NCBI RefSeq assembly: GCF_016918765.2
Contig: NZ_CP092104.1
Span: 372,001-436,000, forward strand
Reading direction: 5' to 3'
Length of the DNA: 64,000 nt
Source of the DNA: Flagellatimonas centrodinii
GTDB taxonomy: Bacteria > Pseudomonadota > Gammaproteobacteria > Nevskiales > Nevskiaceae
Shown: piece after piece, positions 1 through 64,000 of the stretch
Position numbering within the stretch: the first letter of the stretch is position 1
Layout of the letters: each line of letters opens with the position of its first letter
Made by a program: the position numbers and the translations under genes
Notes under the pieces: generated by a model
What the model was told of the DNA's origin: nothing
The model's input: the letters and a program-made list of their open reading frames with translations, nothing else
The model's database searches: none

Positions 1-332
1 TGATCAAGGACCAGGTGCTGGGCGAAGTGACCGATCCCATTACCAATCGCCGCAACGAGATCCGCGCGCCCTTCGACGGCCGGGTTCTCGGTATGGCCCT
101 CAACCAATCGGTAATCCCCGGATTCGCGGCATACCACGTGGGCATCCAGCGGTCCGAAGAGGAGTTGGCGACCGCCGACCCCGCAGAGAGCACCGAGTCC
201 GATGCGGCGGCCGATGACACCGAACAGTCGGATCTCGCGCCCCCCGACATGGAGGTCGCACCGGAAACCGATGCGCCACCCGCGGATGTCGGCGATAGTG
301 CTCTCAGCGACGAGGAAGAGCGGCCCGACTGA
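1..332 (+). CDS. Succinylglutamate desuccinylase/aspartoacylase-family protein, 3' part
   Basis: Partial gene; the reading frame enters from the left window edge (first full codon at base 3) and stops at 330-332. The visible residues around EIRAPFDGRVLGMALNQ resemble the C-terminal beta-rich region of AstE/AspA-type zinc-dependent amidohydrolases, where the chain often ends with a HVGI-type strand (seen here). The zinc site and catalytic glutamate would lie upstream, outside the window. Unusually, the family core is followed by about 55 residues that are almost entirely Asp, Glu, Ala, Pro and Ser, a disordered acidic tail. The substrate cannot be read from this fragment; many members of this family are uncharacterised deacylases. 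Confidence 0.75.
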   Translation, partial: IKDQVLGEVTDPITNRRNEIRAPFDGRVLGMALNQSVIPGFAAYHVGIQRSEEELATADPAESTESDAAADDTEQSDLAPPDMEVAPETDAPPADVGDSALSDEEERPD

Positions 333-430
333 ATCGTGAGGCGGTTGGGGCCGGGGGTCGCGACAGCGGGGCCGGTATACTGGCCGCTTTCCGGTTTCCG
401 CCGCCCCTCGCGGCCCTCATCGCAGATTCC

Positions 431-2341
431 ATGAGCATCCAGATCACCTTCCCGGACGGCAACGTCAAGTCCTTCGACGCGCCGGTGACCGGCCTCGATA
501 TCGCCCAGGGCATCTCGCCGGGGCTGGCGAAGAAAGCAGTTGTCGTCGACGTCGATGGCGAACTCTGGGACCTCACGCGCCCGATCAGCCGTGACGCCCG
601 CATCAGCATCGTCACCCGCAATCAACCGGCCGCAGCCGAAGTCATCCGTCACGATGCCGCGCACGTCATGGCGCAGGCGGTGCAGGAACTGTTTCCCGGC
701 ACCCAGATCACCTTCGGGCCATCGACCGAATACGGCTTCTATTACGATTTCGCCCGCGATACGCCGTTTACCGAAGCCGATCTCGAACAGATCGAACGAC
801 GGATGCGTGACATCGTCAAACGCGATTTGCCGATCACCCGTGAAGTGTGGCCGCATGACCAGGCGGTGACGTATTTCCAGGCCCACGGTGAGCAGTTCAA
901 GGCCGAATGGATCCGCGACGGCATCAGCGCCGACGAAGAACTCACCATCTATCGTCAGGGCGACCAGTGGCTGGACATGTGCCTGGGGCCGCACCTGCCG
1001 TCCACCGGTCGCCTGGGCACGGCGTTCAAACTGGTCAAGGTGTCCGGCGCGTACTGGCGCGGCGACAAGAACAACGCCCAGTTGCAACGCATCTATGGTC
1101 TCGCCTTCGCCAGCGATGACGAGCTGAAGGCGCACCTGCGCATGCTCGAAGAAGCCGAGAAGCGCGATCACCGTCGCCTCGGCCGCCAGCTCGACCTGTT
1201 CCACCTGCAGGAGGAAGCGCCCGGATCAGTGTTCTGGCACCCCCGCGGCTGGACCCTGTTCCAGACCCTGATCGGCTTCATGCGGCGCAAGCAGTTCGAG
1301 GCCGGCTATCAGGAAATCAACACCCCGGACATGATGGACAAGGCGTTCTGGGAAGCCTCCGGCCATTGGCAGAACTACGGCGAGAACATGTTCTCCACCG
1401 AGCGCGATGAAGACCGCACGCTGTGCCTGAAACCGATGAACTGCCCCGGTCACGTACAGGTGTTCAACCAGGGCACCCGGTCTTACCGCGACCTGCCGCT
1501 GCGCCTGGCGGAGTTCGGCAAGGTGCACCGCTTCGAGCCTTCGGGAGCACTGCATGGCCTGCTGCGCGTGCGCAGCTTCACCCAGGATGACGGCCACATC
1601 TTCTGTACCCCGGACCAGCTCCAGGCCGAATGCGTGGCTTTTACCCGGCTGACGCTGGCCCAGTACCGCGAGTTCGGCTTCGACGATGTTCGCATCAAAT
1701 TGTCGACGCGACCGGAAAAGCGCATCGGCGCCGATGCCCTCTGGGACCAGTCCGAGACGGCGCTGGCCGATGCCCTGAAATCAATGGAAATCGAGTACGA
1801 GCTGTTCCCCGGCGAAGGCGCCTTCTACGGGCCTAAGCTGGAATTCGTGTTGCGCGATGCCATCGGCCGCGACTGGCAATGCGGCACCATCCAGGTCGAC
1901 CTCAACCTGCCCGGCCGACTGGATGCCGAGTACATCGGCGAAGACGGCAACCGCCACACGCCAATCATGCTGCACCGGGCCATCTTCGGCTCGCTGGAGC
2001 GATTCACCGGCATCCTCATCGAGCATCACGCCGGTGCGCTGCCGTACTGGCTGAGCCCGGTGCAGGCGGTGGTGGCACCGATTGTCTCGGACGCCGACGA
2101 CTACGCGCGCGAAGTGACGACTGCCCTCGTTGCCGTCGGCGTGCGCGCCGACCATGACCTCACCAATGAGAAGATCAACAAGAAGATCCGCGAGCTGTCG
2201 CTGCAGAAGATTCCCGTGATCGTGGTGGTGGGCCGCAAGGAAGCCGAGGAGCGAACCGTCACCCTGCGCTTCCGCGGTGAAGAGCGGCAGGAAACCTTAC
2301 CGCTTGCCGACGCCCTCGAACGCCTCAAGACCCTGCACTGA
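431..2341 (+). CDS. thrS: Threonine-tRNA ligase
   Basis: Cytoplasmic class II aminoacyl-tRNA synthetase, 636 aa, full family length. An N-terminal TGS domain (about 1-62) is followed by the SAD editing domain with its HxxxH zinc/editing motif (His74, His78) and a CLGPH segment. The catalytic core carries the class II motifs: LKPMNCPGH with the zinc-binding cysteine, the GKVHRFEPSGALHGLLRVR segment and GRDWQCGTIQVD. The C-terminal anticodon-binding domain contains NEKINKKIRE and GRKEAEERTVTLR. ATG at 431 gives the family-standard N terminus. In many gammaproteobacteria thrS is followed by infC-rpmI-rplT; here the next gene, one base after the stop, is an M23 peptidase. An extended minus-10-like TATACT lies at 376-381. 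Confidence 0.98.
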   Translation: MSIQITFPDGNVKSFDAPVTGLDIAQGISPGLAKKAVVVDVDGELWDLTRPISRDARISIVTRNQPAAAEVIRHDAAHVMAQAVQELFPGTQITFGPSTEYGFYYDFARDTPFTEADLEQIERRMRDIVKRDLPITREVWPHDQAVTYFQAHGEQFKAEWIRDGISADEELTIYRQGDQWLDMCLGPHLPSTGRLGTAFKLVKVSGAYWRGDKNNAQLQRIYGLAFASDDELKAHLRMLEEAEKRDHRRLGRQLDLFHLQEEAPGSVFWHPRGWTLFQTLIGFMRRKQFEAGYQEINTPDMMDKAFWEASGHWQNYGENMFSTERDEDRTLCLKPMNCPGHVQVFNQGTRSYRDLPLRLAEFGKVHRFEPSGALHGLLRVRSFTQDDGHIFCTPDQLQAECVAFTRLTLAQYREFGFDDVRIKLSTRPEKRIGADALWDQSETALADALKSMEIEYELFPGEGAFYGPKLEFVLRDAIGRDWQCGTIQVDLNLPGRLDAEYIGEDGNRHTPIMLHRAIFGSLERFTGILIEHHAGALPYWLSPVQAVVAPIVSDADDYAREVTTALVAVGVRADHDLTNEKINKKIRELSLQKIPVIVVVGRKEAEERTVTLRFRGEERQETLPLADALERLKTLH

Positions 2342-2342
2342 C

Positions 2343-3158
2343 ATGCGCCTGATCGCCCTCGCCCTGCTGCTTGCCGCCACCCACGCCACCGCGCTGGAGG
2401 TCAACGGTCGCTGGATTCAGGGCGGCTACGTCAGCGGCACCGTTGAGCCGGGCAGCCAGGTCCGGATCGACGGGCAGAAGGTCGCAGTCACCGCAGACGG
2501 CGCCTTCGCCTTCGGTCTCGGCTTCGATGCCCCATTGGCGGCGGTGCTGTCGACCACCGGCCCGGACGGCATTGTCAGCCGACACGAGTTCCCGGTGGCG
2601 GCGCGCGACTACCCCGAGAGCCGCATCAACGGTCTGCCCGGCGCGATGGTGACCCCGCCGAAGGCGGTGCTCGACCGCATTGCCCGCGACAACCGCGAGG
2701 TCGGCAAGGCGCGTGCGCCGCGCCGCGCCCAACAGGACTTCGGTGCCGGCTTCCAGTGGCCGGTGCAGGGCCGCATCTCCGGCGAGTTCGGCGCCAAACG
2801 CGTTCTCAATGGCGTCCCCCGGCAACCCCACTTCGGTATCGACATCGCGGCGCCGGAAGGCACCCCTATCGAGGCCAGCGCGGGCGGCGTGGTCACCATG
2901 GCGGACCCCGATCTCTACTACACCGGTGGCACCATCATCCTCGATCATGGCCTTGGCATTTCCACCACCTATCTGCACCTGTCGCGGCTGGACGTGGAGG
3001 TCGGCGATCGGGTGGAAAAAGGTCAGGTGATCGGCCTTGTCGGTATGACCGGTCGTGCCACCGGCCCGCACCTGTGCTGGCGGGCCAACTGGAACACGGT
3101 TCGCTTCGACCCGTCCCTGCTGGTCGAGGCCGTTCCGGCGCGAACGCAGCCGAAATAA
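2343..3158 (+). CDS. Secreted M23-family (LytM-type) metallopeptidase
   Basis: 271 aa. The start at 2343 is one base beyond the thrS stop and gives a clean signal peptide (MRLIALALLLAATHATA), so the protein is exported. An N-terminal beta-rich segment (about 20-100) precedes a linker and the C-terminal M23 domain (about 140-265). The zinc ligands are visible: His and Asp in HFGIDIAAPEGTP, and the two His of YLHLS and GPHLCWRANW. Members cleave peptidoglycan cross-bridges or, when the groove is altered, activate amidases; all ligands look intact here, so an active endopeptidase is likely. The ending GPHLCWRAN is close to peptidases of the YebA/NlpD group. Coupling to thrS suggests co-transcription. 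Confidence 0.9.
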   Translation: MRLIALALLLAATHATALEVNGRWIQGGYVSGTVEPGSQVRIDGQKVAVTADGAFAFGLGFDAPLAAVLSTTGPDGIVSRHEFPVAARDYPESRINGLPGAMVTPPKAVLDRIARDNREVGKARAPRRAQQDFGAGFQWPVQGRISGEFGAKRVLNGVPRQPHFGIDIAAPEGTPIEASAGGVVTMADPDLYYTGGTIILDHGLGISTTYLHLSRLDVEVGDRVEKGQVIGLVGMTGRATGPHLCWRANWNTVRFDPSLLVEAVPARTQPK

Positions 3159-3244
3159 TCCCGGGCGCCCCCGACGTGATGGCGGCCCGCTGGCAGGCGC
3201 AGCCGGCTGCTATGATCAACTCGAATCTGCTTCGGAGCCGTCCC

Positions 3245-3580
3245 ATGCGTCTGCTGGTCTGTGCCCTGTTCGCCGCCGCCCTCGCCGGTCCTGCCGCGGC
3301 CGAGGTGCTCACGCTGCCTGACGACAGCACCGTGGCCGCCATCCGCAGCCAACTGCCAGCCCGTGGCAGTTCGATGCGATCGGTCGAAGCGCGCCTCGGC
3401 ATGCCGATGCAAAAACACGCACCGGTGGGCGGCGGTCACCCCAAGCGACCACCGATCACCCGCTGGGACTACCCCGGCTACTCCGTCTTCTTTGAGAACG
3501 ACCACGTCATCGACGCGGTGATCAAAGGTGCGCCCGCGCCGTTGCACAATGTGGATGCGCTGCGCGCGACCCAACCCTGA
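3245..3580 (+). CDS. Small secreted protein, BamE/SmpA-like motif, function unknown
   Basis: 111 aa. ATG at 3245 begins a signal peptide (MRLLVCALFAAALAGPAAAE). The mature part has a short helix-like segment with SSMRSVEARLGMP, then PPITRWDYPGYSVFFEN, ending in a conserved-looking VIDAVIKG strand. This helix plus RLG-x-P plus WDY-x-x-YxVFFE pattern recalls the SmpA/BamE-type two-helix/three-strand fold, but there is no lipobox. The similarity is by eye and could be coincidental. It lies 86 bp after the M23 gene and 34 bp before aguA, on the same strand. Periplasmic location is inferred from the signal peptide. Confidence 0.7.
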   Translation: MRLLVCALFAAALAGPAAAEVLTLPDDSTVAAIRSQLPARGSSMRSVEARLGMPMQKHAPVGGGHPKRPPITRWDYPGYSVFFENDHVIDAVIKGAPAPLHNVDALRATQP

Positions 3581-3614
3581 TGAACCGCGCCTGCGGGCGT
3601 CCGAGAGCCCCCTG

Positions 3615-4643
3615 ATGAACATCGTCCTGCCCGCCGAGTGGGCGCCGCAAGCCTGCATCCAGCTCACCTGGCCGCGGCCGGACGGCGATTTCGCCCGCTG
3701 GTTCGATCGCGTCGAGGCGACCTTCGTGGATCTTGCCTGTGCCATCACCCGTTTCCAGCCCCTGCTGGTGGCCGCACCAGGTGATGCCGGTCCCCTGAAA
3801 CGGCGGCTCGAGAACGCCGGGGTTCCGGCCGACCGGCTCGCGGTGGTGGCGGTCCGCGCCAACGATGTCTGGGCCCGCGATCATGGGCCGATCACGGTCC
3901 TGCGCGACGGTCACCCGGTGCACCTCGACTTCACCTTCAACGGCTGGGGCGGCAAGTTCGATGCCCGGCTCGACAACACCGTGACCCGTCAGCTCGCTGC
4001 CGCCGGGGCGCTGACGGCGCCGGTGGAATCGCTCGATTTCGTGCTGGAAGGCGGCGGCATCGAGTCGGACGGTCAGGGGACGTTACTGACCACCGAGCGC
4101 TGTCTGCTGGCGCCCACCCGCAACGGCAAACTCAGCCGCAATGTCATCGAACAGAAGCTGGCGCACTGGTTTGGCCTGAACCGGATGCTGTGGCTCAAGC
4201 ACGGCGATCTGCTGGGTGACGACACCGACGGTCACATCGACACCCTGGCGCGCTTCTGCGACCCGCAGACCATTGCCTACCAGGCCTGTGATGATCGCAC
4301 CGACTCGCACCATGACGATCTCGCCGCCATGGCCGCTGAACTTCGCGCCTTCAAACAGGCCAATGGGCAACCGTACCGTCTGATTCCGCTGCCGATGGCG
4401 CCGGCCATCCACGATGAGGACGGTCGCCGTCTGCCTGCCGGCTACGCCAATTTCCTCATCCTCAACGCGGCGGTGCTGGTCCCGACTTATGGTGATAACC
4501 AGCGCGACCGAGAAGCGCTGTCGGCATTGGCCCCGGCATTTCCCGGCCGCGAGATCGTCGGCGTCGACTGCGTCGCCCTCATTCACCAGTACGGCAGCCT
4601 GCATTGTGTGACCATGCAGATTCCCGATGCCACCGGAGCCTGA
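3615..4643 (+). CDS. aguA: Agmatine deiminase
   Basis: 342 aa, guanidino-group-modifying enzyme converting agmatine to N-carbamoylputrescine and ammonia. Family signatures are in order: WPRPDGDF near the N terminus, ANDVWARDHGPI, LEGGGIESDGQGTLLTT, the catalytic GDDTDGHIDT (Asp/His) and the nucleophile cysteine in YGSLHCVTMQIP near the C terminus. The start at 3615 matches the family N terminus (MNIVLPAEWAPQ); the frame extends further upstream but without family residues. The stop is one base before the aguB start, so the two enzymes of the agmatine route to putrescine are translationally linked. Confidence 0.95.
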   Translation: MNIVLPAEWAPQACIQLTWPRPDGDFARWFDRVEATFVDLACAITRFQPLLVAAPGDAGPLKRRLENAGVPADRLAVVAVRANDVWARDHGPITVLRDGHPVHLDFTFNGWGGKFDARLDNTVTRQLAAAGALTAPVESLDFVLEGGGIESDGQGTLLTTERCLLAPTRNGKLSRNVIEQKLAHWFGLNRMLWLKHGDLLGDDTDGHIDTLARFCDPQTIAYQACDDRTDSHHDDLAAMAAELRAFKQANGQPYRLIPLPMAPAIHDEDGRRLPAGYANFLILNAAVLVPTYGDNQRDREALSALAPAFPGREIVGVDCVALIHQYGSLHCVTMQIPDATGA

Positions 4644-4644
4644 G

Positions 4645-5538
4645 ATGCCCGCACGCCCGAAAACATTGTGCGTCGGCCTGGTCCAGCAGCCCTGCACCGC
4701 CGACAGCAACTTCAACCGTAAGGCCTCGGAGGACGGCATCCGTGCCGCTGCGGCTGGCGGTGCCCAACTGGTGCTGTTGCAGGAACTGCATACCTCGCTT
4801 TACTTCTGCCAGCATGAAGACACTGCCCTGTTCGACCTCGCCGAACCGATTCCCGGTCCGTCGACGACCTGGCTCGGCAAGCTGGCAAAGAAGCATGGTG
4901 TGGTCATTGTCGGCTCGCTGTTCGAGCGCCGCGCGCCCGGTCTCTACCACAACACCGCGGTGGTGCTTGAGAAGGACGGTACGCTGGCTGGCACCTACCG
5001 AAAAATGCACATCCCCGACGATCCCGGCTATTACGAGAAGTTCTATTTCACCCCCGGCGATCTCGGCTTCACCCCGGTCGAGACCTCGGTAGGGCGACTT
5101 GGCGTCCTGGTGTGCTGGGATCAGTGGTACCCCGAGGCCGCGCGGCTGATGGCACTGGCCGGCGCTGACCTGCTGCTCTACCCCACCGCCATCGGCTGGA
5201 ACCCGGACGACGATGCCGACGAACAATCACGGCAGCGCGACGCCTGGATCACCATCCAGCGCAGCCATGCCGTGGCCAACGGCCTGCCGGTGCTGGTGGC
5301 CAACCGGGTCGGCTTCGAGGCCGATCCTACCGGTCAGTGGCCGGGCAGTCGCTTCTGGGGCAGCAGTTTCGTCGCCGGGCCGCAAGGCGAACTGCTGGCG
5401 CAGTCGGGCGCGGAGGCGGACGTGCTGGTGACCGAGGTGGACCTCACGCGCAGCGAGAACGTTCGCCGCTGGTGGCCCTTTCTCAGAGACCGCCGTATCG
5501 ACGCCTACGGTGATCTGACCCGCCGCTTTCGCGACTGA
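4645..5538 (+). CDS. aguB: N-carbamoylputrescine amidohydrolase
   Basis: 297 aa nitrilase-superfamily (CN hydrolase) enzyme hydrolysing N-carbamoylputrescine to putrescine, CO2 and ammonia. The Glu-Lys-Cys triad is seen in LLQELHTSLYFC (Glu), GTYRKMHIPDDPGYYEKFYF (Lys) and LVCWDQWYPEAARL (Cys). The extended carbamoylputrescine-type motif FTPGDLGFTPVET is present. ATG at 4645 is preferred over 4627 because it follows the aguA stop directly and gives the usual short N terminus; both are in frame. With aguA it makes the two-step arginine/agmatine route to putrescine. Confidence 0.95.
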   Translation: MPARPKTLCVGLVQQPCTADSNFNRKASEDGIRAAAAGGAQLVLLQELHTSLYFCQHEDTALFDLAEPIPGPSTTWLGKLAKKHGVVIVGSLFERRAPGLYHNTAVVLEKDGTLAGTYRKMHIPDDPGYYEKFYFTPGDLGFTPVETSVGRLGVLVCWDQWYPEAARLMALAGADLLLYPTAIGWNPDDDADEQSRQRDAWITIQRSHAVANGLPVLVANRVGFEADPTGQWPGSRFWGSSFVAGPQGELLAQSGAEADVLVTEVDLTRSENVRRWWPFLRDRRIDAYGDLTRRFRD

Positions 5539-5668
5539 TACCGCCCGTCGCGGGACGACGCTGCCGCCCCGAACTGCTACCCTCGGCCACCCAACAAGAA
5601 ATTGACGGGTGCGGTCCCGAGCGTGTCTATCGTTGCCTGTCGGTTTCCCCATTACTGAGGAGACTCCG

Positions 5669-7285
5669 ATGGCCGAGCCCGGTCCCAACCCGAATCCGAC
5701 CGCGATCAGTATCCGTCGTGTCGGGCCATTCCCCCGCGTCAGCCCGCCGGTGTTCATCACTGCGGCACTGTCGGTGCTGGTTTTCGTGTTGTTCGGCAGC
5801 TTGTTTACCGAGCCGGCGGAGACCCTGTTCAACGCGATCCAGGGCGGCATCACCCGCTATCTGGGCTGGTACTACATCCTGGTCACCAGCCTGTTCGTCG
5901 GTTTCGTGTTGTGGCTGTTGCTGTCGCGCTACGGTGACGTCCGCCTCGGTGACCCACACGAGAAGCCGGAATACGGCTACTTCTCCTGGTTCGCGATGCT
6001 CTTCTCGGCGGGCATGGGCATCGGGTTGCTGTTCTGGAGCATCGCCGAGCCGATGTATCACTACGTGACGCCGCCCTTCGGGGCCGAAGGCGAATCCGCC
6101 CGTGCCGCTGAAGTCGCCCTGCGCACCACCTTCTTCCACTGGGGGCTGCATGCCTGGGCAATCTACGTCATCGTCGGCCTGTCACTGGCCTACTTCGCCT
6201 ACCGCCACAAGCTGCCCCTGTCGATCCGCTCGGCGTTCTACCCACTGTTCGGCGATCGCATCTATGGCTGGCCCGGGCACGTCATCGACACCATCGCGGT
6301 ATTCGGCACGTTGTTCGGCGTCGCCACTTCGCTCGGCCTGGGCGTACAACAGGTGAATGCCGGGCTTGCCTACCTACTCGACATTCCGCAATCCCTGCCG
6401 ATCCAGCTGGGGCTGATCGCGGTCATTACCGCCATCGCCACCGCCTCGGTGGTCGCGGGGCTCAACAAGGGCGTGAAGTTTCTGTCCGAGCTGAACATCT
6501 GGCTCAGCCTGGGTCTGGTCACGCTGATTCTGGTCCTGGGGCCGACCATCTTCATCCTCAATACCTTCGTCGAGACCACCGGCCGCTACCTGCAGAATCT
6601 GGTGCTGATGAGCTTCTGGACCGACACCATCGGCAACAGCGGCTGGGCAGGCAGCTGGACCATTTTTTACTGGGGCTGGTGGATCGCCTGGGCACCTTTC
6701 GTCGGCATGTTCATCGCGCGGGTCTCGCGAGGCCGAACCATTCGTGAGTTCACCCTTGGCGTGCTGTTCGTGCCCACACTGGTGACATTCCTTTGGCTGT
6801 CGGTGTTTGGCGGCACGGCCCTGAACCTCGAGCTTCTGCACGATGGTGGTATTGCCGCAGCGGTACAGGCTGACCTCACCACCGCGCTCTATGTGACCCT
6901 CGATCAGCTGCCCCTGGCCGGCCTGACTGCAGCCGTCGCGACAGTGGTGGTGGTCACATTCTTCGTCACCTCGTCGGACTCCGGCAGTCTGGTCATCGAC
7001 ATGCTGACTTCGGGGGGTGAACTCGACCCGCCACGGGTGCAACGCGTGTTCTGGGCGGTTCTGGAGGGCGTGGTGGCTGCGGTGCTGCTCGTCGCGGGCG
7101 GCTTGGGGGCACTGCAGACCGCTTCCATCGCGACCGGCCTGCTGTTTTCGGTGGTGATGGTGCTGATGTGCGTATCGCTGCTCAAGGCCTTCCGCCACGA
7201 ACCGATCACGCCCACCGTGCGTGAGCGGGAAGCGGATGCGCCGAAGGAGACCTTCGGCGATATCGAGCACCCGCGCGAAGGCTGA
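5669..7285 (+). CDS. BCCT-family betaine/carnitine/choline-type transporter
   Basis: 538 aa, 12 predicted membrane segments. BCCT hallmarks: GMGIGLLFWSIAEPMYHY, HWGLHAWAIYVIVGLSLAYF, and the WGWWIAWAPFVGMFIARVSR signature with the tryptophans that form the substrate cage. A GAGGAG Shine-Dalgarno at about 5658-5663 fixes the start at 5669. Such carriers import quaternary amines (glycine betaine, choline, carnitine, DMSP) using Na+ or H+; the C-terminal tail is short (about 35 residues), so the long osmosensory tail of BetP-type proteins is absent. The porin-like gene follows after 30 bp on the same strand and is probably co-transcribed. Confidence 0.93.
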   Translation: MAEPGPNPNPTAISIRRVGPFPRVSPPVFITAALSVLVFVLFGSLFTEPAETLFNAIQGGITRYLGWYYILVTSLFVGFVLWLLLSRYGDVRLGDPHEKPEYGYFSWFAMLFSAGMGIGLLFWSIAEPMYHYVTPPFGAEGESARAAEVALRTTFFHWGLHAWAIYVIVGLSLAYFAYRHKLPLSIRSAFYPLFGDRIYGWPGHVIDTIAVFGTLFGVATSLGLGVQQVNAGLAYLLDIPQSLPIQLGLIAVITAIATASVVAGLNKGVKFLSELNIWLSLGLVTLILVLGPTIFILNTFVETTGRYLQNLVLMSFWTDTIGNSGWAGSWTIFYWGWWIAWAPFVGMFIARVSRGRTIREFTLGVLFVPTLVTFLWLSVFGGTALNLELLHDGGIAAAVQADLTTALYVTLDQLPLAGLTAAVATVVVVTFFVTSSDSGSLVIDMLTSGGELDPPRVQRVFWAVLEGVVAAVLLVAGGLGALQTASIATGLLFSVVMVLMCVSLLKAFRHEPITPTVREREADAPKETFGDIEHPREG

Positions 7286-7315
7286 TCACACCATAACGAC
7301 AAGAGGGGATTCACC

Positions 7316-8476
7316 ATGAACATCATCCAACGGATGCGAGCACCCGTCGGCGGCATTCTGGCGCTCGCCGCCCTCACCTGCCTCCCGTTACCGGCAGTTG
7401 CCGAAGACGGGGATGAAGGCATTCGTGTCGGTGGCGCCGTGCGGGTGCAGTACAGCATCGAAGACTACGATGCCGACAATCGCGAACGGGGCGGCGACTT
7501 CGACTTCGATACGTTCCGGCTCAACCTCGATGGCACCGTCGGCGACGTCACGTTGTCGGCCGAGTGGCGCTATTACCAGTACATGCAGGTCATTCACCAT
7601 GCCTGGGTGGGCTACGACTTCAGCGAACACTGGCAGGGGCAACTGGGCATCACCCGGGTGCCGTTCGGCAACCAGCCCTACAACTCGCATTCGTATTTCT
7701 TCGATACCACGTACTATGTCGGGCTTGAGGACGACTACGACATGGGCGCGGTACTCCACGGCACCCTGGGCGACCTGAACCTGCAGCTGGGCTTCTTCAA
7801 GAATGACGAGCAAGGCGGGATCGACGGCTATGTCACCGACCGGTCCGAGCGTTATTCCTACGACGTGGTCGGCGTCCGGCTGCCGGGCGAAGGCACGTTC
7901 GACGCGCCCGCCAGCGGCATTGCCGAGGGCAACACACTGGCGGCGCGCCTCGCGTGGACCCTGGGCGGCGACACCGGGCTGAAAGCGGATGTCGGACTGT
8001 CCGCCCTGGGCGGAACGCTGTATGACGCCAGCGACGATGTCGGCAACACGCTCGCCTACGCAGCCCACGCCAATGCCGATCTCGGCCCCTGGAACCTGAT
8101 GCTGCAGGCAACCCGCTACGACTACGAGCTGGATGCCGGCGGCGATGCTCTTGTGGTGGGCGCCTACGCCTTCTTCGACACCATTCCGGCGAGTGCGACG
8201 CTTTACACCGCCAACCTCGCCTACGCACTGCCTGTGAAGATCGGACCCATCACCGGACTGACGTTCTACAACGACTACAGTCTGATGACGGCCAAGGCCG
8301 GCAACCTCGACGACACCTTCATGAACGTGCTCGGCATGTCGATCGCGGCCGGCGGCCTCTTCACCTATGTCGATCTCGTCACTGCCGAAAACCAGCCCTT
8401 CATCGGCGGCACGCTGGGCGCAGACGGGGGCGGCACCAGCACCCGGTTCAATATCAACGTTGGCTACTACTTCTGA
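7316..8476 (+). CDS. Porin-like outer-membrane beta-barrel protein
   Basis: 386 aa. A signal peptide (to about residue 29, ending PAVAEDG) is followed by alternating hydrophobic/aromatic strands typical of a 14-16-strand barrel, starting RVGGAVRVQYSIED and ending with the outer-membrane signature NINVGYYF (terminal Phe). The FDFDTFRLNLDG and WRYYQYMQ segments recall phosphate-selective porin O/P-type and related barrels. AGGGG ahead of the ATG at 7316 supports the start. It sits 30 bp behind the BCCT gene, suggesting that the barrel supplies the periplasm with that carrier's substrate; this is inference from position only. Confidence 0.8.
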   Translation: MNIIQRMRAPVGGILALAALTCLPLPAVAEDGDEGIRVGGAVRVQYSIEDYDADNRERGGDFDFDTFRLNLDGTVGDVTLSAEWRYYQYMQVIHHAWVGYDFSEHWQGQLGITRVPFGNQPYNSHSYFFDTTYYVGLEDDYDMGAVLHGTLGDLNLQLGFFKNDEQGGIDGYVTDRSERYSYDVVGVRLPGEGTFDAPASGIAEGNTLAARLAWTLGGDTGLKADVGLSALGGTLYDASDDVGNTLAYAAHANADLGPWNLMLQATRYDYELDAGGDALVVGAYAFFDTIPASATLYTANLAYALPVKIGPITGLTFYNDYSLMTAKAGNLDDTFMNVLGMSIAAGGLFTYVDLVTAENQPFIGGTLGADGGGTSTRFNINVGYYF

Positions 8477-8507
8477 TGTCTGTTGACCTGCCGGCCGCAG
8501 ACACCTG

Positions 8508-9785
8508 ATGGTCCGCGCGGTCGCCAGCAATGCCTCCGCCCTGCTGCTGGGCGTGGTGTTACTGCTGCTCGGCAGCGGGCTGCTGGGCACCCTGCTGGCG
8601 CTGCGCGGCGATCAGGCAGGGTTTGGCACCGGCACCCTCGGTCTGGTGATGTCGGCTTACTTCGTCGGCTTCTTCGTGGGCACGCTCTGGGTCCCCGGCT
8701 TGATCGGACGTATCGGCCACATTCGGGCGTTCTCGATGTTCGCCTCGCTGGCGTCGGTCACCGCCATCGTTCATGGACTTTGGGTGACACCCTGGGCCTG
8801 GGCGCTGGGCAGGGTCATCACTGGCATCTGTCTGGTCGGGCTCTACACCGTGATCGAGAGCTGGCTCAATGCCCAGGCCAGCAGCGAACAGCGGGGGCGG
8901 CTGTTCGCGGTCTACATGGCCCTGAATCTGCTGGCGCTGGCGGCCGGACAGGGCCTCATTCTGCTGCAGCCCGACAACCCGCTGGTGCTGTTCGGGTTGG
9001 TGTCGATCCTGTTCTCTATCGCGCTGGTGCCGGTGACCCTGACACGGACCGCGCAACCCGAACCGATTCGCGCCCCACGTCTCGGATTACGGGCGCTCTA
9101 CCGGAGTGCGCCGGTGGGGGTGGTCGGCGCCTTCGCCTCAGGTCTGATGCTCGGGGGCTTTTGGGGCATGGGGCCGGTGCTGGCGCAACAGCTTGGCATG
9201 GACCGGACCGGCATCGCCCTGCTCATGAGCCTCACCATCCTCGGCGGCGCTGCCCTGCAGTGGCCGCTGGGCCACTGGTCCGACCGTACCGACCGCCGCA
9301 GGGTGATCGCCACTGCAAGCCTGGTCACGGCCCTGGTCACCGCCGCAGCCGCCTGGAACGCCGGGCCGGGCTGGCCGGTGCTGGTCGCCATGTTCGTGTT
9401 CGGCGGCGGCGCGTTCTCGCTGTACTCGATCAGCGTCGCCCACCTGATCGATTTCGTGTCACAGGATGCGATCCTCGAAGCCTCCTCAGGGCTGTTGCTG
9501 GTCTATGGCGTGGGCGCCGCCATTGGCCCAACCGCCGCCGGCCTGCTGATGACCGGACTGGGTGCCGCGGGGCTGCTGCTGTTCTTCGCCGTGACCGCAG
9601 CCAGCCTGGCGGTTTTCGCGCTCTACCGCATCCGCCTGATGGACCGAATTGCCAGCCATCCGCTGCCCTTCGTCGCACTGATCCGTACCAGCCCTGGAGC
9701 GCTTGATATCGCGTCGACCGGCGAAGACCGACCTCAGGACATGGCGCCGACGCCGGAGCCGCCGTCGACATCGGGCAAGGGATAG
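8508..9785 (+). CDS. MFS transporter, YcaD-like
   Basis: 425 aa with about 12 hydrophobic segments. The first half has GLVMSAYFVGFFVGT and GRIGHIRAF (the MFS loop 2-3 motif in modified form), then YTVIESWLNAQASSEQRGRLF, a segment characteristic of the YcaD/DHA1-like subgroup; the second half has the loop GHWSDRTDRRRVIA. Substrate unknown. The C-terminal cytoplasmic tail (about 40 residues) is soluble and its coding sequence overlaps the 3' end of the convergent diguanylate cyclase gene by 52 bp. Confidence 0.88.
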   Translation: MVRAVASNASALLLGVVLLLLGSGLLGTLLALRGDQAGFGTGTLGLVMSAYFVGFFVGTLWVPGLIGRIGHIRAFSMFASLASVTAIVHGLWVTPWAWALGRVITGICLVGLYTVIESWLNAQASSEQRGRLFAVYMALNLLALAAGQGLILLQPDNPLVLFGLVSILFSIALVPVTLTRTAQPEPIRAPRLGLRALYRSAPVGVVGAFASGLMLGGFWGMGPVLAQQLGMDRTGIALLMSLTILGGAALQWPLGHWSDRTDRRRVIATASLVTALVTAAAAWNAGPGWPVLVAMFVFGGGAFSLYSISVAHLIDFVSQDAILEASSGLLLVYGVGAAIGPTAAGLLMTGLGAAGLLLFFAVTAASLAVFALYRIRLMDRIASHPLPFVALIRTSPGALDIASTGEDRPQDMAPTPEPPSTSGKG

Positions 9786-10945
9786 GTCTCGAGCCGGGTC
9801 AGATTGCGTCCGGCTGCTTTGGCGTCGTACAGCAGATGATCGGCTGTGCGCAGCAGTTCGGTGCCGAGGTGGGCCGCCGCCGGCACCGTCCAGACCGCAC
9901 CGATGCTACCGGTAAGGTGCATCGATCGGTCGGTGCCGGGCACTTCATAGCGGACCGCGCGAATTGCGGCCTGCAACCGATCCACCTGCTCGACAAACAG
10001 GTCGCGCGGCAGGTCGTACCACATCAGTACGAACTCCTCACCACCAAAGCGGGCCTGCAGGTCCAGCGGCCGCTGCCCCCCTGTAGTGGCAATGGCTTGC
10101 GCCGCCAGCACCAGCACCTCGTCGCCCTTGAGGTGACCGAAGCGATCATTGATCGACTTGAAATGATCGAGATCCAGCAAGGCCAGTCCCACCGGTCGCC
10201 GCTCACGTGCTGCCTGCGCGACCACCCGCTGAAACAGGTCGTTGAAGGTCTTGCGGTTGAGCAGCTCGGTCAGGCCATCCCGCTGCGACAATGCCCGGGC
10301 GTACTCGTGGTTGATCCAGGCGGCGCGGCTGAGCATGTCCAGGGACACGATGCCGCCCACCGCAATGATCCACATGATGACGATGAGATAGGTCTCTCGC
10401 GAAGCCGCTTTCGGCTGGCCTTCGAGGCTCCAGAGCATCCATAGCAGCAGACCCAAGGTGGCACAGCTGCCGATGATGAAGCGCCGCGTACGGAACCCGC
10501 CGAAGACCGCCACCGCCAACACACTGACGCCCACCAGGCCCACCGGATACTCCATCCAGCCAAGCTGCGCGAACAGGCTGCACAGCAGCACCACCGCCCA
10601 CAGACTGAGCACTGCCGCCGTGTGCAGATGAAAGGTCAGTTGCTGGGGCCAGCCCCGCCACGTGGCGACCGCTGCCAGCGCCAATGCCGGGAACGCCCAG
10701 GCCAACCAGATCAGCTGCAATAGCGGCAGCGCCTCGGCGGTTGGTTGGAACAGCGCGGGGCCGTAGACCGGCGCCAGGGCAAACGCCAGGGCCGCGACCA
10801 GAAACAGGATCACCCGCGGCAGCCGATGGCGCGCATCCTGGGTGGCACGGTATGCCGGTTCGATCACCGGCGGAAAGATCAGCTTTTGCCGCAGGTGGCG
10901 GCGGGCGTGCTGTAACGCGTCCAGCGAGAGGGAGGAAACCTGCAT
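9734..10945 (-). CDS. Membrane-bound diguanylate cyclase (GGDEF)
   Basis: 403 aa if it starts at the ATG at 10945, which follows a GGAGG-containing stretch; an upstream in-frame start would add an implausible Arg/Cys-rich leader. About six membrane segments occupy residues 50-215, followed by a complete GGDEF domain (about 235-395): DLDHFKSINDRFGHLKGDEV and the active-site loop RFGGEEFVL. The GGEEF signature is catalytically competent. Makes cyclic di-GMP; the membrane part is an unnamed sensor. No inhibitory-site RxxD is evident right before the loop. Convergent and overlapping by 52 bp with the MFS gene. Confidence 0.92.
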   Translation of the reverse strand: MQVSSLSLDALQHARRHLRQKLIFPPVIEPAYRATQDARHRLPRVILFLVAALAFALAPVYGPALFQPTAEALPLLQLIWLAWAFPALALAAVATWRGWPQQLTFHLHTAAVLSLWAVVLLCSLFAQLGWMEYPVGLVGVSVLAVAVFGGFRTRRFIIGSCATLGLLLWMLWSLEGQPKAASRETYLIVIMWIIAVGGIVSLDMLSRAAWINHEYARALSQRDGLTELLNRKTFNDLFQRVVAQAARERRPVGLALLDLDHFKSINDRFGHLKGDEVLVLAAQAIATTGGQRPLDLQARFGGEEFVLMWYDLPRDLFVEQVDRLQAAIRAVRYEVPGTDRSMHLTGSIGAVWTVPAAAHLGTELLRTADHLLYDAKAAGRNLTRLETYPLPDVDGGSGVGAMS

Positions 10946-11133
10946 GCGGCGGAGGAAGTCCGGCACACCCTGGCAAGCACCAGCGACGCACGCGGACGGC
11001 GGCCCCAAAGTTGATGACCGGCTAAGCGTGCAACAGCGGAGGGCGCCCCGCAAGCGAATTTGCGCTCCGCCCACGCGGTGTGACAGGAACGACCCCGATC
11101 ATCCTTGATCAGGGCCGTCAATACGTCACACCT

Positions 11134-12645
11134 TCAGGGGACCTGTTCGGCCCCTTCTTCTTCTCCTGCGTCAGCCGCGGGCGCCTCCGTGGCACCGTCC
11201 TCCTGACGCTGAAGCAACTCGATACATTCGTCGGTGATTTCACCGCCCGAAATCTGCTGCGAACGGCAGCCGGCGATCTCGCGCTCCCGTGCAGCCTCGG
11301 CCAATTCGGCTTTCTGCTGCGCTTCCAGCGCCGCCTGCCTGGCCTCGGTGCTGTTGATGGCATCAATGTAACCGCGCCATTCCCCAGCCCGCTTGCGGGT
11401 CGCGTTGTAGCGCTGGGCATTGCGGAAGGCCTCATCGGCATCCGTGCGCTTGGCCTTGTCGCCGGGCCCCGCCTGATTGAAGCGAGCGGTGCCCAGCAGC
11501 ATCCAGGCATCAGGCGTCGCCGAATCGGTCAGACCGCCCTTGTTGATCGCCGCCTCGAGTGCCCGCTCGGCCTGCTCGTTCTGTTCATCGGCCAACAGGG
11601 TCTGGCCGAGGCGGTACGACAGCATGCCGGTGTCAGACAACCGCGCAGCCTCCTGCAGCACCGGAATCGCCTTCTTGTGTTCCCGAGCCTGGCTCCACAG
11701 CTGCGACAACAATTCGAGATTGTCGACCGTCTTCTCGACCCTGCCGTCAGCAATCTCCTTCTCCAGCATCTGCGCACCGCGATGCGGGTTATTGAACACT
11801 GAATAGAACTGCGCCAGGGCGGCAATGTCGGCGGCGTCGTCAATGACTCCGCTGCGATAGCCGACCTCAAGCGTCACGAAGGCTTCCTTGCGACGGTCCT
11901 GTTCCATGAACAGGCCGACCAGTTGCTTCCAGTAGCCCTTGTCGCCGGGCCAGTTTTCGATGATCCGCTCCAGCAGATTGATACGCGGCGTCACCAAACC
12001 CAGCTCGGCATAGATGATGTTGGCGAGATCGAAATACTGCTTCTTCGGCTCCTTGACCAACGCCAGAGCCTTTTCGATCGGCGATCGCGCCGACTTGAAG
12101 TTCTTCTCGTAAAAGTAGGCAGCGGCCAGCAGGTAATAGGCATTGGCGTCGGGATCATCCGCTTCCTTCAACCAGCTCTCGAGATGCGTGATTGCCGCCT
12201 TGTAGTTCTCGGCCTGGAACTCCAGCTGTGCCACGTTGAACAACAGCTGCAGGTTCTGCGCACGCGGCAGAGCGTTGAGGCTGTAGGCCTTCTTGAAGTC
12301 GGCAATCGCGCCCTTGAACTGGTCGAGGTTGACCCGCGCGGAGCCACGAATCTGCAGCACCGATGCCAAATCGAAGGGCTTCATGTCGGCGCCCCGGTCA
12401 GCCACCAGCTTGTCGAGAATGACCAGACCTTCGCGGAACTTCTCTTCCTGCAGTAGCTCGTAGGCGGCCAACAGTTCACGGGCGACGATCGGGTTCAGCG
12501 ATTCAGCCGGCTGATTCTCCTCGTCTTCCTTGTCCTGGGCCCAGGTCAGCTGTGGGGCTACCATCATGGCGCCCCCCAGCAACAGCGCAAGGGCGCTGGC
12601 GATTGCTCTCATTCGTTGCATGTTCATGCCGGTCATCGGTTCCAT
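11134..12645 (-). CDS. TPR-repeat periplasmic protein of the TonB2-type system
   Basis: 503 aa. The start at 12645 has a GGAGAG Shine-Dalgarno a few bases upstream, within the end of the tonB gene; ATGs at 12627 and 12612 are alternatives. A signal peptide (through QLTWAQD) is followed by a helix-rich chain with recurring TPR-like units (LAAYELLQEEKFREGLVIL; LLFNVAQLEFQAENYKAAI; YYLLAAAYFYEKNFKSA) and a Glu/Ala-rich tail. It is the last gene of the DUF3450-exbB-exbB-exbD-exbD-tonB-TPR operon. Vibrio TonB2 clusters carry a comparable TPR gene next to tonB2; its job there is still poorly defined. Periplasmic location is inferred. Confidence 0.87.
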   Translation of the reverse strand: MEPMTGMNMQRMRAIASALALLLGGAMMVAPQLTWAQDKEDEENQPAESLNPIVARELLAAYELLQEEKFREGLVILDKLVADRGADMKPFDLASVLQIRGSARVNLDQFKGAIADFKKAYSLNALPRAQNLQLLFNVAQLEFQAENYKAAITHLESWLKEADDPDANAYYLLAAAYFYEKNFKSARSPIEKALALVKEPKKQYFDLANIIYAELGLVTPRINLLERIIENWPGDKGYWKQLVGLFMEQDRRKEAFVTLEVGYRSGVIDDAADIAALAQFYSVFNNPHRGAQMLEKEIADGRVEKTVDNLELLSQLWSQAREHKKAIPVLQEAARLSDTGMLSYRLGQTLLADEQNEQAERALEAAINKGGLTDSATPDAWMLLGTARFNQAGPGDKAKRTDADEAFRNAQRYNATRKRAGEWRGYIDAINSTEARQAALEAQQKAELAEAAREREIAGCRSQQISGGEITDECIELLQRQEDGATEAPAADAGEEEGAEQVP

Positions 12646-12649
12646 CCCG

Positions 12650-13252
12650 TTACTCTCCGAGCTGGAACGTGATCTGGGTGCGCACGCCAAAGCGTGGCTG
12701 AGCCTGGTTGTCGACGATCTTCGGCTGGTACTTCCAGCGCTCGACCGCCCGCAACGCAGCGCGTTCGAAGCAGGCATTGGTGGTATCCAGTACCCGCGCA
12801 TTGACCACTGCGCCCTCAGGCGTCACGTCAAATTCGACCACCACCGATTCAAATGACTTCGCACGCGACTGACACATGTCCGGGTAGCGCGGCGGAATGC
12901 GAACCATCGGCTGCGCATCGCGGTCCGGGTTGAAGCCAGTGCCGATATCCAGCTCGGCCTGCGAGAAGTCGGGAATCTCGCCAATTTGCGCCGACACGCT
13001 GGGGCGGAAGGTGTTGTCGGTCACCGACGGCGGCGGCGGCGGCGGTTCATCCAGCACCGGGCGCTGGAATTCCTGCTGCTGCTGGATCGACGTGTCCTGC
13101 AACTGACGGGTGACGTTGATGTCCACCGACCGGTCTTCACTCAGCTCGATATCCTGGCGCTGGCTGATCATCGCAGCGAGAATCAGAAACAGAATGGTGG
13201 TAACGATGAAGGCACCGGGCAGGCCGGATGCGAAACGTGCAAATACGTTCAT
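12650..13252 (-). CDS. TonB-family energy transducer
   Basis: 200 aa. One N-terminal membrane segment (about 12-32, GAFIVTTILFLILAAMI), a periplasmic linker rich in Gln with a run of six prolines (about 72-77), and a C-terminal TonB domain (about 120-198) with IPPRYPDMCQSRAKSFESVV, VEFDVTPEGAV and ERAALRAVERWKYQPK. Short overall, as in TonB2-type proteins whose reach is extended by a TtpC partner. It transmits the proton-motive force to TonB-dependent receptors. Lies between exbD and the TPR gene. Confidence 0.93.
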   Translation of the reverse strand: MNVFARFASGLPGAFIVTTILFLILAAMISQRQDIELSEDRSVDINVTRQLQDTSIQQQQEFQRPVLDEPPPPPPSVTDNTFRPSVSAQIGEIPDFSQAELDIGTGFNPDRDAQPMVRIPPRYPDMCQSRAKSFESVVVEFDVTPEGAVVNARVLDTTNACFERAALRAVERWKYQPKIVDNQAQPRFGVRTQITFQLGE

Positions 13253-13261
13253 GTCCGCCTC

Positions 13262-13681
13262 CTAGTTTTTCTTCGTCGACACAGCGACGGTTTCCGTTAC
13301 ACCGGCAGCGCGAATCGCCTGCAGCACCTCGATCATGAAGCGCGTGTGAGCTGCACCATCGGTCTGAAGCACCGCACTGCCACGCGGGTTCTCCCGCCGC
13401 AACCGCTCGACCGTGACGCGCACGCTCTCCAACGGAACCTGCTCACGGTTGATCCAGATCTCATTGTTATTGGTGATCGCCACCAGGATTGACACCAGCT
13501 TCTGATCCTGTGCGGACACCGCATTGGGGCGCTCCACCTTGACGCCGGGCTCCTTGATGAAGGTGGCAGTCACGATGAAGAAGATGAGCATGATGAAGAC
13601 GATGTCGAGCAACGGCGTGACGTTCACGTCCTCTTCGTTGCTCTCCGTCACCCTCTTTGATCGTCTCAGCATTTGAGGCAA
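13262..13681 (-). CDS. exbD: ExbD/TolR-family protein (second copy)
   Basis: 139 aa. One membrane helix (about 22-42) preceded by the conserved VNVTPLLDIVF, in which the Asp is the proton-carrying residue of ExbD/TolR, and followed by a periplasmic domain ending FMIEVLQAIRAAGVTETVAV. The spacer between the helix and the domain is Lys/Pro-rich. Works with the ExbB channel to energise TonB. A second exbD of about 40% visible identity lies just upstream; such tandem exbDs are common in TonB2-type operons and may form a heterodimer. Confidence 0.93.
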   Translation of the reverse strand: MPQMLRRSKRVTESNEEDVNVTPLLDIVFIMLIFFIVTATFIKEPGVKVERPNAVSAQDQKLVSILVAITNNNEIWINREQVPLESVRVTVERLRRENPRGSAVLQTDGAAHTRFMIEVLQAIRAAGVTETVAVSTKKN

Positions 13682-13713
13682 ATCCTTGTGTTTATGAAGG
13701 TAGCGCCAACGCG

Positions 13714-14127
13714 CTACTGCTTCTGCAGGGCCACGGCGGGCTCGACACCGGCCTGTCGGGCTTCATCCAGCACGGTAACGGTGATGGCGGCCCTGGCATC
13801 CGGCGCGGCGCTTACCAGCACCACCCCACGCGGCTCGCGAGCGGTGAACTCCTCAACCACCAGCTTTACCGATCGCGCATCGATCAGGCGCAGGTTGTCG
13901 ACGCGGACAAAGCCGTCACTCTGCACCGACAGCGTCAGCGTCGGGGGGGGCTTGGTCTGCTGCTCCGGCGGGTTTTCCTCCGGGCTGGTCAGGCCGATGC
14001 CCTCTTCCTGCAGGAAGGTGGCCGTCACGATGAAGAAGATCAGCAGGATGAAGACGATATCCAGCAGCGGGGTGATGTTGACTTCCGCATCTTCCTGCTG
14101 GCTGGTCACACGACGTGCACGTGCCAT
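13714..14127 (-). CDS. exbD: ExbD/TolR-family protein (first copy)
   Basis: 137 aa. VNITPLLDIVFILLIFFIVT contains the conserved membrane Asp. The periplasmic part has a Pro/Glu-rich linker with PEENPPEQQTKPPP, then TLSVQSDGFVRVDN and a C-terminal ITVTVLDEARQAGVEPAVAL. Only six bases separate it from the exbB gene upstream. Function as part of the ExbB-ExbD motor; the linker composition differs from the second copy, so the two are not interchangeable duplicates. Confidence 0.93.
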   Translation of the reverse strand: MARARRVTSQQEDAEVNITPLLDIVFILLIFFIVTATFLQEEGIGLTSPEENPPEQQTKPPPTLTLSVQSDGFVRVDNLRLIDARSVKLVVEEFTAREPRGVVLVSAAPDARAAITVTVLDEARQAGVEPAVALQKQ

Positions 14128-14133
14128 GGTGAT

Positions 14134-14703
14134 CTAGGCCTCCTGGCGCGCCGGAGCGGCCTTGGGTTGCACCTGGATATCCAGACTGTCTTCAAGCGCT
14201 GCAAGGCTGCGCGAGACCCGGCGGTCCAGAATGTTGATGAGAAACAGCCCCGACAGCGAGATCGCCAGACCGGTCATGGTCGGCACCGTCGCCTTGGAGA
14301 TACCGGACGCCATCAGCCGCGCATTCGAGGCGCCGGTGGAGGTGATCACCTGGAACACCTCGATCATCCCCGTCACCGTGCCGAGCAGACCGAGCAACGG
14401 TGTCACCAGAATCAGCACGCGGATCACCGCGAGGAACTGCTCGTTGGACAGGCGTTGCTCGGAGATCAGCCGCTCACGGACCGCGTGCGCGGCCCAGGAG
14501 CTGTGGTCCTGGCGTGATGCCCAGCGATCCTGCTTCGCCTTCACCAGCTTGCGCTGGGTGGAGGCGAAGTAGATCAACCGCTCGATGATCAGGGTCCACA
14601 GCAGGAAGGTGGCGACGAGGAGAGCGAGGACCACAGGGCCACCCGCCTCCAGGTAGTCGCCGATCGCACCGGCGATAAACGATGGGCTCAGATACTGGAG
14701 CAT
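14134..14703 (-). CDS. exbB: ExbB/TolQ-family proton channel (ExbB2-like)
   Basis: 189 aa, MotA/TolQ/ExbB family. One N-terminal membrane helix (GGPVVLALLVATFLLWTLII), a cytoplasmic stretch of about 70 residues and two C-terminal helices (LLGLLGTVTGMIEVFQVI and VPTMTGLAISLSGLFLINIL) carrying the usual GLLGTV and TGLA motifs. It is the short ExbB next to the longer TtpC-like protein, as in Vibrio TonB2 systems. Confidence 0.93.
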   Translation of the reverse strand: MLQYLSPSFIAGAIGDYLEAGGPVVLALLVATFLLWTLIIERLIYFASTQRKLVKAKQDRWASRQDHSSWAAHAVRERLISEQRLSNEQFLAVIRVLILVTPLLGLLGTVTGMIEVFQVITSTGASNARLMASGISKATVPTMTGLAISLSGLFLINILDRRVSRSLAALEDSLDIQVQPKAAPARQEA

Positions 14704-14741
14704 TCCGGAAACTCTCTTTCAGGCGTCGAGGGCGGTCGCGA

Positions 14742-16139
14742 TCAGCGGCCGCGCTCGGCGTATTCGGCCACCATGCCCGCGGACTGCTCCTCGAGAACCT
14801 GTGCCACCCGGCGCTGCGCGCTGGCCGCAAAGGTATGCAGCAGCAGCAGCGGGATCGCCGCTACCAGACCTTGCACCGTGGTGACCAGGGCCTGGGAGAT
14901 ACCGCCCGCCATCAGTTTCGGGTCACCGGTGCCGAACAGGGTGATGGCCTGGAAGGTCACGATCATCCCGATAACAGTCCCCAGCAGCCCCATCAGCGGC
15001 GCCACCGCGGCCAGCACCTTGACGATGGTCAGGCCGCTTTCAAGTCGCGGCAGTTCCTTCAGCACGGCATCATCCAGCTTCAACTGCAGGGTCTCGATGT
15101 CGGCCCCACGGTTGGACTCATACGCCTGCATGACGCGGCCCAGCGGGTTGCCGTCAGAGGCGGTGTCGGACTTCATCTGCGCCTGCACCTTGGCTGCCGT
15201 GATGCTCAGCGTCACCCACTTGTAGATGGCGACGATGATGCCGAACAGGGCCACCACGATGATGGCGTAACCGATACCACCACCCTGGTCGACGCGCTCG
15301 CGGAAGGTGGGGGTTTCCACCGACAGTCCGAGCAGCGTCCCCAGTGAAGGATCGATGACACCACGGACAAAGCCCTCACCCGAGAAGTTCTCGACATCGC
15401 TGGCCGCGCTATTGGCGGCACCGCCGGGCTGGCGGGCGAGGAACTTGAGGGTATTGTTGCCGTAGGTGAGGTAGTCACCGTCGGAGAACGCCACGAACGG
15501 CCCGATACGCGTCACCGTGCGCTGCTCCGGCTTGTTGTCGGTGCCGATCACGCCGGACTCGAACTTGACCACCTTGGCCTGCTCGGAGGCCTCCTGCAGC
15601 ATGGTGAACCACAGGCCTTCCAGCTGTTCAATGGTGGGCAGCGTCTGCGACTGCGCAATCTTGCCCAGCGGCTCACCGCGACCGCGGTACTGCGCCGACA
15701 CCAGCGATTCGCCCAGCTGTTCCTTGAGGTCGGCCGCGGCCGCGCGGGCCGCACCGAACAGTTCACCGAACTCGCCCTGGCGGTCCGCCAGCTGTGCCTT
15801 CAGGTCGTTGAGGTCACGTTCGTTATCACTGCGCTGCTTTTCCAGACGGCCGGACTCGGCTTCCGCCGCCTTGACCTCGGCACGGATGCGGTTGAGCTCA
15901 GCCTGCTGTTCATTGCGCTGGGCGATGAAGCGCTTTTCACGCTCCTGGTTCTGGGCGCTGACCGCACGACGCTCTTCGCGCACCGCTTTCAGGGCCTGAT
16001 CCAGCGAGGTGATCGCCGGCTTGCCACCCGACTGCGCCAGCACCGGCTGGGCGGTCAGGGCGAGGGCACCAGCGATCATCGCTGCGCCGAGGACACGAAG
16101 GTTTTTCATGTTGCGTTCCATTGTTCTTGCCGTGGTCAT
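14742..16139 (-). CDS. TtpC-like ExbB-family protein with long periplasmic coiled-coil domain
   Basis: 465 aa. Signal peptide (residues about 11-36), then a periplasmic coiled coil (about 40-130, rich in Glu/Arg/Gln heptads such as NEQQAELNRIRAEVKAAEAE) and a beta-containing region, then a MotA/TolQ/ExbB channel domain (about 270-460) with GLLGTVIGMIVTFQAI and GISQALVTTVQGLVAAIPLLLL. This architecture is that of TtpC, the extra component of TonB2 systems that compensates for a short TonB. ATG at 16139 lies five bases after the DUF3450 stop; 16109 is an alternative. Second gene of the operon. Confidence 0.9.
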   Translation of the reverse strand: MTTARTMERNMKNLRVLGAAMIAGALALTAQPVLAQSGGKPAITSLDQALKAVREERRAVSAQNQEREKRFIAQRNEQQAELNRIRAEVKAAEAESGRLEKQRSDNERDLNDLKAQLADRQGEFGELFGAARAAAADLKEQLGESLVSAQYRGRGEPLGKIAQSQTLPTIEQLEGLWFTMLQEASEQAKVVKFESGVIGTDNKPEQRTVTRIGPFVAFSDGDYLTYGNNTLKFLARQPGGAANSAASDVENFSGEGFVRGVIDPSLGTLLGLSVETPTFRERVDQGGGIGYAIIVVALFGIIVAIYKWVTLSITAAKVQAQMKSDTASDGNPLGRVMQAYESNRGADIETLQLKLDDAVLKELPRLESGLTIVKVLAAVAPLMGLLGTVIGMIVTFQAITLFGTGDPKLMAGGISQALVTTVQGLVAAIPLLLLHTFAASAQRRVAQVLEEQSAGMVAEYAERGR

Positions 16140-16144
16140 CGCGC

Positions 16145-16933
16145 TCAGCCCTGCTTGGCCGCGGCCATCTGCGGGGCCGGGAGGGGGACATTCAGCAGAT
16201 CCGGCGGGATCTGTTCCTTCGCCATGCGAAGGCCCAGGCGGACATCCGCGAGGAATTTCGAATCGAGGTCCTTCCAGCTACGGCTGTCGGCGTCGAAAAT
16301 CTTCAGTACCTGGTCATCGTCGGTCTTGAAGACCAGCGCGATGCGCCCGACCCGCAGGAACTCGACGTTTTCGTAGGTATTGCCGTCCACCGTCACATCG
16401 CTGCGATATGCCTCGATGGTGCGGCCGTACTCGTTCTCGATCTGGTAGGCCTCGACGATCAACCGGTAGCGCTGCGCCGGTGACTGGTCGGGATCTTCCA
16501 TCAGCCCGCGGAGCCGGGCGATACGATCGGTACGCTCGACGATCTGGAACGGCAGGTCGGCTTCGACCAGCGTTTCCAGCGCGTTCAGCATGTCGTCCAT
16601 CAAGGGCTGCACCGAACGCTGCAGGCCCGCAATATTGGCGATGTCGAGGCGCGTCGATTCCAGCTCGCGTTCCTGTGCATCCACCTGCCGCTGCTGCGAG
16701 GCGTTGTAGCGGTTGAGCTGTTCCAGCTGCTTGAGGTTGGCCCGGTAGTCGTTGAGCAGGCTCTGTGCCTGTTCATCCAACTGGTCAACCCGCTGCTGGG
16801 AAGCCTCGGTATCCCGTGCGGTCTGCTGGCTGGTCTGGGTGGCCGCACCAAGCTGCGCCCATGCCGGCATGCTCGCGGCCGCCATGACGGCGCACATGGC
16901 CGTGGCGGCTCCGATCGTCGCAATTTGCTTCAT
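16145..16933 (-). CDS. DUF3450 periplasmic protein of the TonB2-type operon
   Basis: 262 aa from the ATG at 16933, which has a GAGGGA Shine-Dalgarno five bases before it; upstream in-frame ATG 16945 lacks one. A signal peptide (to about PAWAQ) is followed by a coiled coil (about 30-95) with Gln-rich heptads and a globular part with VNGN-type strands (VTVDGNTYENVEFLRVGRIA, ALVFKTDDDQVLKIFDADS). DUF3450 genes regularly lead TonB2/ExbB operons; no activity is established. First gene of the seven-gene operon, so the promoter lies in the 628-bp gap upstream. Confidence 0.9.
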   Translation of the reverse strand: MKQIATIGAATAMCAVMAAASMPAWAQLGAATQTSQQTARDTEASQQRVDQLDEQAQSLLNDYRANLKQLEQLNRYNASQQRQVDAQERELESTRLDIANIAGLQRSVQPLMDDMLNALETLVEADLPFQIVERTDRIARLRGLMEDPDQSPAQRYRLIVEAYQIENEYGRTIEAYRSDVTVDGNTYENVEFLRVGRIALVFKTDDDQVLKIFDADSRSWKDLDSKFLADVRLGLRMAKEQIPPDLLNVPLPAPQMAAAKQG

Positions 16934-17329
16934 CGTTTCCCTCATCTGACGGGGTGTTCCTGCCTGTTCAAGAAAGCCGCCGTGGCGGCACGCTGTACTT
17001 CCGCAATGTCTCACCACAACCGCATCAACCAAAACCACAAATACGGCACGGACCCCGATCAGGCCATTCATTGGCCCAAAGGTCCGGTCGCCGGCCTCTC
17101 CAAACCCGAGGGCCTGGAGGTGCCGAGCACATACTCAACAAGGGTGGAAGGGCATCGGCCCATCGTTCAGGTGACGGATGCAGACGAACGGTATGAATAG
17201 TCGCCATCGCGTGCGGCACCTTCTGAAACGGTTGACGCGCGGTGCCGGGGTTGCCGGGTGCCTGCGCGTCATACTCCTCCTCCTGCCATCGCACGCTCGG
17301 ATTCCGATCCGAAGTGGATGTGCTTACCT

Positions 17330-17360
17330 ATAAGACGCACGAGCGTCTGAAATCCGCACC
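17330..17360 (-). promoter_or_regulatory. Weak match to the shared ECF-type promoter box, upstream of the TonB2 operon
   Basis: Read on the minus strand: GGTGCGG, 15 bases starting ATTTC, then GCGTCTTAT. The minus-10-like half matches the box upstream of the ECF sigma gene in 8 of 9 bases (GCGTCTTAA there), and the spacer shares ATTTC at the same offset, but the minus-35-like half shares only TGC. It lies about 400 bp before the DUF3450 start, so a long leader would be implied. Confidence 0.35.
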
Positions 17361-17503
17361 CCCGTCCGTCAACAAGCTGATTTACAAGCGCTTATCGGCA
17401 TTAGTCAAATCGGTGGCGACTGATACTCAATGTCACATCGCGGCATGAAAGTGCCACGGTGCCTGCTGCCGAGGCCCCTGCCATGCACCTTTTCGGCACA
17501 CAC

Positions 17504-17541
17504 ACGCCAAAACGCCACCGGGGGCGGTGGCGTTTTGGCGT
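17504..17541. other. Perfect 16-bp inverted repeat (hairpin)
   Basis: Arms 17504-17519 and 17526-17541 are exact reverse complements (ACGCCAAAACGCCACC), separated by six bases. It lies 21 bp after the stop of the minus-strand lipoprotein gene, the position of a terminator, but neither flank has a T-run; the only A/T runs are inside the stem. A transcript-end stabilising hairpin is likelier than a classical intrinsic terminator. Confidence 0.75.
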
Positions 17542-17561
17542 CAGCAAATGTGACAGTGGGT

Positions 17562-18086
17562 TCAGTCATCACGGCGCCAGCGTCGATCGTCCCGGTGACC
17601 GTCACGACGTTCATCGCGATGATGGCGTGACCGATGGTCCTCGTCCCGATGATGCCCCCGCGCCGGCGGATGCTGCTGCTTCCAGCCATGCAGGCCGGGG
17701 CCCTCCTTCCAACCGCGCTGTCGCGGGTCGTAGCCATTGCCGTCCTGGTAGCGGCGGCGGTCGCCGAAGTGGTGGCGGGTGATGACCTGATGATGCTGGC
17801 GGTACGGCAGGCGGTCGAACAACTGCACCGTAATACCGCCATGGCGGACGTAGGGCTGGTAGATCCGCGGGAGTGTCGGCCCGTGGCGCCAGCCTGCGCC
17901 CGCAGGCCAGAACCACTGCCGGCGGTCCGGCGCGAAGTAGAGCTGATATTCGGGGTAGTACACATAATGATGCGCCACGCGGGCACCATGGGCCGGTGCC
18001 CAGTGGGGCGGCGAGGCGGTTGCACAGCCGGCGATGCCCATCAACAGGGTGCCGGCAAACAGCGTCAGGAAGCGAAGGCGGGGCAT
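17562..18086 (-). CDS. Small lipoprotein with aromatic core and His/Arg/Asp-rich tail
   Basis: 174 aa from ATG 18086, preceded by GGAG at a good distance; a longer frame to 18152 would hide the signal peptide. The lipobox GIAGC gives lipidation at Cys21 or so. The mature part has YYPEYQLYFAPDRRQWFWPAG and GITVQLFDRLPYRQHHQVI, a Tyr/Trp-rich pattern found in short proteobacterial envelope proteins of unknown role. The last 70 residues are low complexity (His, Arg, Asp, Gly), perhaps metal-binding or nucleic-acid-like electrostatics. No operon partner. Confidence 0.75.
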   Translation of the reverse strand: MPRLRFLTLFAGTLLMGIAGCATASPPHWAPAHGARVAHHYVYYPEYQLYFAPDRRQWFWPAGAGWRHGPTLPRIYQPYVRHGGITVQLFDRLPYRQHHQVITRHHFGDRRRYQDGNGYDPRQRGWKEGPGLHGWKQQHPPARGHHRDEDHRSRHHRDERRDGHRDDRRWRRDD

Positions 18087-18273
18087 GACCGAACTCCGGT
18101 GAGGGGACGCCTGCAGTCTCTGCCCGCCGGCATGAATCGACCCTGAACCCAATGTCAGCCGTCGCCGGCATGCCCCAGTCGTGTCACGACACGCCTTATA
18201 TCTATGGAGCAGCCGCTGACCCGTTGCCGATCCTGCGGTGGTGAGGGCGTGCCCAACGCGCTACCGTAGCGCC

Positions 18274-19047
18274 ATGGACAACCCCCGCCTCGCGGTACTG
18301 ATTGATGCCGACAACGCCTCGGCCGAGCTGATTGAACCGCTGCTGGCAGAGGTGGCCAAGTACGGCGTCGCCAGCGTCAAACGCATCTATGGCGACTGGA
18401 CGCTGCCCAACCTGGGGCCGTGGAAGCAGAAGCTGGTGGCGCACGCCATCCAGCCCATGCAGCAGTTTCGCTACACCACCGGCAAGAACGCCACCGACAG
18501 CGCGCTCATCATCGACGCCATGGACCTGCTGTACACCGGCAACTTCGAAGGCTTCTGCCTGGTGTCATCCGACAGCGACTTCACCCGACTGGCCACCCGC
18601 CTGCGCGAATCCGGCAAACGGGTCTACGGCTTTGGCGAACGCAAGACCCCGCGCTCGCTGATCGCCGCCTGCGACAAGTTCATCTACGTCGACATCCTGC
18701 GTCCCGACAGCACCGAGAACGAGCCGGACGCGGACCCAGCCGCCAAACCCGGCGCCACCAAGACCCCGGCAAAACCGGCCGCCGCAGCGCCCCCAAAACC
18801 GCCCAAGCCCGACAAACAGCTCAAGACACTGTTCAACGCCGCGCTGGATGCCTCCGCTGACGACGAAGGCTGGGCCCACCTCGGCGCCATCGGCCAGTAC
18901 ATCAGCAAGCAGTTGCCCGACTTCGACGCCCGCAACTACGGCCAGAAGCGCCTCAGCGATCTGGTGAAAGCCACCGCCGGCTACGAACTGCAGACGCGCA
19001 AGAGTGCCGATGGCAAGGCCAGCGCGCATTACATGCGGCGGGTGTAG
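18274..19047 (+). CDS. NYN-domain (LabA/DUF88-type) protein with C-terminal OST-HTH/LOTUS domain
   Basis: 257 aa. Start at 18274 (MDNPRLAVLIDADNAS) is chosen because the PIN-like NYN domain begins there. NYN acidic residues are in place: LIDADNAS, TTGKNATDSALIIDAMDLLY and LVSSDSDFTRLATRLRESGK. After a Pro/Lys/Ala-rich linker (about 150-185) comes a LOTUS/OST-HTH-like domain (about 190-255: LFNAALDASADDEGWAHLG, YGQKRLSDLVKA). The family combines a putative RNase with an RNA-binding module; targets in bacteria are unknown. Stands alone. Confidence 0.9.
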   Translation: MDNPRLAVLIDADNASAELIEPLLAEVAKYGVASVKRIYGDWTLPNLGPWKQKLVAHAIQPMQQFRYTTGKNATDSALIIDAMDLLYTGNFEGFCLVSSDSDFTRLATRLRESGKRVYGFGERKTPRSLIAACDKFIYVDILRPDSTENEPDADPAAKPGATKTPAKPAAAAPPKPPKPDKQLKTLFNAALDASADDEGWAHLGAIGQYISKQLPDFDARNYGQKRLSDLVKATAGYELQTRKSADGKASAHYMRRV

Positions 19048-19063
19048 CCGCGAGGCCATCAGA

Positions 19064-19567
19064 GTCATCGCGAGAGGCGTAGCCTTGCGGCGATCTCATT
19101 GTTATGGCACCCCGCCCGCCGGACGAGACTGCCGCGCCCGCTACGCGGGCTCGCAGTGACAAGGGAAAGCATTGTCATCGCGAGAGGCGTAGCCTCGCGG
19201 CGATCTAATTGTGTGGCACCCCGCCCGCCGGACGAGGCTGCCGCGCCCGCTGCGCGGGCTCGCAGTGACAAGGCAAAGCACTGTCATCGCGAGAGGCGTA
19301 GCCTCGCGGCGATCTCATTGTGTGGCACCCCGCCCACCGGACGAGGCTGCCACGCCGGCTGCGCGGGCTCGCAGTGACAAGGGAAAGCATTGTCATCGCG
19401 AGCCGCAACGCGGCGCGGCGATCTCATTGTTGTAGCACCCCGCCCGCCGGACGAGGCTGCCGCGCCCGCTGCGCGGGCTCGCAGTGACAGGAAAAGGGCG
19501 AGCTCGCAGTGCTAGGTAAAGGACGGGCTCGCAGTGACAGGTCAGGACGGGCTCGACGTGACGAATG
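19064..19567. repeat. Tandem array of four palindromic REP/MITE-like units plus degenerate right-end copies
   Basis: Units begin GTCATCGCGAG at 19064, 19174, 19283 and 19392, so the period is 110, 109, 109 bp. Each unit has a left hairpin (CGCGAG..CTCGCG), a central GGCGATCT paired with a near-complement, and a right hairpin (GCCCGC-TGC-GCGGGC) followed by TCGCAGTGAC; the ends form imperfect inverted repeats. After unit four the right end is repeated as decaying copies of about 28-30 bp (GGGCTCGCAGTGACAGG-like) to about 19567, running into the 3' end of the nucleotidyltransferase gene. Related single or partial units lie at 42858, 44279 and 58970. Confidence 0.92.
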
Positions 19568-20618
19568 ACAGCGAGCCGAATGCCGCGCCCGGCCAGCGGC
19601 GACCCAAAGCCTGCAGTCCCTCCGTCAACCGCTGCCGCCAATCCGGCCCCCGCGCCCACGCCTCGGCCCAGGCCGCCTCAAGCGTCATCGGGTCCTGCGT
19701 TGCAAACACCTGGAACAGCGCAGCGGCCTGCTCAAGATCCTTGTTCGCCTTGGTCCGGTAACCCAGTTCGCGCACCCGATGCAGGATCAACTTGTGCACC
19801 GCGTGGCGCGACGGGGACGGCACATTGACCACTACATGGTGACCGGCCCGGTCCAGCATCACGGCCTGAACCGGGGCTGTCAGCAAGTAGTCCATGAACG
19901 GCAGCGGCTGCGCCGACACCCCCAGCGCCTCAAAGTATTTCAACTTGCCACCTTCCCGCCCCAACGTGGTCACGACGTCGACCTGGAAGTCAGGGTCCCC
20001 GCTGAGACGATAGGTTGCACCGGACTGGCCGGTGAAACTCTGCGTCGGAATAAAGCCCGCCTCGAATGAGGTCAGTGCGTCATGGAGGTCAATGGTGGGC
20101 GCCGTCGGCAACGCGATGGCGATGTGCTTCCCGGGAACCGCCAGATCCACATCCATGGTCTGATCCCCGCCCAGCCACCGCACCCCGAGAAGGTTGGCGT
20201 AGGCCAGAAACGCATGGGTGCCCACCAACACGCCGCCCACCCTGAAAAAGCCGAAATCGTTCAAGCGGCGGATCAACCGCAAGTGCTTGGGCAGCAGGGT
20301 CGCGCCCCCATGCCCCGCATAGGCCCGCGCCAACGCCTGCAAGGCTTCAGCGTCTGTTGTTGCCGCATCTTTTCCGGCAATCAGCGCGCGCACCCGCTCC
20401 GTATCCGGCCCCACATAGATCTGGCGGATCCGCGCCCCCTCACGGAACGAGAAGTACCAGTACCCCCGGCCCTTGACGGTCTTCCTGCCGAAACTGCCGC
20501 GCAGATCCGCCACGCTGCGCGAAAGCTGCGCATTCAACGCCGCATCCTGCAATTGTGCATAGGCAGTCTGTGCGGCAGTGGAACGTTCAGTGAAATGCAC
20601 AAGAGAGTTATACAACAT
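19542..20618 (-). CDS. GSU2403-type nucleotidyltransferase-fold protein
   Basis: 358 aa. The middle has a nucleotidyltransferase-like core: GTHAFLAYANLLGVRW followed by MDVDLAVPGK (the paired Asp) and FQVDVVTTLG (third acidic). The N-terminal third (about 30-70, GYWYFSFREGARIRQIYVGP) and the layout match the PF12281 family often annotated as GSU2403 nucleotidyltransferase fold. Related folds are used by AbiEii/MNT-type toxins, but no antitoxin gene adjoins. The last residues (SFVTSSPS) are encoded by repeat-array-derived DNA, so the original C terminus may have been replaced. The start overlaps an AT-rich palindrome; no strong Shine-Dalgarno. Confidence 0.8.
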   Translation of the reverse strand: MLYNSLVHFTERSTAAQTAYAQLQDAALNAQLSRSVADLRGSFGRKTVKGRGYWYFSFREGARIRQIYVGPDTERVRALIAGKDAATTDAEALQALARAYAGHGGATLLPKHLRLIRRLNDFGFFRVGGVLVGTHAFLAYANLLGVRWLGGDQTMDVDLAVPGKHIAIALPTAPTIDLHDALTSFEAGFIPTQSFTGQSGATYRLSGDPDFQVDVVTTLGREGGKLKYFEALGVSAQPLPFMDYLLTAPVQAVMLDRAGHHVVVNVPSPSRHAVHKLILHRVRELGYRTKANKDLEQAAALFQVFATQDPMTLEAAWAEAWARGPDWRQRLTEGLQALGRRWPGAAFGSLSFVTSSPS

Positions 20619-20636
20619 TATTATTTTTGTTGTATA
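20609..20636. promoter_or_regulatory. AT-rich palindrome over the start codon of the nucleotidyltransferase gene
   Basis: TATACAAC (20609-20616) and GTTGTATA (20629-20636) are exact reverse complements around a 12-base A/T spacer. The gene's start codon (20616-20618) sits at the edge of one arm. In a 65% GC neighbourhood this is a sharp AT island and looks like an operator for autorepression or a start-codon-masking hairpin. Confidence 0.6.
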
Positions 20637-20753
20637 TCCTTCGATATGACCCGCATGTTGGCCTCTTGTGCCAAGTCACCACAGTGCCAGACATGATCGG
20701 GCATCCATCCCGTCCTTGTGCACCCGCCGCCTCAGTCAGCAGATGGCGCCCAC

Positions 20754-20783
20754 AAAAAAGGGCCGCCGGTTACCCGGCGGCCC
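20754..20783 (-). terminator. Rho-independent terminator of the autotransporter gene
   Basis: Minus-strand transcription meets a perfect 10-bp stem (GGGCCGCCGG, 20760-20769, with its complement 20774-20783) with a four-base loop, followed by six Ts (20754-20759). It lies 38 bp after the autotransporter stop. Confidence 0.93.
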
Positions 20784-20820
20784 ATCTGACGTCCCCATCC
20801 CTGGGGACACCGCTCCACAC

Positions 20821-23800
20821 TCAGTCGAGACGCAGCCGCAAACCAAAGCGCAGCGTGTGGTCGTTGGCCTCGCTGCTGAACTGGCCGGCGTAGGACAGTG
20901 CCAGCTCGCCGGCGTCCCACCATTGGTAGACCAGCCCGAGGTCCACCAAACCGACGCTTTCGGCCACCGGGGCACCCTGAGCGGTGAAGCGCTCGTCGCC
21001 ATCCAGGAACTGCAGGCGGGTTTCCGGCTGCAGTTCGTCCAGGGCCTGGCGCCAGCCGAGGGCGCCGTCGAGGCGCAGGCCGTCCCAACCGGGGAGCGCA
21101 GTGGCGGCGCGCAGGCCCAGGCTGGCGTAGCTGAGGGACTCGCTGCCCTTGTCGGCGATCAGCGTGGCGGTTTCCCCAAAGGGGGTGTTGTACTGATCGC
21201 CCTCGAAGAAGCCCTCCATCGACTGCCGCACCCAGGCCAGGCCGAGGAACGGCGCCAGCTCAAGATCGGTCCAGCGCAGGCGGTAGTCGAGCTCCGCAAA
21301 CAGCTGGCTGGAGGTGCCGTCGTAGTCGGCCGCCAGCTGCTCCTGGTATCCGGGGAAGTCGATCTGCCGCTGGGTGCTCACCTCGTGCCAGGTATAGGCA
21401 CCGCCCAGTTGCAGGCCCAGGCTGGCGTCGGCGCCACGCCACGCGGGTGCGGCGTAGCGGCTTGCGCCATACAGGCCCAGGTGGATGTTGTCGGTTTCGC
21501 TCTCGGCACGCTGGGCGTCGAGATCGCCGTTGCCGCGGGTGTAGCCGGCGCTCCAGCCCAGGCGCAGACGCTCGCCACGCCCGTGGTCACCCCCGAGGAA
21601 CAGACCCGCACTGTCGCGCGTCAGCTCGGCACTGCCGTTGCCGGCATCGGTGGTGCCGGTGGCGCCCAGCAGCTGCGCCCACAGGCCCGTGGGGCTGCCG
21701 GCATCCAGGGCACGGCCGCGTGCCAGCACGGTATCGCGGATGAAGCGACTGTCCTCGAACAGCTGCGTCTTGACGCTGGCGTGCAGTTCGCCGGACAGCT
21801 GGTCGAACGCGGTACGGGCATCCTCGGCGGTCAGTGGCAGCACGGCCCAGGCCAGCGGGTGGGCAAAGCCCAGCGCCTGTACCGCGGCGCCGGTGCCCTG
21901 CTGGTTGGCCGTCACACCGACGGCGGCGTAGTCGATGTCATTGCGTTCCAACAGCAGCTGCACCGTGTTGGCCTCGTAGTTCAAGCTGGCATCGAGGAAG
22001 GCAAAGTTGCTGCTGACATCGTCAAAGGTGCCACTGAGGGTATCGGCACTGAGGATGGTGTAGGTGCTCAGTGGATTCCACAGGCCCGCATTCTCCGCGC
22101 CGGCTTCCACCGCCAGCACCGATCCCCCTTCCAAAGTGGCGGTGCCGTTCACCTGCAGGCGGTCGGCATCGCCAAAGCGGTTCACTCCCACCCGCAGCTC
22201 GGCGCCTTCGGCAAAGCGGGCATCGCCGTCCACGGTGAACACGCCGCCGCTACCCTCCACATCGGCAATGGGGGCGAGGTCCAGCCGGCCGCCGCTGTGC
22301 ACGTCCAGCCCCGCTACTGTGCCGGTGCCCGCCAGGGTGCCGCCGTCGTTGACATTGACCGTGCCGAGGAAACTGCCCAGCACCTCAAAGCGGCCACCGT
22401 CCACTTCGGCATTACCGCCCAGGCTGCCGTCCAGTTGCAACACGCCGTTGCTGACACGGGTGGTGCCGGCAAAGCTGGCTGCATTGGCGGTGAAGGTGGT
22501 GGTGCCACTGCCGCGCTGCAGTAGCGTTCCGCTGCCACTCAGGCTGTTGCCGAAGGCAAAGGCATCGCTGCGATTGATGGCCAGCGTGCCGCCATTCAGC
22601 TGCACCGCGCTGGCCGTGGCAAGGCTGCCGCCGTCGTCCAGCTGCAGGGTGCCGCCGCTCACCACGGTATTGCCGGTGTAGGTTTGCGCCCGATCAAACC
22701 GGGTGGTGCCACTGCCCATCTGCTCGACGTTGCCACTGCCGCCGATCTGCGGGGCAAACAGCCAGTCATCACTGCGGTTGAACGCCAAGGTGCCGCGGGC
22801 GATGTTCACATTGCCGGTGAGGCTGCCGCTGCTGCCGCCATCGCCGAGGTGCAGGCGGCCGTTCTGCAGCGTGGTGATGCCGGTGTGCAACTGCTCACCG
22901 GTGAGCACCAGGGTGCCGGCGCCATCCTTGGCCAGCCCGCGATCCCCGGCAAACGGCGCTTCCACCGTGGCCGTCACGCCGGCCTCCACCAGCAGCTGTG
23001 GCGAGACGCCGGGCTCCAGGGCATCAGCATTGGGCAACAGCTGCCCGCCGCCGGCCGCGAGGGTGTAGCCATCGCTGAGGAAGGTCATGCCGGTGTAGCG
23101 CACATCCTCGGCCACGGTGACGGTGCCGGGGGTGCCGCTGAAGATGGCCACCTGCTCGTTCCAGGCGCCCTGCGCCGAGCCGTTGGCGTTGGTCCAGCTG
23201 GCGGTGCTGTTGTTCCACACGCCGTCGCCGCCATCGACGCTGCCGTTGGGTGCGGCGCCGGGGTTGGCACCATCCCAGTACACCTCGTCACCCAGGGTGC
23301 CGCCCACATCGAGGTAGAGCACATCATTGCCGTTGTACTGGCCCAGCTGCAGGGTGCCGCCAAAGCCGTCCGGCAGGTTGATCTGGGCAAAGTCACCGGT
23401 GATGCCACCGCCGTACTGGATGAGGGTGTAGATGCCGTTGTTGAAACCGCCGAGGTCGTTGACGTTAAGGGTGGCGTCGTTGAGAGTGAGGTTGTTGCCC
23501 ACCACCAGAAAATCACCGACGCTGCCCGGTGCCAGCAGGTCGCCCGGCAGGGCGTCGCCGTCCGGTGCCGCAAGATCAAAGTGCAGGGTGCCGCCCTGCT
23601 CAATCACCAGGTTACTGATTTCGATCACCCCCGGGGCCCCATCGCCCAGAGCCAGGGTGCCGCCATTGCCAATGGTGACCGCGCTGTTGGGAATGCCGCC
23701 GCCCAACACCAGGGTGCCGTTCATCACCCGGGTTTCACCACGGTAGTTGTTGTTGCCGGCAAGCACGGTGCGGCCACTGCCCAGATGATTGACCGAGAAG

Positions 23801-24510
23801 CTGCCCACCGAGGTGGAATCGTTGAGGTTGAAGTCGAACCGATAGTCCGCTTCGTTGTGGTTGAAGTTGATGACGGCCTGTCCGGGGCCGACGCTGAGGC
23901 CACCTGCAATGAGTTCGCCGACAGCACCGCCCTCGCCAAAGGTCAGCGTGCCTCGACTGCTGGCGTCACCTTGGGCCAGCTGTACCGTGCCGGTGCCGAA
24001 ATCGACGATACCGCCATCGGCGATCACCAGCGTGCCGGTTCCATTCGCGTTTTGCCCAATCGCCAACACGTTCTGTGCCGTCAGCCGGGAGCCGGAGCCA
24101 GTCACCACCAGCGTGCCGGTACCGCCATTCTGGCCGATCCTAAGGGCGCTGGTCAGCGCACCTCCGTCGCGGATCGTCAGAAGGCCGTTGCTGCCGACCG
24201 TGCTCCCCACGCTCACATTGCCTGGCGCAAAAGTCCCAAGGGCGGCTGCCGACAGATCCACGCTTTGACCTGCACCAATCACCGCCTCATTGGGACTTTG
24301 ATCGTCAATCAGGATAGGTGCGCAAACCGTGAAGAACTGTACAACGCAGTCCGGCGGCAGGTTGCCGCTGGCCCAATTGCCGGCATCAAACCAATCGCCG
24401 GATACACTTCCGGTCCACTCGGCTGCGGTCTGCGCCGACAGCGGCGTCACCGCCAATGCCGAGAGCAAGGCGACCCCTGCGCTCATGATGGATGTCGGGT
24501 GCTTCAGCAT
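20821..24510 (-). CDS. Autotransporter (type Va secretion) with beta-helical passenger
   Basis: 1229 aa. Signal peptide (about 1-27, ending PLSAQ). The passenger (about 30-920) is a Gly/Asn/Thr-rich beta helix with many autotransporter-associated strand repeats of the type GTGTLVVTGSGSRL, GTLVLTGEQLHTGITTLQNG and GTTRVSNGVLQLDGSLGG. A linker/autochaperone zone ends at FDQLSGELHASVKTQLFEDS, where the 12-strand translocator barrel (about 925-1229) begins. The chain ends LRFGLRLRLD: the usual terminal aromatic residue is missing and an Asp is last. No protease or lipase motif in the passenger, so adhesion or surface structuring is the default guess. AGGAGA precedes the ATG. Confidence 0.92.
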   Translation of the reverse strand: MLKHPTSIMSAGVALLSALAVTPLSAQTAAEWTGSVSGDWFDAGNWASGNLPPDCVVQFFTVCAPILIDDQSPNEAVIGAGQSVDLSAAALGTFAPGNVSVGSTVGSNGLLTIRDGGALTSALRIGQNGGTGTLVVTGSGSRLTAQNVLAIGQNANGTGTLVIADGGIVDFGTGTVQLAQGDASSRGTLTFGEGGAVGELIAGGLSVGPGQAVINFNHNEADYRFDFNLNDSTSVGSFSVNHLGSGRTVLAGNNNYRGETRVMNGTLVLGGGIPNSAVTIGNGGTLALGDGAPGVIEISNLVIEQGGTLHFDLAAPDGDALPGDLLAPGSVGDFLVVGNNLTLNDATLNVNDLGGFNNGIYTLIQYGGGITGDFAQINLPDGFGGTLQLGQYNGNDVLYLDVGGTLGDEVYWDGANPGAAPNGSVDGGDGVWNNSTASWTNANGSAQGAWNEQVAIFSGTPGTVTVAEDVRYTGMTFLSDGYTLAAGGGQLLPNADALEPGVSPQLLVEAGVTATVEAPFAGDRGLAKDGAGTLVLTGEQLHTGITTLQNGRLHLGDGGSSGSLTGNVNIARGTLAFNRSDDWLFAPQIGGSGNVEQMGSGTTRFDRAQTYTGNTVVSGGTLQLDDGGSLATASAVQLNGGTLAINRSDAFAFGNSLSGSGTLLQRGSGTTTFTANAASFAGTTRVSNGVLQLDGSLGGNAEVDGGRFEVLGSFLGTVNVNDGGTLAGTGTVAGLDVHSGGRLDLAPIADVEGSGGVFTVDGDARFAEGAELRVGVNRFGDADRLQVNGTATLEGGSVLAVEAGAENAGLWNPLSTYTILSADTLSGTFDDVSSNFAFLDASLNYEANTVQLLLERNDIDYAAVGVTANQQGTGAAVQALGFAHPLAWAVLPLTAEDARTAFDQLSGELHASVKTQLFEDSRFIRDTVLARGRALDAGSPTGLWAQLLGATGTTDAGNGSAELTRDSAGLFLGGDHGRGERLRLGWSAGYTRGNGDLDAQRAESETDNIHLGLYGASRYAAPAWRGADASLGLQLGGAYTWHEVSTQRQIDFPGYQEQLAADYDGTSSQLFAELDYRLRWTDLELAPFLGLAWVRQSMEGFFEGDQYNTPFGETATLIADKGSESLSYASLGLRAATALPGWDGLRLDGALGWRQALDELQPETRLQFLDGDERFTAQGAPVAESVGLVDLGLVYQWWDAGELALSYAGQFSSEANDHTLRFGLRLRLD

Positions 24511-24636
24511 GGGGATCTCCTACTCATTATTCTCAGTTCACGCCGCACCTTGAAGCGGCGGGCGTACCAACGGTGACTTTCTGTAATGACCCTGAACGTG
24601 CCGCACCACCCACACCCTGCCGTTCAGATCCAAGGG

Positions 24637-24684
24637 GGCGACGGGCGGCGGACCGAGCAACACCCGGTACCGCCGCCCGCCGCC
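24637..24684. other. GC-rich inverted repeat between the autotransporter and the small secreted protein gene
   Basis: Arms of 15 bases (24637-24651 and 24670-24684) pair with one mismatch. It lies between the stop of the 197-aa protein gene and the autotransporter start on the minus strand. No T-run follows, so termination would be inefficient and read-through possible. Confidence 0.5.
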
Positions 24685-24757
24685 ATCAGTGAGGTGAGCA
24701 CCGCCCGCAGATGAGGGGCATCCACGGGCGGCGTCACTAAGGCTTACCGCAGCGGCA

Positions 24758-25351
24758 TCAGATGCGCGGTGCGGACGGACGGGTGATGCGGATCTCGCCC
24801 GAGATGGTGCAGTTGCCGGTATCGCCATCGGAAATGGGATCTGCCGCCATCACGATGCGGGAGAAGGCCGGATCAAACTGGGCTCCTGGAGGCACCGCCG
24901 AGGTGTCCTGCGCCCAAGTGGTGACCAACTGGCTGGCCGGGTCGGGCGAACCGCCCGAGAAGCCACAGCCCGGCTGGCCCGTGCCGACCGCTTGGAACGA
25001 GATGTCGTCGATGGTGGCCGTAGTTCCCACCACCGTCACCGTCCACGGCAACTGGAAGGGCTGGACGGTATGGCAGCCACGGGGGATGTTTCCGTCCGCG
25101 TCATTCAGCACCTGAACCCCGGTGATGGAGATCACGTTCGTACCCGTCGGCGCGAACCCGAACATCTCCACAGCACAGGCAAAGTCCGGAAAGCTCCCGC
25201 CCTTGGGCAAGTTATTGACGCTGACCTGCCCGGTGATCTGCACCGGCCCGGAGGGCGCGAAGGTTTGCGCTGCTGCCATGCCGGAGAACAGCAATCCCGC
25301 CGTCATCGTGGCTGCCAAACCGAAGGACTTCTTCACATTGCTAATTTTCAT
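24758..25351 (-). CDS. Secreted protein of unknown function, 197 aa
   Basis: I do not recognise the family. ATG at 25351 has an AGAGGAG ribosome site. Signal peptide about 1-28 (LLFSGMAAAQ). The mature part is predicted all-beta: FAPSGPVQITGQVSVNNLP, GTNVISITGVQVLND, PWTVTVVGTTATIDDISFQA, ending CTISGEIRITRPSAP. It has five cysteines (FACAVEM, RGCHT, PGCGF, NCTIS) that could pair in the periplasm or outside. It lies between an autotransporter and a TonB-dependent receptor on the same strand; size and strand pattern would suit a surface-matrix or pilin-like subunit, but this is not shown. Confidence 0.75.
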   Translation of the reverse strand: MKISNVKKSFGLAATMTAGLLFSGMAAAQTFAPSGPVQITGQVSVNNLPKGGSFPDFACAVEMFGFAPTGTNVISITGVQVLNDADGNIPRGCHTVQPFQLPWTVTVVGTTATIDDISFQAVGTGQPGCGFSGGSPDPASQLVTTWAQDTSAVPPGAQFDPAFSRIVMAADPISDGDTGNCTISGEIRITRPSAPRI

Positions 25352-25366
25352 GATGAATCTCCTCTT

Positions 25367-25384
25367 GGTTCACTCATGTGAACC
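25367..25384. promoter_or_regulatory. Perfect palindrome next to the ribosome site of the 197-aa protein
   Basis: GGTTCAC-TCAT-GTGAACC (7-bp arms, 4-base centre) lies 16 bp upstream of the start codon, just behind the Shine-Dalgarno. The symmetry and size fit a dimeric repressor site; as RNA it could also form a small hairpin before the ribosome site. Confidence 0.6.
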
Positions 25385-25514
25385 GTGGATAAAAGGAGCG
25401 GGGCGCCCAACCGCACGGCGCCGCCCCCGTTCTGCAATCCACCGTGGCGCGCACACAGTGGGGTTTGCATAGCCATTCCATGGAGTTGCCAAGTGCTTCC
25501 ATGCCGGTACCCGA

Positions 25515-28500
25515 TCAGAAGCGCTTGCGAATGCTGAGCCCGATGAGACGCGGGTCCAGCGTGAAGACATTGGTGGAGAGCCCGGTGTCGTCGCTGTTGA
25601 GGAAGGCGCCGGTGATCGGGGCTTCATCAAAAACATTCTTGACATAGGCTTCGATGGTGAGCTGATGACGGTCGTTGCTCACCCAGAACGAGAGATTGGT
25701 ACTGTCCCAGGCGCGCAGCTGGTCGTACTCGGTGTTGTAGACGCGATGGAAGGATTCGTCCTGCCAGTACCAGTCCACCCGTCCCGTGGCACTCCAGTTA
25801 CCACCGGGCAGGTAGTAGGTGTGCTGGGCGCCCAGCGAGACCGTGAATTGGGGGGCGTTGGGGAGCTCGTTGCCGCCGATATCCGCAAAGAACCCCGCGC
25901 TGCCATTGGGCGCATCAGTGATCGGGTTGTAGGTCTTGACGATCTCGGGATTGCCCGTCGCATCTCGGGACACCACCAGCTGTCCGCCCGGGCAAAGAAA
26001 GGCAGCGCCATCTGGGGCACCTGCATAGCCGTCCTCCAACGCCCAACGAACGAGCGCAACGGGCGCAATGCAGTTGGAGGACTGTGAAAGCGTAGGCTTG
26101 ACCACCATCCACTCGTCAAAACCATCCGGGTACTGACAGGCCACATGCTCGGGGTTGGCTTCGCAGAGGGTGCGACCCAGTGGATCGCCTTCGGTGCTCT
26201 CTCGAAGCGCCGCCCATTCCGGATTGACGTATCGCTCGCCGCCATTCTGGGTACGGTTCATGAGATCCAGCGATTCTTCGCCATCCGCAATCCGGGTCCG
26301 CAGGTAGCCAATACTGGCGTTGAGCAAGGTGTCCGGTGTGAGGGCCAAGACCGATTCCAGCTCCAGGCCCCAGATGGTGGCATCGAAGTTCTCATTGGCT
26401 GCGGAGCGATCGACGATCTTGGAGACCTGGTAGTCCGTGTAGTCGTAGTAGAAGACCGACCCGTTGAGCATCAGCGCACCGTCCAGCAGCGTGTTCTTGG
26501 TGCCGATCTCGAAAGCATTGACGTACTCGGGCTCAAAGGTGGGCGGCGCGGCGGCCCCCTGCGCCTTGGCGATCAGCAGCCCCTGCGGCCAGGCGATGGT
26601 GGGCGGGTTGGCCCCGCCGCCCTTGTAGCCGTGGGTGAAGAAGGCGTAGATCAGCGTTTCGTCGGTAAAGCTGAGCAGGGGCTGCCAGTCGATGCCGATG
26701 CGGCCGGTGGGCACCCACCATTCCTGAATGATGTCCGGCAGCGCTGGATACCCACGGCCATTCTCGGCTGTACCCCCCAGTGCACAGACCGGGCTTCCGC
26801 GAGATATCCCGGTGATGGGGTCGCACCAGCGCGCGATCGCCTCCAGGTCGCCGGCCTCCGGGATTTCGCCTTCTTGCTCCAGGAAGGGATTGGCCGCTGG
26901 CGTGCCAAGAAAGCCGCCTTCGATGCGCCCACGCCAGTCGGGCAGCAAGGTTTGACTGGGGATGGGGGTGAACACCTTGCGATCCCAACTGACGCGCAGG
27001 CCTGCAGTGAGCTTGATCTCCGGTGTCAGCTGGTAGTAGGCCTCGCCGAACAGGGCAGCGGAATCCAGGTTGTAGGGATTGCGGCTGAGAAAGAACTGGT
27101 GCCCTTCGGGATTGGCGGCAATGTCCTCAATGCCGCCGGGCTGCACGTAGACACAGGTGGCCACCGACTCCCCATCGAAGCCCTGCCGGATGGAATCAGG
27201 GTCGATGTACGTGCTGCAGCCCAGCGCGGCGCCGGTGCCCCCGGGCCCGGCAAACAATGCGGGGAGCTGCTCGCCATCCGGCCCGGTCGGCACCCAGGGC
27301 ACGTTATAGCCGAACGGGTTTCCGATATAGGGGGTATGACCCGAGTACACCAACGCGGAGAAGGCATTGGAAAACACGAAGTAGTCGGTGGTGGTCTTGA
27401 AGCGGGTGTAGTTGGCGCCGAGGCTGAAGTTCCAGGGGCCACTGTCATTGCTGGTAAGCCGCAGCTCCTGGCTGAATTGGGTGGCATCCTGCTGGGAGAG
27501 ATCCTGCATGATCAGCCGGCTGGATGGTCCCAGGTTGGGATCCTGGAACACCCCGCCCGGCGAGATGCCCCGCTTGTAGGGGAAGCGGGAGTTGGTGGAG
27601 TCGTTGAACATGGGTAGTGCGCGGAAGCGCAGGAAATCCTGCGTGGCGAACAGTTCGTTCTCCATGTAGACCGTTTGCGAACTGAGAGACCAGACGTCCG
27701 TCAAGTCGAACTCAAAGCTGAGCTCGTAGTAATCCGATCCGGCGCGATACTCGGGTTGCAGTGGGGTGTAGACCGTTCTCAGGTCACGGGACTGCGGGCC
27801 GGCACGCAGTGGGTCAACCACGCACTCGGGCAGCATCGAGAAGCTGACGCAGTTTTCCGCGAACGGGAAAGGGACCTGCGGAACCTGGTCAAGTCGAAAA
27901 GAACCCATCCGCAATGCCCGCACGAAGGGCAGAGCGTTGCCGTTCGGGGTGCCGTAAGCGCCGTTGTCATTGGGGTCGGCTGGGTTGCCGGTGTCGAACA
28001 GGGACCGAGGCAGGCAGCCTTGCGAGTATTGCCCCAGAACTTGCGTTTGGAACTGGTCGGACTCCACATCGATCGGCCCGTTGAAGAGGTCCGCCGGTGA
28101 AACGCCATCGATGGTCTGCGGCCCCGGATCGCGGTGACACAACTGCTTGGACGTGCGCAGCCGGTTGTCGTCTTCCTCGAAGCGCTCGAAGATGAAGTCG
28201 GCGCGGAAACGATCGGTGGGCTGCCAGGCGATGCTGACGCGGCCGGTCCAGAGGTCGCGGTTGTCGAGATCCGGGCTGACGTTGAACTCACCCGCGGCGA
28301 GGTTGGTGCCGTAGCCATCGCGCATGGTGCTGGCGTAGGCGATGCGGGCGGCCAGGGTGTCGCTGTCGTTCAGCGGAATGTTGTAGTGGCCCCGAAAGCG
28401 TTGGGCGCCGTAGTTGCCGATTTCATACTTGACCTCGCCCTCGAACACGCCCATCACCGGCTTGTGGGTGATGACGTTGATCACCCCGGCGGTGGCGTTG

Positions 28501-29339
28501 CGGCCGTAGAGGGTGCCCTGTGGGCCGCGCAGCACTTCCACCCGCTCCATGTCGAGATACTCCTGCTCGAACAGGCGGTTCACGATGAGGGTGGTGTTGT
28601 TCATGCTGACCGCCACACCGGGATCGGTGGTGGCGGATACGGCCTGGGTGCCGATGCCGCGAATCTGGAAGTTGTAACCGCTGAAGTTGGTTTTGCTGAA
28701 GGTGACGTTGGGGATGGCCTTGAGCAGGTCGAAGCCGCCTTCCACCTTGCGGGCGTCCAACTCGTCCATGGAGAACGCGCTCATGGTGATGGGCACGTCC
28801 TGCAGGCGCTCTTCACGCTTCTGGCCGGTGACGATGATTTCCTCGATGCCGGCGCGGCGCGCGCTTTCGATATCGGGCAAGGGCGCGTCGGCAGGGCTGG
28901 CATCGTCTGCCAGCGCCTTGGCCTGGGCGACGGCCAGGTTGCCGGTGCTGGAGTTCTGCAGCCGGCGGCGGTACTCCGCCACCACGTCCGGCTCGCCGAT
29001 CATGATGCCGCCACCATCGGTGACAACGAAGTCCAGCCCGGTGCCCTGGAGAATCTGCTCCACCGCCTCCACGGCACTGAAGGCACCGTTAAGGGTTGCC
29101 GACTGCCGCCCCTCGGCCGCATCAGGCGCGTAGATGAGTTCCGCCCGGCTTTGATGGGCGAACGCGGTCAGCGCTGCGGTGAGATCCTGCGCGGGGATGT
29201 TGTAGCGAAGCGTGACGGCACTGATGGCCGAAGGGGCCTCCGCCGTTGCCTGCGCGCTCGCCACCCCTCCGGTGAGCGCCGCTGCGATGATGCTGAACGC
29301 CACGAGCGCCCGGATGGGGCCACGACGGAATTGGAACAT
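25515..29339 (-). CDS. TonB-dependent receptor with N-terminal STN signalling domain
   Basis: 1274 aa, long for the family. Signal peptide 1-30; STN (secretin/TonB short) domain about 44-117 (VTLRYNIPAQDLTAALTAFA, ..GTGLDFVVTDGGGIMI); TonB-box-like IEEIIVTGQKREE at 165-178; plug about 178-290 with FQIRGIGTQ and MERVEVLRGPQGTLYGRNA; barrel to the end with terminal KRF. The STN domain marks FecA-like transducers that signal through FecR to an ECF sigma; such a pair lies at 37-38.9 kb. Barrel loops are large, suggesting a bulky ligand, not identified. AGGAGA precedes the ATG. A box shared with the sigma gene's upstream region lies 65 bp upstream. Confidence 0.95.
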   Translation of the reverse strand: MFQFRRGPIRALVAFSIIAAALTGGVASAQATAEAPSAISAVTLRYNIPAQDLTAALTAFAHQSRAELIYAPDAAEGRQSATLNGAFSAVEAVEQILQGTGLDFVVTDGGGIMIGEPDVVAEYRRRLQNSSTGNLAVAQAKALADDASPADAPLPDIESARRAGIEEIIVTGQKREERLQDVPITMSAFSMDELDARKVEGGFDLLKAIPNVTFSKTNFSGYNFQIRGIGTQAVSATTDPGVAVSMNNTTLIVNRLFEQEYLDMERVEVLRGPQGTLYGRNATAGVINVITHKPVMGVFEGEVKYEIGNYGAQRFRGHYNIPLNDSDTLAARIAYASTMRDGYGTNLAAGEFNVSPDLDNRDLWTGRVSIAWQPTDRFRADFIFERFEEDDNRLRTSKQLCHRDPGPQTIDGVSPADLFNGPIDVESDQFQTQVLGQYSQGCLPRSLFDTGNPADPNDNGAYGTPNGNALPFVRALRMGSFRLDQVPQVPFPFAENCVSFSMLPECVVDPLRAGPQSRDLRTVYTPLQPEYRAGSDYYELSFEFDLTDVWSLSSQTVYMENELFATQDFLRFRALPMFNDSTNSRFPYKRGISPGGVFQDPNLGPSSRLIMQDLSQQDATQFSQELRLTSNDSGPWNFSLGANYTRFKTTTDYFVFSNAFSALVYSGHTPYIGNPFGYNVPWVPTGPDGEQLPALFAGPGGTGAALGCSTYIDPDSIRQGFDGESVATCVYVQPGGIEDIAANPEGHQFFLSRNPYNLDSAALFGEAYYQLTPEIKLTAGLRVSWDRKVFTPIPSQTLLPDWRGRIEGGFLGTPAANPFLEQEGEIPEAGDLEAIARWCDPITGISRGSPVCALGGTAENGRGYPALPDIIQEWWVPTGRIGIDWQPLLSFTDETLIYAFFTHGYKGGGANPPTIAWPQGLLIAKAQGAAAPPTFEPEYVNAFEIGTKNTLLDGALMLNGSVFYYDYTDYQVSKIVDRSAANENFDATIWGLELESVLALTPDTLLNASIGYLRTRIADGEESLDLMNRTQNGGERYVNPEWAALRESTEGDPLGRTLCEANPEHVACQYPDGFDEWMVVKPTLSQSSNCIAPVALVRWALEDGYAGAPDGAAFLCPGGQLVVSRDATGNPEIVKTYNPITDAPNGSAGFFADIGGNELPNAPQFTVSLGAQHTYYLPGGNWSATGRVDWYWQDESFHRVYNTEYDQLRAWDSTNLSFWVSNDRHQLTIEAYVKNVFDEAPITGAFLNSDDTGLSTNVFTLDPRLIGLSIRKRF

Positions 29340-29403
29340 CCCGAATCTCCTCTGATGTCTGCACGGACGCCGCGTTGTGATGTTGTGCGGCTGGTCTCAG
29401 GCA

Positions 29404-29434
29404 TTAGGACGCAGGGGAAATGGGAATGTGCAAA
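29404..29434 (-). promoter_or_regulatory. Candidate ECF-sigma promoter of the TonB-dependent receptor gene
   Basis: Minus strand: TTTGCAC, 15 bases, GCGTCCTAA. The region upstream of the ECF sigma gene has TTTGCCC, 15 bases, GCGTCTTAA. Box-to-box spacing is identical and 14 of 16 box bases agree. CGTC is a common minus-10 core for ECF sigmas, which supports reading this as a promoter. Leader about 60 nt. Confidence 0.7.
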
Positions 29435-29480
29435 AGGGGGGCTGAGGGGTGGGCTCGGGTCGGAGAAACCTGCAGACGAC

Positions 29481-30881
29481 TCACACCACGCGGGATGCCA
29501 GACTGGGTGAGTGTTCGATGGCGTCTTCGATGATGCCCAGCATCTGCGCGCACTGGTCGCGGCTGGTCGGCCCTCCCAGGCATACCCGCACCGCTTCGGG
29601 TGGGGTGCCACCCACACTGAACGTATCGGAAACCACCACACCAACGCCGTGATTGCGGAGGTGGGTGGCAAACTCGACACGGGTCCAGGGCGCGGGAACA
29701 CGCAGCCACAGATGGAAGGCTTCCGGTTTGCTGGTGTAGTCGGCCTGCTGCAGTACCTGCGCGGCCAGCTTCTGGCGTTGGCGCGACTCCTCCCGAATGG
29801 CCAAGGTAGCCGCGCGTGCGGTGCCATCCAGAATCCAGCGCGTGGCCAGACGCGCCATCATCGGTACCGGCATAACTGTGGTGGTGCGCATGATCGCCGA
29901 CAGACGTGCACCGTAGCGTGAGTTGGGAACTGCCAGGTAGGCAACCCTCAAGCCCGCACCGAGGCATTTGGAGAAACCGCTGGCATAGAAGGTCAGTTCA
30001 GGGGCCATGGCGGCCAGCGACGTGGACCGACGGGCCGGCAGGCAACCATATGGGTCGTCCTCGATAATGGGGACGCAATAGCGGCGGGCGACCTCTACTA
30101 CAGCCTCCCGGCGTGCCTCCGACATGATCGCAGTGGTCGGGTTGTTCAGGGTGGGGTTGAGGTAAAGGGCCTTGGGCAGATCGGCCGCACACAGGGCACC
30201 GAAGGCGTCCGGATCGAGACCGTCATCGTCCGCCGGCAGCCCCACCAGCCGGATGCCAAGGTGGGCAGCGAGGCCCTTGATGCCCGGATAGGTAACGGCC
30301 TCGCAGGCGATGGTATCGCCAGGGCGCGCAAGCACGGTGAACAGCGACAGCAGGGCACTTTGCACACCGCTGCACAAGATGACGCGGGAGCTCTCCAGAT
30401 TGGGCACATGGCGCGACAGCCATTGGACACCCGCCTCTCGCTCTTCTTCATTGCCACCGAATTCGTGATAGCGAAGAAAGTTGTGCAGGTCGGCTTCCTG
30501 TGCCAGCTCGGCGATGCCCTGACGCATCTGCGCCAATAGGGCCTTGTCCTGTGGTTCCGGCGGCATGTTCATCGTCATGTCGACCATGCTGGTCGATGGC
30601 GCGCGTCGAACCGGCCCGCTCCTGACGATCTCGCGGACAAAGGAGCCACGCCCCGGCTGGGCATCGATCAGACCCCGCTGCTGGGCCTCGGCGTATCCCC
30701 GCGCCACGGTAGTGAAATTGAGGTTGAGCGCGGCCGCCAGCGTGCGCAGGGTCGGCAGCCGCTGGTTGGCAACGAGCTTGCCGGATTCGATGTCCTCGGC
30801 CAGCGCATCGGCGATGGCAATGTAGGCAGGTTGGCTGCTGGCGCGCACGGCCGCAGCCCAGCGGCTGGCTTCGTTCGACAT
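29481..30881 (-). CDS. MocR-type regulator (GntR HTH fused to class I aminotransferase)
   Basis: 466 aa from ATG 30881 (a GTG two codons earlier is possible). N-terminal GntR winged helix (about 15-85: AIADALAEDIESGKL, LPTLRTLAAALNLNFTTVAR, GYAEAQQRGLIDAQPGRGSF). C-terminal fold-type I PLP domain with LNPTLNNPT, IIEDDPYGCL and the PLP-lysine motif YASGFSKCLGAGLRV. MocR proteins act as PLP- or amine-responsive regulators. It is divergent from nitB across a 340-bp region rich in repeats, so it is the likely local regulator of the Nit1C operon and of itself. Ligand unknown. Confidence 0.93.
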   Translation of the reverse strand: MSNEASRWAAAVRASSQPAYIAIADALAEDIESGKLVANQRLPTLRTLAAALNLNFTTVARGYAEAQQRGLIDAQPGRGSFVREIVRSGPVRRAPSTSMVDMTMNMPPEPQDKALLAQMRQGIAELAQEADLHNFLRYHEFGGNEEEREAGVQWLSRHVPNLESSRVILCSGVQSALLSLFTVLARPGDTIACEAVTYPGIKGLAAHLGIRLVGLPADDDGLDPDAFGALCAADLPKALYLNPTLNNPTTAIMSEARREAVVEVARRYCVPIIEDDPYGCLPARRSTSLAAMAPELTFYASGFSKCLGAGLRVAYLAVPNSRYGARLSAIMRTTTVMPVPMMARLATRWILDGTARAATLAIREESRQRQKLAAQVLQQADYTSKPEAFHLWLRVPAPWTRVEFATHLRNHGVGVVVSDTFSVGGTPPEAVRVCLGGPTSRDQCAQMLGIIEDAIEHSPSLASRVV

Positions 30882-30901
30882 GGGCACTCAATCCGTCAGA
30901 T

Positions 30902-30919
30902 CACGATCGCCATATCGTG
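30902..30919. promoter_or_regulatory. Palindrome upstream of the MocR gene
   Basis: CACGAT (30902-30907) and ATCGTG (30914-30919) are exact reverse complements with six bases between, 21 bp before the mocR start codon. Possible autoregulatory site. Confidence 0.5.
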
Positions 30920-30922
30920 CCA

Positions 30923-30940
30923 CATATTGATTGCATATTG
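30923..30940. promoter_or_regulatory. Tandem CATATTG repeats near the MocR gene
   Basis: CATATTG occurs at 30923-30929 and 30934-30940, 11 bp apart, i.e. one helical turn. The longer 12-mer CATATTGATTGC (30923-30934) recurs exactly at 31148-31159 within the nit promoter. Direct repeats on one face are typical MocR-type operators (known for GabR and PdxR). A TGCATA/TATGCA inverted repeat (30932-30956) overlaps. Confidence 0.6.
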
Positions 30941-30979
30941 TTTCTTTTTGTATGCACACATAAGGCGCAACGATGCACT

Positions 30980-30996
30980 TGTTGCGAGCTGTTGCG
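30980..30996. promoter_or_regulatory. TGTTGCG direct repeat, 10-bp period
   Basis: TGTTGCG at 30980-30986 and again at 30990-30996, lying between arms of a wider GATGCAC (30972-30978)/GTGCATC (31007-31013) inverted repeat. About 150-180 bp upstream of the sigma-54-like nit promoter, a distance suited to an enhancer-type activator site. Confidence 0.5.
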
Positions 30997-31144
30997 TACC
31001 GCTTTGGTGCATCCCGCAAACCCCTGAAACTGCCACTGATATGGTGCGAATGCGGCCATCGCAACGAGACCATGGCAATTACACCAACGTTATCATCAAT
31101 GTCTCACAATGATCGCATTTATGACCATTTTATCCCTGATTGAC

Positions 31145-31160
31145 TGGCATATTGATTGCT
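31145..31160 (+). promoter_or_regulatory. Sigma-54-like promoter of the Nit1C operon
   Basis: TGGCATATTGATTGCT has the invariant GG (31146-31147) and GC (31158-31159) with exactly ten bases between, and TTGC at minus 12. Predicted start about 31171, giving a 58-nt leader before nitB. Sigma-54 control fits a nitrogen-scavenging operon. The spacer is also the 12-mer repeated near mocR, so it may double as a regulator site. Confidence 0.7.
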
Positions 31161-31228
31161 GCCCTGTTGCCTGTGACCGCTGAGGTCCGGCGGTTGCAAT
31201 CACGTCAATCCCGCATCAGGAGAAGCAC

Positions 31229-31711
31229 ATGCCCGCAGTGACAGCACCCGCACATAAGAGCGGCGACTTTTTTGTCGATTACGAAGAAAAAGTGTTCGAG
31301 GACGTTCAGGCCGAACCCGGCGAAAAAGCCCTCATCACGTTTCATACCGTGGCATTCGAGGGATCGATTGGCCTGGTCAATCTGCTTCAGGCCAAACGTC
31401 TGCTCCGGAAGGGATTCGAAACTTCGGTATTGCTGTACGGCCCAGGAGTGACGCTGGGGCTGCAGCGAGGGTTTCCGACCCTTGGCGATGAAGCTTTCCC
31501 CGGCCATCAGAACTTCGCCAACCAGATCAAGGCGATCATGGCCGAGGGCGGAAAGGTCTACGCCTGCCGTTTTGCACTGCAGGCGCTGTATGGCCACGGC
31601 GAGCCATCGTTGCTGCCCGGCATTACGCCGATCAATCCGCTGGATGTGCTGGACCTGGTGCTGCTTCATCGCAAGTCCGGTGCCTTCATTCTGGATACCT
31701 GGACGCTCTAG
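31229..31711 (+). CDS. nitB: NitB: MSMEG_0572/Sll0783-family protein
   Basis: 160 aa; first gene of the Nit1C operon, with AGGAG ahead of ATG 31229. Family-like segments: [40 protein letters not shown], and a C-terminal half with [17 protein letters not shown]. The predicted alpha/beta pattern with LITFHT and SVLLYGPGV strands resembles a DsrE-like fold. The Synechocystis member (Sll0783) is nitrogen-starvation-induced and affects PHB formation. No enzymatic activity is established. Stop is four bases before nitC. Confidence 0.9.
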
Positions 31712-31715
31712 GCCC

Positions 31716-32729
31716 ATGGCTTCCCGCACTGTCAAAGCAGCCGCGGTACAGCTGTCGCCGGTTCTCGGCAGTCGTGAGGGCACGATCGGCAAGGTCGTGT
31801 CCGCGATTGCCGAGGCCGCCGCCGCGGGCGCCGAATTGGTCGTGTTCCCTGAAACGGTGGTGCCGTACTACCCCTATTTTTCGTTCATTACCCCGGCAGT
31901 GAAGATGGGCGCAGCGCACCTGGCGCTGTATGAGCAGGCGGTGAGCGTGCCGAGCCCCGCTACGGACCAAGTGGCCACTGCAGCACGTGAATACGGAGCG
32001 GTGGTGGTACTCGGAGTCAACGAGCGCGACCACGGCACGCTCTACAACACCCAGCTGGTCTTCGATGCGGATGGCAGCCTGGTGCTGAAACGTCGCAAGA
32101 TCACTCCGACCTATCACGAGCGGATGGTCTGGGGACAAGGCGATGGCGCCGGCCTGAAAACGGTGGACACGGCCATCGGCCGGCTCGGCGCGCTGGCCTG
32201 CTGGGAACACTACAACCCCCTTGCACGCTACAGCCTGATGGCACAGCACGAGGAGGTGCACTGCTCGCAGTTTCCGGGCTCGCTGGTGGGGCCGATCTTT
32301 GCCGAGCAAATGGAAGTGACCATGCGCCACCACGCGCTGGAATCCGGTTGCTTCGTGGTAAACGCGACGGCGTGGTTGAGTGAGGATCAGATCGGGCAGA
32401 TAACCGCTGACCCCGACTTGCAGAAGGCACTTCGGGGCGGCTGCTACAGCGCCATCATTTCGCCCGAAGGCAAACATCTGTGCGAGCCCCTGCGCGAGAG
32501 CGAAGGCATGGTGATCGCAGAGCTGGACTTCGCGCTGATCACCAAGCGCAAACGGATGATGGATTCGGTGGGGCACTACGCCCGCCCCGAACTGCTGTCC
32601 CTGAATCTCGACGCGCGTGAAACGGCGCCGCTGCACGGCGCGCCCGCTGGGACGAAGCCCGGCGACTCCCCTTTGAGGACAACACACCATGACCAAGCCC
32701 GCGAAAGCTCCGAGTGCTCAGACGCGTGA
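31716..32729 (+). CDS. nitC: NitC: Nit6803-type nitrilase
   Basis: 337 aa. Nitrilase triad in [15 protein letters not shown] (Glu), [17 protein letters not shown] (Lys) and [19 protein letters not shown] (Cys). The CWEHYNPL and final [20 protein letters not shown] are hallmarks of the Nit6803/Nit1 branch, distinct from the amidase-like aguB in this window. Hydrolyses a nitrile to acid and ammonia; the natural substrate in this cluster is not settled. ATG 31716 fits the family N terminus ([12 protein letters not shown]). The 3' end overlaps nitD by 41 bp, unusual even for this tight operon. Confidence 0.95.
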
Positions 32730-33825
32730 GCTGATCGTCGATCTGCAGTCGCTGGGCGTGCGCCTGGCGGATGAAGACATCGGTGCACCCAGCCGCCGTG
32801 GCGGTGCGGGACCGTCCGATCACAAGTCGGTCACCGTCGATGGTCATACCATCATGGTGCCAGTACACACCGGCTCGGCAGCGCATTCGCCATTCGAGAC
32901 CAGCCGTTCTGGGCGTGCCGACGAAGTGTCACTCAAACGTGATGGTCGGGCGGTGGCGACGATCTCCTTTGCGCCGCAGCCGAAATTCATGAAGCTCAGG
33001 ACCGCGGAGGGCGTTCCCTACGGCCACATCGCCCAGCTGCATGGACGCGATGTGCTGGCCACCACAGTGCTACAGACCTGTGTCCGCTATGGGCGCCGCG
33101 AGACCTCCTGCCAGTTCTGTTCCATCGGCGAGTCACTGGCGGCCGGACGGACCGTCAATCGCAAGACACCGGCGCAGTTAGCCGAGGTGGCGAAAGCGGC
33201 CGTTACGCTCGACGGAGTCAGGCACATGGTGATGACTACCGGCACGCCCAACTTCACCGACCGCGGCGCCGAGATTCTGTGCGAATCGGCTGCGGCGGTA
33301 AGGGCCGTGGTGGACCTGCCCATTCAGGCCCAGTGCGAGCCGCCGGATGACCCGGCCTGGTTTCAACGCCTGAAGACCGCCGGGGTGGACAGCCTGGGCA
33401 TGCACCTGGAGGCGGTAACGCCTGAGGTGCGAGCGCGCATCATGCCCGGCAAGGCCAGCGTCAGCCTTGATCAGTACATGACCGCCTTTGCCGATGCCGT
33501 GAAGGTCTTCGGCCGGGGACAGGTGAGCACCTACATTCTTGCCGGCCTTGGCGATACCCGAGAGGCCATCCTGCAGATGAGTGAGCGGCTGATCGCACTT
33601 GGCGTCTACCCGTTTGTGGTGCCGTTCGTGCCGAATTCCGGCACGCCACTGGCCGATCACCCCGCGCCCAGCGCGCTCTTCATGCGGTCGATCCTGCTGC
33701 CGGTGGGGCGGATGCTGGTAGACGGCGGCTTGCGATCCGCCGATATCAAGGCGGGCTGCGGCCGCTGCGGTGCCTGTTCTTCGCTGGCGGCGTTTGAGTC
33801 CCCGGCCGCGGTGGGTGTGTCCTGA
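32689..33825 (+). CDS. nitD: NitD: MSMEG_0568-family radical SAM protein
   Basis: 378 aa. The cluster-binding segment reads [20 protein letters not shown], i.e. C-x9-C-x2-C instead of the common C-x3-C-x2-C, as is usual in this family. TIM-barrel segments follow ([61 protein letters not shown]). The C terminus has [10 protein letters not shown], a C-x2-C-x2-C that could hold a second iron-sulfur cluster. Starts inside nitC. Probably performs the key radical step of the Nit1C pathway; reaction unknown. Confidence 0.93.
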
Positions 33826-33828
33826 GCC

Positions 33829-34380
33829 ATGTTGCTGCCCGTGCCCCCCTTTATGCCCGGCGAGTACAGCATCAAGCATGTTGCTGCGGATTGGGAGCGA
33901 AAGGCCTGCGCCGCCCTGCGCCGGCAGGTGTTCTGCACCGAGCAACGGCTGTTCGACGCGGACGATCGCGACACCATTGACGACCACGCGCTGCCAATCG
34001 CGGCAATTGCCCGGGTCGCGGGCATCGGCGAGCGGGTTGTCGGCACTGTGCGTATTCATCGGCCTGAGGCCAACGATGATTCCGGTCTGTGGTTCGGCTC
34101 GCGCCTCGCGGTGCTCCCCGAATACCGGCACAGCGCCTGGATAGGAACTGAACTGATTCACCATGCAGTGCGTACCGCACGGGCACGCGGATGCCGACGA
34201 TTTTTGGCGCAAGTACAGGTGCAGAACGTGAAACTGTTCGAACACCTTGACTGGGTTGGACTGGCATCAAGGCAGATCTGCGGCCGCCCGCATGTGCTGA
34301 TGCAGGCATCGCTCGATCACTATCCTCCGCGCACCTTCGACGAGGTGGTGTTTGCGGTACAGGCCCGGGTGGCGGCGTGA
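33829..34380 (+). CDS. nitE: NitE: MSMEG_0567/Sll0786-family GNAT acetyltransferase
   Basis: 183 aa, single GNAT domain. Acyl-CoA motif region: SRLAVLPEYRHSAWIGTELIHHAV followed by ARARGCRRFLAQVQVQNVKLFEHLDW. The N-terminal half has RRQVFCTEQRLFDADDRDTID, typical for this subgroup. Starts three bases after the nitD stop; its TGA shares an A with the nitF ATG (TGATG), so translation is coupled. Acceptor unknown. Confidence 0.92.
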   Translation: MLLPVPPFMPGEYSIKHVAADWERKACAALRRQVFCTEQRLFDADDRDTIDDHALPIAAIARVAGIGERVVGTVRIHRPEANDDSGLWFGSRLAVLPEYRHSAWIGTELIHHAVRTARARGCRRFLAQVQVQNVKLFEHLDWVGLASRQICGRPHVLMQASLDHYPPRTFDEVVFAVQARVAA

Positions 34381-35378
34381 TGTCGGCGCCGGACCTGAAC
34401 GATCTTGTCGCCGCCTTGCGTGAGGGCAACGGCGTGGCGCACAAGCGCGACATCGCGGCGGTGGTCGGCGCGCTGGGCATCGGCGGCGACAGCGCGATAG
34501 CCGTCGGCGATGATTGCGCCGCCATCGCGCAACCAGGCGCGGCCGGCCATTTGCTGCTGGCCATCGAGGGTTTCATCCCCCACTTCGTCGAGGCTGACCC
34601 CTGGTTCGCCGGCTGGTGCGGCGTGATGGTCAATGTCTCAGATGTGTACGCCATGGGGGGGCGCCCTACCGCCATCGTCAATGCCCTGTGGGGCCGCGGC
34701 GACGACCGCACCGGTCGCCTGCTCGACGGTATGCGCGCGGCAGCACGCTGTTATCAGGTGCCGATGGTGGGCGGACACAGCAACCTGCGCTGCGAGGAGG
34801 ATCAACTGGCCGTCGCCATCCTCGGGCATGCCACACGTTTGCTCACCAGTTTCGATGCCAGACCGGGCGATCGACTGCTGGTTGCGCTCGACCTTCGGGG
34901 CGCCTACCGCCCGCCTTTCGCGCACTGGAACTGCACCACCGATGTCGACCCCGCCCGGCTGCGTGCCGACCTCGACCTGCTGCCGATGCTGGCAGAGGCC
35001 GGGCTGTGCCGCAGCGCCAAGGACATCTCCCAGGCTGGCGTGCTGGGCACCCTGATGATGCTGATGGAATGCTCCGGCGTCGGCGCACGGATCGCGGTGG
35101 ACAACGTGCCGCGGCCGCCAGGCGTCGATCCGCTTCGCTGGCTGACGACGACCTTCCCCAGCTACGGCTTCGTGATGGCGGTGAACGCACGCCATTGCGA
35201 TGCGGTGATCCGATGCTTTGCCGACCGCGGCCTGGTCTGTGCCGACGTGGGTTGCTGTGACGACTCGGCGCAACTGCATGTGGAGCGCGCCGGCGCATCA
35301 CGGCTCGCCTGGGACTTCACTCTGGATGCGCTCACCGGCTGCGCCCCCAATGCACACAAGGAGGCTCTCGATGCCTGA
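34380..35378 (+). CDS. nitF: NitF: Sll0787-family AIR-synthase-related protein
   Basis: 332 aa. PurM/ThiL/SelD-like fold: the N-terminal GIGGDSAIAVGDDCAAI metal/ATP loop, then VMVNVSDVYAMGGRPTAIVNALW and MVGGHSNLRCEEDQLAVAILG, and the C-terminal LCRSAKDISQAGVLGTLMMLM. Family members bind ATP and activate carbonyl or phosphate groups. Start ATG 34380 overlaps the nitE stop by one base; its own end overlaps nitG by eight. Confidence 0.92.
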   Translation: MSAPDLNDLVAALREGNGVAHKRDIAAVVGALGIGGDSAIAVGDDCAAIAQPGAAGHLLLAIEGFIPHFVEADPWFAGWCGVMVNVSDVYAMGGRPTAIVNALWGRGDDRTGRLLDGMRAAARCYQVPMVGGHSNLRCEEDQLAVAILGHATRLLTSFDARPGDRLLVALDLRGAYRPPFAHWNCTTDVDPARLRADLDLLPMLAEAGLCRSAKDISQAGVLGTLMMLMECSGVGARIAVDNVPRPPGVDPLRWLTTTFPSYGFVMAVNARHCDAVIRCFADRGLVCADVGCCDDSAQLHVERAGASRLAWDFTLDALTGCAPNAHKEALDA

Positions 35379-35673
35379 AGTTCGATTTCGCGTGCGCTGG
35401 CCGGACCAGCGCGAAAGCCTGTGTTACTCCCCATCCAGCACGATCAAGGATGCCCTGAAGTTGCAGCACCCCTATCGCGTGGATGCCTTTGTCGAGTGCT
35501 GCACCGCAGCGCTGGAGCATGCCAGCGAGCGGGTCGCTCGCAAGTACGGCATGGGCTGCGGCCAGGCGCTGGCCCAGATCGACCGCATTCGCCGTGAGGC
35601 GCAGCCCTTTGTGACCGATCCGCAGGCACGGATTGTCGTGGAAAGTTTTGAGGAGGACGTCCCCCATGTCTGA
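35371..35673 (+). CDS. nitG: NitG: MSMEG_0570-family small protein
   Basis: 100 aa, with AAGGAGG just before ATG 35371 inside the end of nitF. Starts MPEVRFRVRWPDQRESLCYSP, the family pattern (RWPDG-x-x-x-x-CYSPS), then SSTIKDALKLQHPYRVDAF and YGMGCGQALAQIDRIRREAQ. Annotated in relatives as a nitrogen-starvation-response protein. No catalytic motif; possibly a substrate carrier or complex subunit. Overlaps nitH by eight bases. Confidence 0.9.
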   Translation: MPEVRFRVRWPDQRESLCYSPSSTIKDALKLQHPYRVDAFVECCTAALEHASERVARKYGMGCGQALAQIDRIRREAQPFVTDPQARIVVESFEEDVPHV

Positions 35674-36988
35674 GTCGTGGAATGAAGCTGCACTGGACCC
35701 CGCCGAAATGGGCTTCGTCGGCGAGCGCCGTGTTTCGGTGGTCGTGGTGGGCGGCGGGCAGGCAGGCCTGTCGATGAGCTGGCACCTGAAAAAAGCGGGG
35801 ATCGACCACGTCGTGTTCGAGCGCAAGCGCTGCTTCAGCGAGTGGCGGCAGGCGCGCTGGGACTCGTTCTGCCTGGTCACGCCCAATTGGCAATGCCGCC
35901 TTCCCGGCTTTCGCTATGACCACGAATACGGCGGCACCGATTCCCAGGGCTTCATGCTCAAGGACCAGATCGTTGACTATCTGGATGCCTACCGCGCGAG
36001 CTTCGACCCGCCAGTTCTGGAAGGCGTGGAAGTGCGATCGGTGCGGCCCACGCGTCAGGGGCATTTTCATGTGCGAACCAGCGCTGGCGACTATCTGGCC
36101 GGTCAGGTGGTGATTGCCAACGGGGTGTACTCCGAGCCCATCATTCCGCGTAGCGCCGAGCGCCTGCCGGACGAAATCCTGCAACTGCATTCGTCCAGCT
36201 ATCGCAATCCGGAATCGCTGCAGGACGGCGCAACGCTGGTGGTTGGCAGTGGTCAGTCAGGCTGCCAGATCGCCGAGGACCTTCACATTGCCGGCCGCGA
36301 CGTGCACCTGTGCGTGGGCAGCGCGCCACGCTCGCCGCGTGTGTACCGTGGCCGCGAGGTTACGGACTGGCTGACCGATTCAGGCTACTACGACATCCCC
36401 ATCGACCAGCACCCGCAGGGCGAAGCCGTAAGGCACAAGACCAACCACTACCTCACCGGCCGCGATGGTGGGCGTGAGATCGACCTGCGGCAACGTGCAG
36501 TGGAGGGCATGAAGCTCTATGGCAGTTTCGCGGACGTGCACGGCGGGCACCTGCACTTCAAGCCGGACCTGAGCCGGAACCTCGATCGCGCAGATGCCTC
36601 CTACAACGGCATCCGCACGCTGGTGGATCAGTACATCCGGCAGGCGGGCATCGAAGCGCCGGTTGAACCACCCTATACCCCGCCCTGGGCACCATCGCAG
36701 GACGTGCTGGAACTGGACTATATGGCAGCCGGCATCCGCAATATCGTCTGGGCCATTGGCTTTGTTCCCGACTATGCCTGGGCCGAGTTGCCGGTCTTCA
36801 GCGGACAGGGGCGGCCGTTACATCAGCGAGGCGTATCCGCCATGCCCGGGGTCTACTTTCTGGGCCTTTCGTGGCAGAACACCTGGGGCTCGGGGCGCTT
36901 CGCCGATGTCGGCAAGGACGCTGAATACCTGCTGGGTTTCATCCAGCGACATGTTGCCGCAAGGTCACCGCGCCTGCAGGCCGCTTGA
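35666..36988 (+). CDS. nitH: NitH: MSMEG_0569-family FAD-dependent monooxygenase-like oxidoreductase
   Basis: 440 aa. FAD-binding VVVVGGGQAGLSMSWHLKKA at about 23-42 and NADPH-binding LVVGSGQSGCQIAEDL near 190 give the flavin-containing monooxygenase layout; WAIGFVPDYAW and the C-terminal YFLGLSWQNTWGSGRFADV complete it. AGGAGG precedes ATG 35666. Last gene of the operon; a glycosyltransferase gene found in some Nit1C clusters is absent. Ends 112 bp from the convergent fecR gene. Confidence 0.93.
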   Translation: MSESWNEAALDPAEMGFVGERRVSVVVVGGGQAGLSMSWHLKKAGIDHVVFERKRCFSEWRQARWDSFCLVTPNWQCRLPGFRYDHEYGGTDSQGFMLKDQIVDYLDAYRASFDPPVLEGVEVRSVRPTRQGHFHVRTSAGDYLAGQVVIANGVYSEPIIPRSAERLPDEILQLHSSSYRNPESLQDGATLVVGSGQSGCQIAEDLHIAGRDVHLCVGSAPRSPRVYRGREVTDWLTDSGYYDIPIDQHPQGEAVRHKTNHYLTGRDGGREIDLRQRAVEGMKLYGSFADVHGGHLHFKPDLSRNLDRADASYNGIRTLVDQYIRQAGIEAPVEPPYTPPWAPSQDVLELDYMAAGIRNIVWAIGFVPDYAWAELPVFSGQGRPLHQRGVSAMPGVYFLGLSWQNTWGSGRFADVGKDAEYLLGFIQRHVAARSPRLQAA

Positions 36989-37100
36989 GCACAACAGACA
37001 GGACGGATCAGCCCCCGCACGTGATGCGGGTCCCGCTGCAACGGTTGGAGCATCGATGCCCGATCGGACGCGGGCATGACGGCGGCAGACCTGCGCGACC

Positions 37101-38261
37101 CTACCCTTCCACATGTCCCAGCACGATCTGCTGACGGTCGACAGCCACCACCCGTACCGGAAGATAGACGGTGAGCATATTGACGAAGTTGCGGGTGTCG
37201 CTGGTGTTGAAGGCACCGCTCACACGCATGTCGTGCAGGCGCGGGTCCTGCAACAGGAGCTGGCGGCGGCTGTAACGGTTGAGTTCGGCCACGGCAGCCT
37301 GCAGGGGCTCGTTCTCGAAGATGATCTGCCCCTGCCGCCAGGCAGTGGTACGCGCCGGGTTGGCGGGCTCAATCAAGGGTGCGGTGCTGGCGCGCGCGAT
37401 GAGACGCTCGCCGGGGGACAGGACCATGACGCGTGATGGCGGCGCGGTGCCGCGGGCGGCGCCTGCTTCGGCGACCGGCGCCTCGGCTGTGGGGTTGGCG
37501 TCGCGCTCCGTCGGAGGTTGATCCTGGGCGGTCACGCGCTCAACGACCTCGACCTTACCTTCGATGAGCGTGACTTCGAGGCGCTCGCGGTCCAGACGCA
37601 CATCGAACACGGTGCCGAGGGCGGTGATGGTGCGCTGGCCGGCGTGGACGCGGAAGGGCCGCATCCGATCACGGGCAACTTCGAACAGGGCTTCACCGGA
37701 GAGCAGGTGCACGGTGCGCGACTGTGGCTTCAGGTCCACCACGGCACGGGTGGCGGTGTTGAGGGTGAGCGTACTGCCGTCGGCCAGGGCGACGGTGCGG
37801 CGCTCGCCGATATCGGTGCGGAAGTAACTGTGGCCCGCCAACACGGTGCGGGCGTGCTCAGGCAGGTACTGAAGGCGGTCCCAGTGCCCCCCGCTGTAGA
37901 ACCCAAGGCTGAAGGCAACCGCGCAAAGGCCTGCGGCAGCGGCCACGGCGAGGGTCAGCCGGCGGCGACGCTGGCGCCGACGCGCATGACGCGCGGTCGC
38001 GGCCACACGCGCGAGGGTTTCGTTTTCAAGGTCCAGCAGAATGCGGTGCCGTCCGGCCGCACGCGCCTGCTGGTAGGCACGGTCGATACGCGCGAAGGCG
38101 GCGGCATTGGCGGGGTTGGTGTCGCACCAGTGTCGGCAGGCCGCGCGCAGGGCCAGATCGTCCGGCGCGGCGCCGAGGGCGTCACTCCAGGCCGCGGCCT
38201 GGCTGTCGGGGTGGCTGGGGTTGTCGCCGAGCGCTTGGGGAATTCGGAAAGTTGTGTTCAT
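37101..38261 (-). CDS. FecR-type anti-sigma/sigma-regulator protein
   Basis: 386 aa from ATG 38261 (MNTTFRIPQALGD). N-terminal cytoplasmic DUF4880-like region (SQAAAWSDALGA.. HWCDTNPANAAAFARIDRAY), one membrane helix (about 95-118: LTLAVAAAAGLCAVAFSLGF), and a periplasmic FecR domain (TDIGERRTVALADGSTLTLN, LLSGEALFEVARDRMRPFRV, ALGTVFDVRLDRERLEVTLIEG). The C-terminal part (ENEPLQAAVAELNRYSRRQLLLQD) is the STN-like DUF4974 segment that contacts the receptor's signalling domain. Seven bases downstream of the sigma gene. Confidence 0.93.
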   Translation of the reverse strand: MNTTFRIPQALGDNPSHPDSQAAAWSDALGAAPDDLALRAACRHWCDTNPANAAAFARIDRAYQQARAAGRHRILLDLENETLARVAATARHARRRQRRRRLTLAVAAAAGLCAVAFSLGFYSGGHWDRLQYLPEHARTVLAGHSYFRTDIGERRTVALADGSTLTLNTATRAVVDLKPQSRTVHLLSGEALFEVARDRMRPFRVHAGQRTITALGTVFDVRLDRERLEVTLIEGKVEVVERVTAQDQPPTERDANPTAEAPVAEAGAARGTAPPSRVMVLSPGERLIARASTAPLIEPANPARTTAWRQGQIIFENEPLQAAVAELNRYSRRQLLLQDPRLHDMRVSGAFNTSDTRNFVNMLTVYLPVRVVAVDRQQIVLGHVEG

Positions 38262-38268
38262 GGCGAAG

Positions 38269-38826
38269 TCAGCCCCCTTGCAACGCTTGGGCCAGGTGTT
38301 TGAGGGCACGGTCCATGTGGTTGTGGGCACTGCGTCTCGAAATGCCGAGCATGTCGGCCACTTCGTCGTGTTTGCGGTTGCGGATGCCCCGCAGGAAGAA
38401 GACATCCCGGGTGAGCGCGGGCAGTTCGCGCAGCGCGGCCGCAACGCGCTGAATGTCCTCCTCGCCCATGGCGATGCGCTCGGGGGACAGCTCACTAACC
38501 AGGAGGTGAACATCCTCGTCGAAGGATTCGTGAAGATCGGCCTGGCGTACCTTGCGTCGGCGCCCCTGGTCGCAGAGGACATTGGCGGCCACCTGAAAGA
38601 GGTATTGCTGCACCTTTTCAATGGGGCTGCCGCTGGCGCGCTGCAACAGCTGCACAAATACTTCCTGAACGAGGTCGTCTATGTCAGCAGGGTTGCGCAC
38701 GCGGGTGGCAAAAAAACCGCGTAGCGCTGGGCGGAAGCGACGCACGATGCCATCCCAGTGGGCGGCATCATCCGCGCCCAGGCCCGAGTTGCCCACGGGG
38801 GCGTCCATCTGCCCTGGTGGCTTCAT
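38269..38826 (-). CDS. FecI-type ECF RNA polymerase sigma factor
   Basis: 185 aa from ATG 38826, which has GGAGGAG six bases before it (38841 is an alternative). Sigma-2 region: RGFFATRVRNPADIDDLVQEVFVQLLQ; VQQYLFQVAANVLCDQGRRR. Sigma-4 region: RVAAALRELPALTRDVFFLR and the HTH KHDEVADMLGISRRSAHNHM with RALKHLAQAL. The EIA-type HTH and pairing with FecR put it in the iron-starvation ECF group. Expected partner receptor must have an STN domain; the only one here is at 25515-29339. Its own upstream region carries the shared promoter box. Confidence 0.94.
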   Translation of the reverse strand: MKPPGQMDAPVGNSGLGADDAAHWDGIVRRFRPALRGFFATRVRNPADIDDLVQEVFVQLLQRASGSPIEKVQQYLFQVAANVLCDQGRRRKVRQADLHESFDEDVHLLVSELSPERIAMGEEDIQRVAAALRELPALTRDVFFLRGIRNRKHDEVADMLGISRRSAHNHMDRALKHLAQALQGG

Positions 38827-38919
38827 GTCGCACTCCTCCATGGTGGGCGGCTCCTTGGGCAGGCTACGCCCCACCTAAGGGACCGGCAACCGCGCTGCGC
38901 GTAGAACCGCTTGAGTGGG

Positions 38920-38950
38920 TTAAGACGCAATCGGGAAGGAAATGGGCAAA
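38920..38950 (-). promoter_or_regulatory. Candidate ECF-sigma promoter of the sigma/anti-sigma pair
   Basis: Minus strand: TTTGCCC (38944-38950), 15 bases, GCGTCTTAA (38920-38928). Same boxes and spacing as upstream of the receptor gene (29404-29434). Implies autoregulation, or at least one regulator for both loci. Leader about 80-90 nt. Confidence 0.7.
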
Positions 38951-39096
38951 GTGGGATGATGGAACCCGTGCCCCCGCGGGGACCCCGGCGACTGTCGCCA
39001 GGGCCAAGGCGGCTAGTGCCGATGGCGGTAGGATGCAGAGTGATCACCATGGCAAGGATGCCCCATGCCCCTTCGGGACCCGACGAAAACCGCCTC

Positions 39097-41400
39097 ATGA
39101 CCCGCTACCTATCCTGGTTACAACGGGCGCCCTGGCTGTGGGCGCTGATCTGTCTGGCCATCACCTTCGGGTCGATGACCGGCCTCGGCGGGTTGAGCTT
39201 TTCCACCGACTACCAGGAATACTTCAGCGACGAAAACCCCGAGCTGCAGGCACAGCGGGAGCTGGACCGGCAGTTTGGCAGCCGCGACACGCTGGTGCTG
39301 GCGGTGGCGGCACCTGCGGGCCAGCTGTTCACGGTGGACCACCTGGAGGCTATGCGCGGCCTGACCGAGGCGGTGAAGAACCTGCCCTATGCCACGGGCG
39401 CGGCCAGCATCACCACTTTCTACACACCGCGTGCGGATGAGGACTTCATCCGCTCGGAGCCGCTGATTCCGGAAGGCGATCTGGCCGGCCTGGACCTGGC
39501 CGCGCTGCAAGCCGAGGCCCTCGGTGAGCCGCGCATCCTGCACGGGCTGATCGGTGCCTCCGGTGATGTCACCGGGGTGGTGGGGTACTTTGATCTGCCG
39601 CACCGCGAGCCCGGCCAGGAGATCGGTGAGGTCAATGCGGCCACGCGCGCCCTGGCGGCACAGTTCGAGGCGGACAACCCGGCGCTGAAGACCTACATGA
39701 TCGGCTCGTTGCCGTTCAACCAGGCGATGGCGGATGCGGCGGTCTACGACCAGTTTCATCTGTTTCCGGTGGCCTTCGGCGCCATGGTGCTGCTGCTGTG
39801 GCTGTCGCTGCGCGGGCCCAACCCCACCTTTATCACGATGGCGGTGGTGGGCATGGCCACGCTCACCGCGCTCGGCCTGGGCGGGCATCTGGGCATGCGG
39901 CTCACCACCGCGTCGATGGCGGCGCCGCTGATCATCCTCACGCTGTCGATCTCGGACTGCGTGCACGTGCTGACCACCTATTTCAAGACACGCCAGCAAG
40001 GCGTCGATGCCGTTGCGGCGGTTCAGAACGCCTTGCGGGTGAACGCCCTGGGGGTGTTCCTCACCACGCTGACGACGGTGATCGGCTTTCTCAGCTTCAA
40101 TACCAATGACTCCCCGCCGTTCCGCGACCTCGGCAACCTGGTGGCCATCGGGGTGGTGGCGGCCTGGGTGTATGCGATGGTGTTCCTGCCCTGCTGGCTG
40201 ATGATCACCCGCCCGGCGGGCCGCATGCTGCGCACGCTGGATCTCAGCCGTTTCGCGGAGTGGGTGATTCGCCATCAGCGGCCCTTGCGCTGGGGCGGCA
40301 TGGCGGTGGTGATCGCGCTGGTGTCGGCGGTCCCGCTCAACCACTTTGGCGACGACTATGTGAAGTTCTTCGGCAAGGAGCTGCAGTTCCGCCAGGACAC
40401 CGAGTTCGTATCGCAGCACCTGATGGGGGTGCAATATCTGGAATACGGGGTACCGGCCCCGGCCGGCCCGGGCGGCGTCAACGAGCCGGACTATCTGCAG
40501 CAGCTGGAGGCCTTTTCCGAGTGGCTGCGCGCGCAACCCGGCGTGCGCAAGGTCTCCAACCTCAATGACCTGATGAAGCGGCTCAACCAGGTGATGCATG
40601 GCGATGACCCGAGCTGGTACCGCCTGCCGGAATCACGCGAACTGGCAGCGCAGTATCTGCTGCTGTTCGAGATTTCGCTGCCCGCGGGCGAGGACATTGC
40701 CTCGCTGGTGAATCTCGACAAGTCGATGACGCGGCTCACCCTGGGCCTCAATAACATGACCAACGACGAGATTCGCGCCCTCGATCTGCGGGCCCAGCAG
40801 TGGATGGACGATCACTGGCCGCCCGGCATGCACGCGGTTGGTACCGGCGTGCCGGTGTTGTTCGCGCGAATCGCACGTCGCAATTTCGAGAGCATGGTGA
40901 CCGGCAACCTGCTCACCTTCGCGCTGGTGTCGGCCATCTTCATCCTCGCCTTCCGCTCCTGGCGCGTCGGCGGCATCAGCCTCATCCCCAACTTCGCGCC
41001 GATGTTGGCCGGCTTTGGTCTGTGGGGCCTGCTGGTCGGTCAGGTGGGCATGAGTCTGTCGGTGGTGGTCAGCCTGACGCTGGGGATCGTGGTCGACGAC
41101 ACCATCCACTTCCTCGCCCGCTACAACCAGGGACGACAACAGGGCATGACACCACCGGATGCGGTGCGTCATGCCTACCGCGATGTCGGCGCGGCACTGT
41201 GGATCACCACCCTGGCGCTGACCGCCGGCTTCGGCTGCCTGTCGATGTCCAGCTTCCTGCTCACCGCCCACCTCGGCATGCTTGCCACCATCGTGATCGT
41301 GATGGCCCTGGTGGCCGACTTCCTTCTATTGCCTGCACTCCTACTATGGTTCGATCGAGACACTTCGCCACCGCGCTCCTCCTCCTCGCCAGCCCACTGA
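39097..41400 (+). CDS. RND/MMPL-family exporter
   Basis: 767 aa from ATG 39097 (MTRYLSWLQRAPWLWAL); ATGs at 39049 and 39058 would add 13-16 residues. Two repeats of one helix, a large periplasmic domain, and five helices. First helix bundle has APLIILTLSISDCVHVLTTYF, second has VVVSLTLGIVVDDTIHFLARY, the paired Asp-bearing helix-4 motifs of RND permeases. Single-protein RND of the COG1033 type, associated with lipid or hopanoid export rather than tripartite drug efflux. Divergent from the sigma gene; overlaps the following outer-membrane gene by 55 bp. Confidence 0.92.
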   Translation: MTRYLSWLQRAPWLWALICLAITFGSMTGLGGLSFSTDYQEYFSDENPELQAQRELDRQFGSRDTLVLAVAAPAGQLFTVDHLEAMRGLTEAVKNLPYATGAASITTFYTPRADEDFIRSEPLIPEGDLAGLDLAALQAEALGEPRILHGLIGASGDVTGVVGYFDLPHREPGQEIGEVNAATRALAAQFEADNPALKTYMIGSLPFNQAMADAAVYDQFHLFPVAFGAMVLLLWLSLRGPNPTFITMAVVGMATLTALGLGGHLGMRLTTASMAAPLIILTLSISDCVHVLTTYFKTRQQGVDAVAAVQNALRVNALGVFLTTLTTVIGFLSFNTNDSPPFRDLGNLVAIGVVAAWVYAMVFLPCWLMITRPAGRMLRTLDLSRFAEWVIRHQRPLRWGGMAVVIALVSAVPLNHFGDDYVKFFGKELQFRQDTEFVSQHLMGVQYLEYGVPAPAGPGGVNEPDYLQQLEAFSEWLRAQPGVRKVSNLNDLMKRLNQVMHGDDPSWYRLPESRELAAQYLLLFEISLPAGEDIASLVNLDKSMTRLTLGLNNMTNDEIRALDLRAQQWMDDHWPPGMHAVGTGVPVLFARIARRNFESMVTGNLLTFALVSAIFILAFRSWRVGGISLIPNFAPMLAGFGLWGLLVGQVGMSLSVVVSLTLGIVVDDTIHFLARYNQGRQQGMTPPDAVRHAYRDVGAALWITTLALTAGFGCLSMSSFLLTAHLGMLATIVIVMALVADFLLLPALLLWFDRDTSPPRSSSSPAH

Positions 41401-42704
41401 GCGCAACTGCCTGGGATTTCGACCTGAGGGTGGATGCCGAAGCCCGGCACTTCTACCACCAGGAAGTCGACGAAACCTCGTGGTCGCTGGCCGCCCAACC
41501 CAGCTTTCTGGTGGACTGGAACCGCCGCCGTGACCGCGTGGAAGGCGAGTTTTTCTATCGCTACGACGACACCGACGACCGCCGCACCCACGGGGACGTG
41601 CGCAGCCTGTACTACCAGCACATCGCCCGCGACTGGGAGGCCAGCATCGGCCTGCGCCGCGTGTTCTGGGGGGTGACGGAATCGCGCCATCTGGTCGACA
41701 TCATCAATCAGTCAGACCTGGTCGAAGACCTCGATGCCGAGCAAAAGCTGGGCCAGCCGATGGTCATGCTGGCGCTGATTCGCGACATCGGCACCTTCGA
41801 GTTCTTCGTGATGCCCTACCAGCGGGCACGCACATTTCCGGGCCCCGATGGCCACCCACGATTGCCGTTTGCCGTGGCCACCGAGCAGGCGCGTTACGAG
41901 TCCGACCGCGGACAGGAACATGTCGACTTCGCGGCACGCTGGCGCACACGCCGGGGCGGCCTCGACTTCAACCTGAGCCTGTTCGACGGCACGGCGCGGG
42001 AACCGGACGTGCTGCCCTGCCTCCGCCAGGGCAGCGGCTTCAACGGCACCGACACCGGGCCCAACTGTGACCTGGTAGCCGCCGCCACGCCGCCGGAACG
42101 CCCGCTGCGGGACCTGCTGCTGGATGTCCTGCAACAGCTCGGCCTGGCGCCGGACGACGAACAACTCGAGGCCGAGTTTCTGGCGGAGATCATGCCGCAG
42201 ATTCTGGCCAACCTGCAGTTGGTGCCGGACTACGCCCGACTGCGGCAGGTCGGGATCGACACGCAGTACATCACCGGCGGCTGGGCGCTGAAGCTGGAGG
42301 CTCTGCTGCGCGAACAGCGTGGTGAACGCAGCTTCGCCAGCGTCGCCGGGTTCGAATACACCTTCTCTGATGTCGGCGGTTTCGGCTGGGATGTCGGCGC
42401 GCTCGCCGAGTACCTGTATGACGAGCAGGACACCCTGCTCAGCACTCGCGCCGACGACGACGTGTTTCTCGGCCTGCGGGTCGGCCTCAACGATATCGCC
42501 TCGACCCAACTGTTGGCCGGCTTCTTCTTCGATCGCGACAGCGGCAAGGATCATCTGCTGCAGATCGAAGCCAGCCGCCGCATCGGCGCCAACTGGCGGG
42601 CAGCATTGAAGGCGCGTCACTTCGAGCAGGTGCCGGGTGATGCGCTGACCGGGTTTCTCGATGACGAAGACATGCTGAGCCTGACGCTGGAGCGGTATTT
42701 CTAG
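41346..42704 (+). CDS. Outer-membrane beta-barrel-like protein paired with the RND exporter
   Basis: 452 aa. ATG 41346 lies inside the RND gene's last codons and starts a signal peptide (FATALLLLASPLSATAWD). The rest is strand-rich with aromatic girdles: LRVDAEARHFYHQEVDE, VEGEFFYRYDDTDDR, SLYYQHIARDWEASIGLRRVFWG, ending LSLTLERYF with terminal Phe. I know no function. The 55-bp overlap argues strongly for joint expression, as with MMPL-type exporters that work with an outer-membrane protein of similar size. Confidence 0.82.
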   Translation: MVRSRHFATALLLLASPLSATAWDFDLRVDAEARHFYHQEVDETSWSLAAQPSFLVDWNRRRDRVEGEFFYRYDDTDDRRTHGDVRSLYYQHIARDWEASIGLRRVFWGVTESRHLVDIINQSDLVEDLDAEQKLGQPMVMLALIRDIGTFEFFVMPYQRARTFPGPDGHPRLPFAVATEQARYESDRGQEHVDFAARWRTRRGGLDFNLSLFDGTAREPDVLPCLRQGSGFNGTDTGPNCDLVAAATPPERPLRDLLLDVLQQLGLAPDDEQLEAEFLAEIMPQILANLQLVPDYARLRQVGIDTQYITGGWALKLEALLREQRGERSFASVAGFEYTFSDVGGFGWDVGALAEYLYDEQDTLLSTRADDDVFLGLRVGLNDIASTQLLAGFFFDRDSGKDHLLQIEASRRIGANWRAALKARHFEQVPGDALTGFLDDEDMLSLTLERYF

Positions 42705-42747
42705 CGGCGCCCTGGGCCGCCAGGAGTTCGGAGCGGGCGCGCTGTCG

Positions 42748-42766
42748 GAAGTGCTAGTGGCACTTC
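42748..42766. other. Small hairpin downstream of the outer-membrane gene
   Basis: GAAGTGC (42748-42754) pairs exactly with GCACTTC (42760-42766), 44 bp after the stop. No T-run follows. Confidence 0.45.
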
Positions 42767-42857
42767 TGAGCCCGCCTAGAACGGGCGGCAGCCCCGAGGA
42801 GTCGGGAATCGTCAGAAGCAACGGCATGCGTCACTGCGACCGCCGAAGACGCCCCCT

Positions 42858-43096
42858 GTCATCGCGAGTCGCGAATCCATCCCTTTGTCATCGCGAGTCG
42901 CGAAGCGACGTGGCGATCTTATTATCGCGGGCAGTGCCGCCCGGACGAGATTGCCACACCCGCTGCGCGGGTTCGCAATGACAAGTGAAAGCTGCGCGGG
43001 CTCGCAATGAGAGGTGAAAGCTCGCCCGGTTCGCACCAACCAGCGTGGGACTGCGTGGCGATGCAATGACCAGCGTGGGACTGCGCAGAGCGGATT
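42858..43096. repeat. REP/MITE-like palindromic unit with right-end stutter
   Basis: Begins GTCATCGCGAGTCGCGAA, partially duplicated at once, then a unit with GTGGCGATCTTATT, GACGAGATTGCCACACCC and GCTGCGCGGGTTCGCAATGAC. The right end (GCTGCGCGGG-like) recurs at 42962, 42991 and 43020, a 29-bp period, followed by two copies of ACCAGCGTGGGACTGCG. Same family as the 19-kb array. Fills the 392-bp gap before the convergent MFS gene. Confidence 0.88.
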
Positions 43097-44236
43097 TCAG
43101 CCCCGTCGTCGCATCACGAAGGCGGTGAACGACAGGGCTGCCAGCACGGCCGCGGCGCCGGTGAAGGCCAGTGCGGTGCCGCCGACCTCGATCAGTGGTT
43201 GCACCGCAATCGGCGACAGGAACTGGCCGATGAACACCGCCGCGGTGAGCCCCCCGATCAGCTGCCCGCGGCGGGCCGGCGGGGTAAAACTGCTCAACCA
43301 GGTGGTGAGGTTGGGCACGGTCATGCCCAGGCCGGTGCCGGCCACAGCCAGTCCGACCAGCACCATCGGATAGGTGGTGGCACTGCCGACGATCAGGTAG
43401 CCCACGGCCATCAGCGCGTACACCAGCGAGACGATGGACACCGGTGGCAGCACGGCGCGCACCCGCGCGAACAGCAGCCCGGAAATGCCGCCGAACACGT
43501 TGCCGGTGGCAATGGCGATCCCGGTGGCAGTGCTGCTGCTGTCGGTCAGCGCCACCAGGTGATACGGCAACTGCACCGGGATGATGTAGAAGATCAGCAT
43601 GCCGACCAGCGCAGCGGCATAGATCACCGCGATCCGCATCCGCGGCACTGGCGCCTCGGCTGCGATATCAAGCTGGCGCTGCCGCGCCGGTTCTTCCAGC
43701 GCGCGAATCGAAGGCAACAGCAGCAATGGCACCAGGTAGACCAGAAACGAGGCCCGCCAATGGAGGTCGGCCGCCAACCCGCCGGCCAGCAGGAAGAACA
43801 CGCCGCCAAGACTCATGAACGCGCCCTGACGCCCGAGCACGCGCGCGCGTTCGTCGCCGCTGAAGTAGTCGGAAATCAGCGTGGTCACCGCAGTCATCAG
43901 CCCGGCCACCGCCACGCCGAGCAGCGCCCGGCCGACCAGAATGGTTTGCAACGAGTCCATCCAGGCGCCGGAGCTGCCGGCGACGATGTACAACCAGGCC
44001 GACACCACCAGGACGGGTAAGCGGCCGACACGGTCGACCAGCCAGCCGGCCACCGGCGCCGCCAGCACGATGAACAGGGCCGGCAGCGTCAGCACCAGCC
44101 GGGTCAGCAAATCGGCATGCGGGGTTTCGGCAAACACCGCCTCCAGCGCCGGCAGCGCTGGCGCCAGCGTGGCGCCGGCCATGACGGTGAGCGTGCTGAC
44201 CAGCAGCAGCGTCCATTGACGGGAAAGGAGGGGCAT
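43097..44236 (-). CDS. MFS transporter
   Basis: 379 aa, about 12 helices. Conserved features: GWLVDRVGRLPVLV (loop 2-3 motif), YFSGDERARVLGRQGAFMSLGG, and the second-half LARVRAVLP loop. The helix-5-like segment GTGLGMTVPNLTTWL and the short termini suit a DHA1-like drug/metabolite exporter. Substrate unknown. Flanked on both sides by palindromic repeat units; the 3' end runs directly into one. Confidence 0.88.
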   Translation of the reverse strand: MPLLSRQWTLLLVSTLTVMAGATLAPALPALEAVFAETPHADLLTRLVLTLPALFIVLAAPVAGWLVDRVGRLPVLVVSAWLYIVAGSSGAWMDSLQTILVGRALLGVAVAGLMTAVTTLISDYFSGDERARVLGRQGAFMSLGGVFFLLAGGLAADLHWRASFLVYLVPLLLLPSIRALEEPARQRQLDIAAEAPVPRMRIAVIYAAALVGMLIFYIIPVQLPYHLVALTDSSSTATGIAIATGNVFGGISGLLFARVRAVLPPVSIVSLVYALMAVGYLIVGSATTYPMVLVGLAVAGTGLGMTVPNLTTWLSSFTPPARRGQLIGGLTAAVFIGQFLSPIAVQPLIEVGGTALAFTGAAAVLAALSFTAFVMRRRG

Positions 44237-44278
44237 GCGGGCGGCACCTTAGCAGGCGCCTGTGACAGACGACAGCGC

Positions 44279-44470
44279 TGTCATCGCGAGGGCAGAGCCC
44301 GTGGCGATCTCGTTGGTGAAGGCAGCGCCGGTCGAACGAGATTGCCGCGTCCACTGCGCGGACTCGCCATGACAAACAGGAAAGGCTGCGCAGGCTCGCC
44401 ATGACAAACAGGGAGGGCTGCGCGGACTCGCAACGACAAGCCGCGCTGGCTCACCATGACTGACAGCCGC
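44279..44470. repeat. REP/MITE-like palindromic unit with 32-bp right-end tandem copies
   Basis: Starts GTCATCGCGAGGGCAGAGCC, contains GTGGCGATCTCGTTGG and ACGAGATTGCCGCGTCC, then three right-end copies beginning CTGCGCGG/CTGCGCAG at 44354, 44386 and 44418, exactly 32 bp apart, each with CTCGCCATGACAAACAGG-like sequence. Fills most of the gap between the MFS and cyclase genes, both on the minus strand. Confidence 0.88.
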
Positions 44471-44521
44471 GTGCTGCGTCGCGGCAAGACCGTTGCTCGT
44501 TGCGCGCAACGAGTATCGCCC

Positions 44522-45841
44522 TCAGCTGCTGGCGGCGGATGTCTCGGGGAACAGGGCGAAATGGCTCACCGGGTCGACCAGGCCCTTGACGGTGATCGGT
44601 GGCCGGATCTCCAGCCCGTCCTCGCCGGCCAGGGCGACGGTGCGCCGGTCAATCAGGATTTCACCATTCTGGGCTTCGCCACAAAGCCTGGAGGCCAGGT
44701 TCACGGTGGCACCGACGGCGGTGTATTCCAGCCGCGAGGCCGAACCGATGACACCGACGGTCACCACGCCGGTAGCGACCCCCAGACCGATGCCGAGGGT
44801 GTGCTCGTCGGTGCTCCAGCGTTGGGTCAGGGCCAGTCCGAGATGTCGAATCCGGCGCGCCATTTCCAGTGCGCAGCGGGCATGGTGCTCCACCGGCAGC
44901 GGGGCCCCCACCAGGATCAGGATGCCGTCACCGGCAAAATCCTTGATGGTGCCACCGAAGCGGCCAACCACTTCACCGACCTCGTCGTAGTACTCGCGCA
45001 ATACCCGCAGCACGCCGGAGGACTCGTTGGCCGCCGCGTAGGCGGTGAATCCGCGCAGGTCGCAGCAGACCACGCTGATCTCCAGCAGGTTCTCCTGCAT
45101 CGCCGACTTCATGCCGCGTTCCGACACCAGTTTGGCGACCTGCGGCGACAGGAACCGGCTCATGAACTGCCCGCGCTGCCCCTGCAGCACGTGGTAATGC
45201 ACGGCGCCCACCAACACCACCACTTCACCGATGACGGTGGTCACCGCTGCCCAGTCATGCGGCAGCACGAATCCGGCCATGAAGAATGGCACCGCGAGGG
45301 CCATGGCGATCACCCGGATGCGCTCGGCACGATCGGGTCGACGGTTGAGCAACAGGAGAATCGCCGCCAGCGCCGACAACGCAGCAAACTGCATTGGCAG
45401 CGCAAACAACCAGAAGCCGGGTCGGCGGTAGAAGGCCTCCAGACCGTGGGTGTCGATGGCCTGAAGAAAGTCGGTGACTCGCAGCTCCGGCCAGAGCGCG
45501 GAGAACACCAGGTACAGCACGGTAGCGAACTGGCCGGCACGCAAGCTGCGGTCGCCGGCGCGGGTATTGAGGCCGGGGGCCGCCGGCAGCGTCTGGCGCA
45601 CGCGCAACAGCCATTCCAGCAGCGCCATCATCGCCACGGCTTCGAACAGGGCGGCACCGAGCGACCACCGGGCGATCTGCGGGCCTGTCGCGGCCACCAG
45701 ACCGATCTGCAGCAGGATGGCGATGCCCAGCGCCGCCAACGACGTGGCCAGGGCCGCACTGGTGGCCGAGCGGCGGTCGGCCGACCAGAAGGCCAGGGCC
45801 ATGCCCAGGGCCATCATCGCCACCAGAAAATGTTGGGTCAC
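44522..45841 (-). CDS. Membrane-bound class III adenylate cyclase
   Basis: 439 aa if started at GTG 45841; ATG 45817 is the main alternative and the frame stays open to 46009. Six or seven membrane helices (about 3-215), then a class III cyclase domain (about 240-420): VVCCDLRGFTAYA (first metal Asp), GGTIKDFAGDGILILVGAP (second metal Asp) and LEYTAVGATVNLASRL. The last segment usually reads GD(T/A)VN; here GATVN. Substrate-defining Thr of YTA is kept, so cAMP is the likely product. No regulatory domain other than the membrane part. Confidence 0.88.
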   Translation of the reverse strand: MTQHFLVAMMALGMALAFWSADRRSATSAALATSLAALGIAILLQIGLVAATGPQIARWSLGAALFEAVAMMALLEWLLRVRQTLPAAPGLNTRAGDRSLRAGQFATVLYLVFSALWPELRVTDFLQAIDTHGLEAFYRRPGFWLFALPMQFAALSALAAILLLLNRRPDRAERIRVIAMALAVPFFMAGFVLPHDWAAVTTVIGEVVVLVGAVHYHVLQGQRGQFMSRFLSPQVAKLVSERGMKSAMQENLLEISVVCCDLRGFTAYAAANESSGVLRVLREYYDEVGEVVGRFGGTIKDFAGDGILILVGAPLPVEHHARCALEMARRIRHLGLALTQRWSTDEHTLGIGLGVATGVVTVGVIGSASRLEYTAVGATVNLASRLCGEAQNGEILIDRRTVALAGEDGLEIRPPITVKGLVDPVSHFALFPETSAASS

Positions 45842-45991
45842 TGTCGCGCACAGGTTCCGTTGCCTGCGACAGGATAACGCAGCGACGGCGCCGTTCGAGG
45901 GCGCAGGACGACCGCTGGTCTGGCGCCCGGAGTACGCGGCACCCCGATTTGGAGCTCTACAAGAAACTTTCCCGCAATATTTGTTGTGTTC

Positions 45992-46005
45992 CATGCACTT
46001 GCATG
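45992..46005. promoter_or_regulatory. Inverted repeat 1 upstream of the AbiEi-like gene
   Basis: CATGCA-CT-TGCATG within TTCCATGCACTTGCATG. It resembles the second site 56 bp downstream (TTCCGTGCACCTTTGCAC). Paired inverted repeats are the known operator arrangement for AbiEi autoregulation. Confidence 0.6.
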
Positions 46006-46038
46006 ACAAGTCTAATGTCGAGCTTTAGTTAAAAAGTC

Positions 46039-46067
46039 TTGCATTCCGTGCACCTTTGCACTTAAAT
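46039..46067 (+). promoter_or_regulatory. Promoter with inverted repeat 2 in its spacer, upstream of the AbiEi-like gene
   Basis: TTGCAT (46039-46044), 17-base spacer, TTAAAT (46062-46067). The inverted repeat GTGCA-CCTT-TGCAC (46048-46061) fills the spacer, so a bound protein would block polymerase. 48 bp before the ATG at 46115. Confidence 0.6.
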
Positions 46068-46114
46068 GATTACACCCTTCGACGGCGGCGGGCCCTCATC
46101 CGGTCCGTTGGTGA

Positions 46115-46732
46115 ATGGACGAAATCAACAAATCCGAGCAGATCCTGCGGCTGGCACAGTCGCTCGGCGTGTTGCGTCCCAAGGATCTGGTGCCATTCGG
46201 TATCCAGGCCGAGTATTTGCGCCGACTGTGCGACAAGGGCTTGATCAAGAAAGTGGGACGCGGCTCCTACGTCCCGGCCAAGGCAAGGATGAATGCGCGG
46301 CTGGCACTGGCGGTGGTGGGACGCGCGGTCCCCAATGGCGTCATCTGCCTGCAGTCGGCGCTGGCCTTTCACGGTATCGGTGAAGCGGACCCCGAAGTGG
46401 TCTACGTGGCCATCGAGCGGCGGGCAGCGCGGCCGCGGGTCGATCATCCCGAGGTGCGGGTGGCCCGTCTCGGTGGCCCGGCGTTCACCGAAGGGGTGGA
46501 GCTGCATACCATCGAGCATGTCGAGGTAGCGGTATACGGCCTTGAAAAAACGCTGGCCGACCTGTTCAAGTTCCGCAACAAGATCGGGCCGCATATTGCC
46601 GTCGATGCCCTGCGGGCCGCCATCAACCAGCGCCGCGTGTCGCTGGACCTGCTCTGGCACTACGCCAGCCTGTGTCGGGTGGAGCGGATCATGCGTCCCT
46701 ACGTCGACGCCCTCACCCTGGCCCTGCATTGA
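46115..46732 (+). CDS. Solo AbiEi-like (type IV antitoxin family) regulator
   Basis: 205 aa. N-terminal winged helix (about 8-55: EQILRLAQSLGVLRPKDLVPFGIQAEYLRRLCDKGLIKKVGRGSY) followed by the AbiEi C-terminal domain with LQSALAFHGIGEADPEVVYVAI and a ending region EVAVYGLEKTLADLFKFRNKIG. AbiEi normally represses the abiE operon and neutralises the AbiEii nucleotidyltransferase toxin; no AbiEii gene follows. Instead the stop overlaps the pldA start (TGATG). Either an orphan antitoxin or a transcription factor now controlling pldA. Confidence 0.88.
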   Translation: MDEINKSEQILRLAQSLGVLRPKDLVPFGIQAEYLRRLCDKGLIKKVGRGSYVPAKARMNARLALAVVGRAVPNGVICLQSALAFHGIGEADPEVVYVAIERRAARPRVDHPEVRVARLGGPAFTEGVELHTIEHVEVAVYGLEKTLADLFKFRNKIGPHIAVDALRAAINQRRVSLDLLWHYASLCRVERIMRPYVDALTLALH

Positions 46733-47688
46733 TGCTCGATCTCCGCTGTAACCGCACACGACGCCGGCTCGCCGGCCTGATGGTATTACTGCCTTCACTG
46801 GCGATGGCGGAATCCCCATCCCCCGGTCGGGCAGCCGGCCCGCAGCCGCTGCTGGCCGACCCCCCGGCTGCCAACGCCAGTGCGCAGGCACGCGACCCGG
46901 CAGCGGTCGGCGACGATTTCGACAACCGCGATGGGGGCTTCCTCGGGTTCCAGCGGCAGGCAGAAGACGCCTACTCGATCATCTCGGTGGCGCGCGGCCT
47001 GTCCACCCACAAGCCGATGTACCTGCTGCCGGTGGCCTACAGCCCCAATGCACCCGGACTCGATACCGAGGTGCTGTTCCAGATCAGCGCCAAGCAGAAG
47101 CTGTTCGCCTCACCCTGGTATTTCGGCTACACGCAGAAGTCGTTCTGGCAGGTCTACGACGAAGGCCGATCACGCCCGTTCCGCGAGACCAACTACAACC
47201 CGGAGCTGTTCTATCGCTGGACACCGGACCCCGAGCGCTGGCATCACTGGGGCGCCGACTTCGGCATCGAGCACGAATCCAACGGCCAGGACGTGCCGAT
47301 GTCACGCAGCTGGAATCGTCTCTACATCGCGCCGTTCCAGGCCAAGGGGCAGACGCTGCGGTACCTCAAGTTCTGGTATCGCATTCCCGAAGAGCGCAAG
47401 GACAGCCCGGGCGACCCCAAGGGCGACGACAACCCGCTGATTCATCGCTTCTTCGGCTATGCCGAGGCCAACGTGCAACGCCAGCTCGACGGCGGCGGCC
47501 TGGCGCACCTGATGCTGCGCGGCAACCCCTCGACCGGCAAGGGTGCCGTGCTGCTGAATTTCACCTGGCCGTCAGCCGATGGATACGTCTTCTACATGGT
47601 GCAGTTGTTCCACGGCTATGGCGAAAGCCTGATCGACTACGACCGGTCGATCACCCGCATCGGGCTGGGGTTCGCACTGGCGCGCTAG
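46732..47688 (+). CDS. pldA: Outer-membrane phospholipase A (OMPLA)
   Basis: 318 aa. Start ATG 46732 shares a base with the AbiEi-like stop. Signal peptide (LAGLMVLLPSLAMAE), a 50-residue Ala/Pro-rich lead, then the 12-strand barrel. The active-site residues are seen in FGIEHESNGQDVPMSRSWNR: His and Ser of HESNG and the Asn of SWNR, as in the E. coli His142-Ser144-Asn156 triad. YNPELFYRW and GYGESLIDYDRS are family motifs (calcium-site region). Hydrolyses phospholipids that reach the outer leaflet. Confidence 0.93.
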   Translation: MLDLRCNRTRRRLAGLMVLLPSLAMAESPSPGRAAGPQPLLADPPAANASAQARDPAAVGDDFDNRDGGFLGFQRQAEDAYSIISVARGLSTHKPMYLLPVAYSPNAPGLDTEVLFQISAKQKLFASPWYFGYTQKSFWQVYDEGRSRPFRETNYNPELFYRWTPDPERWHHWGADFGIEHESNGQDVPMSRSWNRLYIAPFQAKGQTLRYLKFWYRIPEERKDSPGDPKGDDNPLIHRFFGYAEANVQRQLDGGGLAHLMLRGNPSTGKGAVLLNFTWPSADGYVFYMVQLFHGYGESLIDYDRSITRIGLGFALAR

Positions 47689-47739
47689 ACGCGGTGAATC
47701 GGGAATCGTAACGGCAACAGCCGCAGCGCCCCTCGGCGC

Positions 47740-49071
47740 CTAAGTCGCCTGCGCCGCCAGGGTCAGTCCGTCGATCAACACCGACCCGGTGCGGATGCTG
47801 GAGTACGGCCGCAGGTCGTCGCCGAGGCCGACGATGTTGCGGAACATGTCGCGCAGGTTGCCCGCCACGGTGAGCTCATCCACCGGGTAGGCCAGCTCGC
47901 CGTTCTCGACCCAGAACCCTGCGGCGCCGCGGGAATAGTCCCCGGTCACCCCATTGACGCCATGGCCGAGCAGCTCGGTGACCAGCAGACCGCGCCCCAT
48001 CTGCTTCAGCAGCGCCTGCTGCGACTGCCGTTCTCCTTCGACCAGCAGGTTGTAGACGCCACCGGCGTTGCCGGTGGAGCTCAGCCCGAGGCGCCGCGCC
48101 GCATAGCTGCCCAGCAACCAGCCGCGCAGCACGCCCTGTTCCACCAGCGTGCGGTCGCTGGTGGCCACGCCTTCGCTGTCCCAGGCACTGCTGGCCGCAG
48201 CACCGGGCAGGAACGGCCGCTGCAACAGGTCGATCCCGGTCGGGAACACCGGCTGGTCAAGCGCATCCAGCAGGAAACTGGCGCGTCGGTAGAGGGCACC
48301 GCCGGAGATCGCGCCGACGAAGGCGCCAAACAGGCCTCGGGCCAGCTCGGGGGTGAACAGCACCGGCGCCTTCTGCGTCTGCAGCCGCCGTGCGCCGAGC
48401 CGACGCACGGCGCGACGGCCGGCTTCCGCCCCGACCGCTTCGGCAGCCTCCAGCCGGTCGGGACGCCGGTGGCTGGTGTACCAGTAGTCCCGCTGCATGT
48501 CGTCGCCATCGATGGCGACCACTGCGCAATTGAGCCCGTGTGAAGTGCTCTCGCGGGTGCCGAGAAACCCATGACTGTTGGCGTAGACACTGACCGTGCG
48601 GTGGGTGGACAAGGCCGCCCCCTCGCTCTGGCGGATGCGCGGGTCGACCGCCATCGCGGCGGCCTCGGTCGCGCGGGCGCTGGCGATGGCATCGACCGGG
48701 GCCAGATCCCAGGGATGATCCAGATCGAGGTCAGGGAACACGGTTGCCAGCCGCGCCGCATCGGCCAGCCCGCTGCAGGGGTCCTCGCCGGTGGCGCGGG
48801 CGATATCGAGCGCCGCCGATACCGAGGTGCGCAACCCGTCTTCGGAGAGGTCACCGGTACTCGCCGAGCCCTTGCGGTGCCCGATGTAGACCGTCACCGC
48901 CATTTCGCGGTCGTGCTGGAACTCCAGGCTCTCGACCGCCTGCTGACGCACCGATACCGAATAGCCACGCGATGTCGCCACCTGGGCTTCGGCGGCAGTG
49001 GCGCCACCGGCACGGGCATGGTCGAGCACCAGCTGGGCAGCGCGCGCCAGCATGTCGGGAATCTGGGTCAT
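47740..49071 (-). CDS. pmbA: PmbA/TldE metalloprotease-family subunit
   Basis: 443 aa. Family features: GYSVSVRQQAVESLEFQHDREM near the N terminus, AVVAIDGDDMQRDYWYTSHRRP, PVLFTPELARGLFGAFVGAISG, and GNAGGVYNLLVEGE, then GVNGVTGDYSRGAAGFWVENGE. PmbA (TldE) is the non-metal subunit that pairs with TldD to mature microcin B17-type peptides and degrade CcdA. tldD is not in the window. No HExxxH, as expected for this subunit. Confidence 0.93.
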   Translation of the reverse strand: MTQIPDMLARAAQLVLDHARAGGATAAEAQVATSRGYSVSVRQQAVESLEFQHDREMAVTVYIGHRKGSASTGDLSEDGLRTSVSAALDIARATGEDPCSGLADAARLATVFPDLDLDHPWDLAPVDAIASARATEAAAMAVDPRIRQSEGAALSTHRTVSVYANSHGFLGTRESTSHGLNCAVVAIDGDDMQRDYWYTSHRRPDRLEAAEAVGAEAGRRAVRRLGARRLQTQKAPVLFTPELARGLFGAFVGAISGGALYRRASFLLDALDQPVFPTGIDLLQRPFLPGAAASSAWDSEGVATSDRTLVEQGVLRGWLLGSYAARRLGLSSTGNAGGVYNLLVEGERQSQQALLKQMGRGLLVTELLGHGVNGVTGDYSRGAAGFWVENGELAYPVDELTVAGNLRDMFRNIVGLGDDLRPYSSIRTGSVLIDGLTLAAQAT

Positions 49072-49125
49072 GAAGTCACATCAGAACGGCACATGGGGCG
49101 CAAAGGGTAGCACCGCGACCCCGGA

Positions 49126-50469
49126 CTACGGGGTGGCGAGGCTGGCCAGGAGCTTGTCGTGAATGCTGTCGAAATCGCCGTTGGACATGACCAGAACGCG
49201 GTCACCCGGACGCGTGTCGGCCTGCAGGGCCGACACCAATTCGGGCACTGACGCGCCCAGGGTCAGGGGCGGCACCAATCCAACAAGGGTGGCTTGAGCA
49301 TCCCATTGCAGATCCGGACGTGCCAGCACGTAACAGTGGTCGGCCTCGCGCAGCGCCGCCGCCAGCTGCCGCGCATGGCTGCCGATGCGCATGCTGTTGG
49401 AGCGCGGCTCGAGTACCGCCAGCACACGGCCGCTACCCTGTTCCCGCAACGCGGCGATGGTGACCTCGATGGCAGTCGGGTGATGGGCAAAATCATCGTA
49501 AACCTGCACACCCGCCACCTCGCCCCGCAGTTCCAACCGCCGGCGGACATTGCGGAACGTCGCCAGACCCTGCCGCAGCGCCGGCAGCTCGACGCCGAGT
49601 GCCCGGGCAGCGGCAAAGGCGGCCAGCGTGTTGGCCCGGTTGTGCGGTCCGGGCAAGGGTGAGCTCACCGGCCCCTGGGCGACGCCGTCGATGGCCAGCG
49701 AGAAGCCGCCGGGCGCCGCCTCGGCCTGCCAACCGTCAGGAACGTTGAACCGGGTCACCGGGGTCCAGCAGCCTTGGGCCAGGACCCGTGCCAACGCCGG
49801 GTCCGCACCGTTGACGATCAGGGCGCCCTGCCCCGGCACGGTCCGCACCAGATGATGGAACTGGCGTTCGATCGCCGCCAGGTCGGGGAAGATGTCGGCG
49901 TGATCGAACTCGAGGTTGTTGAGGACGCAGGTCCGCGGACGGTAATGGATGAACTTGCTGCGTTTGTCGAAGAACGCGGTGTCGTACTCGTCGGCCTCGA
50001 TGACGAAACAGTCGCCACTGCCGAGCCGCGCCGACACGCCGAAGTTGAGCGGGACCCCGCCAACCAGAAAGCCGGGCTGCAACCCGGCCGACTCCAGCAG
50101 CCAGGCCAGCAACGCGCTGGTGGTGGTCTTGCCGTGGGTGCCCGCGACCGCCAGTACGTGGCGGCCCTGCAGCACGTTGTCGGCCAGCCACTGCGGGCCG
50201 CTGACATAGGGCAGCCCCTGATCAAGCACCCACTCCATGGCCGGATTGCCCCGGCTGACCACGTTGCCCACCACCACCACGTCGGGCGCCGGGTCGAGGT
50301 GCGCCGGGTCGTAGCCTGATCGCACGGTGATGCCCAGGGCCTGTAGCTGAGTGGACATCGGCGGCCAGGCATTGGCATCGGAGCCGGTGACCGTGTGACC
50401 GGCCTCGCGTGCCAGCGCGGCGATACCCGCCATGAAGGTGCCGCAGATGCCGAGGATGTGCAGATGCAT
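49126..50469 (-). CDS. mpl: UDP-N-acetylmuramate:L-Ala-gamma-D-Glu-meso-DAP ligase
   Basis: 447 aa. MHLHILGICGTFMAGIAALA at the N terminus, then the Mur ligase P-loop VAGTHGKTTTSALLAW, the Mpl-type IEADEYDTAFFDKRSKFIHY, LNNLEFDHADIF, and the C-terminal YDDFAHHPTAIEVTI. This is the recycling ligase that joins recovered murein tripeptide to UDP-MurNAc. Immediately followed (two bases) upstream by a membrane-protein gene on the same strand. Confidence 0.96.
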   Translation of the reverse strand: MHLHILGICGTFMAGIAALAREAGHTVTGSDANAWPPMSTQLQALGITVRSGYDPAHLDPAPDVVVVGNVVSRGNPAMEWVLDQGLPYVSGPQWLADNVLQGRHVLAVAGTHGKTTTSALLAWLLESAGLQPGFLVGGVPLNFGVSARLGSGDCFVIEADEYDTAFFDKRSKFIHYRPRTCVLNNLEFDHADIFPDLAAIERQFHHLVRTVPGQGALIVNGADPALARVLAQGCWTPVTRFNVPDGWQAEAAPGGFSLAIDGVAQGPVSSPLPGPHNRANTLAAFAAARALGVELPALRQGLATFRNVRRRLELRGEVAGVQVYDDFAHHPTAIEVTIAALREQGSGRVLAVLEPRSNSMRIGSHARQLAAALREADHCYVLARPDLQWDAQATLVGLVPPLTLGASVPELVSALQADTRPGDRVLVMSNGDFDSIHDKLLASLATP

Positions 50470-50470
50470 G

Positions 50471-51049
50471 TCAGCTGCCGACCAGCAGCGAGCCCACCAG
50501 GGTGCCGAACACCAGCACGCAGGTCATGGTCACGGCGACGACCGCGAAGGCCCACAGCAGTCCGGCCCCGAAACCGCTGTTGGTGGCATGGCGGAAAATG
50601 TGCGCGGAGACCACGAAGTTCCAGACATTCAGCAGATTCATCAGCAACACCGGCCCGCCGGGCAGATCTGGCGCGGCCATCGCGCCGGTCGCCAGTTCGG
50701 GGTCGGCCGCCAGCTCCAGCAGGATTGGCGCCACCTGCGCGAACGGGATCGCCATCAGGGCGGTCAACACCGCATTGGCGCAGAGCAGGGTCTGGAAGGT
50801 CTGGGTAAAGCGGTCTTCAACCTTGCGCACGCGCAGGATGCCGCGCGTCGCCAGCGCCATGCCGACCACGGTGGCGGTGGCCATGATCAGCGCCAGTGTC
50901 GGTGCCAGTGCCAGGGCATAGACGAAGAACACCGGTGTGGCGCCGAGTACGCAGACGGTGCGGGTCCACTGTGGCAAAAACGGGAAGTCCTGCGGTCCAG
51001 CGCGGAACAGTAGAACCTTGAGCGTGACGGACAGTGCCTGGGCGAACAT
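50471..51049 (-). CDS. Small integral membrane protein beside mpl, function unknown
   Basis: 192 aa, about five to six helices (VCVLGATPVFFVYALALAP, LALIMATATVVGMALA, LLCANAVLTALMAI, LLWAFAVVAVTMTCVLVFG). No motif recognised, although the pattern resembles Yip1-like proteins often found by mpl in gammaproteobacteria. Its stop lies one base from the mpl start, so the two are likely co-translated. Confidence 0.75.
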   Translation of the reverse strand: MFAQALSVTLKVLLFRAGPQDFPFLPQWTRTVCVLGATPVFFVYALALAPTLALIMATATVVGMALATRGILRVRKVEDRFTQTFQTLLCANAVLTALMAIPFAQVAPILLELAADPELATGAMAAPDLPGGPVLLMNLLNVWNFVVSAHIFRHATNSGFGAGLLWAFAVVAVTMTCVLVFGTLVGSLLVGS

Positions 51050-51112
51050 CTCGGGGGCCGTGAGAGGGGTCGCGCTATTCTACCCGCCCCTTTCCGAACC
51101 CCCCGACACCTG

Positions 51113-52210
51113 ATGACCCCACTCTGGATCGACACGGCGACGCAACTGCAGGCGGCCTGTGCACGATGGTCGGCGCGCCCCTGGATCACCGTCGATACCG
51201 AGTTCGTGCGCATCGACACCTACCGCGCGCGACTGTGTCTGGTGCAGGTAGGCGATGGCCACGAGAATGCCTGTATCGACACGCTGGCGATCGATGACCT
51301 ACAACCGCTGTGGGCGCTGCTGCATAACCCCGCAGTGCTCAAGGTGCTGCATGCCTGCAGCCAGGACTTTGAAATCGTGGTGGAACACACCGGCGCCACC
51401 CCGGCACCGGTGTTCGATACCCAGATTGCCGCGACGCTGCTGGGCTTCGGTGACCAGATCGGTTACGCCGGTCTGGTGGAGCGCTGCCTGGGCGTGGTGA
51501 TCGACAAGCGTCTGTCGCGCACTGACTGGGCGCGACGCCCCCTGACCGGCCCGGAGATTGCTTATGCGGCCGACGATGTTCGCCATCTGGCGACGCTCTA
51601 CCCGACCCTGCAACAGCAGGTCGCCGACGCTGGCCGTCTCGACTGGCTGGCGGAAGACTGTCAGCGGCTCACCGACGCCAACCGCTACAGTGTCAGGCCG
51701 GACGACGCCTGGCAGCGCTTGAAGGGCCTCGGCCGACTGGATGCCGCCAGCCAAAGCCGGGCGGTGGCGCTCGCTGCCTGGCGCGAAACCCAGGCACAGG
51801 CCCGCAACCGGCCGCGGAAGTGGATCATCGAGGATGCCGCCATCTATCAACTGGCGGAGCGCGCGCCGGACTCCGCGGCTGCGCTGGCACAGCTGTCGAG
51901 CCTGCCGCCGAAGACCCTGGAGCGCCACGGTAGTGCCCTGCTGGCGGTGCTGCAGGAGGCGCCGGCCGCCCGGCAGTGGATGCGCGACGAACTCGCAGGT
52001 GACGACAAAGCGCTGTTCAAGCGCCTGCAGGCGCTGGTGCGCGAGGCTGGCGAACGCCTGCAGTTACCACCGGGCTACCTGGCACCACGGCAGGACCTCG
52101 AGGCTCTGGTCCGCACCGGGCCTGCGGCCCGCGCAGGCGTGTTGCAAGGCTGGCGGCGGCCGGCCGTGGGCGAAGCGCTGCTGGCGGCACTGCCGCCCAC
52201 GTCGGATTGA
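51113..52210 (+). CDS. rnd: Ribonuclease D
   Basis: 365 aa. DEDDy exonuclease: WITVDTEFVRIDTYRARLCLVQ (Asp, Glu), VLHACSQDFEIV (Asp), and IAYAADDVRHLATLY (Tyr-Asp region). One HRDC-like helical domain follows (about 205-290, VALAAWRETQAQARNRPRKW) and a second less clear one. Trims tRNA 3' ends. ATG at 51113 is divergent from the membrane-protein gene with a 63-bp gap. Confidence 0.94.
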   Translation: MTPLWIDTATQLQAACARWSARPWITVDTEFVRIDTYRARLCLVQVGDGHENACIDTLAIDDLQPLWALLHNPAVLKVLHACSQDFEIVVEHTGATPAPVFDTQIAATLLGFGDQIGYAGLVERCLGVVIDKRLSRTDWARRPLTGPEIAYAADDVRHLATLYPTLQQQVADAGRLDWLAEDCQRLTDANRYSVRPDDAWQRLKGLGRLDAASQSRAVALAAWRETQAQARNRPRKWIIEDAAIYQLAERAPDSAAALAQLSSLPPKTLERHGSALLAVLQEAPAARQWMRDELAGDDKALFKRLQALVREAGERLQLPPGYLAPRQDLEALVRTGPAARAGVLQGWRRPAVGEALLAALPPTSD

Positions 52211-52238
52211 CCCTCACCGCATGAACTAGTCTAGGCCC

Positions 52239-53210
52239 ATGAATACCGAAACCCTTCCACCCACCGTCGACCTCGGCGACGGCATCACCTGCATCGACAC
52301 CCTCCAGGGCCGCGCCGGCATGGCCTGCTGCTACCTGCTGCAGCGCGGTCAGGATCTGGCGTTCATCGAGGCCGGGACCGCACATGGGGTCCCCCGCCTG
52401 TTGGCGCTGCTGAGACAGCGCGGACTGTCGCGCGAGCAGGTGCGCTACGTGATTCCCACCCATGTCCACCTCGACCACGCCGGCGGTGCCGGCAGCCTGA
52501 TGGCGGCCCTGCCGGCGGCACAGCTGGTGGCGCATCCGCGCGGCGCCCGACATCTGATCGATCCGTCGAAACTGATCGCCGGCGCCACCGCGGTCTACGG
52601 CGAGGCCTTCGTGCAGGCGCAATATGGCGAAATCCTGCCGATTCCCGCCTCGCGGGTGATCGAAGCGGCCGATGGCCACGAGATCCGGCTCGGCGACGAT
52701 GTCTTGCGTTTCTTCGACAGCCCGGGCCACGCGCGTCATCATTTCTGCGTCTTCGATCCCCTGAGCCAGGGCTTCTTCACGGGCGACACCTTCGGCCTGA
52801 GTTACCGCGAGTTCGATACGGCCCGCGGCCCCTTCCTGATCCCCACCACCACCCCGGTGCAGTTCGAGCCCGAGGCCTGGCATGCCACGCTCGACCGCCT
52901 GTTGGCGGCGGAGCCGCGGCAGATGTTCCTCACCCACTATGGCCGTGTCCGCAACGTCAAAGCACTGGCCGCCACCTTGCGGCAGGGCATCGATGACTAT
53001 GTCCGCATCGCTGGCACGCTGACCACCGCCGCCGACCGCCACACGCAACTGCGTGAGGCCATCACCACCCTGGCGCTGCAGCAGCTGCAGGCCCACGGAT
53101 GCACCCTCGATACGTCCACCCAACGCGACCTGCTGTCGACTGACATGGAGCTGAATGCCCAGGGGCTGGGCGTCTGGCTTGATCAGACCAACGGCCGGTC
53201 GGGCGCTTGA
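52239..53210 (+). CDS. MBL-fold metallohydrolase
   Basis: 323 aa. Metallo-beta-lactamase motifs: THVHLDHAGGAGSL (HxHxDH), FFDSPGHARHHFCVFD, FFTGDTFGLSYREF and FLTHYGRVRN with a final histidine. Binuclear zinc site complete. Members include glyoxalase-like and thiol-handling enzymes; the RVRNVKALAATLRQGI tail is of a subgroup without known substrate. Starts 29 bp after rnd. Confidence 0.9.
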   Translation: MNTETLPPTVDLGDGITCIDTLQGRAGMACCYLLQRGQDLAFIEAGTAHGVPRLLALLRQRGLSREQVRYVIPTHVHLDHAGGAGSLMAALPAAQLVAHPRGARHLIDPSKLIAGATAVYGEAFVQAQYGEILPIPASRVIEAADGHEIRLGDDVLRFFDSPGHARHHFCVFDPLSQGFFTGDTFGLSYREFDTARGPFLIPTTTPVQFEPEAWHATLDRLLAAEPRQMFLTHYGRVRNVKALAATLRQGIDDYVRIAGTLTTAADRHTQLREAITTLALQQLQAHGCTLDTSTQRDLLSTDMELNAQGLGVWLDQTNGRSGA

Positions 53211-53266
53211 CGGCCGCAAAGCCCCGACCCACTATCGATCATCCGTTCAGGCAATAAGGGACCACC

Positions 53267-55003
53267 TTGGCCATCAGCACGCAGACCCCGGCATCCGGCT
53301 TCCTCGGTGGGTTGGCACGGCGCCTCGCCGCCGACCAGCTGTTGACCGAGCAGCAGGCCCGCGACCTGCAGCAGAAGGCCCTCAAGGAGCAACGCCCCTT
53401 CGCCACCATGGTGGTGGAGAGCAAGCTGGTGAGCGCCGCTGCGCTGGCGGAGTCCGCCAGCCTCGAGTTCGGCGTGCCGCTGATGGACCTGTCGGCGGTG
53501 GAAATGGACCGCGCGCTGATTCAACAGCTCAGCGAAAAAATTCTTCGCAAGGCGCACGCCCTGCCCATCTACTCACGTGGCAAAAAGATGTTCATCGCGG
53601 TCTCCGACCCGATGAACGTCCAGGCCCTGGATGACATCAAGTTCGCTACCGGGCATGCCACCGAGGCGGTGCTGGTGGAAGAGGACAAGCTGGCACGGGC
53701 ACTGGAACAGGCGCTGACGGTGCTGCAGCAGGCTGACATGTCGGTGGCCGACGGCGACCTCGAGAACCTCGAGATTTCCGACGAGGACGAGCATGCTGGC
53801 AGCGGCAACGATGTCTCCCGCGATGGCGCCGATGACGCGCCGATCGTGCGCTTCGTCAACAAGGTGATGGTCGACGCCATCAACCAGGGCGCGTCCGATA
53901 TCCACTTCGAGCCCTACGAGAAGTTCTATCGCATCCGCTACCGCAAGGACGGCGAGCTCAAGACCATCGCCCAGCCGCCGGTCAGCCAGGGGCACCGTCT
54001 GGCCGCCCGCATCAAGGTGATGAGCCGCATGGACCTCGCCGAACGGCGGGTGCCGCAGGACGGCCGCATCAAGCTCAACCTGTCGAAGACCAAGGCAATC
54101 GACTTTCGTGTCTCGACCTGCCCGACGCTGTTCGGCGAAAAGATCTGCGCCCGTATCCTTGATCCCTCGTCGGCCCAGCTCGGAATCGATGCTCTGGGCT
54201 ACGAACAGGAACAGAAGGAAGCCTACCTGCGGTCGCTGCAGCAGCCCCAGGGGATGATTCTGGTGACCGGGCCGACCGGCTCGGGGAAGACGGTGTCGCT
54301 CTACACCGGCCTCAATATCCTCAACACCGACGACATCAACATCTCGACCGCCGAAGACCCGGCGGAAATCAACCTGCCGGGCGTCAATCAGGTCAACGTC
54401 AATCCGAAACAGGGGCTGACCTTCGCCGCGGCCCTGAAGGCCTTTCTGCGACAGGACCCTGACGTCATCATGGTGGGGGAAATTCGCGACCTGGAAACCG
54501 CCGAGATCGCCATCAAGGCGGCGCAGACCGGTCACCTGGTGTTGTCGACCCTGCACACCAATGACGCGCCGCAAACCATCGTCCGCCTGATGAACATGGG
54601 GGTGCCGGCCTACAACCTGGCATCGACACTGTCGCTGATCATCGCCCAGCGGCTGGCACGACGCCTGTGCAAACACTGCAAGCGCCCGGCCAATATCCCG
54701 CGCCCGGAGCTGCTGAAACAGGGCTTCACCGAGGCCCAGATCGACAGCCCGGATTTCGCCCCGCATGAGGCGGTTGGCTGCGACCAGTGCGACAACGGCT
54801 ACAAGGGCCGGACCGGGATCTACCAGGTGATGCCGTTTTCCGACGCCATGGGCCGCATCATCATGGAAGGCGGCAACGCCCGCGACATCACCGAGCAGGC
54901 CAAGACCGAAGGGATCATGGATCTGCGCCAGTCGGCCCTGAAAAAGGTCCGTGACGGCCAGATCGACCTGATTCAGGCCAATGCCTGCACCGTCGGCGAC
55001 TGA
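53267..55003 (+). CDS. pilB: Type IV pilus assembly ATPase
   Basis: 578 aa. The start is TTG at 53267, backed by AAGGGA six bases before; no in-frame ATG gives the family N terminus MAISTQTPASGFLGGLAR-like. N-terminal MshEN domain, then GSPII_E ATPase: Walker A GPTGSGKTVSLY, Asp box, Walker B DPDVIMVGEIRD, His box HLVLSTLHTNDAPQTIVRL, and a tetracysteine zinc site (CKHCKRP..CDQC). Drives pilus extension. First of a pilB-pilC-pilD-coaE-zapD-yacG run. Confidence 0.96.
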   Translation: MAISTQTPASGFLGGLARRLAADQLLTEQQARDLQQKALKEQRPFATMVVESKLVSAAALAESASLEFGVPLMDLSAVEMDRALIQQLSEKILRKAHALPIYSRGKKMFIAVSDPMNVQALDDIKFATGHATEAVLVEEDKLARALEQALTVLQQADMSVADGDLENLEISDEDEHAGSGNDVSRDGADDAPIVRFVNKVMVDAINQGASDIHFEPYEKFYRIRYRKDGELKTIAQPPVSQGHRLAARIKVMSRMDLAERRVPQDGRIKLNLSKTKAIDFRVSTCPTLFGEKICARILDPSSAQLGIDALGYEQEQKEAYLRSLQQPQGMILVTGPTGSGKTVSLYTGLNILNTDDINISTAEDPAEINLPGVNQVNVNPKQGLTFAAALKAFLRQDPDVIMVGEIRDLETAEIAIKAAQTGHLVLSTLHTNDAPQTIVRLMNMGVPAYNLASTLSLIIAQRLARRLCKHCKRPANIPRPELLKQGFTEAQIDSPDFAPHEAVGCDQCDNGYKGRTGIYQVMPFSDAMGRIIMEGGNARDITEQAKTEGIMDLRQSALKKVRDGQIDLIQANACTVGD

Positions 55004-55064
55004 CGGACTCGCGCCGCCGGACTACACTCCGACCTGAACCCTCACGCGCACCAAGACAAGCACC

Positions 55065-56282
55065 ATGGCGACTGCCGCAGTCAAGGAGTATCCCTTCAAG
55101 TGGGAAGGGGTCGACAAGAAGGGCAACCGGATCAAGGGCCAGTCGATCGGCCCCAATGCCGACCACATCAAACTCTATCTGCGCAAACAGGGGATCAACC
55201 CGATCGCCGTGCGCAAGGCCTCGACCCTGTTTTCCAAGGGCAAGGGGACCATCGAATCGATCGATATCGCTGTGTTCAGTCGGCAGATGTCGACCATGCT
55301 GTCGTCCGGCGTACCGCTGGTGCAGGCGCTGGAGATCATCGGCCGTGGCCACGACAAGCCGGCCATGGGCGAGATGATCATGGGCATCAAGACCCATATC
55401 GAGGGTGGCTCTTCGTTCTCCGAAGCGCTCGGCAAGTACCCGCTGTACTTCGACGATCTGTTCGTCAATCTGGTGGATGCCGGTGAACGGTCGGGCGCGC
55501 TGGAAACCCTGCTCGACAAGATCGCCACCTACAAGGAAAAGACCGAAGCACTGAAAAAGAAGGTGAAGAAGGCGCTGACCTACCCGATCGCGGTACTGGT
55601 GGTGGCCTTCATCGTCACCGGCATCCTGCTTTACTTCGTTGTGCCGCAGTTCCAGGACCTCTTCCAGGGCTTTGGCGCCGACCTGCCGGCCTTCACCCAG
55701 ATGGTGATCAACCTGTCGAAATGGATGCAGGCTAACGGCATCCAGATGGTCTTTGTCATCGGCGCATCGATTGCCGGCTTCATCGCCCTGAAGAAACGTT
55801 CGGAGAAGTTCCGCCGCATTCTCGACCGGGTATCGCTGAAGATTCCCATCGTTGGCGACATTCTCCACAAGTCGGCCGTGGCGCGGTTTGCCCGCACGCT
55901 GTCGACCATGTTCGCCGCCGGGGTGCCGCTGGTGGAAGCGATGGATTCGGTGGCCAAGGCCGCTGGCAACATCGTTTACACCGAAGCCATCCACACCATG
56001 CGGGACCAGGTGGCCACCGGCCAACAGCTGCAGCTGACCATGGAGCAGTCGGGCATGTTCCCCAACATGGCGACACAGATGGTCGCGATCGGCGAGGAAT
56101 CGGGCTCGCTCGACGCCATGTGCGCCAAGGTGGCGGACTTCTATGAAGCCGAGGTGGACAACCTGGTCGACAACCTGACGGCGCTGATGGAGCCCTTCAT
56201 CATGTCGGTGCTCGGCGTCCTGGTCGGCGGCCTGGTGGTGGCCATGTACCTGCCGATCTTCAAGATGGGTCAGGCGATCTAG
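55065..56282 (+). CDS. pilC: Type IV pilus inner-membrane platform protein
   Basis: 405 aa, two T2SSF domains (about 70-195 and 275-397). Signatures FSRQMSTMLSSGVPLVQALE and FARTLSTMFAAGVPLVEAMD; three membrane helices (TYPIAVLVVAFIVTGILLYF, VFVIGASIAGFIAL, FIMSVLGVLVGGLVVAMYLP). Its TAG shares the G with the pilD GTG start. No pilA lies next to it in this window. Confidence 0.96.
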   Translation: MATAAVKEYPFKWEGVDKKGNRIKGQSIGPNADHIKLYLRKQGINPIAVRKASTLFSKGKGTIESIDIAVFSRQMSTMLSSGVPLVQALEIIGRGHDKPAMGEMIMGIKTHIEGGSSFSEALGKYPLYFDDLFVNLVDAGERSGALETLLDKIATYKEKTEALKKKVKKALTYPIAVLVVAFIVTGILLYFVVPQFQDLFQGFGADLPAFTQMVINLSKWMQANGIQMVFVIGASIAGFIALKKRSEKFRRILDRVSLKIPIVGDILHKSAVARFARTLSTMFAAGVPLVEAMDSVAKAAGNIVYTEAIHTMRDQVATGQQLQLTMEQSGMFPNMATQMVAIGEESGSLDAMCAKVADFYEAEVDNLVDNLTALMEPFIMSVLGVLVGGLVVAMYLPIFKMGQAI

Positions 56283-57151
56283 TGTCGCCACTGGTCGAGC
56301 TGCTGGCCGGCAACCTCGGCCTGCTGATCACATTGACGCTGGTGCTCGGCCTGCTGGTCGGCAGCTTTCTCAATGTGGTCGCCCTGCGGTTGCCGGCGAT
56401 GATGGAGCGAGACTGGCGAATCGAGGCCCGTCAGATTCTGGAACTACCCGCCGAGGCCGAGCCACCGCTGTCGCTCACCCAACCGCCGTCGACCTGCCCG
56501 CAGTGCCGCCAGCGTATCCGCCCCTGGCACAACATTCCGGTGATCGGCTGGCTATGGTTGCGGGGACGCTGTGCCGATTGCGCCGCGCCCATCTCACCGC
56601 AATACCCGCTGGTGGAGCTGGCCTGCGGGCTGCTGTCGGCCGCCTGTGCCTGGCGCTTCGGCTGGGGCCCCGAACTGGCGGCGGCGCTGGTGTTGACCTG
56701 GAGCCTGCTGGTGCTGGCCGTCATTGACGCCCGCACCACCCTGCTGCCGGACAGCATCACCCTGCCGCTGCTGTGGGCCGGTCTGCTGTTGGCACTGGTG
56801 CCGCTGCAGGCCTCGCTGTCGTCGGCGGTCATCGGCGCGGCGGCCGGCTACCTCAGCCTGTGGTCGGTGTACTGGGCGTTCAAACTGCTGACCGGCAAGG
56901 AAGGCATGGGTTACGGCGACTTCAAGCTGTTCGCCGCCCTCGGTGCCTGGCTGGGGTGGCAGCAACTGCTGCTGATCATCCTGCTGTCGTCGGTGGTCGG
57001 GGCGGTGGTGGGCATCGGCCTGATCCTCGCCCGCAATCGTGGCCGCGATCTCCAGATTCCGTTTGGTCCCTATCTCGCCGCAGCGGGCTGGATCGCCCTG
57101 GTGGCGGGGGACACCATCACCGCCGCCTATCTGCGTAGCGCCGGCCTGTGA
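56282..57151 (+). CDS. pilD: Prepilin peptidase / N-methyltransferase
   Basis: 289 aa, GTG start at 56282 overlapping the pilC stop by one base. Zinc-type CPQCRQRIRPWHN and CADCAAP (two CxxC) near 75-107; catalytic aspartates in VIDARTTLLPDSITLPLLW and GKEGMGYGDFKLFAALGAWLG (GxGD). Seven to eight membrane helices. Cleaves and methylates type IV prepilins and type II secretion pseudopilins. Its TGA overlaps coaE (GTGA). Confidence 0.96.
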   Translation: MSPLVELLAGNLGLLITLTLVLGLLVGSFLNVVALRLPAMMERDWRIEARQILELPAEAEPPLSLTQPPSTCPQCRQRIRPWHNIPVIGWLWLRGRCADCAAPISPQYPLVELACGLLSAACAWRFGWGPELAAALVLTWSLLVLAVIDARTTLLPDSITLPLLWAGLLLALVPLQASLSSAVIGAAAGYLSLWSVYWAFKLLTGKEGMGYGDFKLFAALGAWLGWQQLLLIILLSSVVGAVVGIGLILARNRGRDLQIPFGPYLAAAGWIALVAGDTITAAYLRSAGL

Positions 57152-57765
57152 GTGCGCTGACGCTGGGACTGACGGGCGGCATCGCCAGTGGCAAGTCGCT
57201 GGTGGAAGGCCTGCTGCGGGATCGCGGCGTGCCGGTACTGGATGCCGACCAGGTCTCCCGTGATGTGGTGAAGCCGGGAGAGCCGGCGCTTGCCAGCATC
57301 GCCGCGACGTTCGGCCCCGACATGCTGCAGGCCGACGGCAGCCTCGACCGCCGCCGCATGCGCGAGCACGTGTTCGCCAATCCCGAGGCCCGACGCCAGC
57401 TTGAGGCGCTGCTGCACCCGCTGATCGGGGCTCGCCTGCGGCAGTGGCGCGATGACCAGACCGCGCCCTACTGCGTACTGTCGGTGGCCATCCTGCTCGA
57501 AAGCCCGATGCGCCATCTGATCGACCGCATTGTCGTGGTGGATATCCCCGAGGCACTGCAGGTCGCCCGACTGGTCGTCCGGGACGGGATTGATGCCACC
57601 CTGGCCGGTCAGATGCTCGCCGCCCAGGCCCAACGCGAAACCCGGCTGGCAGCCGCTGACGACGTCATCGACAATAGCGGTAGCCGCGACGACACCGCCC
57701 GACAGATCGATGCCCTGCATCCGCACTGGCTGGCCATCGCGCAGCAACGCGCAGCCGCGGTTTGA
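57148..57765 (+). CDS. coaE: Dephospho-CoA kinase
   Basis: 205 aa, GTG start at 57148 overlapping pilD by four bases. P-loop GLTGGIASGKSLVEGLLRD; LDADQVSRDVVKPGEPAL (the DAD motif); RREHVF-type lid and VVVVDIPEALQVARLVVRD. Last step of coenzyme A synthesis. Gene order pilD-coaE-zapD-yacG is standard in gammaproteobacteria. Confidence 0.96.
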   Translation: MSALTLGLTGGIASGKSLVEGLLRDRGVPVLDADQVSRDVVKPGEPALASIAATFGPDMLQADGSLDRRRMREHVFANPEARRQLEALLHPLIGARLRQWRDDQTAPYCVLSVAILLESPMRHLIDRIVVVDIPEALQVARLVVRDGIDATLAGQMLAAQAQRETRLAAADDVIDNSGSRDDTARQIDALHPHWLAIAQQRAAAV

Positions 57766-57818
57766 AATGAACTGCGACACACTTCACAATCGGCGCGCAT
57801 TCTCATTATCGGGTTCGA

Positions 57819-58595
57819 GTGGCCGTTGCCGAAATCCCCGTCGTCTTTGAACAACCGCTGACGGAGCGCGTGCGGGTTTTCCTGCGCCTGGAATTCCTGT
57901 TCGGGCAGTACCGCCACCATCGCCGTGATGCCTCCGAGTACGGCACCCGCGCCACCCTGCATGTGCTGCTGGATATTCTGTCGGTGCTGTCGCGCTCTGA
58001 CCTGAAGAACGACATTCTCAAGGAACTGAGCGAGCAACATGCCGCGCTGACCCGTCTGGCCCAGCGTCCCGGTATCGATCCCGACTCACTGAAATCGGTC
58101 CTCGACGAACTCACCGCTGCGGTGAACGGCATGCAGCAACTGGCCACCCAGTTCGCCGGCAACCTGATGCGGGAGAACGATTTTCTCATCACCGTCGCCA
58201 ATCGCTACGGCATGCCGGGCGGCACCTGCGGGTTCGATCTGCCCACCCTGCACTACTGGCTGTCACAGTCCCGCGCCGGGCTCGAACGGGACCTCGACGC
58301 CTGGTCGGCCGACATGCGACCGTTCGAGCAGGCCATCCTGCTGTACCTGCGACTGCTGCGCCAGAGCCGGGAACCGGAAGCGGTGGTCGCCCAGCGCGGC
58401 ATGCATATTCACAATCCGCCGGGTGTCTGCCATCTGCTACGGGTCCATGTCCCGCGCTCGGTGTCGGCTTACCCGGAAATCAGCGCCAGCCGGCACCGGT
58501 TCAGCATCCGCTTCATGAGTGCGCGTGACATCAATGCGCGCAGCCAGCAGTTGATGGTGGATATCCCCTTCGACATGCAGTGCTGCGTGCTGTGA
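57819..58595 (+). CDS. zapD: Cell division protein ZapD
   Basis: 258 aa, GTG start at 57819. ZapD cross-links FtsZ filaments. Family features: FEQPLTERVRVFLRLEFLF near the start, RSDLKNDILKELSEQHAAL, ENDFLITVANRYGMPGGTCG, FDLPTLHYWLSQ and a C-terminal beta region ending FDMQCCVL. Stop overlaps yacG by four bases. Confidence 0.95.
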   Translation: MAVAEIPVVFEQPLTERVRVFLRLEFLFGQYRHHRRDASEYGTRATLHVLLDILSVLSRSDLKNDILKELSEQHAALTRLAQRPGIDPDSLKSVLDELTAAVNGMQQLATQFAGNLMRENDFLITVANRYGMPGGTCGFDLPTLHYWLSQSRAGLERDLDAWSADMRPFEQAILLYLRLLRQSREPEAVVAQRGMHIHNPPGVCHLLRVHVPRSVSAYPEISASRHRFSIRFMSARDINARSQQLMVDIPFDMQCCVL

Positions 58596-58795
58596 GCGCC
58601 ACCCCCACCCGCATCGGACGCTGCCCCCAGTGCAGCAAGGCCAGCCGCCTCGACGACCAGAATCGCTGGCGGCCGTTCTGCAGCGAACGCTGCAAGATGG
58701 TCGATCTCGGCGAATGGTTTGCCGAACGTCACGTGGTGCCCGGCGAGCCGATCGATCCCATGGCACCGCAGGGGGAGCCTGAGCGTTGGGAGTGA
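58592..58795 (+). CDS. yacG: DNA gyrase inhibitor YacG
   Basis: 67 aa from GTG 58592, chosen for its GTGA overlap with the zapD stop (a GTG four codons earlier is possible). Zinc ribbon: CPQCSK and CSERCKMVDLGEWF, the C-x2-C/C-x3-C of the family. Binds GyrB and blocks gyrase. Followed by a terminator. Confidence 0.94.
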   Translation: MSATPTRIGRCPQCSKASRLDDQNRWRPFCSERCKMVDLGEWFAERHVVPGEPIDPMAPQGEPERWE

Positions 58796-58797
58796 AG

Positions 58798-58823
58798 GGT
58801 GAGGGGTGAACCCCACCGTTTTT
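58798..58823 (+). terminator. Rho-independent terminator after yacG
   Basis: Stem GGTG-(A)-GGG with CCC-CACC, a five-base loop and five Ts (58819-58823), starting three bases after the yacG stop. It ends the pilB-yacG transcription run. A second perfect hairpin (GCGAGCA-C-TGCTCGC, 58824-58838) follows at once and could serve the opposite strand. Confidence 0.85.
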
Positions 58824-58969
58824 GCGAGCACTGCTCGCAGGTGGAGTTCACGACACGGCATGGATGCCGAGGCCGGAGTGGATTAGCGAAGTGACGGGTC
58901 GCCAGGATGGCCTGCGCTGAGGTGTATTGGCGGGACCATCCGAGGTCCAGTAGCCGCACTGCCAACCAG

Positions 58970-59010
58970 ACGAGATCGCCGCGTGGCTACGCCACTCGCG
59001 ATGACAGGGT
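58970..59010. repeat. Partial REP/MITE-like unit (right half)
   Basis: ACGAGATCGCCGCGTGG..CCACTCGCGATGACAG has the family's central AGAT(C/T)GCC core, a right hairpin (GTGGC-TAC-GCCAC) and the terminal GATGAC. Lies in the 269-bp gap between yacG and the convergent mutT/thiE gene; no left half and no tandem copies. Confidence 0.75.
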
Positions 59011-59064
59011 CTGCGTGCAGAGTGCTGAGAAGGGCGGTCGCTGTTACTCGGCACTGCTGCGCGG

Positions 59065-60033
59065 TCAGTGAGACCGCGGCCAGTAGGTCCGAATCCCGGC
59101 GATGCCCTGGGCGCCGGCGAGGCGGGCAGCGGCGTGATCGCGTTCTGCATCGAGACCGCCGATGGCGTAGGCCGGCCGGCCGGCAGCGCGGGCCAGCGCG
59201 GTGAACCCTTTCCAGCCCAGGGCAGCGACACCGGGATGCGATGGGGTGGAGGCGACATGGCCGATCACCACCGCATCTGCACCCAGCCCGGCCGCGATCA
59301 GCAGCTCGGCTTCGTTGTGCGCCGAGACCAGCAACCAGCGTCCACCGGCGGCGGCACGATCCGGCAACGTCGCCGCCGCACGGGCGCTCAGATGCAGGCT
59401 GGCCCCCGGACAGTCCGGCAGCACTTCAGGGCGGTCCACCACCGGCTGCAGACCGGCATCCTGCATGCGTGCCACCCAGGCCGGCGCGCTGGCGGCATAG
59501 GTGCCGGCGTCCCAATCCGGCTGCCGTAGCCGGACCAGACTGCCGGCCGGCATGCGGGGTAGCGGCAGGGAGACAAGCGCCCGCGGCATCTCCAGCGGCG
59601 GGGTCCAGGCGTAATGGATCGGCAGCCGAAGCGCATTGAGGATGGGGGCCACGGTGGGGAGTTGCGGCTGAAGGTCGAGCAGGGCATCCACCGGGCGCCA
59701 GGCCAGGGTCTGCCCTTCCCGTCCTCTGGGGCTGCCCGCCGCCACCCGGCAGCGGAAGGTCTGCAGCCGCACGCGGCGATCGCGATAGCCGTGCATGAAG
59801 TCGATCAGTGGCTCAATGTCGGTGATCTCGACATCCAGCTCCTCCCGCAGCTCACGCCGCAGGGCGGCCTCCGCGCCCTCAGCCGGTTCGATCTTGCCGC
59901 CGGGAAACTCCCAATAACCGGCCGCGATCTTGCCGGTCGGACGCTGGGCCATCAGCACCGCGCCAGCGTCATCGACCAGTACGCCACAGGCAACCTGAAT
60001 CAGCGGCAGCGCGGGGTCGCCCGCGACCGTCAC
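59065..60033 (-). CDS. Nudix hydrolase (MutT-like) fused to a ThiE-like domain
   Basis: 322 aa. N-terminal MutT domain (about 10-135) with the Nudix box GGKIEPAEGAEAALRRELRE-EL; predicted 8-oxo-dGTP clean-up. C-terminal half (about 140-320) is a thiamine-phosphate-synthase-like barrel with LLVSAHNEAELLIAAGLGAD, VVIGHVASTPSHPG and YAIGGLDAERDHAAARLAGAQGIAGI. Such MutT/ThiE fusions are common by argJ-secA in gammaproteobacteria; the ThiE part is not proven active. GTG start overlaps the argJ stop by four bases. Confidence 0.93.
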   Translation of the reverse strand: MTVAGDPALPLIQVACGVLVDDAGAVLMAQRPTGKIAAGYWEFPGGKIEPAEGAEAALRRELREELDVEITDIEPLIDFMHGYRDRRVRLQTFRCRVAAGSPRGREGQTLAWRPVDALLDLQPQLPTVAPILNALRLPIHYAWTPPLEMPRALVSLPLPRMPAGSLVRLRQPDWDAGTYAASAPAWVARMQDAGLQPVVDRPEVLPDCPGASLHLSARAAATLPDRAAAGGRWLLVSAHNEAELLIAAGLGADAVVIGHVASTPSHPGVAALGWKGFTALARAAGRPAYAIGGLDAERDHAAARLAGAQGIAGIRTYWPRSH

Positions 60034-61250
60034 GTTCGGTACTCGGCGTTGATCTTCACGTAGTCGTAGGAGAAATCGCAGGTCCAGCAGCGCAGCGATG
60101 CGCTGCCCCGCCCAAGCGCGATGCGGATGGTGTAGGCGTTGCGCGCCAGTACCGCCGCCCCCAGCGCCTCGACATAGTCGGGGTGCGGCTGCCCGCCCAC
60201 CAACAGCGGGACATCATCGAGCGCGATATCGATCCGCGCCGGGTCCAGCCCAGGCACGCCGGACTTCCCGATCGCCATCACCAGCCGGCCCCAGTTGGCA
60301 TCGCCGGCAAACAGCGCGGTCTTGACCAGTGGCGAATTCGCCACTGCCATGGCGACCTGCCGTGCCTCGGCGCGGTCGATGGCATCGGTCACCTCGACCG
60401 TGACGAAGCGCGTGGCCCCCTCACCGTCACGGGCGATTGCCTGGGCCAGGGTTTCACAAACCGACAGCATCGCCTCGGCAACGGCGTGGTAATCGGGGTC
60501 TTCGGCGTGCAGCGGCGCACCGCCCGCCTGGCCGGTGGCACAGACGATGAAACTGTCGTTGGTGGAGGTATCACCGTCGATGGTGACGCAATTGAAGCTG
60601 CGGTCGGCCAGCTCCTGCGTCAACGCCTGCAGCGCGGTGGCATCAAAGGCGGCATCGGTGGCGACAAACGCCAAGAGCGTCGCCATATTGGGGTAGATCA
60701 TTCCGACACCCTTGGCAATCCCGGTGACGGTGACCGGGCCCCGACCGGTGGTGATCTGCCGAGACACGCCCTTGGCGACGGTATCGGTGGTCATGATGGC
60801 TTCGGCCGCCAGGTTCCAGCCATCCGGTTGCGCCCGTGCCAAGGCCTCCGGGATGGCCGCCTGCATCCGCGCCACCGGCAGCCGTACGCCGATTACGCCA
60901 GTGGAAAACGGCAGCACCCGGTCCGATCCGGCTGCCAGCGCTGTGGCCACCGCGGCCGTGGTCGCCTCGGCATCGGCAAGGCCGGCGTCGCCGGTGGCAG
61001 CGTTGGCATTGCCACTGTTGACCAGCAGCGCACGGATATCAGAGCGGACGGCCAGACGCGCACGGCACAGCTGCACCGGCGCCGCAGCAAAGGCATTGCG
61101 GGTGAAAACCCCGGCCACCCGGCTGCCTTCTGCCAGCTCGATCACCAACAGGTCCTGACGCCCCGCCTTCTTGATTGCGGCCGAAGCGGTGCCGAGGCGT
61201 ACGCCCGGCACCGGCAACAGGGGTTCAGGGGGAGATAGATCGACCGCCAT
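60030..61250 (-). CDS. argJ: Bifunctional ornithine acetyltransferase / N-acetylglutamate synthase
   Basis: 406 aa from ATG 61250 (MAVDLSPPEPL); a longer frame adds nothing family-like. Autocleavage region GMIYPNMATLLAFVATDA, where Thr becomes the N-terminal nucleophile of the beta chain (ATLL instead of the common ATML). Other signatures: LLVNSGNANAATG, VLPFSTGVIG, NCVTIDGDTSTNDS, TALFAGDANWGRL. Recycles the acetyl group in arginine synthesis. Upstream of mutT/thiE, downstream of secA, all minus strand. Confidence 0.96.
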   Translation of the reverse strand: MAVDLSPPEPLLPVPGVRLGTASAAIKKAGRQDLLVIELAEGSRVAGVFTRNAFAAAPVQLCRARLAVRSDIRALLVNSGNANAATGDAGLADAEATTAAVATALAAGSDRVLPFSTGVIGVRLPVARMQAAIPEALARAQPDGWNLAAEAIMTTDTVAKGVSRQITTGRGPVTVTGIAKGVGMIYPNMATLLAFVATDAAFDATALQALTQELADRSFNCVTIDGDTSTNDSFIVCATGQAGGAPLHAEDPDYHAVAEAMLSVCETLAQAIARDGEGATRFVTVEVTDAIDRAEARQVAMAVANSPLVKTALFAGDANWGRLVMAIGKSGVPGLDPARIDIALDDVPLLVGGQPHPDYVEALGAAVLARNAYTIRIALGRGSASLRCWTCDFSYDYVKINAEYRT

Positions 61251-61349
61251 GCCGCACCTCGCGAAACCGGACAGGCCGCGAAGCTTAGGGAAAAGTGGCG
61301 CGGGGCGAAAGCCAGCGACACCTGGCCGTCGCCGCGCCTGCAACGAGGT

Positions 61350-64000
<2,651 letters not shown>

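Follow-up and report, generated by a model that had tools for sequence, protein, structure and literature searches.

A toxin-less AbiEi-family protein encoded directly upstream of pldA as a putative dedicated regulator of outer-membrane phospholipase A in Nevskiaceae

The window analyzed here, 64,000 nucleotides of Flagellatimonas centrodinii DNA, carries on its plus strand an AbiEi-like regulator gene (46115-46732, 205 amino acids) directly followed by pldA (46732-47688, 318 amino acids), the gene for outer-membrane phospholipase A (OMPLA). As the original prediction had it, the stop codon of the first gene overlaps the start codon of the second in the sequence TGATG (46730-46734; TGA 46730-46732, ATG 46732-46734). 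A conserved promoter-like element lies upstream of the pair at 46038-46076 on the plus strand, and beyond it is a divergent neighbor (44522-45835, minus strand) with a class III nucleotide-cyclase domain (PF00211, 7.4e-16).

Assignment of the first gene to the AbiEi family, also part of the original prediction, is borne out by profile and structure searches. The 205-aa product matches Pfam AbiEi_4 (PF13338, E 2.2e-9), the only match to this family in the genome, and the PADLOC AbiEi profile covers nearly its whole length (1.4e-65). Its AlphaFold model has a mean pLDDT of 94.1; Foldseek returns S. agalactiae AbiEi (6y8q, E 2.5e-11) as the top match for the predicted fold and also pairs the protein with Rv2827c (1zel, E 6.2e-4), while the AbiEi profile matches 6y8q at 1.6e-19. 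Against the NCBIfam AbiEi antitoxin equivalog the protein stays below threshold (E 0.19). Judged from these matches and the predicted structure, the protein is a complete two-domain AbiEi, with an N-terminal winged-helix (wHTH) domain and an AbiEi C-terminal domain. Throughout, the abiEi start is the position aligned to the Met of the window's gene; three loci (L047, L048, L050) have neither ATG nor GTG at this position, and inspection by eye reveals no clear Shine-Dalgarno sequence there.

The pldA product matches PF02253 (PLA1) at 4.4e-63 and OMPLA 1qd6 at E 6.3e-28, and its N terminus, read by eye, resembles a signal peptide. The motifs HESNG (residues 181-185) and SRSWN (191-195), encoded at 47272-47316 on the plus strand, align with the active-site motifs of 1qd6. 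Pattern searches found H-x-SNG in 53/53 family PldA sequences and SRSW[ND] in 48/53, the five unmatched sequences all belonging to g9. By its PLA1 family membership and His-Ser-Asn active-site motifs, the sequence is that of an OMPLA. OMPLA clears misplaced phospholipid from the outer leaflet and protects outer-membrane lipid asymmetry; to our knowledge, no dedicated transcriptional regulator of this enzyme has been described. There is one PLA1 match in the F. centrodinii genome. Across a family sample of 58 genomes from the Nevskiaceae/Solimonadaceae group, whose named relatives include Solimonas, Sinimarinibacterium, Hydrocarboniphaga, Panacagrimonas, Fontimonas, and Stenotrophobium, pldA is single-copy in 53, 27 of which lack an AbiEi of the clade described below. 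Given that single-copy pldA is widespread in the family whether or not this AbiEi is present, it is best read as a housekeeping OMPLA under a dedicated regulator.

Orthologs of the window's AbiEi occur in 26 of the 58 genomes, 25 at 60-100% identity and one as a contig-end fragment (L121 in G026, whose contig begins within abiEi and which is omitted from counts of 25). pldA lies directly 3' of abiEi in every one of these carriers, which span six genus groups (g1, g5, g7, g8, g11, g12); the pair is therefore conserved in the relatives, where the original prediction had proposed to look for it. A search of 369 genomes across the class found no member of the pldA-linked clade outside the family, the best other match having 49% identity. 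A branch of length 0.98 with 100/100 support sets the 25 full-length pldA-linked AbiEi apart from all others in the tree, in which AbiEii-linked AbiEi do not form one group. Our literature search, as judged from summaries of its results, returned no description of an AbiEi-pldA pair, and no paper was found that treats AbiEi together with Solimonas.

Mean identity over 300 genome pairs is 73% for AbiEi and 55% for PldA, with a correlation of r 0.64 between the two, and AbiEi is the better conserved protein in 98% of the pairs. The chromosomal site is also shared: tblastn of the flanks placed a cyclase relative 5' of 20 of the 26 pairs, flanks being short in the remaining six genomes, and at six of the nine pair loci examined for neighbors the cyclase gene and abiEi are separated by the gene for a Na+/H+ exchanger that has a TrkA_N domain. 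Empty sites are found in abiEi-less relatives, where pldA is adjoined by the cyclase (G003) or by the exchanger (G005, G016, G034). This fixed site and the correlation of identities suggest vertical descent and not mobility. Mapped on the PldA tree, the presence and absence of abiEi needs four changes, two of which are forced by well-supported branches. One genome, G044, falls within a group that bears abiEi but itself has only pldA, and its pldA locus shows neither cyclase nor exchanger within the 6 kb examined.

Directly downstream of abiEi, where a type IV AbiE toxin-antitoxin locus has its AbiEii gene, the window has pldA instead. AbiEii adjoins the clade abiEi in none of the 26 pair-bearing genomes, in agreement with the earlier claim that the gene lacks its toxin at the locus. 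AbiEii (PF08843) was undetected anywhere in 15 of them; some of these genomes are drafts, so absence here means that none was found by PF08843. The other 11, F. centrodinii included, contain at least one AbiEii, never adjoining the pair. A toxin partner elsewhere had been named as a finding that would count against the original prediction, and such genes do exist, but this objection is weakened by their location. The one AbiEii match of F. centrodinii itself is 2.6 Mb from the pair on the same contig and sits behind a separate AbiEi of another subtype (PADLOC AbiEi 4.8e-71); this second pair is at L002:711-2392, about 3.003 Mb on C1. More distant AbiEi genes (34-49% identity) have the usual partner: AbiEii is directly downstream in 37 of 44, a gap of 99-132 nt separating the matched stretches in most cases, after exclusion of 3 weak rows and 13 weak or fragmentary rows. 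Alignment A2 omits L103 and L112. No pldA was found in the flanks of the distant loci examined (about 1.5 kb; 5 kb for two). Among toxin-less distant AbiEi genes, L147 has a HATPase and a methylase-like gene alongside, L149 a Fic-domain gene on the other strand, and L151 a Schlafen/AlbA_2 gene.

With AbiEii genes in 11 pair-bearing genomes, the protein could still be an antitoxin acting in trans on toxins encoded elsewhere, with pldA merely the next gene. Its C-terminal domain would fit such a role, being as conserved within the clade (mean top-residue frequency 0.80) as the N-terminal wHTH domain (0.82). However, a conserved C-terminal domain need not mean toxin neutralization, since repression by S. 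agalactiae AbiEi is reported to require the full-length protein (PMC3985639). Four residues that are near-fixed among AbiEii-linked AbiEi (T89, T90, W97, and C150) are altered in the pldA-linked clade, and the F. centrodinii AbiEii already has its own AbiEi. Weakened by this and by the 15 genomes in which no AbiEii was detected, a role in trans appears extremely unlikely. The DNA-binding domain has changed as well: at the beginning of the predicted third helix, every member of the pldA-linked clade has Q31, A32, and E33, residues present in no more than 10% of AbiEii-linked AbiEi.

The upstream DNA of AbiEii-linked AbiEi genes contains, near the start codon, a dyad with a span of 42-58 bp (46-54 bp in most), which was significant in 20 of the 27 genes tested (37 AbiEii-linked genes less 10 without a locus; p-values from 60 shuffles each). 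All seven genes with neither partner downstream were also tested, and five have a significant dyad. These dyads resemble the S. agalactiae operator, given as TGTTGCTTTTA-N27-TAAAAGCAACA (PMC3985639). Going by these upstream sequences, a long start-proximal dyad is a general operator architecture among ordinary AbiEi genes. Several loci (L086, L087, L089, L098, L105, L108, and others) have long dyads with arms of up to 20 perfect bp. The pldA-linked clade departs from this pattern, with a significant dyad in only 3 of 25 loci, none of the three having the usual span, and with no usual dyad operator in the window itself (z -0.4); the long inverted-repeat operator found at the promoter of type IV AbiE systems is thus missing from the clade. 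We infer that the altered operator and the altered recognition region together are the trace expected from rewiring; loss of the dyad operator fits loss of autoregulation too. A degenerate dyad of about 50 bp, from a TGTT box to a CACAG-like box ahead of the start codon, looked plausible by eye and was rejected, the mean z for 12-bp arms being -0.02 over 25 loci. A TTnnCACAG-like box is conserved just 5' of the abiEi start in many pairs.

The original prediction had singled out two other sequences as operators, the inverted repeats CATGCA-CT-TGCATG (45992-46005) and GTGCA-CCTT-TGCAC (46048-46061). Both are present as perfect repeats, but they are not supported as a regulatory signal. When the 165-nt region was dinucleotide-shuffled 1000 times, a repeat with 6-bp arms turned up in 24% of the shuffles, and 8.2% had at least as many repeats with 5-bp arms as the 4 observed; the sole mildly unusual figure is the 2.1% of 1000 shuffles with at least two TGCA-containing repeats. 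Neither palindrome is conserved, the best 14-mer matches upstream in 24 relatives having on average 5.38 mismatches (5.69 in shuffled sequence) for one repeat and 5.75 (5.68) for the other. Near chance level and unconserved, the two repeats were rejected as operators. The second was also said to lie in a -35/-10 spacer, and it does fall between TTGCAT and TTAAAT, although a simple sigma-70 scan leaves this pair unreported while the element there is conserved in relatives.

That element has the consensus CTTGC-N13-TGTTnTTAAATATATACA and in the window holds TTGCAT (46039-46044), a 17-nt spacer, and TTAAAT (46062-46067). A motif search found it in 20 of 22 relatives' upstream regions, about -65 to -95 from the start (22 of 25 regions were used, near-copies being dropped; L026 and L027 did not fit). 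The motif scores 26.5 bits, compared with 12.9-14.3 bits in five shuffles, a margin that is only a guide since the control consists of five shuffles and the sequences are related. A sequence model of the element (R1) then finds 23 sites in the 58 genomes, one in each genome concerned and all at the promoter of the pair, and none in the 32 family genomes without the pair. Twenty of these 23 are the training sites, so that the independent evidence consists of G008, G019, and G040 and of the absence of second sites, in a search whose stricter filters lose weak matches. The window's own site is found at E 0.0166; the element is undetectable in G001 and G002, which are of the same genus and bear the pair, and the truncated G026 is also missed.

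The same element was sought in front of pldA genes that have no AbiEi, and it is absent in 27/27 such genomes, where no score exceeds 2.5 bits, against 19.4 bits for the lowest-scoring site of the family. The 2.5-bit score, in G010, beat its 100 shuffles and is therefore not simply noise. Dyad symmetry within the element is 0.49, compared with 0.47 expected from column composition. Without symmetry beyond its composition the element is at most a candidate operator, and a promoter function by itself could account for its conservation.

At the junction of the two genes, the earliest possible pldA start is placed -32 to +86 nt relative to the stop codon of abiEi, with a median of 21 over 25 loci. 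Six of 25 pairs have a terminator-like G+C-rich hairpin followed by T residues between the genes (L033, L049, L051, and L138 in g7; L034 and L035 in g12). Four of these were folded, with z from -1.8 to -3.3, and a stricter terminator scan reports the hairpin in L033 and not in L034. The window's own junction has no such hairpin. Where it occurs, transcripts from upstream must read through it, and pldA there may be attenuated or otherwise sourced, which argues against plain co-transcription in those six pairs. The loop of the hairpin varies and the stem is kept; it is a possible attenuator of pldA.

These hairpins, together with pldA starts as far as 86 nt past abiEi and with the 27 relatives in which any pldA expression occurs without abiEi, would suit a reading in which most pldA expression is driven by a promoter of its own or by a read-through promoter and AbiEi regulates only itself or other genes. 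Such an arrangement sits poorly with the linkage in all 26 carriers, with genes that overlap or lie close to each other, and with an element that occurs once per genome and solely at the pair locus. An internal pldA promoter was also looked for as silent-site conservation within abiEi, and no clear peak was found (fourfold-site identity 0.51-0.70 per 15-codon block). Separate expression of pldA, which the original prediction had named as a finding that would count against it, is accordingly an unlikely account of the locus.

Gene order invites a further reading, in which the pair is a toxin-antitoxin-like or abortive-infection module: AbiEi would silence the effector PldA until phage or envelope attack, and phospholipid breakdown would then kill or stop the cell. 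The regulator comes first and the enzyme second, as in the abiE operon, and pldA occupies the position that AbiEii has in 37 of the 44 distant loci. AbiE is reported to be a phage-defense toxin-antitoxin system (PMC3985639), and the hairpins of the six pairs would hold the enzyme below the regulator. The properties of PldA nevertheless point the other way: it is single-copy in most of the family regardless of AbiEi, and as an exported protein it requires no cytoplasmic neutralizer; the fixed site and correlated identities, moreover, suggest vertical descent over mobility. We regard such a module as very unlikely. A hybrid defense or self-damage module, in which an AbiE antitoxin swapped its toxin, a nucleotidyltransferase, for an enzyme that degrades the envelope and is held low until phage or envelope attack relieves the regulator, is likewise given very little weight. 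The suggestion in the original prediction that the enzyme takes the place of the toxin consequently holds for gene position and is unsupported as function; with pldA single-copy in 53/58 genomes, 27 without clade AbiEi, PldA is an unlikely functional replacement for the toxin.

The explanation that we favor is that a toxin-less type IV (AbiE) antitoxin has probably been domesticated and now serves pldA as its dedicated, local transcription regulator. It draws on features read from sequence, namely the AbiEi fold, the linkage to pldA, the lack of an adjacent AbiEii, the single clade, the constraint on AbiEi, the conserved element, and the loss of the usual dyad. The core of the original prediction, an antitoxin-type regulator recruited to pldA, stands on the 26/26 linkage, the single clade, and the 15/26 genomes without a detected AbiEii; the inverted repeats drop out as operators. 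Under domestication, AbiEi and PldA would be made largely from one transcript starting at the 46038-46076 element, with PldA translated by coupling or reinitiation at TGATG. AbiEi would bind the element through its winged helix, with the C-terminal domain assisting as it does in the S. agalactiae protein, and would keep PldA low until a signal, probably envelope-related, lets it rise; PldA itself would act as an ordinary OMPLA. By family precedent only, repression is likelier than activation: AbiEi and Rv2827c are reported to repress their own operons (PMC7319586, PMC3985639), which makes the AbiEi described here a probable repressor.

If this is correct, the pair is an example, found family-wide, of an antitoxin that has become an apparent gene-specific regulator, for which comparison material is at hand in the AbiEii-linked relatives, the AbiEi-less relatives, and the empty sites. 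It would also supply a putative dedicated OMPLA regulator that is directly testable. Were the module reading true, it would be a toxin-antitoxin system that exchanged its toxin for a membrane enzyme.

The pair shares with AbiE of S. agalactiae and with Rv2827c/Rv2826c the AbiEi family, the two-domain fold, and the placement of the regulator first of two genes. Unlike those systems, it has no AbiEii beside it and has pldA as the second gene, it is missing the long inverted-repeat operator, and its AbiEi is altered at the recognition helix and at residues of the C-terminal domain. Orphan or solitary antitoxins serving as regulators are a known theme, and this AbiEi resembles them in being without a toxin; what distinguishes it is an orphan state that is fixed across six genus groups within a single family, with another gene in the partner's place. 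Literature on orphan antitoxins as regulators, as far as its summaries go, yielded no case of AbiEi with pldA. AbiEi of Mesorhizobium huakuii has been described as a wider transcriptional regulator and is, like the present protein, viewed as a regulator of cellular genes, though it remains paired with AbiEii and the expression changes are possibly indirect (PMC8436566); here, by contrast, the toxin has been lost and the regulator gene is physically linked to a single cellular gene. PldA, finally, belongs to the same enzyme family as 1qd6 and related OMPLA entries, with active-site motifs that align, and differs from these entries, and from the OMPLA of the 27 relatives whose pldA has no abiEi, in being encoded directly behind the gene for a putative dedicated DNA-binding regulator.
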